From contig JAPLJI010000071.1 in the NCBI GenBank assembly GCA_026388655.1, forward strand, positions 1-37,315: a DNA stretch of 37,315 bases. Direction: 5' to 3'. Both the position numbers and the translations under genes were made by a program. The notes under the pieces are model-generated. The model was not told the DNA's origin. It was given only the letters and a program-made list of their open reading frames with translations, and did not search any database. This DNA is from Pseudomonadota bacterium (GTDB lineage: Bacteria; Desulfobacterota; JAPLJL01). This document shows, piece by piece, positions 1 to 37,315 of the stretch. Every line of letters begins with the position of its first letter. Position 1 is the stretch's first letter.

Positions 1-35
1 ATTAAAAGGCAAAAGTGCAACTAAGGAGGAAGGAA

Positions 36-1184
36 ATGCAAAGAAGGGTCGCAATCGTCGGGTACGCCCAATCCGAGTACCAGTTCAATGTGCCCCGCAC
101 CCGGGAGGACCAGGTCTTCGACGTGGTGAAGGCCGCCCTCCGGCACGCCGGGATTCTCCGGGAGGAAGTAGACAGCGTGGTCACAGCCTCTTCCGACTTC
201 CTGGACGGGAGAACCATCTCCAATGTCTTCCTTTCCATGGCCGTGGGCGCCTACCAGAAAGATGAGTCCAAGGTCGAGGAGGACGGCACGGGGGCCCTGC
301 TATACGGGCTGATGCGGATCCTGGCGGGGACGCATGACGTGGTTACCATCGAGGCGCATACCCTGGCCTCCACCATTAATCCCCACCAGATTCTATTTTA
401 CTCTTTGGATCCTCTCTTCGACCGGCAGGTGGGCTTGATGAATGACATCGCCGCCTCGGCCATCCAGGCCCGAATGTACATGAAGAAATACTCCGTTCCC
501 GAGGAAGCCGTGGCCATGGTTTCGGTCAAGAACCTGGCCAATGCCGCACTAAATCCCCTCACCCACCGGAAAATGCCGGACCTGACCGTGGAAGAGGTTC
601 TGAATTCCAAGCTTTATTACGAGCCCATCCGGGAACTCATGATCCCGCCCATTACCGACGGGGTTTGCGCCCTGATCCTCGCCTCCGAGGAAAAGGCACG
701 GGAAATCACGGACCGCCCGGTCTGGATCGAAGGGGTCGGTACTTACCAGGATTCTTATCTACGAGACAGAGACCTGACCCGGTTCGAATCCCTGGGTAAA
801 GCCGCGGCCAAGGCCTACGAAATGGCCGGGATCAAGGATCCCTACCGGGAAATTAATGTTTTCGAGGTTTCGGAAAAATTCGCCCACGAGGAGCTGATGA
901 TTTACGAAGCCCTCGGGCTCGCCCGGGAAGGACACGGCCAATCCCTGATCGAAAAAGGCCTGACCAACCGGGAAGGAGAGATTCCGGTCAACCCGAGCGG
1001 CGGGGCGCTGTCCGCCGATCCCATCTGCGCCACCGGCCTGACCCGGGTCATCGAGGCGGCCCGGCAGATCCGCGGTGATGCAGGCGGCTGCCAAATCCCT
1101 TACGTGGAACGGGCCTTGGCCCACGGACAATTCGGAATCTGTGCCCAGAAAAACACGGTTTTCATTTTAGGAGGTGACCAATAA
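36..1184 (+). CDS. Thiolase-fold protein without catalytic cysteine (SCP2-thiolase-like), first of tandem pair
   Basis: A 382-residue thiolase-superfamily protein of the SCP2/lipid-transfer type, recognised from the N-terminal strand (RRVAIVGYAQSEY), the domain-linking block ILASEEKAREITD and the segment KAYEMAGIKDP, both shared almost verbatim with the thiolase-like protein at 24242-25453. The ATG at 36 is chosen over a GTG at 15 because AAGGAGGA sits just upstream. Catalytic positions are abnormal: the nucleophile position is occupied by Asp83 (context EEDGTGALLY), the usual H/N-(D/E)-A/C-F motif reads SEKF, and the GHP-x-GATG histidine loop reads ADPICATG. Normal Claisen thiolysis is therefore unlikely. 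It overlaps the next gene by one base (TAATG) and lies in an operon with two DUF35 proteins, so it probably forms a thiolase-fold/DUF35 complex. Substrate and reaction are unknown; a retro-aldolase or structural subunit are options. Confidence 0.85.
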   Translation: MQRRVAIVGYAQSEYQFNVPRTREDQVFDVVKAALRHAGILREEVDSVVTASSDFLDGRTISNVFLSMAVGAYQKDESKVEEDGTGALLYGLMRILAGTHDVVTIEAHTLASTINPHQILFYSLDPLFDRQVGLMNDIAASAIQARMYMKKYSVPEEAVAMVSVKNLANAALNPLTHRKMPDLTVEEVLNSKLYYEPIRELMIPPITDGVCALILASEEKAREITDRPVWIEGVGTYQDSYLRDRDLTRFESLGKAAAKAYEMAGIKDPYREINVFEVSEKFAHEELMIYEALGLAREGHGQSLIEKGLTNREGEIPVNPSGGALSADPICATGLTRVIEAARQIRGDAGGCQIPYVERALAHGQFGICAQKNTVFILGGDQ

Positions 1185-2434
1185 TGCTGAGAAACGCTGC
1201 AATCATCGGATGCGGCCAGACCAAGCATTCCGGCCGGCGCCGGGATGTAAACCAGGCCGAACTGGTTTCGGAAGCGGTTCACAATGCCCTCGAAGATGCC
1301 CAGGTTTCCCTTAAGGAAGTGAATGCCTTAGTGGTAGGGAACATGCAGGGCTTTGGAGGGGTGGCTAATCCCGACCTCTGGATTGGGGACTGGATCGGAG
1401 CCCCGGGGAAACCGGTCCTGCGGATCGCCACCGGCGGAACCACCGGCGGCTCGGTCGGCCAGGGGGGATTCTACTCGGTAATGTCCGGGCTCTACGACAT
1501 CGTCGTAGCCACCGCTTGGGAAAAACACTCCGACAGCAAGGAAGCCGGGGCTACCACCGGTCTGCTCCACGTGGCCCTCGCCAACTTCTTCCACGCCTTC
1601 GGCTACGGTCTCTCGATGAAAAATCTCCTGGCCACCTCGGCGGTCGGAGCCGCCGCCGGCGTGGCCGCCTACCAGGCCCGATTCTACATGCACCGTTCCG
1701 GCTGCCGGTCCGAGCATTTTGACATGGTGGCCGCCAAGGCCAGGAGAAACGCGGCCAGGAACAAATACGCCCATCTCCAATGGCCGAACTGCACCCCCGA
1801 GGATATCCACAAGACCGAGCTGATCGTCGATCCCTTCCGTTACGGTCATGTCTGCCCGGCGAGCGACGGCGCCTCGGCGATCGTGATCGCCTGCGAGGAC
1901 ATCGCGCTCAAGAAGTGCAAGCGCCCGGCCTGGGTCAAGGGCCTGGCTTCTTATTCCGACGAGGAAACCCAGATGCAGAGCGAAAGCGGCGGCGGGGTCG
2001 GCGTGCTCGATCCCTCCGAGCAGATGGGCGCCCGGCTGTCGGCGATGAAAGCCTATCAGCAGGCCGGGATCAAGGACCCCAAACAAGAGATAGACGTAGC
2101 CGAGATCTACCAGCCCTTCCCCAGCCAGGAGCTCCTTTTCTCCGAGAAGCTCGGGCTCTTCGACGAAGGAAAAGCCTGGATCGCCATGGAGAAGGGCGAA
2201 ACCGAGATCAATGGGAGGATGCCCTGCGATCCCTCGGGCGGGGTGAACGCGACCAACGCGATCGGTTCCTCCGCCCTCCAGCGCATCCTGGAAGCCGGCT
2301 TGCAGGTGATGGGAAAAGCCGAAGACCACCAGGTGCCGAAGAAAGTCCGGAACGCCGTGGCCCACGGCTGGGGCGGCGTCACCAATTACATTACGGTTAC
2401 GGTTCTGGGCGAAACCCCCGCCCCCAGGAGGTAG
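1184..2434 (+). CDS. Thiolase-fold protein without catalytic cysteine, second of tandem pair
   Basis: A 416-residue SCP2-thiolase-like protein. The N-terminus (RNAAIIGCGQTKHS), the glycine-rich ATGGTTGGS segment and the C-terminal AHGWGG/VTVLGE block mark the thiolase fold. The residue aligned with the nucleophilic Cys is Gly85. The HDAF-type motif reads YQPF and the GHP histidine loop reads NATNAIGSSA, so all canonical catalytic residues are replaced. The start codon overlaps the TAA of the previous gene and is preceded by GGAGGTGA. The tandem arrangement with another catalytically altered thiolase-fold protein suggests a heteromeric enzyme with the downstream DUF35 proteins. In characterised systems, BbsAB (benzoylsuccinyl-CoA thiolase) and Ltp2-ChsH2 (steroid aldolase), a thiolase-fold subunit needs its DUF35 partner. 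Which reaction is catalysed here cannot be read from sequence. Confidence 0.85.
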   Translation: MLRNAAIIGCGQTKHSGRRRDVNQAELVSEAVHNALEDAQVSLKEVNALVVGNMQGFGGVANPDLWIGDWIGAPGKPVLRIATGGTTGGSVGQGGFYSVMSGLYDIVVATAWEKHSDSKEAGATTGLLHVALANFFHAFGYGLSMKNLLATSAVGAAAGVAAYQARFYMHRSGCRSEHFDMVAAKARRNAARNKYAHLQWPNCTPEDIHKTELIVDPFRYGHVCPASDGASAIVIACEDIALKKCKRPAWVKGLASYSDEETQMQSESGGGVGVLDPSEQMGARLSAMKAYQQAGIKDPKQEIDVAEIYQPFPSQELLFSEKLGLFDEGKAWIAMEKGETEINGRMPCDPSGGVNATNAIGSSALQRILEAGLQVMGKAEDHQVPKKVRNAVAHGWGGVTNYITVTVLGETPAPRR

Positions 2435-2438
2435 GACC

Positions 2439-2948
2439 ATGGCATACCTTAAAGACCAAAGACGCGAGACCATGATGGTGGAAGGCTCCTGGAACATCGG
2501 GGCTTATCGTTATAAAGGCTCCACCCAGCTCCAGGAATACGTGGACGGCTTGAAGGAGAAAAAACTCATCGGCTCCCTCTGCCCGGGCTGCGGCAAGGTG
2601 ATCGTCCAGCCCCGGAACATCTGCGGGCGCTGTCACCGGAGGATGGACAAAAGGATGGTGGTGAGCCACAAAGGCACCATTACCTGCTTCGTAATCAGCC
2701 CCCCGATTGAGAAAGGCAAGTATAAGATCATCGGGATGGATCCGGTCGAGGCCGGGGTAATCCAGGAAGGCGCCATCCTGGTCCCGGTTTTTGTCCGCTT
2801 CGACGGCGCGGATTCCAACATCAACACCATCCTGCTTAACTGCCCCCCGGAGAAGGTTCATATCGGCATGCGGGTGAAAGCGGTCTTCGTGGAGAACCCC
2901 GAGGGCAAGCTCAGCGACCTGGAAGGGGTAGAGCCCCTCAAGGAATAA
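2439..2948 (+). CDS. DUF35 zinc-ribbon/OB-fold protein, partner of thiolase-fold proteins
   Basis: A 169-residue DUF35 protein: a helical N-terminal part, a rubredoxin-like zinc ribbon with four cysteines at 48, 51, 62 and 65 (CPGC, then CGRC), and a C-terminal OB-fold. Family members bind the CoA moiety and form obligate complexes with thiolase-fold enzymes. The ATG at 2439 lies 4 bases after the preceding stop behind AGGAGG; a later ATG at 2472 would remove only the first 11 residues. Translation is probably coupled to the preceding gene. Nothing is missing from the metal site. Its position directly behind two thiolase-fold genes strongly supports a subunit role. Confidence 0.9.
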   Translation: MAYLKDQRRETMMVEGSWNIGAYRYKGSTQLQEYVDGLKEKKLIGSLCPGCGKVIVQPRNICGRCHRRMDKRMVVSHKGTITCFVISPPIEKGKYKIIGMDPVEAGVIQEGAILVPVFVRFDGADSNINTILLNCPPEKVHIGMRVKAVFVENPEGKLSDLEGVEPLKE

Positions 2949-3005
2949 CCGGGGTGACAGTTTCGGAAACTTTCAAAAGCTGACAAATACCGAGAGGAGA
3001 CACCA

Positions 3006-3482
3006 ATGACGGCGGAAAAAATCCAGGCGGTCGAGACCAACACCCTGCCCTATGCAGCCGGGTTTTGCTGGTCCACCGGTTTTTTAATGGAGAAATTCAT
3101 CAAGTCGCTGGCCAAGAAGGAAATTTGGGCCGCCAAGTGCCCGCGGTGCGGTTATACTTATGTCCCGCCCCGGAACCGCTGCGGCCAGTGCGATGCCAAG
3201 ATCGAAGAAAAAGACCTGACCAAGCTCTCGGGCAAGGGAATCCTGGTCGGGTTCACCAAAGCCTATGTCCAGCTGGACGGCTCGGGGAATTTCCAGGATC
3301 TGGATGAACCCCAATATATCGGCGCGATCAGGCTTGAGGGCGCGGATTCCACCATCTTCATGCCGATTGCCGATATTGAGCCCCAAGACATCAAGGAGGG
3401 AATCAAGGTCCAGGTGAAATGGCAGGACCAGCCCCAAGGAGCTATTTCAGATATCCAATACTTCACTCACTACGAAGGATAA
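3006..3482 (+). CDS. Second DUF35 zinc-ribbon/OB-fold protein
   Basis: A 158-residue DUF35 paralogue with zinc-ribbon cysteines at 45, 48, 59 and 62 (CPRC and CGQC) followed by an OB-fold with the family-typical GKGILVGFT and IRLEGADST segments. It starts 57 bases after the previous gene behind GAGGAGA and ends the operon just before a hairpin terminator. Two DUF35 genes following two thiolase-fold genes suggest either two parallel complexes or one heterotetramer with a 2+2 stoichiometry; the sequence does not separate these. It probably acts in the cytoplasm as a CoA-binding partner subunit. Confidence 0.9.
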   Translation: MTAEKIQAVETNTLPYAAGFCWSTGFLMEKFIKSLAKKEIWAAKCPRCGYTYVPPRNRCGQCDAKIEEKDLTKLSGKGILVGFTKAYVQLDGSGNFQDLDEPQYIGAIRLEGADSTIFMPIADIEPQDIKEGIKVQVKWQDQPQGAISDIQYFTHYEG

Positions 3483-3531
3483 TAATAAACAAGGGTTCGA
3501 GGGTTCCAGTTTTTGAAGATTTTAGTTTGCC

Positions 3532-3556
3532 CCGAACGACTGTTCGGAGCTTTTTT
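3532..3556 (+). terminator. Rho-independent terminator of the thiolase/DUF35 operon
   Basis: CCGAAC (3532-3537), loop GACT, GTTCGG (3542-3547), then AGC and six Ts (3551-3556). It lies about 50 bases after the last operon gene, in the right orientation. Confidence 0.7.
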
Positions 3557-3630
3557 GGGGGAGGAATACGCAGCTAAGGGTTCCTAGCTTTCCAGCCACC
3601 TAACCACCCAGCAACCTATCCACCGAAAAC

Positions 3631-3652
3631 GCAGGCTAATGTCTGCGGCTAC
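3631..3652 (+). repeat. Interspersed GCAGGCT...GCGGCTAC element, copy 1
   Basis: GCAGGCTAATGTCTGCGGCT with AC following. A near-identical copy in the same orientation is at 18803-18824 (GCAGGCTAAAGCCTGCGGCT). The core is an imperfect palindrome. Function unknown. Confidence 0.6.
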
Positions 3653-3683
3653 CTGTTCCTGGTCACTGGCTCCCTACTTTATT

Positions 3684-3718
3684 AATCCGCAATCCGCATT
3701 CCGAATTCCGCATTTACG
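3684..3718. repeat. Heptanucleotide tandem repeat (AATCCGC family), 5 units
   Basis: Five 7-bp units: AATCCGC, AATCCGC, ATTCCGA, ATTCCGC, ATTTACG. The array ends at the stop codon (3720) of the lipoprotein gene on the minus strand. The same unit family recurs at 16720-16747. Confidence 0.75.
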
Positions 3719-3719
3719 T

Positions 3720-4271
3720 TTACGGACACCGCGTATCGGTATTCTGCAAACCCTGGATAAATTGATCGTTTGCCGGAAAAGGATCACAACCATGATTTTG
3801 GCCGCAGACAAAATCCCACTGCGGCGCCGCCTTGGAATGACAATCGAAACAATTCATTTTGGCAAAATTTCTCGTCTCTGCCTTTCCGCGGGTGATGATG
3901 GTGGTAGTGGTACCGGTTATCGCCAGGGCGAAAAATTCCCAGTCGTTGGTTTCTGGGCTCCATCCCTTGATTCGTTTTACCATAGCTTCCATCGGCAGCA
4001 ACTGAATGATCGTGCCGGGCGGGAAAGTTCCCCCGTTGGGCGAGTTAGCCACCTTCAGGGTTTCAGCCAGGTTATCCGCCCCTAATTTGTTGGTAAGGTA
4101 GTAGGGCGCAATATATTCCCAGTTCTTGATGCACTCGAAATCCGAGGCCTGCATATCCAGGTCCTGGTTGATGATTTTATTCTGGCTCCCTCCGCCGCAC
4201 CCCGCTCCTAAAACTACGGCAAAAAATAACAGGAAAAAAGCAAAACCATACGATTTTTTCCCTCTGGCCAT
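3720..4271 (-). CDS. Monoheme c-type lipoprotein, cytochrome P460-like
   Basis: A 183-residue exported protein. The start at 4271 is chosen because AAAGGAGAGGGG precedes it and it gives a clean lipoprotein signal: basic start, hydrophobic core FAFFLLFFAVV and lipobox LGAG-Cys25. A single heme-attachment motif CFDCH (Cys141, Cys144, His145) lies near the C-terminus after the segment WEFFALAITG, an arrangement reminiscent of the cytochrome P460 family. Two further cysteines (156, 162) follow. Expected location is the membrane-anchored periplasmic side, with electron transfer or a small-molecule redox role. The P460 assignment rests on overall pattern only. The gene stands alone and its 3' end abuts a heptamer repeat, so the last few residues may be repeat-derived. 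Confidence 0.7.
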   Translation of the reverse strand: MARGKKSYGFAFFLLFFAVVLGAGCGGGSQNKIINQDLDMQASDFECIKNWEYIAPYYLTNKLGADNLAETLKVANSPNGGTFPPGTIIQLLPMEAMVKRIKGWSPETNDWEFFALAITGTTTTIITRGKAETRNFAKMNCFDCHSKAAPQWDFVCGQNHGCDPFPANDQFIQGLQNTDTRCP

Positions 4272-4394
4272 CTTTCTCCCCCTCTCCTTTATTGAAAAAT
4301 TCAATTGAAGGTTAGAAGTAATTATACAGTATTGCCGTCTTTCGGCCAATAGAATTCGCAAAGACGGAACACGGGGTTGTGCCGCCGCGAAGGC

Positions 4395-6176
4395 TCAACC
4401 GATGAAGCTTCTTCGCGGGTCGAGAAGACGAAGCGTCAGCACCTCATCCAAGGTCGGCGGTTCAATGGCTTCGAGGTTCGAAGCCACCTGGAGATTCCAT
4501 CCGCAGGTTTCCTTGATTTTCCGGACGAGTTCCTCCCCCTTTTCCCCCTCTTTCCCCTGGAAGTATCCGGCCAGTTTCAGTTCTTCCTTTACCGATTCCC
4601 TGCGGTATACCCCCATGTTGGTGATCAGGGTCTTGACCCTCACCCCGGGACCGGTAATATACGGCACCTTTTCCACCAGCCGGTTCAGGCCCTGGTTGCA
4701 GATCAGGATCACCTCTTCCGCCGTGCTCATCACATCATTAGCACCGCCGGAACCCACCAGGTAATATACATCGGGAATCTTGGTGGAATTGATATTCCCC
4801 AGCCGGTCCACCTGTCCCGCTCCCAGGACCCCCAGGCACCGGCTGTTGGGATTGGCCACCAGCAGCCCCAGGGAGGTGAAAGAATCCATCGCCATTTTCA
4901 CGGTGGGAAACGTCCCGTAATTAAACAAAAACGGGCTTCCCGGCCGGGGGGCATAACCGAGCAGACCGATCTCGGCGATCAGGTCCACGGGAACCCCCTG
5001 ACGCTTCAGGTGATAATAAGCCATCCAGGAGGACAGCGTGGAGGCTCCGATCCCGGCCAGAACGGACTTGAACCCGTGTTTTTTCACCTTTTCCATGATG
5101 ATCCGGGTGGAAGCCACGGTCAGTTGCTCGTTCTCGGTGCACTCCTTCGTCAGCGGAAGTTTTTCCGAAAAAGTCTCCAGTTCGTACCTCCAGGCATCGG
5201 GATGGCCGAGTCCCCGGAGTTTGAGCAGATGGTCGGATCCCAGTTTCTTTAAATAACCCTCGTGACTCCCGGGGCCCAGGATCCATTCCTCAATCCATTT
5301 CGAGAAGGTTTCGCGTTTCTGGGTGGCCTCCCGGAAATTAATGATGAAGTCGTAATCCTCCGCGTAGCTGTCAAACTCGGGAACTCCCAGGTTGACCATC
5401 CCGCCCGGGTGTCCGCCGAAAGGCGCTTCGGCCACCCCGCGGACATACATCCCCGGCAGGCGCACCAGGTGTGAATACCGCCGGATAAAATCCGAATCCA
5501 CGATTTTCTCCACGGTCACGATGGTGCCCTTCCGGGCGGCGAACGCTCCCCAAATCCCCTCCGAGTACGGAGGGGCCAGAATGGTATTCCCCGCCCGGTC
5601 GGCCGCCCAGCCGTGGACCAGGACGATATCCGGGACCAGGGCCTTGACCAATCCGACTTTTTCCCCGCTCTGGCCGAATGGGTCTTCTATCTCCGCGTAA
5701 CTATCATGGTTCTCCTCCGCCATTGAGCTGCCTCCGATTGACCGGATGGGAATAAAAGGAACCCCCATGGCTCCCGCCAGCAGCATTTCCGAAAGGGCCA
5801 GGATCGACCAGTTCTCGAACTCCACAGACTTCTCGAGATAAGCACGCTGGAAGAGCTTGCTGGGCCCTGGGGTGGGATAGACATCCCCCGCGAAGGTGGT
5901 GATCAGTTTCTTCAGCATATTGAAATGGATCATGCAGAAGGCGTGCCCGAGCGAACCCAGGGTCACGAAGGTAAACTTGGGATCCTTATTGTAAAACTGC
6001 CGGATGATCTCGTTGGCCGAGGCAAACGGCAAAAGATGGGTAGTCAAAGCGTGGATGGTCATCCCCGGTTCCACGCACCTGGCCACGATGGATTTGAGGT
6101 CCCCCACCTTGTCCGGACCTTCGTTGGCGTCAACCCGGAAGGTTTCGTTTATTATTTTTTCAAACCTCGGATCCAT
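4395..6176 (-). CDS. Fused class I CoA-transferase (alpha + beta domains in one chain)
   Basis: A 593-residue protein carrying both halves of a family I (glutaconate/3-oxoacid-type) CoA-transferase. The alpha half covers roughly residues 1-290 (blocks VEFENWS and GVPFIPIRSIGGSS) and the beta half residues 340-593 (SVLAGIGASTLSSW, GVLGAGQVDRLGN, YLVGSGGANDV). Glu402 in LIAEIGLLGY occupies the region of the catalytic glutamate of class I transferases, so CoA transfer between acyl-CoA and a carboxylic acid is plausible. GGAGGAAT precedes the ATG. Many relatives are two-gene enzymes, so this is a natural fusion. IpdAB, a hydrolase that opens a steroid ring, shares the fold and is an alternative. 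The acid substrate is unknown; nearby thiolase-fold and beta-oxidation genes suggest activation of a catabolic acid. Confidence 0.85.
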   Translation of the reverse strand: MDPRFEKIINETFRVDANEGPDKVGDLKSIVARCVEPGMTIHALTTHLLPFASANEIIRQFYNKDPKFTFVTLGSLGHAFCMIHFNMLKKLITTFAGDVYPTPGPSKLFQRAYLEKSVEFENWSILALSEMLLAGAMGVPFIPIRSIGGSSMAEENHDSYAEIEDPFGQSGEKVGLVKALVPDIVLVHGWAADRAGNTILAPPYSEGIWGAFAARKGTIVTVEKIVDSDFIRRYSHLVRLPGMYVRGVAEAPFGGHPGGMVNLGVPEFDSYAEDYDFIINFREATQKRETFSKWIEEWILGPGSHEGYLKKLGSDHLLKLRGLGHPDAWRYELETFSEKLPLTKECTENEQLTVASTRIIMEKVKKHGFKSVLAGIGASTLSSWMAYYHLKRQGVPVDLIAEIGLLGYAPRPGSPFLFNYGTFPTVKMAMDSFTSLGLLVANPNSRCLGVLGAGQVDRLGNINSTKIPDVYYLVGSGGANDVMSTAEEVILICNQGLNRLVEKVPYITGPGVRVKTLITNMGVYRRESVKEELKLAGYFQGKEGEKGEELVRKIKETCGWNLQVASNLEAIEPPTLDEVLTLRLLDPRRSFIG

Positions 6177-6248
6177 TCTTATTCCTCCCCAACTCCATCA
6201 AATTTCAGCCACCAAATCCCAATCACCAAACTAATTACAAATTAAGGA

Positions 6249-6366
6249 TGTCATCCTGAGCCATCAGGCGAAGGATCTCGGTTTGTTCAAGATAATAAAC
6301 CTTGCCGTGAGCAAAGCGAATCTATCCGCGAAGAATATTAGATCCTTCACTCCGTTCAGGATGACA
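6249..6366. repeat. Palindromic-ended interspersed element (TGTCATCCTGA family), copy 1
   Basis: An element of 118 bp with inverted ends: TGTCATCCTGA (6249-6259) and TCAGGATGACA (6356-6366), plus the inner pair GAAGGATCT and AGATCCTTC. It sits between coaE and the CoA-transferase gene. A related copy is at 30312-30433, and a degenerate piece is at about 10563-10616. The size and ends resemble a MITE or REP-type element; there is no coding capacity. Confidence 0.65.
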
Positions 6367-6418
6367 AGAAGAGAAAGATTGGAAATGAAGAAAAACAAGA
6401 CTTTTATCTCCTCCCAAT

Positions 6419-7015
6419 TCACTCTTTCATTAACGCACTGATTACTTTCTCAACCTGCGCCCTGGTTTCATCCAGGCTGCCGGAGTTGTCGATCACGAAC
6501 TCCGCCCTCCGGGCTTTTTCTTCAGGGTCCATCTGCGCTTGCATCCGGGCCTGGGACTCGGAAGCGGAAAAACCGTCCCGCTCCGACAATCTCCGCAGGC
6601 AGACCCCCTGCGGGCATTTCACCGTGATCACCGGGTGGATCCAGGAATCCATCCCGGTTTCAAAAAGCAGGGGAATCTCCAGGAAAAGCATCTCGGTTCC
6701 CGCGGAACGGTATCCCTCGATTTTTTCCAGGAGGAGCCGGGAAATTTCCGGGTGGGTAATGGCTTCCAGGTCCTTCCGGGCTCCGGCGTCACCGAAAACC
6801 ACCGCCCCGAGTCTCCGCCTTCCAATCCGGCGGTCAGGGTCCAGGATATCCTTCCCAAAACGAGAAATGATCTTATCGTAAGCGGTTCTCCCCGGTTCGA
6901 TGATTTCATGAGCGAGTTCATCCAGATCGATCACCGGGAACCCCCGCTCTCGGATTATTCGGGAGACCATGCTTTTCCCGCTCCCGATCCCCCCGGTAAT
7001 TCCAATTATCTTCAC
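6419..7015 (-). CDS. coaE: Dephospho-CoA kinase
   Basis: This enzyme phosphorylates the 3'-hydroxyl of dephospho-CoA, the last step of coenzyme A synthesis, in the cytoplasm. The protein has 198 residues, the usual CoaE length. The P-loop GITGGIGSGKS is at residues 5-15, followed by VIDLDELAHEI, THPEI and the lid-side segment IPLLFETG. I chose the GTG at 7015 because it gives the standard start VKIIGITGG; the open frame runs on to an ATG at 7051, but those 12 residues match nothing in the family. No clear Shine-Dalgarno is seen at either start. It is upstream of, and possibly co-transcribed with, the CoA-transferase gene, separated by a repeat element. Confidence 0.93.
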   Translation of the reverse strand: MKIIGITGGIGSGKSMVSRIIRERGFPVIDLDELAHEIIEPGRTAYDKIISRFGKDILDPDRRIGRRRLGAVVFGDAGARKDLEAITHPEISRLLLEKIEGYRSAGTEMLFLEIPLLFETGMDSWIHPVITVKCPQGVCLRRLSERDGFSASESQARMQAQMDPEEKARRAEFVIDNSGSLDETRAQVEKVISALMKE

Positions 7016-7085
7016 GGCAATAATGTATGAATTAACCTGACCCCATGTCAACAGATTATGGTCTTTCTCTGATTGCGGGTTTAAA

Positions 7086-7115
7086 CTGAAAATTACTATT
7101 TTTTACATATACAAT
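7086..7115 (+). promoter_or_regulatory. Possible sigma70-type promoter for the DUF362 operon
   Basis: A TACAAT -10 (7110-7115) within TATACAAT, with a weak -35 CTGAAA (7086-7091) at 18-bp spacing. It lies in the divergent gap between coaE and the DUF362 gene, 24 bases before the start codon. Motif match only. Confidence 0.35.
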
Positions 7116-7138
7116 ACATCGTCCCAGGGGGTTAAGAA

Positions 7139-8635
7139 ATGGAAACCAATCAAAAAGCCAAAGTCGGTATTGGATACGGGAATAACCGGATCGAATGCGT
7201 CCGTAAGGCCTTCGCCGCCCTGGGCGGCATCCAGCAATGGGTCAAGCCGGGCCACAAGGTCCTTCTGAAGCCAAATATCATGGCGGCCCAGGGCGGCGCC
7301 CAGATCACCCATATTGATACCCTGAAAGGTTTATACCTGCTCTGCAAGGAGGCCGGGGCCAAGGAAGTCTGGGTGGGCGAGAACTCCGTCTGCGGCATGT
7401 CCCCCCGGATCCAGATGGGAATCATCGGTTACGACCGGGCCCTCGAGGACATCGGGATGAAGGTCATCTTCTTCGACGAGGAAGACTGGGTCTACCGTTT
7501 CCGCGGAGAGAATTACTGTCTGAAGGACATTCACATCCCCAAATCCCTCGTGGACGCGGATGTCTGGATCACCGTCCCGGTCGCCAAAACCCACGAGGCC
7601 TGCCTGACCACCCTGGGGCTCAAGAACAGCCACGGCATCCTCCCCGATGAAGACAAGGCCCGCCACCATCGGGGCCGGCCCTTCGGCAATTCCAGCCTCT
7701 GGGAAAAATTCGTGGACATCTACGCGATCAGCAAACCCCATCTCTGCGTGACCGACATGTTCCACGCCATGGAAGGCCAGGGGCCCGCCTTCGGCGATAT
7801 CGTCGAGATGAGGCTGGTGGTCGCGAGCGCTGACTCCGTGGCCTGCGACGCCACGGTCGAGGCCCTGATGGGATTTGAGAATCTGGAATGTCCCCTCACC
7901 AAGATTGCCCACAAACGCGGCCTGGGAATCGGGGATATGAACCAAATCCAGGTGGTCGGGGAAAACCTGCTCCAGCATCGCCGGCACTTCAAACGAGCCC
8001 TCTGGCACCCGGATTCGGACCGGCCCTACTATGGGATCCGGATCCTGGCCGGGGATGTCTGCCATGGGGGCTGCCAGATGATCGTCCGCTATTTGATTGA
8101 CCTCAGCCATATCCTGTTCAAGAAAATGGAACGCGAGCTTGGCCCCATCTACATCCTGGTCGGTGACAATCCTCCTCCGCCTCCCGAGAAAGCTTTTATC
8201 CTGGTTTTCGGCGACTGCGCCATCTATTCGACCTGGCATTACCAATACCGCCAGCGGCCCAAGCTGATCGGCCCCTGGTGGAAACCCCGGAAGGGATATA
8301 TCGATGTCCAGGGCTGCGTCCCGGTCCAGCTCGAATGGATCCGGAGCATGGCCCACCTGGTGGAAGGATACGATCCTATGGTCTCTCTGGGAGACGCGGT
8401 CAGCGTGGTGGAGGCCGACCAGGTCACTTTTGCCGAGGGCATTTCCCTGGAAAAGAATCCCCGGCGCTGGAACTTCGACCGGGAATGGGCCCGTAAGTAC
8501 GCCCGGGAGATCCAGGAATCCAAACCTCCCCGGTATATTTACGCGGCCAACGAATCGATCAAGGGACAGATCCTCCGCAAGACCGACCCGGAGGTTGACC
8601 GGATTCTCCGGGAAGCCGGGGTGGAGCCGGAGTAA
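7139..8635 (+). CDS. DUF362 protein with C-terminal cysteine domain
   Basis: A 498-residue DUF362 protein. The family core is visible in VLLKPNIMAA (41-50), ITVPVAKTHEACLTTLGLKN (144-163) and the later block SADSVACDATVEALMG. A further C-terminal domain carries Cys308-x3-Cys312 (DVCHGGC), Cys360 (FGDCAIY) and Cys393 (QGCVPV), a plausible site for a metal or iron-sulfur cluster. The second DUF362 protein at 34636-35940 shares this domain. The family lacks an agreed general biochemical function, so none is assigned. The ATG is preceded by AGGGGGGT. It is followed 11 bases after its stop by the tail-anchored protein gene, almost certainly in the same operon, so it may work near the membrane. The GDNPPPPPE stretch at 342-350 is unusual. 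Confidence 0.82.
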   Translation: METNQKAKVGIGYGNNRIECVRKAFAALGGIQQWVKPGHKVLLKPNIMAAQGGAQITHIDTLKGLYLLCKEAGAKEVWVGENSVCGMSPRIQMGIIGYDRALEDIGMKVIFFDEEDWVYRFRGENYCLKDIHIPKSLVDADVWITVPVAKTHEACLTTLGLKNSHGILPDEDKARHHRGRPFGNSSLWEKFVDIYAISKPHLCVTDMFHAMEGQGPAFGDIVEMRLVVASADSVACDATVEALMGFENLECPLTKIAHKRGLGIGDMNQIQVVGENLLQHRRHFKRALWHPDSDRPYYGIRILAGDVCHGGCQMIVRYLIDLSHILFKKMERELGPIYILVGDNPPPPPEKAFILVFGDCAIYSTWHYQYRQRPKLIGPWWKPRKGYIDVQGCVPVQLEWIRSMAHLVEGYDPMVSLGDAVSVVEADQVTFAEGISLEKNPRRWNFDREWARKYAREIQESKPPRYIYAANESIKGQILRKTDPEVDRILREAGVEPE

Positions 8636-8646
8636 AAGGGGTAGCC

Positions 8647-10413
8647 ATGAAAGCGGAAAAATCCATGGAACCAAAGACCAGTTTTCGGCGATCCAGCACG
8701 CTGGTTTTTAAAAATTATTCGGAAGAAGAACTCATCGGCTGGGCCCACGAAAAGGTTAAAAAGCCTTGGGAACACATGTGCGAAGTGGCGGCCCTGGCGG
8801 TCGCGGGCCAGCCCGTACCTCCGGACAAGTTCACCGTCGAGATCCCCCTCACCCCCTTCCGGGTCGACTACCGCGGGGCCTTCTACCTGATGCGGGACGG
8901 CGTCAACCTGCTTGTCGGGGAGCCCTGCAACCTTTTCACTATTATCCTGAGCTCCGACCGGAAAAGAATCCTGAAAGCCTACATCGAGGAAGCCCGCCTG
9001 AATAATTTCATCTCCCTGACCCCTCTCGACCCCCAGGGCGCCTGGACCAAAAAAACCCTGGAGATGATCGAGAACAATGACACCCACTACCTCACCCAGT
9101 ATCTCAATGAGTATTTCCAGAAAGAGCGGAATCTCGGCGTAAACTGGGTCAAAATCGCCAACATCCAGTTTTTCGGCCCCTTCCGCGACGTCCTGGAACA
9201 CTTTGAGGAAAACCGGAGCTTCCGCGATCTCCTGGAAGGGTACTGGGACGCGATCAAAAAGGCTTATGCCGAGAAATGGATCGAGTTCCTGCCCGAACCG
9301 CACATCTTCGCCCGCATCCGGGAGGTCATTCACGATGAGATCATTCAATACAACCACGCCCACCTTCCCTCCGGGGATATCCCGGAGGAAACCGGGGAGG
9401 AAGAATATCCCTCCGAACCCCGGGTGGTGCTGGGCCTGGTGGGCCGCGATTATAAAGTGGCGATTAACCTGAGCCTTTCCCACCCTTACGAACTCGTCCT
9501 CAACCAGGATATGGTCGAAAGCTATCCCGGTAATGACTTGAAGGGATTCGCCCGCCACCTCTCCGAGAAGACCCGGGCCCCGCTTTCCCTCGCGCTGGCC
9601 GCCGATCCCGCGCTCAACCTGCTTTACGAGTACCTTTCCCGCCCCTTCCCTCTTCGGCGCATGGACATGTTCATTCTCTATCGCAAGCTCTTTACCTTCA
9701 TTAAAAATTTTGGAACCTGGTGGAACCTATCCCCCCGTCCTTTTTTCCTCAAGGAACGCGTCCGCTTCTGGGGCAAGCTGATCGGCTACGACATTACCCG
9801 GCTCCCGGACCAGGATCTGCCTGATCTCCTGGTGGATGGACTCGGCCTCGCCGGTTTGAGCGCCCGCTACGCCCTGGTCATCGTGGATGGAGACAAGCCC
9901 TTTGCCGCTATCATCTTTGAATTCTTCGACGGGGCGCTCCGGAAGATCAGCACCTTCCCGATCGACAAACTGGAACCAGCTTTCGCCGGCTTGACCAAGG
10001 ATCGGGATGATCTGCGCGAACGCCTCTTCCGGGCCAAGCAAATCATGTGGGCCGAGGACGGCTGGGTGAATTTCGCCTTCGCGGTCCAGAAAGACCTGAT
10101 CAACGCGATTTTTGACTTTCTCTTCAAGCGCAGCCTGACCAGCATTCCCAAGCTGATCGGCTCGATCGGGGATCTTCGCCTGATGCTTAAACTCGCCAAA
10201 GGCGGCGTTGCCATGTGTCCGGATTTCATTCTTAAGCGGCTCGAACCCTGGGTCAAGAAAAAAGGCCGGCTCAATATTTATCCCAAACTGATCCAGGCCG
10301 CTTTTGAAAGCAAGCGGAAAAAGCCCCGTGGGCTTCTTTATGTCCGTTCCACTATCATCGTGGCGGTAATCCTGGCCCTCATTGCCTTGGGCTTGATCTT
10401 CTTGTTTGGTTAA
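8647..10413 (+). CDS. Large C-terminally tail-anchored protein, function unknown
   Basis: A 588-residue protein I do not recognise. There is no signal peptide and no internal membrane segment. The last residues (about 568-588, TIIVAVILALIALGLIFLFG) form one strongly hydrophobic helix preceded by KRKKPRG, so the bulk is predicted to be cytoplasmic and anchored by the tail. The body is mixed alpha/beta with a high content of aromatic residues; notable segments are VDYRGAFYLMRDGVNLLVGE and GLSARYALVIVDGDKPFAAI. It starts 11 bases after the DUF362 gene behind AAAGGGG; an ATG at 8665 is an alternative. The operon partnership with a DUF362 protein is the only functional clue; it could be a membrane docking subunit. 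Confidence 0.8.
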   Translation: MKAEKSMEPKTSFRRSSTLVFKNYSEEELIGWAHEKVKKPWEHMCEVAALAVAGQPVPPDKFTVEIPLTPFRVDYRGAFYLMRDGVNLLVGEPCNLFTIILSSDRKRILKAYIEEARLNNFISLTPLDPQGAWTKKTLEMIENNDTHYLTQYLNEYFQKERNLGVNWVKIANIQFFGPFRDVLEHFEENRSFRDLLEGYWDAIKKAYAEKWIEFLPEPHIFARIREVIHDEIIQYNHAHLPSGDIPEETGEEEYPSEPRVVLGLVGRDYKVAINLSLSHPYELVLNQDMVESYPGNDLKGFARHLSEKTRAPLSLALAADPALNLLYEYLSRPFPLRRMDMFILYRKLFTFIKNFGTWWNLSPRPFFLKERVRFWGKLIGYDITRLPDQDLPDLLVDGLGLAGLSARYALVIVDGDKPFAAIIFEFFDGALRKISTFPIDKLEPAFAGLTKDRDDLRERLFRAKQIMWAEDGWVNFAFAVQKDLINAIFDFLFKRSLTSIPKLIGSIGDLRLMLKLAKGGVAMCPDFILKRLEPWVKKKGRLNIYPKLIQAAFESKRKKPRGLLYVRSTIIVAVILALIALGLIFLFG

Positions 10414-10436
10414 AATAATCTTCCTCGCATCACATT

Positions 10437-10466
10437 CCCCGGCCCCGGCCCAGACCCCGGCCGGGG
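10437..10466. repeat. GC-rich inverted repeat after the tail-anchored protein gene
   Basis: CCCCGGCC (10437-10444) and GGCCGGGG (10459-10466) form an 8-bp stem with a 14-base loop, 24 bases after the stop codon. No T-run follows, so this is not a standard intrinsic terminator, but it could still end or stabilise the transcript. Confidence 0.4.
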
Positions 10467-10491
10467 CTCCATATAACTTGGAGGTTATTCA

Positions 10492-10566
10492 ATGAGCTAC
10501 TTTCCTCACCTCTTTTCATCGATCCGCGTCGGGAAAAAGGAAATCCGGAATCGGATCTCCATATGA
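10492..10566 (+). pseudogene. N-terminal remnant of an old-yellow-enzyme / 2,4-dienoyl-CoA reductase-type gene
   Basis: A 24-codon frame with an intact ribosome-binding site (TTGGAGG, 8 bases before the ATG). The peptide MSYFPHLFSSIRVGKKEIRN, followed by RIS, is the typical start of NADH:flavin oxidoreductases of the OYE/FadH family, which begin like F-x-HLFSPIKIG-x-L-x-LKNRI. It stops at a TGA where the sequence turns into a degenerate copy of the TGTCATCCTGA repeat (from about 10563). The remaining 300 or more residues of the enzyme are absent. I read it as a truncated gene; a genuine 24-residue protein is unlikely. Confidence 0.6.
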
Positions 10567-10627
10567 CAAGAAGCGAAGGACTCAGGCGCCGTCCTGAATG
10601 AAATGAAGGAATGACAACTAACATATT

Positions 10628-10655
10628 TTGCAACGGTTTATTAATCAAATATAAT
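10628..10655 (+). promoter_or_regulatory. Probable sigma70-type promoter upstream of argH
   Basis: TTGCAA (10628-10633) and a perfect TATAAT (10650-10655) at 16-bp spacing. The predicted start site is about 25 bases before the argH ATG. Motif match only. Confidence 0.5.
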
Positions 10656-10685
10656 ATGGCTTAGAACGTTTTTCGCATTCTGACC

Positions 10686-12133
10686 ATGAAAAATCAAAAG
10701 CTAAAGCCATTTAACCACCATCTCGGCCGTGACCTGTACCGGGGCCGATTAGCAACGGGTCCGGACCCGGAAATTACCCGCTTTATCTCCAGTCTCAAAG
10801 AAGACCTCCGGATCGCGGAAGCCGACCTGGCGGTAAACCAGGTCCACTCCCTTCTGCTCCAGAAGGCGGGGATCCTTTCCTCCCGGGAGCGGAGACAAAT
10901 CCTGAATGGCCTGGACCGGGCCCGGAGAGAAATCGAACGGATGAGAGGCTCCTGGCCCCCTCCTGAAATCGAGACAAATTTCGTCGATATTCATCCCCTG
11001 ATTGAAAGTTATGTTATTAAAACCTCCGGATTGAAGGTCGGGGGCAAGCTTCATCTCGGCAAGAGCCGAAATGACCAGGTCATGACCGATATCCGGATGG
11101 TCTCTTCCCGGCCTTCACCCACACCCAGCCCGCTCAGATCACCAGCTACGGGCATTACCTCCTCTCCAGCTTCAGCGCCCACTCCCGGGATCTGCAAAGG
11201 CTTTCCGATTTTTACCCCCGCCTGAATCTCCTGCCCCTCGGAGCCGGAGCCACCGCCGGCAGCCGGGTCCGCCTGGACCGGAACCTGGCCGCCCGTTGCT
11301 TGGGCTTCGACGGGATCGTCGCAAACTCCACCGACGCCGTCTCCGGCCGCGATTTTTTCCTGGAAACCGGCGCGATCCTTCTCTCCCTGACGATCAACCT
11401 TTCCCGGATGGCCACCGATCTTATCCTCTGGAGCGCCCCCCCCTCCCGGATGGTTGAATTGCCGGATAAATACGCCGATTCTTCCAGCGCCATGCCGCAG
11501 AAGAAAAATCCCGACCCCCTGGAAATGGTCCGGGGCAAATCCCAGCTGATCCTCGGGCTTTTCACCCATTTGGCTTCGACCCCGGCGGGACTTCCCACCG
11601 GATATCACAAGGATTTTCAGGACCTCAAGGTTTCCCTCTTCGACTGCCTGGATGAAACCCGGGCGTCGCTCCGGGTGATGAACCTAATCGTTCCCCAAAT
11701 GATCCTTCATCGGGAGAGAATGGCGGAGCTATCTGCCCAGAGTGGAGTGGCGGCCCTGGACCTGGCCGAAGCCCTGGCCCAAAAAACCCGGCTTCCTTTC
11801 CGGGAAGCCCACCGGATGGTCGGCAACCTGGTGCGGGAAGCTCAGAAGCACGGGGTCGAACTCGGGAAAGCCAATGCGAACTGGGTTCCCGGTCTCCCCG
11901 CCCTTTTGCACCAGGCCGGGATAAACAATCTCGCGGTTTTTCTCAATCCGCATAAATTATTGCTCGGCCGGAAAAGCCTGGGCGGGCCCTCGCCGGCCGA
12001 GGTTACCCGCATGGTGCAAAAGGGAAAACCCCTGCTTCATAAGTTTCGGAAAGAATGGGAAGCGCGGGAAAGAAAAGTTAAAAAAGGCCGGCAGCTTCTC
12101 GATAATCAAATCCGAAATATTGCCTCTCGCTAA
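10686..12133 (+). pseudogene. argH: Argininosuccinate lyase with internal deletion and frameshift
   Basis: Argininosuccinate lyase cleaves argininosuccinate to arginine and fumarate. Two frames together make the gene. The first (10686 to about 11104) encodes the N-terminal helices and the signature GGKLHLGKSRNDQVMTDIRM. The second (about 11099-12133) resumes at FPAFTHTQPAQITSYGHYLL and continues through PLGAGATAGSRV, STDAVSGRDFF and the catalytic serine loop SSSAMPQKKNPDPLEMVRGK to a normal C-terminus. By comparison with E. coli ArgH, about 33 residues of the helix between SRNDQ-ATDL and MPGYTHLQ are missing, and the frame changes by a 3n+1 deletion. Both halves are otherwise well conserved, so the lesion is very recent or an assembly error. 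A TATAAT promoter precedes it. As assembled, no full enzyme can be made. Confidence 0.85.
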
Positions 12134-12296
12134 ACAATTAAACCGCTTAAGCCCATATTTATTCCGATCCTTGCCGAAACGGTTTCACTCTCCTTCCCCC
12201 ATCCATTAAGATTGCTTGGGTCCAGAGCTGTGTCTCAAGGAAGTCTTTTAATGAAAATTTTTTCGGTTATTGGGATTTGATTGTCATTGGGATTTG

Positions 12297-12324
12297 TTTG
12301 GGATTTGGGACTTGGGATTTGGGA
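12297..12324. repeat. Heptanucleotide tandem repeat (TTTGGGA family)
   Basis: Four consecutive 7-bp units (TTTGGGA, TTTGGGA, CTTGGGA, TTTGGGA), with looser copies back to 12269. It fills the spacer before fabH. The rest of the 212-base spacer shows nothing recognisable. Confidence 0.75.
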
Positions 12325-12345
12325 TTTAACAAATAGGGGGCTTTT

Positions 12346-13209
12346 ATGCGTTCGCATATTCTCGGAAGCGGATTTTATGTCCCGCCCCGGGTCGTGACCA
12401 ACTTCGACCTGGAAAAGATGTTCGAGACCTCGGATGAATGGATTCAGCAGCGCACCGGGATCGTTGAGCGGAGATACGTCGACGAAGGTGTGGGCACCGC
12501 CGATCTCGGATACCAGGCCTCCCTGAAGGCGATCAAATCGGCCGGTCTGGAACCGAAGGATATCGACTTCATTATATTTGCCACCTTAAGCCCGGACTAC
12601 AACTTTCCCGGCTCCGGGGTCTTGCTTCAGGACAAACTGGGGATTGATCCCATCGGCGCCCTCGACATCCGCTGCCAGTGCTCCGGGTTTCTTTACGGCC
12701 TTTCTATCGCCGACCAGTATGTCCGCACCGGAACCTACAAACGGGTTCTTCTGGTCGGCGCGGAAGTTCATTCCACCGGGCTGGAATTCGCCACCTCCGG
12801 CCGAGATGTGACCGTCATTTTTGGAGACGGCGCCGGGGCCGTGGTGGTCGGCCCCTCGCCCGACCCGGAGCGGGGTGTCCTTTCCGTTTATCTCCATTCG
12901 GAGGGAAAATATTTCCGGGATCTCTGGACTGAAGGCCCGGCCAGCATTCTTCATCCCCGGATCGACCATAAAATGCTGGACGAAGGCAGGCATTACGCCC
13001 GGATGAAAGGGCGCATGGTTTTTACCCACGCGGTCAAGCGGATGCCGGAAGTCATCCACGAAGCCCTGGGAAAACATAAACTGAAGGTTGAAGACATCAG
13101 CCTTTTGATCTGCCACCAGGCCAATTTGAGGATCAACCAGTTCGTGGCTCAGGCCCTCGGCCTTCCGGAGGAAAAGGTTTATAACAACATCCAGCGCTAC
13201 GGTAAATGA
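12346..13209 (+). CDS. fabH: 3-oxoacyl-ACP synthase III (FabH-like), C-terminally truncated
   Basis: KAS III condenses acyl-CoA with malonyl-ACP to start fatty acid synthesis. This frame gives 287 residues against about 320-330 for the family. The nucleophile Cys112 (CQCSGFLYGL) and His257 (ICHQAN) are present, as is the FGDGAGAVVV block. The protein ends at NNIQRYGK, exactly where full-length members read RYGNTSAATIP, so the third catalytic residue (Asn) and the last strand and helix pair are lost. From 13204 onward the DNA is a heptamer repeat array, which supplies the stop codon. It is therefore probably inactive as a condensing enzyme. The start is well supported by AGGGGG upstream. It could be a recent pseudogene, or the 3' end may be misassembled. 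The group also includes secondary-metabolism KAS III enzymes. Confidence 0.85.
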   Translation: MRSHILGSGFYVPPRVVTNFDLEKMFETSDEWIQQRTGIVERRYVDEGVGTADLGYQASLKAIKSAGLEPKDIDFIIFATLSPDYNFPGSGVLLQDKLGIDPIGALDIRCQCSGFLYGLSIADQYVRTGTYKRVLLVGAEVHSTGLEFATSGRDVTVIFGDGAGAVVVGPSPDPERGVLSVYLHSEGKYFRDLWTEGPASILHPRIDHKMLDEGRHYARMKGRMVFTHAVKRMPEVIHEALGKHKLKVEDISLLICHQANLRINQFVAQALGLPEEKVYNNIQRYGK

Positions 13210-13396
13210 CAAATTACTAATTTCTAATGACTAATTAATTTCCAATGCCAAATGACCAAATTAAAGGCAATGACAAATGACAGGACACAATCGGAACTGG
13301 CGCATTTGACATTAGACATTTGATGTATTGGCATTGATTAGAAATTAGGTCAATTAGAAATTAGACATTAATTAGATATTCGTCATTAGAAATTGG
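13204..13396. repeat. Long heptanucleotide-period array between fabH and rimI
   Basis: The spacer divides into 7-bp steps from its first base: AAATGAC, AAATTAC, TAATTTC, TAATGAC, TAATTAA and so on. Later units include AATGACA x2 (13269-13282), ATTTGAC/ATTAGAC/ATTTGAT (13304-13324) and ATTAGAA/ATTAGGT/ATTAGAC (13337-13366). It is AT-rich, unlike its neighbours, and runs from inside the fabH stop codon to just before rimI. Confidence 0.75.
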
Positions 13397-13400
13397 GAAT

Positions 13401-13862
13401 TTGGATATCTCTCCGATGACTCCCGCTGATCTCGATGAGATCATGGAGATTGAAAGGTTGTCTTTTCTTTCCCCCTGGGAGAAAACTCTTTTCGTCCAGG
13501 AGTTGAAAAACCCCCGGACCATCCTTCGGGTCGTTCGGGAAAAAGCCCGGGTCACCGGATACCTGGCCCTCTACCAGGTGCTCGATGAAATCCACCTTTT
13601 GAGCATTGCCGTCCACCCCGACTTCCGCCGGAAAGGAACCGCGACCGGGCTTCTTTTGGAAACCCTTTCGGACTGCCGCCGCCAGGGCGGGAAAACCCTT
13701 TATTTGGAGGTTCGGGAGAATAACCATGGGGCTATCGCTTTTTATCGCCGGCTGAGCCTGGTCGTGGCCGGGGTCCGCCCGCGCTACTACCAGGACACCG
13801 GGGAAAACGCCCTCCTCCTCGCCGGTGAAATCGAAAATATTCTGAAAGTTCTCCCCCCGTAA
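13401..13862 (+). CDS. rimI: RimI-type GNAT N-acetyltransferase
   Basis: A 153-residue GNAT-fold acetyltransferase resembling ribosomal protein S18-alanine N-acetyltransferase. The N-terminal part is MTPADLDEIMEIERLSFLSPW. The acetyl-CoA site follows: LLSIAVHPDFRRKGTATGLL (an R/Q-x-x-G-x-G/A loop), then LEVRENNHGAIAFYRRL and the C-terminal GVRPRYYQDTGENALLL, all typical of RimI. TTG at 13401 and ATG at 13416 are both possible starts; neither has a good Shine-Dalgarno because a repeat array occupies the upstream DNA. The usual partner tsaB is not adjacent. Confidence 0.88.
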   Translation: MDISPMTPADLDEIMEIERLSFLSPWEKTLFVQELKNPRTILRVVREKARVTGYLALYQVLDEIHLLSIAVHPDFRRKGTATGLLLETLSDCRRQGGKTLYLEVRENNHGAIAFYRRLSLVVAGVRPRYYQDTGENALLLAGEIENILKVLPP

Positions 13863-13914
13863 TTTTCCGGAAATAATTTCCGATTTACGAAATATTAACT
13901 AATGAGTTATATAT

Positions 13915-14763
13915 ATGGTGATGCAACTTTCACGTTGTCCAATAAGTAAAAACCAGGTAATCGCTCCCGGTTATTTCCTCATGGAAATCGAAAGTCCGGA
14001 AATCGCCGGGGAAGCCGAGCCCGGGCAGTTTGTCATGATCAAAACCCGGGACGGGCTGGAGCCGCTCCTCCGCCGCCCTTTGAGCCTGCACCGCATATCA
14101 TCCACCTCCATCGAGTTGCTTTACCAGGTAATCGGAAAAGGAACCCAATCCCTGAGCCGAACCCGGCCCGGAGAGTTTTTAGACCTTCTCGGTCCCCTGG
14201 GGAAACCTTTCCCCCTTCCCAAGTCGAATTCCGGATCCACCCTTCTCGTCGCAGGGGGAATGGGGATCGCGCCAATTTTGGCCTTGGCAGAAAAAATAGC
14301 CAAAAGGTCAAAGGTCCTGCCTGCGCCAAGGCTTCGGCAGGCAGGCAAAGGTCAAAGGTCAAGGGCACCCCTAAAAATCCATCTTCTTTATGGAGCAAAA
14401 AATAAAGCTAACCTCGTGAGAATCAAGGAGTTTCAGAAACTGGGGGTCGAGGTTAAAACCGTGACCGAGGACGGGAGCGCGGGTCGAAAAGGATTGGCCA
14501 CCAATCTCCTGCGGGAATCGCTGGTTTCCTCACCTGGTCAAATCTCGGCTGTCTACGCCTGCGGACCCCGACCTATGCTCAAGTCAGTAGCCCGCATCAT
14601 GAAAAACAAGAAAATTCCCCTTTACCTTTCCCTCGAGGAAATGATGGCTTGCGGGATGGGAGCGTGCCTGGGATGTTCCGTCCGAGCGAAAGGAAAAGAA
14701 ATCCATTATCTACGCGTATGCCAGGATGGACCGGTATTCGAGACCGGGGAAATCGTTTTGTGA
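13915..14763 (+). CDS. pyrK: Dihydroorotate dehydrogenase electron-transfer subunit, with in-frame repeat insertion
   Basis: PyrK carries electrons from the PyrD FMN through a [2Fe-2S] cluster and FAD to NAD in pyrimidine synthesis. The protein has 282 residues: an FAD-binding barrel (LRRPLSLH), an NAD-binding domain (GGMGIAPILALAEK, YACGPRPML) and the [2Fe-2S] cysteines 246, 251, 254 and 269 (C-x4-C-x2-C-x14-C). About 20 extra residues (around RSKVLPAPRLRQAGKGQRSR) follow AEKIAK; they are encoded by AAAGGTC heptamers surrounding a palindrome (14303-14360) and have no counterpart in typical PyrK. The insertion keeps the frame and lies where a loop is expected, so the enzyme may still work. 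pyrD follows about 200 bases later. The start region has only a weak ribosome-binding site. Confidence 0.93.
   Translation: MVMQLSRCPISKNQVIAPGYFLMEIESPEIAGEAEPGQFVMIKTRDGLEPLLRRPLSLHRISSTSIELLYQVIGKGTQSLSRTRPGEFLDLLGPLGKPFPLPKSNSGSTLLVAGGMGIAPILALAEKIAKRSKVLPAPRLRQAGKGQRSRAPLKIHLLYGAKNKANLVRIKEFQKLGVEVKTVTEDGSAGRKGLATNLLRESLVSSPGQISAVYACGPRPMLKSVARIMKNKKIPLYLSLEEMMACGMGACLGCSVRAKGKEIHYLRVCQDGPVFETGEIVL
14303..14360. repeat. Repeat element inserted inside pyrK: heptamers flanking a palindrome
   Basis: AAAGGTC x2 (14303-14316), the inverted repeat CCTGCCTGC (14316-14324) / GCAGGCAGG (14337-14345), then AAAGGTC x2 (14347-14360). The AAAGGTC unit also forms a spacer array at 14852-14872. Confidence 0.85.
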
Positions 14764-14796
14764 TTGACGATTTACGATTGACGATTGACGATTGAC
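14762..14796. repeat. Heptanucleotide tandem repeat (GATTGAC), 5 units
   Basis: GATTGAC, GATTTAC, GATTGAC, GATTGAC, GATTGAC in exact 7-bp register, starting at the pyrK stop codon. Confidence 0.85.
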
Positions 14797-14851
14797 GAAT
14801 GTACAGGGCATAGGACAAGGAGCATGGGGCAAGGAATATAGGAAATAGTTC

Positions 14852-14961
14852 AAAGGTGAAAGGTCAAAGGTCATAGGAAAGAAAATAACTTTGAGCTTTG
14901 AGCTACGAGCTTCATGCTTTTTTACATTTGAACTTTGAACTTTGAGCTTTGACATTTGTAT
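14852..14961. repeat. Heptanucleotide tandem repeats (AAAGGTC, then TTTGARC) before pyrD
   Basis: AAAGGTG, AAAGGTC, AAAGGTC (14852-14872). After a short gap come TTTGAGC x2, TACGAGC and TTCATGC (14890-14917), then TTTGAAC x2, TTTGAGC, TTTGACA and TTTGTAT (14927-14961). The array ends 5 bases before the pyrD ATG and leaves no Shine-Dalgarno. Confidence 0.85.
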
Positions 14962-14966
14962 TTGTT

Positions 14967-15899
14967 ATGAACCTTAAAACCAAAATTGGAAAACTGGTTT
15001 TGCAGAACCCCATCCTGGTCGCTTCGGGCTGCTTCGGATATGGGGAGGAATATGCCCCGCTTCTGGATCTATCCCGGCTGGGGGGCGTGGTCACTAAAGG
15101 GATATCCCTAAAACCCCGTCCCGGCAATTCCCCGCCCCGGCTGGCCGAAACCCCCGCCGGTCTCCTGAATTCCATCGGCCTCGAAAACGTCGGCGTGGAC
15201 CGGTTTGTCGAAGACAAGCTCCCCTTCCTCCGCAAACAGAAAGCCTGCGTGATTGTTAATATTTTTGGAGAAAGCCTGGGGGAATACCGGAAACTCGCCG
15301 AAATCTTTAACGATATTGACGGAATCGCCGGTTTGGAAATCAACATCTCCTGTCCCAACGTCGAAAGAGGCGGTCTGGAATTCGGATTGAAACCCGACTC
15401 GACCCGGAAAGTGTTGGAAACGGTCAGGGGAAAAACCTCCCTCCCCATCCTGGCCAAGCTCTCCCCCAATGTCACCGATATCGTCGAAATCGCCCGGGCG
15501 GCGATGACCGGGGGCGCCGACGGTCTAACCCTGATCAATACCCTGAAAGGGATGGCAATTGATGTTAATACCCGACGTCCGAAACTGGCCCGGGTTATCG
15601 GTGGACTCTCCGGGCCGGCCATCCGCCCGGTAGCGGTGAGAATGGTCTACGAAGTGGCCCGGAAACTGTCGGTTCCCATCATCGGGGCGGGAGGCATAGA
15701 CTCCACCGAAGCGGCCCTGGAATTCTTTATTGCCGGGGCCAGGGCGGTGCAGATCGGAACCGGGCTATTGATCGATCCCCGGCTGCCCCTGACCATCGGC
15801 CGGGAACTCGCCGGCTATCTTGACAATCAAGGTTTAAAAGATATTGAATCCCTGGTGGGAAATATGCTGATCGAAAAATCAAAACGGAGGAAAGAATGA
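14967..15899 (+). CDS. pyrD: Dihydroorotate dehydrogenase, class 1B catalytic subunit
   Basis: PyrD oxidises dihydroorotate to orotate and, with PyrK, passes electrons to NAD. The protein has 310 residues from the ATG at 14967; a TTG at 14949 would add six residues encoded by repeat DNA (TFVFV after the start), so it is rejected. Visible signatures are NPILVASGCFGYG, LNSIGLEN, the active-site loop INISCPNV with the base cysteine of class 1 enzymes, the FMN-phosphate region IIGAGGI, and ARAVQIGTG. It pairs with the upstream pyrK as in other class 1B systems. Its stop overlaps the next start (ATGA). The start codon directly follows heptamer repeats and has no recognisable ribosome-binding site. 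Confidence 0.94.
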   Translation: MNLKTKIGKLVLQNPILVASGCFGYGEEYAPLLDLSRLGGVVTKGISLKPRPGNSPPRLAETPAGLLNSIGLENVGVDRFVEDKLPFLRKQKACVIVNIFGESLGEYRKLAEIFNDIDGIAGLEINISCPNVERGGLEFGLKPDSTRKVLETVRGKTSLPILAKLSPNVTDIVEIARAAMTGGADGLTLINTLKGMAIDVNTRRPKLARVIGGLSGPAIRPVAVRMVYEVARKLSVPIIGAGGIDSTEAALEFFIAGARAVQIGTGLLIDPRLPLTIGRELAGYLDNQGLKDIESLVGNMLIEKSKRRKE

Positions 15900-16609
15900 A
15901 AAGGATCCCCCTCTTCCTCTCTCTGGTACTTCTCGCCGGATGCCTGAATTATGATGAAAGTCTGGTCGTCAACGTGGACGGTTCCGCCAACATCTCGATC
16001 CAGCTCAAGGTGGCCCGCCAGATCCGCGAGCAACTGAAACTTGATTATCTTTTTGACCAGGCCAAAGTCCAGGCCCTGCTCCCCCCCCAGGCCCGGATTG
16101 ATAAATTTACCGCCGATACCGAAAAAGTCATCAATACCCTTTTTCTCGAGGTAAAAGTCCCGGACCTGAAATCCGCCATGAGTTCTTTCAACTCAGGCGG
16201 TGATTTTTTCGGGGAAATCAAGTTCAGCCAAAATCCCAAGGGGGATTATGTTTATTCCCGTTCCCTGCAGGGGATCGGGAAGAAGATCAGCGAAGCCCTG
16301 GCCCAGCAGGCCGGCGACCCCCGGAAGCAAAACGCCATCCTGTCAATTCTTTCGCGTTCCTACTTCAGCTACCGCCTGCAGACCCCGCTTAAGGTCCTGG
16401 AAAGCAACGCCAATAAGGTTGAAGGTAAAATCCTTTTCTGGAAAATCCCGGTCACCAAGCTGGCCGAACCCGCCGGAGTCGTGATGACCGCCACTTTCCG
16501 ACAGCCTCCCAGCCTGATCTTCCTGGCGGCGATCGGCGCCCTGGGAGTTATTATTCTGGGCCTCACCGCTTACCTTCTTTACCGGGGCTGGAAACGGAAA
16601 CGCGGCTAA
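15896..16609 (+). CDS. LppM-like lipoprotein with C-terminal membrane helix
   Basis: A 237-residue protein with a lipoprotein signal (MKRIPLFLSLVLLAGC; lipobox LAGC, Cys16) followed by YDESLVVNVDGSANISIQLK. That beta-rich start resembles the LppM/DUF3153 type of envelope proteins. Near the C-terminus, SLIFLAAIGALGVIILGLTAYLLY is a membrane helix followed by RGWKRKRG on the positive, inner side. It is thus anchored at both ends, or by the tail after lipidation. GGAGG precedes the ATG, which overlaps the pyrD stop by 4 bases, so it is translationally coupled to a pyrimidine gene for no evident functional reason. Role unknown. Confidence 0.8.
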   Translation: MKRIPLFLSLVLLAGCLNYDESLVVNVDGSANISIQLKVARQIREQLKLDYLFDQAKVQALLPPQARIDKFTADTEKVINTLFLEVKVPDLKSAMSSFNSGGDFFGEIKFSQNPKGDYVYSRSLQGIGKKISEALAQQAGDPRKQNAILSILSRSYFSYRLQTPLKVLESNANKVEGKILFWKIPVTKLAEPAGVVMTATFRQPPSLIFLAAIGALGVIILGLTAYLLYRGWKRKRG

Positions 16610-16620
16610 CCCGCCTCAGA

Positions 16621-16648
16621 GTTTCGAGTTTCGGTTTTAGGATTTAGA
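16621..16648. repeat. Degenerate heptanucleotide repeat
   Basis: GTTTCGA, GTTTCGG, TTTTAGG, ATTTAGA in 7-bp register, in the convergent spacer. It is followed at about 16665-16690 by a fragment reading TCCTGAGCGTAGTCGAAGG, another common interspersed repeat type. Confidence 0.5.
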
Positions 16649-16719
16649 AATTCCGAAATCAGTTTATCCTGAGCGTAGTCGAAGGGCACTCCACAATCAC
16701 TCTTCTTCCCGGGCCTTTC

Positions 16720-16747
16720 ATTCCGCAATCCGCATTCCGCAATCCGC
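16720..16747. repeat. Heptanucleotide tandem repeat (AATCCGC family), 4 units
   Basis: ATTCCGC, AATCCGC, ATTCCGC, AATCCGC: the same unit family as at 3684-3718. It lies just past the 3' end of the enoyl-CoA hydratase gene. Confidence 0.8.
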
Positions 16748-16781
16748 AATTCCCTGGAACCCTGAAATCCTTGGGCCCTTT

Positions 16782-17540
16782 TTATCTGTGTAAAGCTTGA
16801 GGAAACCCAAGGAGAAGCATCGTCTGGTTCCGGTCTTCCAGCAGGAGCGCCTGTTCCAGGCTCCCGGCATCGAGGTTTTGATTCAGGGCTTCTTTGGTCA
16901 TCCGGAGCCCGAGCGGATTCTTGGTGCACATCTTCTGGGCCAGTTCCGTCACTACTTTCTCCAATTCCCCTTCGGGAACCACCTGGCTGACCAGGCCGAT
17001 CTTTTCGGCTTCCGGGGGCCAGATATCGTCCCCGGTTAAAAGGTAACGATAGGCCCGGGCCGACCCAATCAAGCGGGGCAACAGGTAACTCGATCCCATA
17101 TCCGCCCCGCCCAAACCGATATTTATGTAAGTTCCCACGAACCTGGCCTTATCGGTGGCAATCCGGATATCACAGGCCAGGGCAAAGCTGAATCCCGCTC
17201 CCATGGCCGGCCCCTGCACGGCCGCGATGATCGGCTGGGGCACCCGGCGCATCAGCAGGATAATCTCCGAATACCTCCGTTGCCCGTTGTAAACTACGGC
17301 GGGGCTGGGATTATCGAGCATGTTGATCGCCGGCTCCTTGATATCCGCCCCGGAGCACCAAACAGTCCCGGCCCCTTTCATAATCAACACCCGGGTTTCG
17401 AAATCCGTCAGACGCTCGGTGAAAAAGGCGTAAAGATCGTCAAGCATCTGGGAATTGATCGCGTTTCTTTTTTCCGGCCGGTTCAGGGTTAGAATCCCGA
17501 TCGGCCCGCTTTTTTCGAATTTTATCGTCTTAAATTCCAT
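16782..17540 (-). CDS. Enoyl-CoA hydratase/isomerase family protein
   Basis: A 252-residue crotonase-fold protein expected to hydrate an enoyl-CoA or do related chemistry in beta-oxidation. The first oxyanion-hole segment is CSGADIKEP and the second is GPAMGAGFSFALACD. The active-site stretch GLGGADMGSSYLLPRLIG has an acidic Asp as in the DMG-x-SYLLPR subgroup. The ATG at 17540 is supported by TAGGAGGG upstream and by the start EFKTIKFEKSG; the open frame upstream of it is not coding. It lies 12 bases behind the acyl-CoA dehydrogenase stop, in one operon. The C-terminus ends at NQTMLLLGFPQALHR, about 20 residues before the usual EG-x-x-AFLEKR-x-P-x-F tail, so the 3' end may be truncated; repeats follow it. 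Confidence 0.87.
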   Translation of the reverse strand: MEFKTIKFEKSGPIGILTLNRPEKRNAINSQMLDDLYAFFTERLTDFETRVLIMKGAGTVWCSGADIKEPAINMLDNPSPAVVYNGQRRYSEIILLMRRVPQPIIAAVQGPAMGAGFSFALACDIRIATDKARFVGTYINIGLGGADMGSSYLLPRLIGSARAYRYLLTGDDIWPPEAEKIGLVSQVVPEGELEKVVTELAQKMCTKNPLGLRMTKEALNQNLDAGSLEQALLLEDRNQTMLLLGFPQALHR

Positions 17541-17551
17541 CGGTAACCCTC

Positions 17552-18700
17552 CTAATGCTTCAGAATCTCTTTGGCGATGATGTAACGCATGATCTGTGAG
17601 GTACCGGCCCCGATTTCCATCAGCTTGGCGTCCCTCATCCACCGCTCCACCGGGAACTCCCGGGTGTAACCGTAACCGCCGAGGATCTGGATCGTATCCA
17701 GAGCGGCCTGGGTGGCGGCTTCCGAAGCGAACAGCTTGGCTTCCGCGGCTTCCCGGTTCACCCTCCGGCCTTTATCCGCCTCCTGGGCGGAGTAGTAAAC
17801 CATCAAGTGCGCCGCGCTCATCCGGGTGGACATGTCGGCGATCATCTGCTGGATCATCTGGAATTCCGCGATCGGTTTCCCGAACTGCCGCCTTTCCTGG
17901 GAGTAACGGACGGCGGTATCCAGGCAGGAATGGAGAATCCCCAGGCAGATCCCGGAAAGGGTGATCCGCTCCACGTTGAGTCCCCGCCAGATCATGTTCA
18001 GGGCCTTGCCCTCTTCGCCGATCAGGTTCTCCGCCGGAACCCGGCAGTCCTCAAAGATCAGTTCCGAGGTGGGTGAAGCCCGCATCCCCATCTTGGTGAT
18101 TTTTTTACCCACGGAGAACCCGGGACAACCCTTTTCCACAATGAAGGCGGACAAGGGAATCTTCTGGTCCTTGGCCGTCAGACTCTTCGCGTAAACCAGG
18201 AAGACATCGGCCACCGGGCCGTTGGTGATAAAGGTTTTGGTTCCGTTCAGGACATATTCGTTGCCTTTTTTGACGGCGTGGGTTTTGATCCCCATCGCGT
18301 CCGAACCGGCCTCCGGCTCGGTCAGAGCCATCGCCCCGATGGACTTGCCCGAGGCCAGGCCGGGCAGATATTTATCCTTTTGTCTCTGGTTGCAATTCTC
18401 GCTTAAGTTGTTGGCGCAGAGAACCGCGTGAGCCCCGAACGAGAGGCCCACCGAGGCCTGAACCTTGGAAATCACCTCGATCACCACGGTGGCCGCCACC
18501 GCCCCGGCATCCGCTCCCCCGTGTTCCTTGGGGAGCAGAACCCCGAGCAGACCGAACTCCCCCATCTTCCGGAAAATATCTTCGGGAAACTTTTCTTCCT
18601 CGTCGATCTTGGAAGCAATCGGCTCGATCTCATTCCGGACGAAGCTCTCGACAACTTCTCTGATCATCCGCTGTTCCTCGGTCAAAACAATCTCGGTCAT
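17552..18700 (-). CDS. Acyl-CoA dehydrogenase, isovaleryl-CoA dehydrogenase-like
   Basis: A 382-residue FAD-dependent acyl-CoA dehydrogenase introducing the alpha-beta double bond. Family blocks are ALTEPEAGSDA, GTKTFITNG, the FAD-binding RRQFGKPIAEFQ and ILGGYGYTREFPVERWMRDA. At the position of the usual catalytic Glu (YEGT) the sequence reads GAGT (Ala365), whereas Glu244 stands in RGLNVERITLSG. This is the arrangement of isovaleryl-CoA dehydrogenase, where the base comes from that other helix. A branched or bulky acyl-CoA is thus a likely substrate. GGGAGGT precedes the ATG. Electron-transfer flavoprotein genes are not in the window. It is the first gene of a two-gene operon with the enoyl-CoA hydratase. 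Confidence 0.93.
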   Translation of the reverse strand: MTEIVLTEEQRMIREVVESFVRNEIEPIASKIDEEEKFPEDIFRKMGEFGLLGVLLPKEHGGADAGAVAATVVIEVISKVQASVGLSFGAHAVLCANNLSENCNQRQKDKYLPGLASGKSIGAMALTEPEAGSDAMGIKTHAVKKGNEYVLNGTKTFITNGPVADVFLVYAKSLTAKDQKIPLSAFIVEKGCPGFSVGKKITKMGMRASPTSELIFEDCRVPAENLIGEEGKALNMIWRGLNVERITLSGICLGILHSCLDTAVRYSQERRQFGKPIAEFQMIQQMIADMSTRMSAAHLMVYYSAQEADKGRRVNREAAEAKLFASEAATQAALDTIQILGGYGYTREFPVERWMRDAKLMEIGAGTSQIMRYIIAKEILKH

Positions 18701-18802
18701 GGTTAACCTCCCTTTAAAATTCAGGTGGTTAGGTAGTTAGGCATGCCCCGAATAAAGCCGAAGGGTTGCTGGGTTGTTAGATAATAACGCTATGAAACAG
18801 AA

Positions 18803-18824
18803 CGCAGGCTAAAGCCTGCGGCTA
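18803..18824 (+). repeat. Interspersed GCAGGCT...GCGGCTAC element, copy 2
   Basis: GCAGGCTAAAGCCTGCGGCT plus AC; the palindromic core GCAGGCT/AGCCTGC is perfect here. It matches the copy at 3631-3652. Confidence 0.6.
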
Positions 18825-18832
18825 CAATTCTA

Positions 18833-18860
18833 TGCGCTTTGCCCTTTGCCCTTTGCTATT
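18833..18860. repeat. Heptanucleotide tandem repeat (TGCCCTT family)
   Basis: TGCGCTT, TGCCCTT, TGCCCTT, TGCTATT in 7-bp register; the array touches the stop codon of the phosphodiesterase gene. A related array (TGCCCTA, TGCCCCA, TGCGCTT, TGCCTTA) is at 19444-19471 at the end of the thiolase gene. Confidence 0.75.
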
Positions 18861-19405
18861 TAATCCAAGCGGATAATATTGCTCGTTATCTTTTGCTTCG
18901 GATTATCGGCATCGAGAATTAGCAGGCCCAGGGAATTATACGGGGCAAACCTTCGGTCCGTCGGGCTCCCGGGGTTGAAAAAGAATATCCCGTCCCGGGT
19001 TTCCGCAAAGGGGGCATGGGTGTGGCCAAAAAGGATCGCGTCGACCCCGCTGAATTCCGGGGTGATCCGGTCGATCATTCTGTGCGGAGATCCCCCCCCG
19101 TGGATGATCCCGAGTTTTATCCCTTCGATCTCCAAATTTTTCTTGAGCGGAAGCTCCTGGCGGGCCTCGGAACCATCCATATTCCCGGCCACCGCTTCCA
19201 CCGGAGCTATTTCCTTTAGCATATCCAGAACCCACAATTCCACCAGATCCCCGCAATGGATGATCAGGTCCACGCCCTTGAACTCCCGCTCCAAAACCTC
19301 CGACAAGGGCTGATCGCCCCGGGTGAGAAACCGGTTCCAGGCCGCCCGCAAACTCATTCCTTTATTAGTAATATGCGTGTCGGAAATAACGCCGATTTTT
19401 TTCAT
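18860..19405 (-). CDS. YfcE/MJ0936-type metallophosphodiesterase
   Basis: A 181-residue calcineurin-like phosphoesterase of the small YfcE group. Metal ligands are in place: Asp9 and His11 (ISDTH), Asp53 (HCGDLV), Asn75 (AGNMD), His102 (IIHGG), and His128 and His130 (FGHTH). Relatives hydrolyse phosphodiesters in vitro; the physiological substrate is usually unknown. The length fits the family. The start has only a weak ribosome-binding site. It follows the thiolase gene on the same strand after a 63-base gap holding a heptamer repeat, so a functional link is doubtful. Confidence 0.88.
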   Translation of the reverse strand: MKKIGVISDTHITNKGMSLRAAWNRFLTRGDQPLSEVLEREFKGVDLIIHCGDLVELWVLDMLKEIAPVEAVAGNMDGSEARQELPLKKNLEIEGIKLGIIHGGGSPHRMIDRITPEFSGVDAILFGHTHAPFAETRDGIFFFNPGSPTDRRFAPYNSLGLLILDADNPKQKITSNIIRLD

Positions 19406-19443
19406 GCCGGTTGTTTGGATTATATCTATTTGCTGTGCTCTAT

Positions 19444-19471
19444 TGCCCTATGCCCCATGCGCTTTGCCTTA
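19444..19471. repeat. Heptanucleotide tandem repeat (TGCCCYA family)
   Basis: TGCCCTA, TGCCCCA, TGCGCTT, TGCCTTA; the array overlaps the stop codon of the thiolase gene. Confidence 0.7.
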
Positions 19472-20647
19472 AATTCTCTCAATAATCATCGTTACCGCTT
19501 CTCCCCCACCCACGCAGAGCGAGGCCAGGCCGTAACGCCCCCCCCGTTCTTTTAGCACCGTAATGAGGGTGCAGAGAAGTCTGGCTCCCGAAGCTCCGAT
19601 GGGATGACCGAGTGCGGCCGCCCCACCATATATGTTGACCCTGGCCGGGTCGATTTTCAGGCTTTTGATTGCGTAGAGGGTTACCACCGAAAAGGCCTCG
19701 TTGATCTCAAAAACATCAATATCTTCCACCTTTATTCCGGCCTTTTTCAAAGCCTTTTCCATGGATGCCGGCGGGGCGGTGGCAAACCACTGCGGTTCCT
19801 GGCTGTGCTCGGCGTATGCCACCACCTTCGCCAGGGGTTTTGCCTTCAGAGCCTTCGCCTTTTCGGCCGAGGCCAAAACCAGCGCGGCCGCCCCATCATT
19901 GATCGAAGAGGCGTTGGCGGCGGTCACTGTTCCGTTTTTATTGAAGGCCGGGGACAAGGTGGGGATTTTCTCAAACTTTACCCGCTTGGGTTCCTCGTCC
20001 TCGGACACCACGGTGGTTTCACCTTTTTTCAGCTGAATCTCGACCGGGACAATCTCGTCCCGGAACCGGCCTTCGGCCTGGGATTTTAAAGCCCGGCGGT
20101 AGCTTTCGGCGGCAAACTCATCCTGATCCCGGCGGGTAACCTGATAATCCTCCGCGGTTTTATCGGCAAAGCTTCCCATGTGGCAGTTGGAATACGGGTC
20201 CCAAAGACCGTCATGGATCATTCCATCCACGATCACTCCATTTCCCATCCGCAATCCGCCGCGGGCCTGTTTCAAAAGGTAAGGAGCGCCCGTCATGGAC
20301 TCCATTCCTCCCGCCACTAAAAGCTCGGAATTCCCGAGCCAGATTTCCTGGGCAGCCAAAGCCACCGCTTTTAAGCCCGAACCGCAGACTTTGTTCACCG
20401 TCAGTGAGCTTACCTTGGGATCCAGGCCGGCCAGAAGCGTGGCCTGCCGGGCGGGGGCCTGTCCCAAACCGGCCGGGAGAACGCAGCCCATGATCACCTG
20501 TTCCACCTCGTCCCGGGAAACCCCGGCCCGACGGATGGCTTCAGAGATGACCAGGCCTCCCAGATGGGGGGACGTTACCGCCGCCAGACTGCCCTGGAAA
20601 CTGCCGATCGGGGTTCGGGCCCGGCTTAAGATCAAAGCTTCCTTCAT
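19469..20647 (-). CDS. Acetyl-CoA acetyltransferase (classical thiolase)
   Basis: A 392-residue thiolase catalysing reversible Claisen condensation or thiolysis of 3-oxoacyl-CoA. All catalytic residues are present: nucleophile Cys88 (TVNKVCGSG), the INEAF motif, His348 (GHPIGASG) and Cys378 (CVGGGEA). Length and order match the classical biosynthetic/degradative thiolase family. It contrasts with the three thiolase-fold proteins of this window that lack the nucleophile. It lies 17 bases downstream of the chemoreceptor gene, with a weak ribosome-binding site. It would close a beta-oxidation cycle with the acyl-CoA dehydrogenase and hydratase; chain-length preference cannot be told. Confidence 0.95.
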   Translation of the reverse strand: MKEALILSRARTPIGSFQGSLAAVTSPHLGGLVISEAIRRAGVSRDEVEQVIMGCVLPAGLGQAPARQATLLAGLDPKVSSLTVNKVCGSGLKAVALAAQEIWLGNSELLVAGGMESMTGAPYLLKQARGGLRMGNGVIVDGMIHDGLWDPYSNCHMGSFADKTAEDYQVTRRDQDEFAAESYRRALKSQAEGRFRDEIVPVEIQLKKGETTVVSEDEEPKRVKFEKIPTLSPAFNKNGTVTAANASSINDGAAALVLASAEKAKALKAKPLAKVVAYAEHSQEPQWFATAPPASMEKALKKAGIKVEDIDVFEINEAFSVVTLYAIKSLKIDPARVNIYGGAAALGHPIGASGARLLCTLITVLKERGGRYGLASLCVGGGEAVTMIIERI

Positions 20648-20664
20648 CGTTTTACTCAGTTTGC

Positions 20665-23286
20665 CTATTTCTTAATTTTGAAACGTTCCACCAGCATCTT
20701 CAGTTCCGAGGATCTGGTGAAAATCTCTTCCATTCCATCCTTGATCCGGGCCAGTTCCTGGGTATTCTCGGAAATCACTTTCTTGATATTTCCCGCCGAT
20801 CCCATGATTTTCTGGCTGGAGCCGGCCAGGCCTTTTTGCGCCTGGCTGATATATTTGGAAATTTCATTTAAATTTTCAATTGCCCGGGTGATCTGCTTGC
20901 TCCCCGAGGCCTCTTCCTTGGCCGCCTTGTTGATCTGTTCCGAAATATCCTGCATCCGGGAAGAAGCTTCGGTGATCCGCATCGCCCCCTCGCTCTGTTC
21001 CTTCAGGGCGCGGGTGGTTTCCGAAAGCATCTCGTTGATCACGGCGATAAAATTGAAGAAACTCTGGGTCCGCTGCGCCTGGTCGGTAGTAGTCCGGACG
21101 ATTTCCTCGATCATCACCCGGGTCTTCTGGCTGGAATTCACGATCTGGGAAAGGGCTTCCCCCGACTCCTTGGCGAGTTTTACCCCTACCTCGATCCGAT
21201 CCTGTCCTTCATTCACTCTCTGGACCGCGTTCCGGCTCTCTTCTTGGATACCCTGGATCAGGCCGGAGATTTCCCGGGTGGATTCGGCCGTCCGTTCCGC
21301 CAGGGCCTTGATTTCATCGGCCACGACCGCGAAACCCCGGCCATGTTCCCCGGCCTGGGCCGCGATAATCGAAGCGTTCAAGGAAAGCAATCCGGTCTCT
21401 TCGGTCACTTCGTCAATCACGGTGAGAACCGAGCTGATCTCTTCAATCCTTCCGCCCAGGCTTTCCACCACCTTGGCGGTCTCCCGGATAGCGTCCCGGA
21501 TCTTGCCGATCCCCTCGAGGGTGGCCAGGACGCTCTTGAAACCGGTCTCGGCGTCATCCTGGACCTGGTCGGAGAGTTTGGAGGTCTGGCGGGCATTTTC
21601 CTCGATTTTGCGGATTGATCCCTCCATGGCTTCCATGGAATCCAGAGCCTCCCGGGATTTCTGGGAAAGATTTTCCGCCCGATCCCGGATCTCGTTGACC
21701 GAGCTGGCAATCTGGTTGACCGCGGCGTTGCTCTCCCCCGCCGAGTGGGAGAGGCTCTCGATATTCTCCGCCACTTCTCCAATCAGGGCGTCCATCTCGT
21801 AAACCGAGGAGGAAATATCCTGGACCGAGGAAACCAGGAGGTCCAGGTTTTCGCCGATCCCGCCGATTGAGGAATTAACCCCGTCCATGGAGGCGAAGGT
21901 TTTCTGGGTTTCCTGCTGCTGGGTCTCGATCCCCTCCATCACTCCCCGGCTCGCGTTTCGCATTGAGGAAATCTTTTCCTCGACGGTGAGGGTGGATGTC
22001 TCCACCCGGCCGATCATGTCCCGGAGCCCAGACACCATCTGTTTGAGGCTGATCACCATATCCCCGATTTCACTCTCGGAGATCAGGTCCAGGTCGCAGG
22101 ACAGGTCACCCTGGCTGATACTAAAGAGCAGCTGCCGGATCTCGTTGATCGGCTGGGAAAGATCATAAGCCGAAAAAGTGACGATCATGGCCGCTACCAA
22201 CAGCGCGAAAAAGGTGAGAATCATGGTTGAGGTTTTAATATCACTGATCAGGTCTTTGTACCTTTCCCAGAAGTCAATGGTAAAAACCAGCGAATCTCCG
22301 TCGGCCAGCGGCTGGGCGGCAATGATGAAGATCGTCTGCCGGTTGGCGCCGATAAACCAGTTTCGATTGGAGGCGTCCGGAGTGGAAATCAGGAAGGACG
22401 GGGAAGAAACCTGGGTCTCCGGCTCCGCCCCCAGGTTTTTCAGAACCGCGGTGATAATCTCGGTTTTGGGTTTTAACCCCCGCTGGAGCTGGATCAGACC
22501 TTTCCGGTCGATCACGTATACCCCGTCCGCGAAATCCTTGGGCAGCTGGTTGAAGGTGGACTCGGACCAACCGCCCTGGGTTTTCGCCAATTCCAGGTAA
22601 TGGGCAAACATTTTTAATTCCCTGACCCGTTCTTTCCCCACCTGGCGGATCAGGGCCAGGGAAGCCTGGGAATAATTCATGATTCCGGCGCCCAATAAGA
22701 TGGCCAGCACCAGAAGCATGGAGGAAACCAGAATACTGTAACGGACTCCGAAGCGCGGACGATTAGTCGGGTTTTTCCAATAATCCGGGTAGATTTCGGC
22801 AATCTTTCGGCGTTCCGGTTCCAGAAATAACCGGGTAAGATAATACTGAACCAGGGTGACAGAAATCCCGGCGCAGATCCCGATGGCCACGACCCGGATA
22901 GATTCGGACATGGGAATCGGAACCAGGAGGTAAAGAAAAACCAGGGCCAAGAACGTCCCGACCGGCCAGGTAATCAGGGAAAAACCGCTGGCCACCAGGG
23001 GAATGGTAATGGTGGCTCTGACTGCCCGATCCCCGTTCCCATCCTGGGGCCGGTTGAGAAAATCGGATAATGGCCTCAACGCCCGCAGGATTACGTAAAT
23101 ATGGATCAGGACCAGGACGGTAAACGCCGAGAGGACGGAAATGATCACGTATTTCAAAATGGAAACCGCGGTGGTAAAGAGAGAAAAGAGAATAAGGGAA
23201 TAGGAAATCACCACCGGAACCCCGATCGCGGTGGTCAAAATAAGAACCATAATCGCCCGAATTCTGATATCAATCTTGGCTAACAT
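20665..23286 (-). CDS. Methyl-accepting chemotaxis protein with extended N-terminal membrane region
   Basis: An 873-residue chemoreceptor. Five predicted membrane helices occupy about residues 11-37, 42-67, 93-122, 129-150 and 183-204. A sensor region of about 150 residues follows (205-350), then a sixth helix (354-373), a HAMP domain (about 374-427) and a long coiled-coil signalling region. The hairpin tip is clear: [20 protein letters not shown] (629-648), then [17 protein letters not shown], which binds CheA and CheW. Most chemoreceptors have two membrane helices, so the extra four-helix block is unusual and may be a second sensory or anchoring module. A near-perfect TAAGGAGGT lies before the ATG. 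No che genes are nearby. Confidence 0.93.
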
Positions 23287-23449
23287 AATTTTCCTTACCT
23301 CCTTATAGTTTAGGCGATTTTACCCCGATTAGGGAAAATCGGCAATGAGATTTGCGTCCCACCGGTATTTAATGATATAAATTTACAATTATAATTATGT
23401 ACCTGTTTTAGCTGGTATTCTGGATTTTTCTCCTTCACGGGGATAGGAA

Positions 23450-24235
23450 ATGAAATTTGAAGATATCCTCTATACCAAAGAAAACGGCGTAGCCCGACTG
23501 ATCATCAATCGCCCGGACAAATTGAATTCCTTCCGCTCCCTCACCCTGGAAGAGCTGACCGAAGCCTTTGCCGACGCAGATCAGGACCGCCAGATCGGGG
23601 TGACCGTGCTGACCGGAGCCGGTGATCGGTCTTTTTGCACCGGAGGAGACATCTCCGAAATGGTCGCGCTCACCCCCGATACCGGCCTGGTCTTCCTCCG
23701 AAAATGCCTCCGTCTCTCCACCACCATGCGGGCCCTCACTAAACCGATCATCGCGGCGGTCAACGGCTACTGTCTGGGCGGCGGACATGAAATTCACCTT
23801 TTTTGCGATCTGACCTTGGCCGCGGAGGAAGCGGTTTTCGGTCAGGTCGGTCCCACGGTGGGCAGCGTGCCCATCTGGGGCGGAACCCAGCTGCTCCCCA
23901 GGATCGTCGGGGAAAAGCGGGCCCGGGAGATCGTTTTTCTCTGCCAGCGATACTCGGCCCGGGAAGCCCTGAACTTCGGCCTGGTCAACAAAGTGGTCCC
24001 CCGCAAGAATCTGTCTGAAGAAGTCGAGCATACCGCCCGGAGGATCCTGGAAATGAGTCCCCAAGCCCTGAGAATTGCCCGGCTCTCCCTGAATTTCGAA
24101 GCGGACCTGCTTTATCCCTCTTTTCTCCACGGGGTTGAAATGCTGAAATCGACCTATGGAAGCGAGGAGTTAAAAGAAGGCATGACCGCATTCCTGGAAA
24201 AACGCAAACCGGATTTCGCCCGGTTCCGAAGGTAA
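23450..24235 (+). CDS. BadI/MenB-like crotonase (ring-cleaving or ring-forming type)
   Basis: A 261-residue crotonase-fold protein. It resembles 2-ketocyclohexanecarboxyl-CoA hydrolase (BadI) and naphthoyl-CoA synthase (MenB) more than ordinary hydratases: the start KFEDILYTKENGVARLIINR, GAGDRSFCTGGD, the second oxyanion segment NGYCLGGGHEI, VFGQVGPTVGSV, GEKRAREIVFLCQRYSA and the tail EGMTAFLEKRKPDF. These enzymes perform Dieckmann or retro-Dieckmann chemistry on cyclic beta-keto acyl-CoAs. The segment after GPTVGSV reads PIWGGTQLL, where BadI and MenB have a Tyr/Gly-rich stretch, so the substrate probably differs. It is the first gene of an operon with a thiolase-fold protein 6 bases downstream. 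A weak TATAAT (23390-23395) lies upstream. Confidence 0.85.
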   Translation: MKFEDILYTKENGVARLIINRPDKLNSFRSLTLEELTEAFADADQDRQIGVTVLTGAGDRSFCTGGDISEMVALTPDTGLVFLRKCLRLSTTMRALTKPIIAAVNGYCLGGGHEIHLFCDLTLAAEEAVFGQVGPTVGSVPIWGGTQLLPRIVGEKRAREIVFLCQRYSAREALNFGLVNKVVPRKNLSEEVEHTARRILEMSPQALRIARLSLNFEADLLYPSFLHGVEMLKSTYGSEELKEGMTAFLEKRKPDFARFRR

Positions 24236-24241
24236 TCATCC

Positions 24242-25453
24242 GTGTCCGGAAAACCTTCCCGCCGGGTGGCGATCGTCGGGGTCGGCACCACCAAATTCAA
24301 GGCCCGCTGGATCGACAAAACCTACTACGAGCTGGCTTATGACGCCGCCAAGCTGGCACTCTCCGACGCCCGGATCGGCCGGGAAGATATTGACGCCTGC
24401 GTCTACGGAATATACAACGACTTTTTCCAGCGCCAGTACCAGCCTGACGCCTTTGTTCACGATTATATCGGGATGGGTCTGAAACCCGGGGTCCGGGTCA
24501 ATACCGGCGGCGCCACCGGGGGATCGGCCCTCCGGATGGGTTTTTCCGAAGTGGCGTCCGGGCTCTACGACACCGTCCTGGTGCTCGGCGTGGAGAAATG
24601 CAACGACTGCTTTAATTACGAAGTTCATCAGCACAGCCCGGAGGTGCTCCGGGCCATCCTTTACACCGCGGATATGACCTATGACAACCCGGCCGGCCGC
24701 ACCGCCGCTTCCGGCTTTGCCCTGGCGGTCATCGCCCACATCGAAAAATTCGGGACCCCCACCGAAAGACAAATGGCCCTGGTCTCGGTGAAAAATCACC
24801 GGAACGCCACCAGAAACCCGGTGGCCCAGAGCCCCAAGCTCCTGACCGTTGAGGATGTCCTCTCCTCCCGGAAGATTGTTGACCCCTTCAAGTTCTATGA
24901 CAACTGCCTCTATTCCGAGGGAGCCTCCGCGGTTATCCTCGCTTCCGAGGAAAAAGCCCGGGAAATCACCGATTGCCCGATCTGGATCACCGGTCTGGGC
25001 GCTTCCCTGGACTGGGTCCTGCCCCAGAACCGGCCTAATATCTACGAGTTCCAGTCCAGCCAGATCGCCGCCCGGAAGGCCTATGAAATGGCCGGGATTA
25101 AGGATCCCCTTCAGGAACTGGACCTGGCCGAGATCCATGATGCCTTCACCGGAACCGAAATCATGGCCTATGAGGATTGTTTCTTCTGCCCACCCGGCGA
25201 GGGCGGACGCCTGATCGAGGAAGGAGTGGTTGAGCCGGAGGGCAAGCTCCCGGTTAATCTCTCGGGCGGACTGCTCGGGTGCGGACATGCCGTCGGCGCG
25301 ACCGGGATCATGCAGACGATCGAGGTTGTCCTTCACCTCCGGGGACAGGCCGAAAACCGCCAGAGGAAAAACGCCCGGGTGGGCCTGGTTCAATCCATCG
25401 GCGGAACGCTTTGCAGTTGGACCGTGTGCCTGATATTGAAAAGAGAGGAATAA
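24242..25453 (+). CDS. SCP2-thiolase-like protein lacking the nucleophilic cysteine (Ltp2-like)
   Basis: A 403-residue thiolase-superfamily protein beginning with GTG at 24242, 6 bases after the crotonase stop. The nucleophile loop reads VNTGGATGGSA, with Gly90 where thiolases carry Cys. HDAF (at IHDAFTGTEIM), His349 (CGHAVGATG) and Cys391 (GTLCSW) are kept. A thiolase fold with the histidines but without the nucleophile is the hallmark of the steroid side-chain aldolase Ltp2, which works with the DUF35 protein ChsH2; here a DUF35 gene follows with a TAATG overlap. I infer a retro-aldolase acting on a CoA thioester, substrate unknown. Sequence blocks shared with the protein at 36-1184 show that the two are paralogues. 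Confidence 0.88.
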   Translation: MSGKPSRRVAIVGVGTTKFKARWIDKTYYELAYDAAKLALSDARIGREDIDACVYGIYNDFFQRQYQPDAFVHDYIGMGLKPGVRVNTGGATGGSALRMGFSEVASGLYDTVLVLGVEKCNDCFNYEVHQHSPEVLRAILYTADMTYDNPAGRTAASGFALAVIAHIEKFGTPTERQMALVSVKNHRNATRNPVAQSPKLLTVEDVLSSRKIVDPFKFYDNCLYSEGASAVILASEEKAREITDCPIWITGLGASLDWVLPQNRPNIYEFQSSQIAARKAYEMAGIKDPLQELDLAEIHDAFTGTEIMAYEDCFFCPPGEGGRLIEEGVVEPEGKLPVNLSGGLLGCGHAVGATGIMQTIEVVLHLRGQAENRQRKNARVGLVQSIGGTLCSWTVCLILKREE

Positions 25454-26085
25454 TGCCCCCGAAAACCCATGCCCGGCGCCAGGCCCCGCCCCGGAAAGCC
25501 CCGGCCCGCCGGACCTCCGCCCCGGCCCGGAAAAGAACCGACCCTCACCGGGAATGGTACAAATTCTTCTCCGAGAAATACCAGATTCCGGTCGAACAAT
25601 TGAAAAAAGAATTTCAGGATGAACTGGACGGAAAAAATCCGGTTGATGCCCCGCTGGAGATTCCCGACCGAATGGAGGTCTTTTTCAAATATTCTTACGG
25701 GAAGCAATCCCGGTTTTTCCGCGAGCTGAGAATGCATCAGCAAATCCTGGGCAGCAAGTGCCCCCAATGCCGGCGGGTTTACCTTCCCCCCCGGGCGGAC
25801 TGCTCTTTATGTTATCAACCCACCTCCTGGGTTAAATTGTCCGGAAAGGGAACGGTGATCGCCTGCACGATCCAGCATTTCTCCACCTCCGCTTTCATCA
25901 AGAAAGTCCCCTTTATCTGCGCCTACATCCGGCTGGACGGAACCGATTCCCTCCTCATGACCAATATGGAGATGGATGATCCTTCCCGGGCCCGGCCGGG
26001 GATGAGGGTGAAGGCGGAATTCCGGAAAAACCGTTATGGGATAATCACCGATTTTTATTTCCGGCCTCTGACCGGGGGGAGCTGA
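25453..26085 (+). CDS. DUF35 protein with basic N-terminal extension
   Basis: A 210-residue DUF35 protein. The first 30 residues are rich in Pro, Ala, Arg and Lys; a helical segment follows, then the zinc ribbon (Cys103, 106, 117, 120) and the OB-fold (GKGTVIACT, ICAYIRLDGTDS). The start ATG overlaps the preceding TAA by one base, behind GAGAGGAA, implying coupled translation with the thiolase-fold gene and a 1:1 complex. An upstream open frame reaching back to 25279 lies inside the thiolase gene and is ignored. The basic extension is unlike the two DUF35 proteins at 2439-3482 and may mediate assembly or binding. Confidence 0.88.
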   Translation: MPPKTHARRQAPPRKAPARRTSAPARKRTDPHREWYKFFSEKYQIPVEQLKKEFQDELDGKNPVDAPLEIPDRMEVFFKYSYGKQSRFFRELRMHQQILGSKCPQCRRVYLPPRADCSLCYQPTSWVKLSGKGTVIACTIQHFSTSAFIKKVPFICAYIRLDGTDSLLMTNMEMDDPSRARPGMRVKAEFRKNRYGIITDFYFRPLTGGS

Positions 26086-26087
26086 AT

Positions 26088-26791
26088 TTGCAACCGAAAT
26101 CGGGAAAAGTGGTTCTAACCATCTGGGGGGCCCGGGGCAGCATTCCTTCCCCGGGGTCGAAAACCGCCCATTACGGCGGGAACACCTCCTGTATCGAGCT
26201 CCGCCTGGGAAAAGAACTCCTGATCCTGGACGCCGGGACCGGGATCCGGGAACTGGGCATGAAATTGATTAAAGAGGGAAAGATTTCCGCTTCCATTCTC
26301 CTGACCCACTATCATTGGGACCACATCATGGGGTTGCCCTTTTTCGGCCCCGGTTACTCCCCTCACAATCATTTCCGGATTTATGGTGAAAACAAGGCGG
26401 GGACGAGCCTGCGTTCAATCCTGTACGGGCAGATGAGCGCGCCGTATTTTCCGGTCCGCCTCGATGAAATGATGTCCCAGATGGAATTTATCGAGATCGG
26501 TCCCCACCAGAATTTCAACATCGGCGAGGTCTCAAGTCCGCCCGGGACGCCGATATCCTGATTTACGACTCCGCTTATACCGAATCCGAATATCCCCAGA
26601 AGGTGGGTTGGGGCCATTCCACCTGGGCGGAAGGGATAAAACTGGCCCGGGCCGCCAAGGTCAAGCGCCTGATCCTCTGGCACCATGAGCCCTCCCATAC
26701 CGACCTGATTGTCAGGAAAATCGAGCAGGAAGCCCGCAAGCATTTTCGGAACTGCCAGGCCGCTTACGAGGGGATGAAGATCACCCTCTAA
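26088..26791 (+). pseudogene. Metallo-beta-lactamase-fold hydrolase (COG1235-like) with internal deletion and frameshift
   Basis: The first frame (TTG at 26088, preceded by GGGGGGAG) encodes WGARGSIPSPG, the first metal motif THYHWDHIMGLPFF and continues to FNIGEV. The second frame resumes at about 26532 as LKSARDADILIYDSAYTESE and goes on through GWGHSTWAEG and LWHHEPSHTD to a normal end. Family members have about 50-60 more residues between these points, including the NHPG histidine and the YATDTE aspartate needed for metal binding. The frame change implies a 3n+1 deletion, as in argH. It is the last gene of the crotonase/thiolase-fold/DUF35 operon, 2 bases after the previous stop, so an intact version might be a thioesterase or phosphodiesterase of the pathway. 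As assembled it is not functional. Confidence 0.8.
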
Positions 26792-26816
26792 TAAGCCTTA
26801 AAGCCTACAATCCTAT

Positions 26817-27256
26817 AAGTTAAGAAGCCTAAAAGTTAAGAAGCAAAAAGCTTTAAGATCAATGTATTTTAGAAATTAATGAATTCAGCATTTTTATTGT
26901 CTCTGCAAGGATATCGATTTTTTCTTTTACCATATCCTCGGGGAGATAATTTAATCTGGCAACTTTATAATACCAATCCTGGGCTTCAGTGGCTGATCCT
27001 TTGGCGACTCCTAAATGATATCTATATTCCCTTTGTCCACCACGTCCAAAGCCCTCAGCAACATTTGCATTTATCGAGCTCACAGACCTTATGATTTGAT
27101 CTGTAATGATCCAGGCCGCCCGTTTTCTCGGAAACCTTTCTACATCCACAACTGTTTGCTCAAAAAGCTCAATAGCTTTCTGCCATATGATTAAATCGGT
27201 AAAATCCTTAATTTTCCCTTTTTCTATCTTTTATAACTCTTAGGCTTCCCAACTCT
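26817..27256. repeat. IVS-like unit bounded by imperfect inverted repeats
   Basis: The left arm (26817-26844) contains AAGTTAAGAAGCCTAAAAGT. The right arm, read on the minus strand (27229-27256), contains GAGTTGGGAAGCCTAAGAGT. About 21 of 27 positions agree. They enclose the four-helix-bundle gene, as the complementary ends of 23S rRNA intervening sequences do. Confidence 0.55.
26859..27212 (-). CDS. Four-helix-bundle protein (23S rRNA intervening-sequence protein family)
   Basis: A small helical protein of the S23/IVS family. Signatures are WQKAIELFEQTV, the TDQIIRSVSSINANVAEGFG core, GRGGQREYRYHLGVAKGSA and a closing MLNSLIS helix. Family similarity runs upstream of the first conventional start (GTG at 27149) through KIKDFTDLIIWQKAIEL, so I extend to an ATT at 27212; no ATG, GTG or TTG exists between it and an in-frame stop at 27231-27233. 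Either an ATT start is used or the true start was lost. The gene is alone between inverted repeats (26817-26844 and 27229-27256). The family's function is unsettled; genes of this type occur inside 23S rRNA IVSs and as single units. Confidence 0.75.
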   Translation of the reverse strand: MKDFTDLIIWQKAIELFEQTVVDVERFPRKRAAWIITDQIIRSVSSINANVAEGFGRGGQREYRYHLGVAKGSATEAQDWYYKVARLNYLPEDMVKEKIDILAETIKMLNSLISKIH

Positions 27257-27660
27257 TAGGGCTTTTCGACCGGGGGATTTGCCGGAGCCGCGGGATTGGC
27301 TTGGGCCGGCGGGTTTTCCGGCGCGGGAGAAGCCTTGGGGGGGGGAGAACCTTTCTTCTTACCCTGCTCGGGGGCCTCTAATTTCCTGATATATTTGATC
27401 GCCTCGTCGGCAATAGATACCAGCACCCGGTCTCCGGGCTTCAGGGTTTCCAGGATAGACTTGGCGCCCCGGATCCGATAAGTCTTTTTTTCCTTCTCCG
27501 CCAGGAGCGTCAGGTACCTTTTTTCCAACTCGACCTTTTTAACCACGGCGGTAACCTTGGTTATTTTACCGGTCTCGGGAATCACCACCTCCACCGCCCT
27601 GGCCCGGCCCGCCGGGAAAAGAAACATCGCCAGGACCAGCGCCAACCCAATTCTTTTCAT
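27256..27660 (-). CDS. Small exported protein with proline/alanine-rich tail
   Basis: A 134-residue protein with a Sec signal (MKRIGLALVLAMFLFPAGRARA, cleavage probably after ARA). A compact domain of about 70 residues follows, including ITKVTAVVKKVELEKRYLTL and LKPGDRVLVSIADEA, resembling a small beta-barrel. The last 40 residues are Pro/Ala/Lys-rich and probably disordered. AAGGAGGA precedes the ATG. Periplasmic location is likely; the function is unknown. Its stop codon lies in the right arm of the neighbouring inverted repeat. Confidence 0.8.
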   Translation of the reverse strand: MKRIGLALVLAMFLFPAGRARAVEVVIPETGKITKVTAVVKKVELEKRYLTLLAEKEKKTYRIRGAKSILETLKPGDRVLVSIADEAIKYIRKLEAPEQGKKKGSPPPKASPAPENPPAQANPAAPANPPVEKP

Positions 27661-27829
27661 TTTTCCTCCTTGCCTTCCAATCCGACCCTTGTTTCATTTC
27701 CTGGAAATCCGCATGGTGACTTCCTCCCTTTTAAAATTAGACCATACTTTTAAAATATTTACTCCCGCTGATTTCCCGGCCTCCCAGGAACTCGCATCCA
27801 TTGCCCATCGGCCCGGCAGTGATCTCAAT

Positions 27830-28459
27830 TTAGTCAGAAACGATCTCCAGGATCTTCACCTCGCCCATGTATATCTTCGAAATATTCTGGGCGTCCTGCT
27901 TGGTCCCGACGATATCACCCCAGTGCATGGGGATTAATACCTTGGGAGCGATTTTCTGGGCGGCGTCGATCGCTTCCTTCCAATCCATCGTGTAGGTCCC
28001 CCCGCAGGGAATGAAGGCCACCTCCGGTTTCAGGTTGGTCATTTCCGGGATCAGATCGGTATCCCCCGGGTGATAAATCCGGACCCCATCCACGGTGACA
28101 ATATAACCGACCCAGTTTTTATCCTTCGGATGGAATCCCTGGCGGTCGGCCTTGGTGTTGTAGGCGGGGATAACCTGGATCTCAAAGCCTGCGGCTTTGA
28201 TCTTATCGCCCGGTTTTACGGTTTTTACCTTGCCTTTCAGCTTCCCGGCCCCGTCGGGGGTGGTGACAATCTCGGTTCCCGGCTGGGAAATCTTCTCCAC
28301 GTCTTCCGGGGAGAGATGATCGTAATGATCGTGGGTGATTAGAATCAAATCCGCTTTCTTCTTGGTTTTCAACTTCCAGGGATCGATATAGATTACCTTC
28401 CCATCCTTGCTGGTGATCCGAAAAGACGCGTGGCCCAGCCACTCAATGTTCTTGGTCAT
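27830..28459 (-). CDS. UlaG-like metal-dependent hydrolase (metallo-beta-lactamase fold)
   Basis: A 209-residue protein of the UPF0173/UlaG-like branch of the metallo-beta-lactamase superfamily. The first metal motif THDHYDHLS supplies His43, His45, Asp47 and His48. YHPGDTDLIPE and IPMHWGD supply the later ligands, and IDPWKLKTKKKADLILITHD is typical of the group. It probably hydrolyses a small phosphoester, lactone or thioester in the cytoplasm; no substrate can be inferred. AAAGGAGGA lies before the ATG. It is monocistronic: the gap to the next gene on this strand is 169 bases, in which nothing is recognisable. Confidence 0.9.
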   Translation of the reverse strand: MTKNIEWLGHASFRITSKDGKVIYIDPWKLKTKKKADLILITHDHYDHLSPEDVEKISQPGTEIVTTPDGAGKLKGKVKTVKPGDKIKAAGFEIQVIPAYNTKADRQGFHPKDKNWVGYIVTVDGVRIYHPGDTDLIPEMTNLKPEVAFIPCGGTYTMDWKEAIDAAQKIAPKVLIPMHWGDIVGTKQDAQNISKIYMGEVKILEIVSD

Positions 28460-28527
28460 ATTTTTATCCTCCTTTCTTGATTTTCCGTTGAATTATATAA
28501 TGAACTGGAAATAAATTGAATTTATTT

Positions 28528-28583
28528 GTAGGGGCGGGTTTTATGCCCGCCCTGACAGGAGAGGGGACGAGCCCCTCCCCTAC
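28528..28583 (+). repeat. 56-bp double-hairpin GC-rich element, copy 1
   Basis: It begins GTAGGGGCGGGTTTTATGCC and ends GGGGACGAGCCCCTCCCCTA with a final C. GTAGGGG/CCCCTAC form the outer ends. A copy in inverted orientation is at 33257-33312. It abuts the rsmE start. Confidence 0.8.
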
Positions 28584-28595
28584 ATGATAAATTGC

Positions 28596-29360
28596 ATGAC
28601 CAATCCCCGTTTTTATCTTGATCCGAAGCATAAAATCTCCCCAGACGGCCGGGTCACCATCAGCGGTTCCGAGGCCACCCATATCGCCGCGTCCCTGAGG
28701 AAAAGAGCCGGGGACCAAATTACTTTTTTCGACGGACAGGGAGAGGAACTCTCCGGTCGAATCGAGTCCATCCAGCCCGACCGGATTAACGTCAAAATCG
28801 AAGTGATTTCCGCTCCCCTGCAAACTTCCCGATTGAGAATCAGTTTGGGACAAGCCATCCCCAAGGGAACGAAAATGGACAAAATCGTTCGGGAGGCCAC
28901 GGAACTGGGGGTGGTAAGCATTTTCCCCTTTATCAGCGCCAGGACCATCCCCCGTTTACCTGAAAACCGGTCCCGGGAAAAAACCGAGCGCTGGCGCCGG
29001 CTTGCGCTCTCCGCCTCCAAGCAATCCGGACGCGGGGAAATCCCGGAAATCCACGGGACGCGGAAATTTGGGGAAATACTTGAATTGCCCGGCTACGATT
29101 TCCGTTTGCTTCTCTCCGAGTACCCGGGTGAAACCAGCCTGTATGAATACCTCCATTTCCGGAAAATCCCCCCCGGGAGGCCGATCCTGGTCCTGATCGG
29201 GCCCGAGGGAGGATTCGGCCACGAGGAGATTGGGTTGGCCAAGGAAAAGGGCTTTGACGCGGTTTCCCTGGGTTCCCAGATCCTCCGCACCGAAACCGTG
29301 GCCCCGGTAATCCTGGGAATTCTCCGGTATGAATTAGGGGAACGCCCCGATAAATATTAA
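28596..29360 (+). CDS. rsmE: 16S rRNA m3U1498 methyltransferase
   Basis: RsmE methylates N3 of U1498 in 16S rRNA using SAM. The protein has 254 residues (258 if the ATG at 28584 is used). It has an N-terminal PUA-like RNA-binding domain (RFYLDPKHKI, ISGSEATHIAASLRKRAGD) and a C-terminal SPOUT knot: ILVLIGPEGGFGHEEIGLAK, then VSLGSQILRTETVAPVILG. The central LGQAIPKGTKMDKIVREATE block is also characteristic. Both possible starts lie immediately after a repeat element and neither has a clear ribosome-binding site; I prefer 28596 because MTNPRFYLD is the usual length. It is not next to prmA, its common partner. Confidence 0.93.
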   Translation: MTNPRFYLDPKHKISPDGRVTISGSEATHIAASLRKRAGDQITFFDGQGEELSGRIESIQPDRINVKIEVISAPLQTSRLRISLGQAIPKGTKMDKIVREATELGVVSIFPFISARTIPRLPENRSREKTERWRRLALSASKQSGRGEIPEIHGTRKFGEILELPGYDFRLLLSEYPGETSLYEYLHFRKIPPGRPILVLIGPEGGFGHEEIGLAKEKGFDAVSLGSQILRTETVAPVILGILRYELGERPDKY

Positions 29361-29408
29361 AAAAACCAGCGTATTTGTCCAATATTTCTTGAATATTTTT
29401 ACGCCAGC

Positions 29409-29472
29409 GTCATTCCCATGAAAATGGGAATCCAGATTTAATGACTGGATTCCGGATCAAGTCTGGAATGAC
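29409..29472. repeat. 64-bp palindromic element
   Basis: The outer ends are GTCATTCC (29409-29416) and GGAATGAC (29465-29472). The inner pair is GGAATCCAG and CTGGATTCC. A cruciform or hairpin is possible. It lies in the spacer between rsmE and the PilZ remnant; nothing else is recognisable there. Confidence 0.7.
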
Positions 29473-29568
29473 AATCAAAACAAATAATTTCGAACTTTTG
29501 GTTTTGTTTTTTGGTCTTTGTTTTGTGCGGTGATAGAATATTTACAACCATCCACAAGACAAACATGA

Positions 29569-29688
29569 ATCAAAAATCCGGAATTGAAAAAAGGGCTGGG
29601 CATCAAATTCAAGCGCATCGCCCCCGAAGACCTGAAGGAAATCTCCGATTACATCAAGAAATTTCTGCCGGCCAAGGAATCGAAGTAA
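29569..29688 (+). pseudogene. C-terminal remnant of a PilZ-domain-like protein
   Basis: An open frame of 39 codons with no start codon in a plausible place, running from an in-frame TGA (29566-29568) to TAA (29686-29688). It encodes KKGLGIKFKRIAPEDLKEIS followed by DYIKKFLPAKESK. This resembles the end of PilZ (cyclic-di-GMP-binding) proteins, where G-x-G-I/V-x-F-x-x-L-S-PED is followed by a short helix. The N-terminal RxxxR and DxSxxG parts are absent. It is preceded by repeat DNA. The assignment is tentative because only one motif is left. Confidence 0.4.
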
Positions 29689-29726
29689 TCTGATTTAAAA
29701 CAACCAAAAGAATCGGGATCAATATT

Positions 29727-30350
29727 TTGGATTTGCATAAAGAAATACATTTGTCTCGAAAAGCCAAATACCTCTGGGGTGCCGCGATCGCCCTCACCGT
29801 CTCGATCTATTCCACCCTTTCGTTGATGCGGGATGTTCTTTTGTTCGTCTATAGTAAAATCGGGCGCAGCAACTTCAGCGCCGGGGTGGATGTTTTTCTT
29901 GTTGCCGCGATGGTCATCGTGTTTCTGTATTTTATCCTTCGGAAAAAAATCCACAAAAATCTCTTCGATCTCGCCACCCTGATCGTGGTGTTTCTCGCCA
30001 CCGGCTTGACCATGCAATTAATGGAAATACCCGAAGAGAGGGCTCATTTCCTGGAATACGGCCTTTTGGGCGGATTGATTTTCAGCGCCTGGTCGGAAAA
30101 CCTGTCCGGGAACCTGCTCTACCTGGCTTCGATCTTTTTGGTTTCTTTTTTGGGAGGGGTTGATGAGATTATCCAATATTACCTTCCCAACCGGGTTGGC
30201 GAAGTCAGGGATTGGGTCCTGAACGTGGCCGGCGGAATGATCGGGGTAGCCGTGGCCTGGGTATTAAATCGTCCTCACCTTGGCTTCGATCACCTTGAGC
30301 CAAACGCTTCTTGTCATCCTGAGCAAAGCGAAGGATCTCAGAAGGATTAG
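29727..30350 (+). CDS. VanZ-like integral membrane protein with repeat-encoded C-terminus
   Basis: A 207-residue membrane protein with a TTG start. Predicted helices are AAIALTVSIYSTLSL, FLVAAMVIVFLYFIL, LATLIVVFLATGL, GLLGGLIFSAW/LLYLASIFLVSFLGG and VLNVAGGMIGVAVAWVL. The VanZ signature GGVDEIIQYYLPNRVGEVRD followed by WVLNVAGG is clear. VanZ relatives affect teicoplanin resistance or envelope traits, but most have no known role. The last residues (SCHPEQSEGSQKD) are the translation of the TGTCATCCTGAG repeat starting at 30312, which also supplies the stop. The natural end is probably near residue 190. The ribosome-binding site is weak. Confidence 0.8.
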   Translation: MDLHKEIHLSRKAKYLWGAAIALTVSIYSTLSLMRDVLLFVYSKIGRSNFSAGVDVFLVAAMVIVFLYFILRKKIHKNLFDLATLIVVFLATGLTMQLMEIPEERAHFLEYGLLGGLIFSAWSENLSGNLLYLASIFLVSFLGGVDEIIQYYLPNRVGEVRDWVLNVAGGMIGVAVAWVLNRPHLGFDHLEPNASCHPEQSEGSQKD

Positions 30351-30433
30351 GATAAACCACGCGAATGATCTCCAGATTCTTCACGGAGTTTACCCTGAGC
30401 GCATTGAGATTCTTCACTTCGTTCAGAATGACA
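30312..30433. repeat. Palindromic-ended interspersed element (TGTCATCCTGA family), copy 2
   Basis: It starts TGTCATCCTGAGCAAAGCGA with AGGATCT next, and ends TTCACTTCGTTCAGAATGAC with a final A. Same architecture as 6249-6366. Its 5' end encodes the VanZ-like protein's tail. It fills the gap to polX. Confidence 0.65.
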
Positions 30434-30472
30434 GGAGGCGAAGGGTTCAGAATGACAACCTGAAGAAAATTC

Positions 30473-32173
30473 TTATGCTTTCTTCCAACCTTTTATCTTT
30501 TCCGCCGACCAGGTGTTAATGATATCCTCCGGACCCAGCCATCCCCTCCTCGCCACCGCCACCCCCAGGCGCATATATTCCAGCATTCCCACGCTATGGG
30601 CGTCCGTGCCAATTGCTAGTTTTACCCCTTTCTTCTTCGCCTTCATCACATTCAGATCATCCAGGTCCAACCGGTCATAGTGGGCGTTGATCTCGAGGGC
30701 GGTTCCGGTTTCGGCCGCTTTCGCCATCACCGCGTCGATATCGACCTCGTATCCTTCCCGGGAAGAAATCAACCTCCCGGTCGGGTGGGCGATGATTTTG
30801 AGATACGGGTTCTCCATCGCCCTGATCATCCTCCTGGTCACATCCTTCTTAAACCCCTGGTGGATAGCCCCCACTACCAGGTCCAGCTTTTTCAATAGGC
30901 GGTCAGGAAAATCCAGACTGCCATCGGTAAGGATGTCCACCTCCACCCCGGCCAGGACACGGATACCCTTAAGCTTGCCGTTAAGCTCTTCAATTTCTTC
31001 GATCACCTTCAAAACCTCGGATTCGGGAAGCCCCCGTGCGTACTTGGCCGACTTGGAATGGTCGCAGATAGCGATCCACTGGTAGCCTTTCTCCTTTGCC
31101 TTTTTGGCGATGTCTTCGATCTCCCCGGTCCCGTCGGAATGCCGGGAATGAACATGCAGGTCACCGCGGATATCGGAAACCTCCACGAGCCGCGGGATCT
31201 TTCCTTCCCGGGCCAGCTCAATCTCTCCCCGATCCTCCCGCATCTCCGGAGGCATATATTGAAGGCCCAGGGATTCGTAGACCTCCTCCTCAGTCTTGCC
31301 GGCGACTAATTTTTCACCCCGAAAAACCCCATACTCGTTGACCTTGAAGCCGGTCTTTTGGGCAATCCCCCTGAGTTTCACATTATGGGCCTGGGAACCG
31401 GTGAAATACTGCAGGGCCGCGCCGAATGCCTTTTCCGGGACCACCCGGAGATCAACCTGAAAACCCTCGTCGCTAATAATTGAACCTTTGGTCTCACCCG
31501 CTGCCAGGATTTCCTTCACCATGGGTAAATGAGTGAAGACCTCAACCATTTTTTTCCCCTGGCTCGAACCGACGAGAATATCAATGTCCCCCACCGTCTC
31601 CCTCATCCGGCGGAGCGAACCGGCCGGGGATATCATCGTGATCTTAAACCCCTTCTTCAAACCGGCCATGATCGTCTCCACCAGGGGAAGCGCCAATCCC
31701 AGCGGGATCCTTTCCTTCACCGCCTCAAACCGGGCAATCCCTTTCCGGATATTCTCAACCTTTTTCTCTCCCAGGCCCGGAAGCCCGGCCAATGAACCGT
31801 CCTCGATTACCCGCTTCAGATCGGCAAGATTTCTAACCTTGAGTGTCTTATTCGCCAGGGCCAGTGTCTTGGGACCCATCCCCGGGATGTTCATGAGCTG
31901 GATGAGTTCGGGCGGGACCCTTTTCAATTCCTCCTCGTATTTCGAAATCTTCCCGGTGTCCAGGTACTCGATAATATGCTGAGCAATTCCCTCCCCCACC
32001 CCGGGAATTTCCCGGAGCCGTCCCTCCCGGCTGATGACCTCGATATCTTCCGTCAAATCGGACAGGGTCCGGGCCACCTTCCGGTAGGCTCCGACCTTGA
32101 ACTGGTTTTCCCCCAGGAATTCGAGGACGTCGGCGATCTGGTCAAACCGGTGGGCGATTTCCTTGCTCTTCAT
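30473..32173 (-). CDS. polX: Family X DNA polymerase with PHP domain
   Basis: A 566-residue bacterial PolX, a gap-filling repair polymerase with a PHP nuclease. The order is helix-hairpin-helix DNA-binding regions (IPGVGEGIA, IPGMGPKTL, LPGLGEKKV), the polymerase palm with the metal-binding carboxylates (SLRRMRETVGDIDILVGS), then the C-terminal PHP domain from about residue 340. PHP metal ligands are seen in DLHVHSRHSDG, ICDHSKSAKYARGL, GVEVDIL, IAHPTGR and GTDAHS. Length and order match PolX of Bacillus and Thermus. A long spacer lies between the HhH and PHP parts, as usual. It is probably involved in base excision repair. It is transcribed divergently from the NMT1-like gene; the ribosome-binding site is weak. 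Confidence 0.94.
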   Translation of the reverse strand: MKSKEIAHRFDQIADVLEFLGENQFKVGAYRKVARTLSDLTEDIEVISREGRLREIPGVGEGIAQHIIEYLDTGKISKYEEELKRVPPELIQLMNIPGMGPKTLALANKTLKVRNLADLKRVIEDGSLAGLPGLGEKKVENIRKGIARFEAVKERIPLGLALPLVETIMAGLKKGFKITMISPAGSLRRMRETVGDIDILVGSSQGKKMVEVFTHLPMVKEILAAGETKGSIISDEGFQVDLRVVPEKAFGAALQYFTGSQAHNVKLRGIAQKTGFKVNEYGVFRGEKLVAGKTEEEVYESLGLQYMPPEMREDRGEIELAREGKIPRLVEVSDIRGDLHVHSRHSDGTGEIEDIAKKAKEKGYQWIAICDHSKSAKYARGLPESEVLKVIEEIEELNGKLKGIRVLAGVEVDILTDGSLDFPDRLLKKLDLVVGAIHQGFKKDVTRRMIRAMENPYLKIIAHPTGRLISSREGYEVDIDAVMAKAAETGTALEINAHYDRLDLDDLNVMKAKKKGVKLAIGTDAHSVGMLEYMRLGVAVARRGWLGPEDIINTWSAEKIKGWKKA

Positions 32174-32195
32174 GGTTATTATTATAAATTAGCAG

Positions 32196-32223
32196 ATGGC
32201 ATATGGTAGATAGCAGATGGGGA
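32196..32223. repeat. Heptanucleotide tandem repeat (AGATGGC family)
   Basis: AGATGGC, ATATGGT, AGATAGC, AGATGGG in 7-bp register, in the divergent gap between polX and the NMT1-like gene. Confidence 0.65.
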
Positions 32224-32244
32224 AAAAATAAGGAGAATATAAAA

Positions 32245-33186
32245 ATGAGAAAGTTTCATTACACCCTAGCCGTTCTGATTGCCCTGCTGGGCTTATTTGA
32301 TTGTCAGAAAAATTCTTCGGAACCGCTCCGTCTGGGGTACCTTAACGGCGATCTCCACCAGCTTCCCGCCCTGGTGGCGCTCGAGAAGGGCCTTTTCGCT
32401 GAGAACGGTCTGGCAGTTAGGGTGGCCGGGATATTTTCCGCCGGACCTGAAGAGATGTCCGCTTTTCGGGCCGGAGAACTGGATTTAGGTTATGTCGGGA
32501 TCGCCCCGGTGGTAAGCTCCGCGGCCAATACCGGCACCGCGGTTAAAATCGTCTCCCTGGTGAATCAAGAAGGCTCCAGCCTGGTTATTTCGTCATCGGA
32601 CAATCAAATCCACGCCCTGGCCGACCTGGCGGGTAACCCTATCGCTATCCCCGGCTTTTCAACGGTGCAGGATTTCCTTCTCCGCCTGGCCTGGGAAAAT
32701 CAAAACCTAAAGCCCGATCTCCTGAAAATCATCGTGGTAAAACCGCCGGAAATGGGCGAGACCCTCCGCCAGGGCTCAATCAAGGCTTTTATCGCCTGGG
32801 AACCCTTTCCCACCCTGGCAATCAGTTCAGGAAAAGGCAAAATCCTGGTTTCCTCCCGAGAAATCTGGCCCGGACACCCCTGCTGTGTCCTCATCGCCTC
32901 GGGAAAAACCCTCAAAGAACGCCCGGGGCTTGAGGATGCCCTGAAAAAGACAAACCGCGAGGCAATCGATTTTATCCGGTCCAATCCCGACGAAGCGGTT
33001 AAAATCGCCGTTAAAAACACGGGGATGCCTGACAATGTTATTCGGGAAGCTATGACCAGGATAACCTATAGCCCTGATATCCGGCGGGAGGATTTAAAAC
33101 GATACGTGGATTTCCTGGCCAGGATGGGTTACGTCAAAATATCGGATGCCGAAAAATTCCTGGATGAAATTCTTTTGTCCCGGTAG
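32245..33186 (+). CDS. NMT1/SsuA-like ABC substrate-binding protein (orphan)
   Basis: A 313-residue periplasmic binding protein of the NMT1/THI5/SsuA type. There is an N-terminal hydrophobic signal (LAVLIALLGLF) with Cys21 in LFDCQ, an atypical lipobox, so lipidation is uncertain. Family features follow: RLGYLNGDLHQLPALVALEK, AGELDLGYVGIAPVV, LAGNPIAIPGFSTVQDFLL and IAWEPFPTLA. Such proteins deliver taurine, nitrate, aliphatic sulfonates or thiamine precursors to ABC importers. No permease or ATPase gene adjoins it, so the ligand cannot be inferred. The ATG at 32245 is preceded by AAGGAGAA; an in-frame start at 32203 lies in repeat DNA. Confidence 0.88.
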   Translation: MRKFHYTLAVLIALLGLFDCQKNSSEPLRLGYLNGDLHQLPALVALEKGLFAENGLAVRVAGIFSAGPEEMSAFRAGELDLGYVGIAPVVSSAANTGTAVKIVSLVNQEGSSLVISSSDNQIHALADLAGNPIAIPGFSTVQDFLLRLAWENQNLKPDLLKIIVVKPPEMGETLRQGSIKAFIAWEPFPTLAISSGKGKILVSSREIWPGHPCCVLIASGKTLKERPGLEDALKKTNREAIDFIRSNPDEAVKIAVKNTGMPDNVIREAMTRITYSPDIRREDLKRYVDFLARMGYVKISDAEKFLDEILLSR

Positions 33187-33256
33187 AACCCTGGGCCCAA
33201 CCTACGGTCAAGCTCTCAAATCCCGGGCGGTCGCCTCTACAAAAATTAACCATCCC

Positions 33257-33312
33257 GTTGGGGAGGGGCTCGTCCCCTCCCAAATCAGGGCAGGGATAAA
33301 CCCCGCCCCCCA
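33257..33312 (-). repeat. 56-bp double-hairpin GC-rich element, copy 2 (inverted)
   Basis: It begins GTTGGGGAGGGGCTCGTCCC, the reverse complement of the copy at 28528-28583 with about ten substitutions and equal length. Confidence 0.75.
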
Positions 33313-33361
33313 CCCGTCATTCCCGTCCCGCTCCCCGCTTAAAACCTGCGGGGGCAAGCTT

Positions 33362-33475
33362 GGCGGGTTGAATCTACAATTCAAAAAACATAGAATCATT
33401 GACAATCTTTTCCCCATCTGACTAGGATGGGGAACCATAATTTCCTTTAAATTTTGAATTAGCAAACCTGCCCGC
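33362..33475. repeat. Nested inverted repeat downstream of the toxin gene
   Basis: Three nested pairs share one centre: GGCGGGTT/AACCTGCCCGC (outer, imperfect), AATTCAAAA (33378-33386)/TTTTGAATT (33452-33460) and TCCCCATC (33411-33418)/GATGGGGA (33426-33433). It may be a folded RNA or a small non-autonomous element. There is no T-run, so it is not a standard terminator. The rest of the 33187-33483 gap holds only the 56-bp element. Confidence 0.5.
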
Positions 33476-33483
33476 AATCAACC

Positions 33484-33924
33484 TCAGGGAAGATATTCCC
33501 GGGGGGTTAAAACCTTCAGTTTCGTTTTTCCCTTGAAATGAGATTTATCCCAGGTAACAATTTTATTTACCCCGGGCATGTGTTCTTCGATCGAGGAAAA
33601 AACCAACGCGTCCCCAAAACTGATTTTCCGGGAAATATATTCGAATATCCTCTTCAGCGAAACCTCTGGAAATTTCCCTTCCAGCGAAGCATAGGGGAGA
33701 ACCTCAACCGAATAGTGCCTGGGGAAATGAACAAAAAGCTCGAAAAGCTGGTCGGCATTTAAGGAAAAAGACATAATCCCGCAGACCTCAAGAAGATTAA
33801 CCAGGCCGGTCACCCCGTCCCGTTTTCTTCGGATTTCTTCCAGGAATTCCTGGTTGGCCCGGAAATTTTTATCCCGGTGATAACGGAGATCAATAATAAA
33901 CACGTTTGAATCGATAAATATCAT
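33484..33924 (-). CDS. vapC: PIN-domain ribonuclease toxin (VapC-like)
   Basis: A 146-residue PIN-domain protein, expected to be a metal-dependent RNase toxin. The acidic residues are in place: Asp5 (FIDSNVF), Glu46 (NLLEVCG), Asp105 (FGDALV) and Asp126 (TWDKSHF). Its start overlaps the antitoxin stop by 4 bases (ATGA), the standard arrangement of toxin-antitoxin operons with the antitoxin first. It is probably co-repressed through the operator upstream of the antitoxin. Targets cannot be inferred from sequence. There is no sign of truncation. Confidence 0.9.
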   Translation of the reverse strand: MIFIDSNVFIIDLRYHRDKNFRANQEFLEEIRRKRDGVTGLVNLLEVCGIMSFSLNADQLFELFVHFPRHYSVEVLPYASLEGKFPEVSLKRIFEYISRKISFGDALVFSSIEEHMPGVNKIVTWDKSHFKGKTKLKVLTPREYLP

Positions 33925-34187
33925 CGTCTCCTCGCCCAGCGGGTGGCTTCCTTCCAGTTCCGGAAAGGCGGCTTTTCCTCGACCAGGGTGGCGGTGATAT
34001 CCGCCCAGGCTTCCTCATAAGACCGCGCCACCGCCCCGCTGGGAGAAAATAGGTTCCGCCCCTCGCTTGGTTCAAGAACCGCGAAGGGTTTGCCCCGGAC
34101 CTTGATTAAAACCTTTCCTCCCCGGGCCACCTGGGCCAATGCCTTCCCCAGGTTGTTTTTCAGGACGGTTGCCGACATTTCTTTCAT
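33921..34187 (-). CDS. Phd/YefM-type antitoxin
   Basis: An 88-residue antitoxin. The N-terminal DNA-binding part SATVLKNNLGKALAQVARGG followed by KVLIKVRGKPFAVLEP is typical of Phd/YefM antitoxins; the C-terminal part (FRNWKEATRWARRR) should wrap around the toxin. AAGGGGG precedes the ATG. It is co-transcribed with the PIN toxin. A perfect 10-bp inverted repeat just upstream is a good candidate for its own binding site, giving autorepression. Confidence 0.88.
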   Translation of the reverse strand: MKEMSATVLKNNLGKALAQVARGGKVLIKVRGKPFAVLEPSEGRNLFSPSGAVARSYEEAWADITATLVEEKPPFRNWKEATRWARRR

Positions 34188-34200
34188 GTTTCCCCCTTAG

Positions 34201-34234
34201 CAATTAGCTATTTAACTACTCTTTTAGCTAATTG
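34201..34234. promoter_or_regulatory. Candidate antitoxin operator (perfect inverted repeat)
   Basis: CAATTAGCTA (34201-34210) and TAGCTAATTG (34225-34234) form a perfect 10-bp inverted repeat with a 14-bp centre. It begins 14 bases upstream of the antitoxin ATG and overlaps the -10 region of the predicted promoter. Confidence 0.6.
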
Positions 34235-34249
34235 AATAGGAAATGTCAA
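34221..34249 (-). promoter_or_regulatory. Predicted promoter of the toxin-antitoxin operon
   Basis: On the minus strand there is a consensus TTGACA (34249-34244), a 17-bp spacer and TAAAAG as a weak -10 (34226-34221). Binding at the inverted repeat would block it. Confidence 0.45.
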
Positions 34250-34285
34250 CCTTTTTCCTTGTTAAACCGAATATAAATTTCTTGA

Positions 34286-34537
34286 CTTACAAGATGCTGG
34301 GGGAATAACGGGTCTGGTCAATTAGGGGATGGAACGGATGGAACGAATAACATTTCAAACACCCCGGTGACCGTATCCGGGATATCCACGGCGGCCGAGA
34401 TAAGTGCAGGATATTATCACACCTGCGCGAGGTTAACAGATAATACCCTCAGATGCTGGGGGTATAACTCGTCAGGTCAATCAGGCGCGGGGTATTTTGG
34501 TGATGTAAATACCCCGGTTCCTATGATTAGTCCATAA
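34286..34537 (+). pseudogene. C-terminal remnant of an RCC1-repeat protein
   Basis: An 83-codon open frame without a start codon, from an in-frame TGA (34283-34285) to TAA (34535-34537). It encodes RCWGNNGSGQLGDGTDGT, then TPVTVSGISTAAEISAGYYH, TCARLTDNTLRCWGYNSSGQ and a short end (TPVPMIS). The units RCWG-x-N-x-x-GQ-x-G and SAGYYHTCA are classical RCC1 (ATS1-type) beta-propeller repeats, so one complete and one partial blade remain. Full proteins have at least five to seven. No RCC1 sequence precedes it; the promoter side of the toxin-antitoxin operon abuts it. It is a dead fragment of a probably secreted repeat protein. Confidence 0.75.
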
Positions 34538-34635
34538 GACTAAAGGTGGGAATATCAAATTCATTCAGCATTTCACTTGGCCCCTTGACCACTCGAACCC
34601 TCGAACCCTATAGTTTTCGGCTTCGGACTCGGAGA

Positions 34636-35940
34636 TTATTTGTGCTGCCACCTTCTCCGGCGGTCGGGGCGGAGAACGGTAGCCTTGCTGCCGTGGGCCA
34701 AGGCCTGCCCCACCAAGAACAACGATTGGCCGGGCGAGCCGGTTATTTTCAGAGGATTCACCCTCATCAAAATTAAAAGGGCCTGGAGCATTCCCGAAAG
34801 ATTGTTATGGCCGCTCACTTGGAAAACCCGCCGGCCCTCCCGCTTTAAAACCGGGGCGGCCTCCTCCACCGCGCACTTCCCCACCACCAGTACCCGGTGC
34901 CGGGTTTTTTTCAGGTCTTCTTTCTCGAACCCTTTGCCGATCACCAGGCTGAACCCGCCTTTCCCGCCCTGATCGAAGGCCAGCATCTGCACCAGCATCA
35001 GGAGATTGTTCTGGCACCCTTCCTTACAAACCCTTTCTTTACCCTTGATTACATTTACGTCGGGAGGAAAATCCGGGATCAGCTCATCCGTGAATTTATG
35101 GGTAAACCTTTTCAGATCGCCCTTGATCTCAATCTTGTTCAAATCCCCTTCCCCCAGCCCCCATTCGCGGGCCCAGCGGAGGTGTTCAATCTTCCCCGGG
35201 TCCATTCCCATCACCTTCACCGCCACGGTATCCACCGCCACCACGTCATCCCCGCCGATCAATACCTGCAAAGGCACCACGAACCTCTCCGGACAGCTGG
35301 TTAAGGGGTAATGACCGTGGTCCGTGGCTTCCAAACCTTCAATCAGGGTAAAGTCGGGCTTGATCACGCAGAGGATATCGGCGAGCTTCTGGTGCAGACG
35401 GAAATTATGGTCGTCAATCCGGTCGTATTGGTGGATCAGACCGAATTGGTTTTTCACCCCCAGCGTCACCCCGGTCATGGAGTGGGTCTTGAGTTTCGGC
35501 AGGCTTACATAAGTGTGTTGATCCTTCTGCTCGATCAGTTTTTCGACTATCACCCGGGCGGTATCAATGGGATACCCGAGATGGGGGAGAGAAATTGAGG
35601 CGGCCGGTCCCTCATCAAGATATAAAGCCCGGGCCTTGTGCTTTTTAATGATTTCCAGGTAGCCATTCCGGGCGAAAACCATCCGGGTGAAGTTCCCCTG
35701 GGTGGCGTTCTCCATCACGTATACCCGCTTCGCCCCCTCTTGATAGAAATAATCAATCACCGCGCCCAGGAAGACCGGGTCGGTGAAACAATAAGCCCGG
35801 AAATCAATCGCGTTGACCTTGAGGAAAACCTCCCCGCTTTTCTTGAGGAAGGCGCGCCCTCCGCCGAACTCCTTGAAGATGCCGGCGACGGCCGGGGCCA
35901 GTCCTGACCGGTCAGAATTTTCGACAACTACTTTAGGCAA
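34636..35940 (-). CDS. DUF362 protein, second copy, with C-terminal cysteine domain
   Basis: A 434-residue DUF362 protein. Core blocks are VFLKVNAIDF, TYVSLPKLKTHSMTGVTLGV followed by KN, and the GDDVVAVDTVAVKVMGMD segment. The C-terminal domain has Cys305-x3-Cys309 (RVCKEGCQ) and Cys356 (VVGKCAVEE), lining up with Cys308, Cys312 and Cys360 of the protein at 7139-8635; His378 (SGHNNL) stands where that protein has Cys393. A similar metal or iron-sulfur site is inferred. The start is TTG at 35940 behind GAGGGAG; a stop codon closes the frame four codons further up. It is monocistronic. Function unknown. Confidence 0.82.
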   Translation of the reverse strand: MPKVVVENSDRSGLAPAVAGIFKEFGGGRAFLKKSGEVFLKVNAIDFRAYCFTDPVFLGAVIDYFYQEGAKRVYVMENATQGNFTRMVFARNGYLEIIKKHKARALYLDEGPAASISLPHLGYPIDTARVIVEKLIEQKDQHTYVSLPKLKTHSMTGVTLGVKNQFGLIHQYDRIDDHNFRLHQKLADILCVIKPDFTLIEGLEATDHGHYPLTSCPERFVVPLQVLIGGDDVVAVDTVAVKVMGMDPGKIEHLRWAREWGLGEGDLNKIEIKGDLKRFTHKFTDELIPDFPPDVNVIKGKERVCKEGCQNNLLMLVQMLAFDQGGKGGFSLVIGKGFEKEDLKKTRHRVLVVGKCAVEEAAPVLKREGRRVFQVSGHNNLSGMLQALLILMRVNPLKITGSPGQSLFLVGQALAHGSKATVLRPDRRRRWQHK

Positions 35941-36018
35941 ATATGCTCCCTCTCACCCTACTTCGCTAATCCATCCTTCACTAAAGTTTCGGAGGACAAG
36001 AGCTTTGAAGGGCAGGCC

Positions 36019-36480
36019 TCAATCCTCTCCCTCGGTTAGCCCCCGAGTCTTACTCGGGGGAGAGGAAGAAACATTTTTACTAATGAAATCCACCACCGCC
36101 TGCAAAGGCGTTCCGGAAGGAAAAACCTCTTTCACCCCTGATTTCTTCAGTTCCGGTATATCCAGGTAAGGGATCACCCCGCCGGCGATCAGAAGCAAAT
36201 CGGAAAGGTTGCTTTTCTGCAGGAGTCTGTAAATCTGGGGAAGGAAAAAAAGATGTTCCCCGGAAAGAGTGCTAACCCCGACTACGTCCACGCTTTCCTC
36301 CAGGGTCGCTCGAACTATCCCTTCCGGGGTCTGGAAACAGCCGAGATAAATCACCTCCATTCCGGCCTCCCTGAGAAGCGCGGCCACCACCTTGGCCCCC
36401 CGGTCGTGGCCGTCCAGCCCTACCTTGGTGATCAAAATCCGGATCTTTCGTTCTGGTTTGGATGTTTTCAAAGACAGCAT
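36019..36480 (-). CDS. Free-standing cobalamin-binding domain (methylmalonyl-CoA mutase small-domain type)
   Basis: A 153-residue protein matching the C-terminal B12 domain of methylmalonyl-CoA mutase-type enzymes. KVGLDGHDRGAKVVAALLRE contains the D-x-H-x-x-G motif with His25 as lower cobalt ligand; VGVSTLSG and LLIAGGVIP complete the site. It would pair with a separate catalytic subunit, which is not in the window. Substrate possibilities are methylmalonyl-CoA, ethylmalonyl-CoA or isobutyryl-CoA. The last 17 or so residues (SPPSKTRGLTEGED) are encoded by a palindromic repeat and are probably not part of the domain. No ribosome-binding site is evident before the ATG. Confidence 0.9.
   Translation of the reverse strand: MLSLKTSKPERKIRILITKVGLDGHDRGAKVVAALLREAGMEVIYLGCFQTPEGIVRATLEESVDVVGVSTLSGEHLFFLPQIYRLLQKSNLSDLLLIAGGVIPYLDIPELKKSGVKEVFPSGTPLQAVVDFISKNVSSSPPSKTRGLTEGED
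36040..36060. repeat. Palindrome inside the 3' end of the B12-domain gene
   Basis: CCCCCGAGT (36040-36048), loop CTT, ACTCGGGGG (36052-36060): a perfect 9-bp stem. It lies within the last codons of the gene on the minus strand. Confidence 0.8.
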
Positions 36481-36544
36481 TGATTATTATTATTTGTCAT
36501 CTGGAAATCTATAGAAGATAATATACCAAAAAAAGGAGATAAAA

Positions 36545-37306
36545 ATGGAGACCAAGCAAATCATCCCCTGCCTGGATATCAAGGATGGAAAAGTGGTAAA
36601 GGGCATTCACTTCGTCAATCTTAAAGACGCCGGCGACCCGGTTGAGAATGCCGTTTTTTATGAAAAAGACGGCGCGGACGAACTGGCCTTCCTCGACATC
36701 AACGCCACGGTAGAGGGGCGAAAAACCACGGTGGAACTGGTCCGCCAGGTGAGCAAGGCAATCCACATTCCCCTCACGGTAGGGGGAGGCATAAAGGAAC
36801 TTAAGGATATCGCGGTCATCCTTTCCGCCGGGGCCAGCAAGGTTTCCATCAACACCGCCGCTATCGAGAAACCCGCCTTGATTAAAGATGCCGCGAAAAA
36901 GTTCGGCTCGGGAAAGATCATCGTTGCCATTGACGCCAAGCGCTTCTCGGGAAAACCGGGCTGGGAGGTTTATACCTACGGGGGAAGAAAACCCACCGGA
37001 CAGGACGCGGTGGAATGGGCGAAAAAGTTCCGGGATCTGGGAGCGGGCGAGCTTCTTCCCACCAGCATTGATGCCGACGGAACGAAGGCCGGCTATGACC
37101 TGGAGCTCACCCGGGCCCTGGCCGAGGCCACCGGCCTTCCCGTGATCGCCTCCGGGGGAGCCGGGAGCCTGGAAGACCTTTTTCTCGCCTTGACCAAAGG
37201 CAAGGCCCAGGCCGCCCTGGCCGCCTCTATCTTCCACTTCCGCGAGGTTACCATCCGGCAGGCCAAGGAATACCTGAAGAGCAAAGGGGTTTCGGTCAGG
37301 ATTTAA
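36545..37306 (+). CDS. hisF: Imidazole glycerol phosphate synthase, cyclase subunit
   Basis: HisF uses ammonia from HisH to turn PRFAR into imidazole glycerol phosphate and AICAR, in histidine synthesis. The protein has 253 residues, full length for the (beta/alpha)8 barrel. Catalytic acids are Asp11 (IPCLDIKDG) and Asp130 (VAIDAKR). The phosphate-binding loops are LTVGGGI and VIASGGAG, and the conserved loop reads [13 protein letters not shown], with an Ala and another Ala in place of the more common Arg and Asp (TS-x-DRDGT-x-x-GYD). AAAGGAGAT precedes the ATG. No hisH or other his gene is seen before the window ends, and the upstream gene is divergent, so it may start an operon or be isolated. 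Confidence 0.95.
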
Positions 37307-37315
37307 AGGGTTCAA

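Follow-up and report, generated by a model that had tools for sequence, protein, structure and literature searches.

How does repeat DNA come to lie inside the gene of a working enzyme, and what becomes of the protein when it does? Small palindromic repeats read in frame in working proteins are best known from Rickettsia and from a few REP-rich species. The question is raised here by pyrK in our window (the whole stretch of DNA analysed, which is one entire contig of 37,315 bases with a GC content of 54.5%, from a draft genome of 3.56 Mb that is 94% complete). The initial annotation described this place as a single element, made of AAAGGTC heptamers and a palindrome, that adds about 20 residues to a loop after the manner of the Rickettsia elements. 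Our analysis favours, with a probability of roughly 80%, an origin in two steps: a heptamer array in the PyrK loop would have been followed later by the in-frame insertion of a mobile palindrome of 30 bp, the protein still working afterwards. The features on which the argument rests are the following.

13915 to 14763, + strand: pyrK, dihydroorotate dehydrogenase electron-transfer subunit, 282 aa (Pfam DHODB_Fe-S_bind and NAD_binding_1)
14303 to 14315, + strand: left part of the AAAGGTC heptamer array, which is split by the palindrome here, unsplit in the sister species G002 and modified in the sister species G001
14316 to 14345, + strand: 30-bp REP-like palindromic element CCTGCCTGCGCCAAGGCTTCGGCAGGCAGG, encoding LPAPRLRQAG (residues 135-144); identified by an exact 30-bp gap relative to G002, family copies and stem covariation
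14316 to 14321, + strand: left arm of the family stem, CCTGCC
14336 to 14341, + strand: right arm of the family stem, GGCAGG
14342 to 14345, + strand: unpaired tail CAGG of the element, conserved in the family as CANG (column counts)
14346 to 14362, + strand: right part of the AAAGGTC heptamer array
14764 to 14968, no strand assigned: pyrK-pyrD spacer with several heptamer arrays (GATTGAC, AAAGGTC, CTTTGAG and TTTGAAC), recognised by self-identity at lag 7

Two layers of repeat DNA in one loop of PyrK

The product of the gene is matched by the profiles PF10418 and PF00175 and, below their cut-off, by NCBIfam NF000799 and NF000798. It carries the FAD/NAD-binding and Fe-S cysteine motifs of PyrK, with four Fe-S cysteines that align with those of relatives, and its predicted fold agrees with both PyrK chains that are its best matches in the PDB (5ksw_B and 1ep1_B). 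The gene is followed by pyrD (sub1 family, 14949-15899), and its frame is open from 13915 to 14763, insert included. The AlphaFold model, built with 34 sequences, has a mean pLDDT of 91.4 and a pTM of 0.89; in it, residues 134-153 form a coil with a pLDDT of about 61-66 between a helix (115-133) and a strand (154-161). The insert, which the initial annotation asked to be modelled as a possible surface loop, is predicted to be a flexible coil joining these two elements.

Four AAAGGTC heptamers start at 14303, 14310, 14347 and 14354, and the DNA at this place reads AAAAGGTCAAAGGT on the left flank, CCTGCCTGCGCCAAGGCTTCGGCAGGCAGG in the palindrome and CAAAGGTCAAAGGTCAA on the right flank. The pyrK copy also pairs in a register of 9 bp, CCTGCCTGC at 14316-14324 with GCAGGCAGG at 14337-14345, so that the heptamers, the 9-bp inverted repeat and the open frame first reported were all recovered from the sequence. 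Since the second heptamer ends with the very C that opens the left arm, the unit is best placed at 14316-14345, that is, exactly 30 bp. It is stop-free in the pyrK frame and adds ten residues, LPAPRLRQAG.

Comparison with the sister species G002, whose PyrK is 77% identical to that of the window, separates two layers in this DNA. When positions 14316-14345 are excised, the remaining sequence matches G002 without a gap at 58 of 70 positions, against 13-33 at other offsets. The palindrome is therefore a clean insertion that left no target-site duplication and took place after the split between the window genome (G000) and G002; a precise loss from G002 is less likely. At the same place in pyrK, G002 has heptamers only (AAAGGTT AAAGGTC AAGGGTC AAAGGTC AAAGGCC), with an identity of 83% at lag 7, and so shows the seven-base period of heptanucleotide tandem repeats. 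In G001, heptamers of the AAAGTTC type are accompanied by two different palindromes, CCCTGAGCGAAGTCGAAGGG and CCCTCGACCCCGAACGGGTTCTCGGGACGAGAACCCCTGAGGGG, and the frame is open up to the end of the contig. Judged from these alignments, the heptamer array is common to both sister species and is the older layer. The expected absence of the insertion from relatives was borne out, G002 providing the empty site and distant PyrKs lacking the whole segment. The annotated gain of about 20 residues holds as a total, but not as the product of one source: about 10 come from the heptamer array, as in G002, and exactly 10 from the palindrome. Both components of the proposed combined element are likewise present, but they are two layers, an older array and a younger 30-bp insertion, rather than one unit.

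The length of the segment was measured from the conserved glycine of GMGIAP to the glycine of the YGA motif. It spans 18-26 residues in 30 of the 31 PyrKs from outside the genus and 35 in the remaining one; within the genus it reaches 32 residues in G002, 42 in the window genome and 63 in G001. Between the window genome and G002, dN/dS of pyrK is 0.18-0.21 both before and after the insert, and it lies at 0.18-0.29 on both sides over all pairs of the three species. This purifying selection on either side argues that the frame has been kept and PyrK used, and the enzyme with its insert apparently still works, as far as activity can be read from selection. The insertion was most likely near-neutral and tolerated rather than beneficial.

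Structured RNA was considered as an alternative content of this DNA and rejected, as no Rfam family was found above threshold and no unusual fold either (folded as single-stranded RNA, the 76 nt of the stretch are of ordinary stability, z = -0.73). A terminator or promoter at the element was also rejected, none being found there on the + strand.

A dispersed palindrome family and its heptamer surroundings

With up to 3 mismatches allowed, a search of the 3.56-Mb genome gives 5 matches to the palindrome and 0 to a reversed-pattern control. Its core, YGCCAAGGCTNYG, gives 41 matches in the window genome (5 for the reversed control), 24 in G001 (2 for the control) and 24 in G002 (15 for the control); in most other genomes of the phylum, core matches are near background. 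A few genomes of the same phylum, G068 and G037 among them, have 23-25 core matches against 1-2 in the control, and related elements may thus exist outside the genus. We tabulated 42 copies of the window genome that have the stem. Loop columns 10-12 and 14-18 are invariant, giving the invariant loop CGCCAAGGCT. The six-pair stem covaries: 42 cells differ in both arms at once, where shuffling yields 15.7 and reaches no value as high in 500 rounds, and 90% of stem cells are paired, compared with 28-52% when the partners are slid. The copies in this set were chosen with at most 2 stem mismatches, a choice that favours pairing somewhat and drops few core matches. The terminal four bases are C in 38, A in 34, G in 25 and G in 39 of the 42 copies, and the 5' flanks are variable. 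No paper on this core or on the family of CTGAGCGAAGTCGAAGG, described below, was found in our literature search, and the 30-bp family is apparently undescribed, its core having no match in the papers searched.

That the same element should recur in other genes of the genome proved correct. Besides pyrK, the window genome carries it in frame in a Peptidase_C11 gene (clostripain family), in a thiamine-pyrophosphate (TPP) enzyme, where it sits in the linker between the N-terminal and central domains, and in an HD-domain protein. The in-frame hosts of G002 are a CCA-adding/poly(A) polymerase-like gene and a large GH123-like gene, and that of G001 is a papain-family gene. A single reading frame of the palindrome is used in pyrK, the clostripain gene and the TPP enzyme, giving PAPRLRQAG or PAPRLWRAG; the remaining host genes use different frames or the other strand. 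The TPP orthologue of G002 (87% identity) has a shorter linker without palindrome, and the CCA-enzyme orthologue of the window genome has heptamer-like DNA at the corresponding place, without the CCAAGGC palindrome. No clostripain orthologue was found in 19 relatives, so that host offers no empty site. At the 3' end of an alpha/beta hydrolase ORF of the window genome (L014, contig C73), a palindrome within a TTGACGA array provides the last residues and the stop region, as a C-terminal extension.

Another palindrome core is dispersed as well. The core CTGAGCGAAGTCGAAGG, which belongs to the first of the palindromes in the pyrK of G001, has 5 exact copies in G001, 7 in the window genome and 4 in G002, and none in 17 other genomes of the phylum. 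Further upstream in the CCA enzyme, both G002 and the window genome have a second palindrome in frame, TGCCCTGAGCGRAGYCGAAGG, read as CPERSRR. The family of TGCCCTGAGCGRAGYCGAAGG, which is also found inside the pyrK of G001, looks like a second family of mobile palindromes in coding DNA.

Two more general properties were examined and given up. Of 85 copies, 35 contain no stop in any of the six frames, compared with about 21-22% of controls, a mild excess that composition and the core explain without any special design. Insertion into the loops of other palindromes does not hold as a general rule either, although single examples look so: complementarity of the flanks (runs of at least 7) reaches 3.4% against 2.7% in mismatched flank pairs.

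Heptanucleotide tandem repeats, of which the STRRs of cyanobacteria are an example, pervade the intergenic DNA of the window genome: of its segments of 56 bases, 8.9% reach an identity of 50% or more at lag 7, a share that does not exceed 0.8% at lags 4-6 and 8-12. The AAAGGTC unit had been noted as a spacer repeat downstream of pyrK, and the tandem AAAGGTCAAAGGTC indeed reappears at 14859, in the pyrK-pyrD spacer and about 500 bp from the pyrK array. The self-identity of this spacer (14764-14968) is 66% at lag 7 against 24-32% at lags 5, 6, 8 and 9. The spacer consists almost wholly of heptamer arrays; that of G002 is shorter, with far less of the period. Over the three species, 16 of 87 palindrome copies sit in heptamer DNA, a kind of sequence that makes up 9.2% of the segments in intergenic DNA and 1.2% of those in ORFs. 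This is about twice the intergenic expectation (p = 0.005 against intergenic DNA), and the association of palindromes with heptamers is real but modest. Where it occurs, the position of the split follows the type of array. TTGACGA arrays are split after the A in 5/5 cases, CAAAGGT arrays between T and C in 3/3, all of them inside genes (pyrK, clostripain and CCA enzyme), and TAGGTGA/TAGGGCA arrays after the A in 6/6, two of which are neighbouring duplicates.

Relation to known repeat systems

The closest parallels differ in which of these properties they share. Rickettsia palindromic elements (RPE; Ogata et al.) are 100-150 bp long (105-146 bp in PMC2229807) and are found in frame in many genes (PMC3767692, PMC2229807); guanylate kinase carrying one was shown to be active, with an altered substrate affinity (PMC2229807, PMC3767692). 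Our palindromes resemble them as dispersed elements that lie in frame in several working genes (pyrK and three more in the window genome, others in G001 and G002), add a peptide segment and are probably neutral or nearly so. They differ from them in a unit of exactly 30 bp, an unrelated sequence and the placing of several copies in heptamer arrays, and a genome of 3.6 Mb, of free-living size, together with the window's GC of 54.5%, counts against an origin in Rickettsiales. The parallel drawn by the initial annotation thus holds for behaviour and not for family membership.

REPs tagged with GTAG or CGTC have been described inside genes of several species (PMC3733652). Like these, our elements are stem-loops in the range of 20-40 bp (30 bp, 42 copies, covarying stem), with tens of copies, one unpaired conserved tetranucleotide and a mostly intergenic location, some copies lying in ORFs where they code for about 10 aa. 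Unlike these, they end in CANG (mostly CAGG), an unpaired terminal GTAG or CGTC being absent from the column counts of the 42 copies, and they do not flank a Y1 transposase gene. RAYT linkage as in a REPtron was looked for at seven Y1_Tnp loci read with their flanks, and no copy was nearby. Neither the target-site duplication nor the terminal inverted repeats of MITEs were found, the gap relative to G002 being exactly 30 bp without duplication. Wolbachia palindromic elements and the enterobacterial ERIC/RU in ORFs (PMC3767692, PMC2229807) are likewise short repeats, non-autonomous and joined in frame to the ORFs of their hosts, but they are much longer and of other sequences, and have terminal inverted repeats with or without TA duplication. 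As for the arrays, bacterial heptanucleotide long simple sequence repeats such as the TAACTGA repeats (PMC4679880) are equally tandem, chiefly intergenic and abundant in the genome; the arrays described here differ in comprising several sequences instead of one, and in having one stop-free type inside pyrK and other genes that hosts palindromes at a fixed phase.

The 30-bp family therefore behaves like RPEs and intragenic REPs yet belongs to neither, as its length, its tag and its lack of a linked transposase show. Three things are unusual here: palindromes nested in heptamer arrays, a fixed phase of insertion, and a PyrK loop that has been used repeatedly, by different palindromes, in sister species. 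The family extends in-frame palindrome insertion to a lineage with larger genomes, and does so in a case where one sister species shows the empty site. In another (G001), different palindromes have struck this very loop of the enzyme, so that a protein loop can be seen growing step by step out of repeat DNA. Heptamer arrays and palindromes, usually treated apart, are linked in this process.

Origin and movement of the insert

We propose that, before the split of the three species, a heptanucleotide array of the intergenic type common in the genus came to lie in the NAD-binding domain of PyrK, in the loop between its first helix and second strand. An array of suitable sequence is translated as a stop-free heptapeptide repeat, KGQRSKV. 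In the lineage of the window, one of the dispersed 30-bp REP-like palindromes would then have inserted cleanly into the array, with no duplication of the target site; owing to its length of 30 bp and the absence of a stop in this frame, it would merely add ten residues to a flexible loop. The palindrome itself is probably a non-autonomous hairpin element copied through single-stranded DNA. Insertions that break genes would be lost, and the survivors would consequently sit in loops and linkers. Against this account, most palindrome copies lie outside heptamer arrays, no mobilising enzyme is linked to the element, and the copy number in the array could be mis-assembled.

As to how the palindrome might move, a Y1/HUH enzyme (RAYT-like) acting in trans could recognise the hairpin and the CANG tail in single-stranded DNA and insert the element without target-site duplication, a route to which we give a little less than an even chance. 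It would fit the REP-like architecture, a palindrome of 20-40 bp with an unpaired conserved terminal tetranucleotide (PMC3733652), and the presence in the window genome of seven proteins that pass the Pfam cut-off for Y1_Tnp (the frames of five are about 290-345 aa long); but the tail differs from GTAG and no palindrome copy lies beside any of the seven genes, whose flanks were read over 0.04-1.9 kb on each side, two ending at contig ends. Spread guided by homology, which we regard as possible but tentative, would dispense with a transposase: the palindrome would be copied from array to array by template switching or gene conversion, with the heptamers as homology arms, and palindrome and heptamers would form one compound system. 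The insertion phase fixed within each heptamer type, the exact junctions without duplication and the same AAAGGTC array 500 bp downstream of the pyrK insert are all consistent with this. Yet about 80% of the copies are outside heptamer arrays, sequence-specific insertion could give the same fixed phase, and common descent may link some of the copies found in a given heptamer type. We hold it rather unlikely that this idea can be carried further, to heptamer arrays as phase-specific landing pads among which palindromes spread by homology-guided copying without transposase, arrays in genes then giving a recurring, frame-safe lengthening of loops with different palindromes at the same place in each species.

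The two-step origin has also to be set against readings in which the insert is either useful or not real. The extension of the loop in all three species of the genus compared might point to a selected feature of PyrK, for example a partner-binding loop; we consider this very improbable, given that the loops differ wholly in length (32, 42 and 63 residues) and sequence among these species, that the window's addition is a dispersed repeat also present in unrelated proteins, and that the AlphaFold model gives it no structure. An assembly or binning artefact is less probable still. Repeats are weak spots of assemblies, and the three genomes all look like fragmented metagenome drafts spread over many contigs (two are so labelled), in which the copy number of the arrays could be mis-assembled. 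But the frame is open, its flanks match G002 at 77% protein identity, palindromes occur in this array in G001 too, which was assembled independently, and the same pattern is found in other genes.

Repeats were noticed at other places in these genomes as well. On one contig of G002 (C5), copies of the palindrome at 29812 and 31322, separated by 1.5 kb, have similar outer flanks, heptamers and palindrome having been locally duplicated together. In the window itself, a FabH-like ORF upstream of pyrK (12346-13209 and 13212-13388) ends after NNIQRYGK, so that no more than positions 2-46 of the 90 in Pfam ACP_syn_III_C are matched. Tandem repeats rich in AT start 3 bases past its stop, and it may be a gene cut short or shifted in frame at a repeat.
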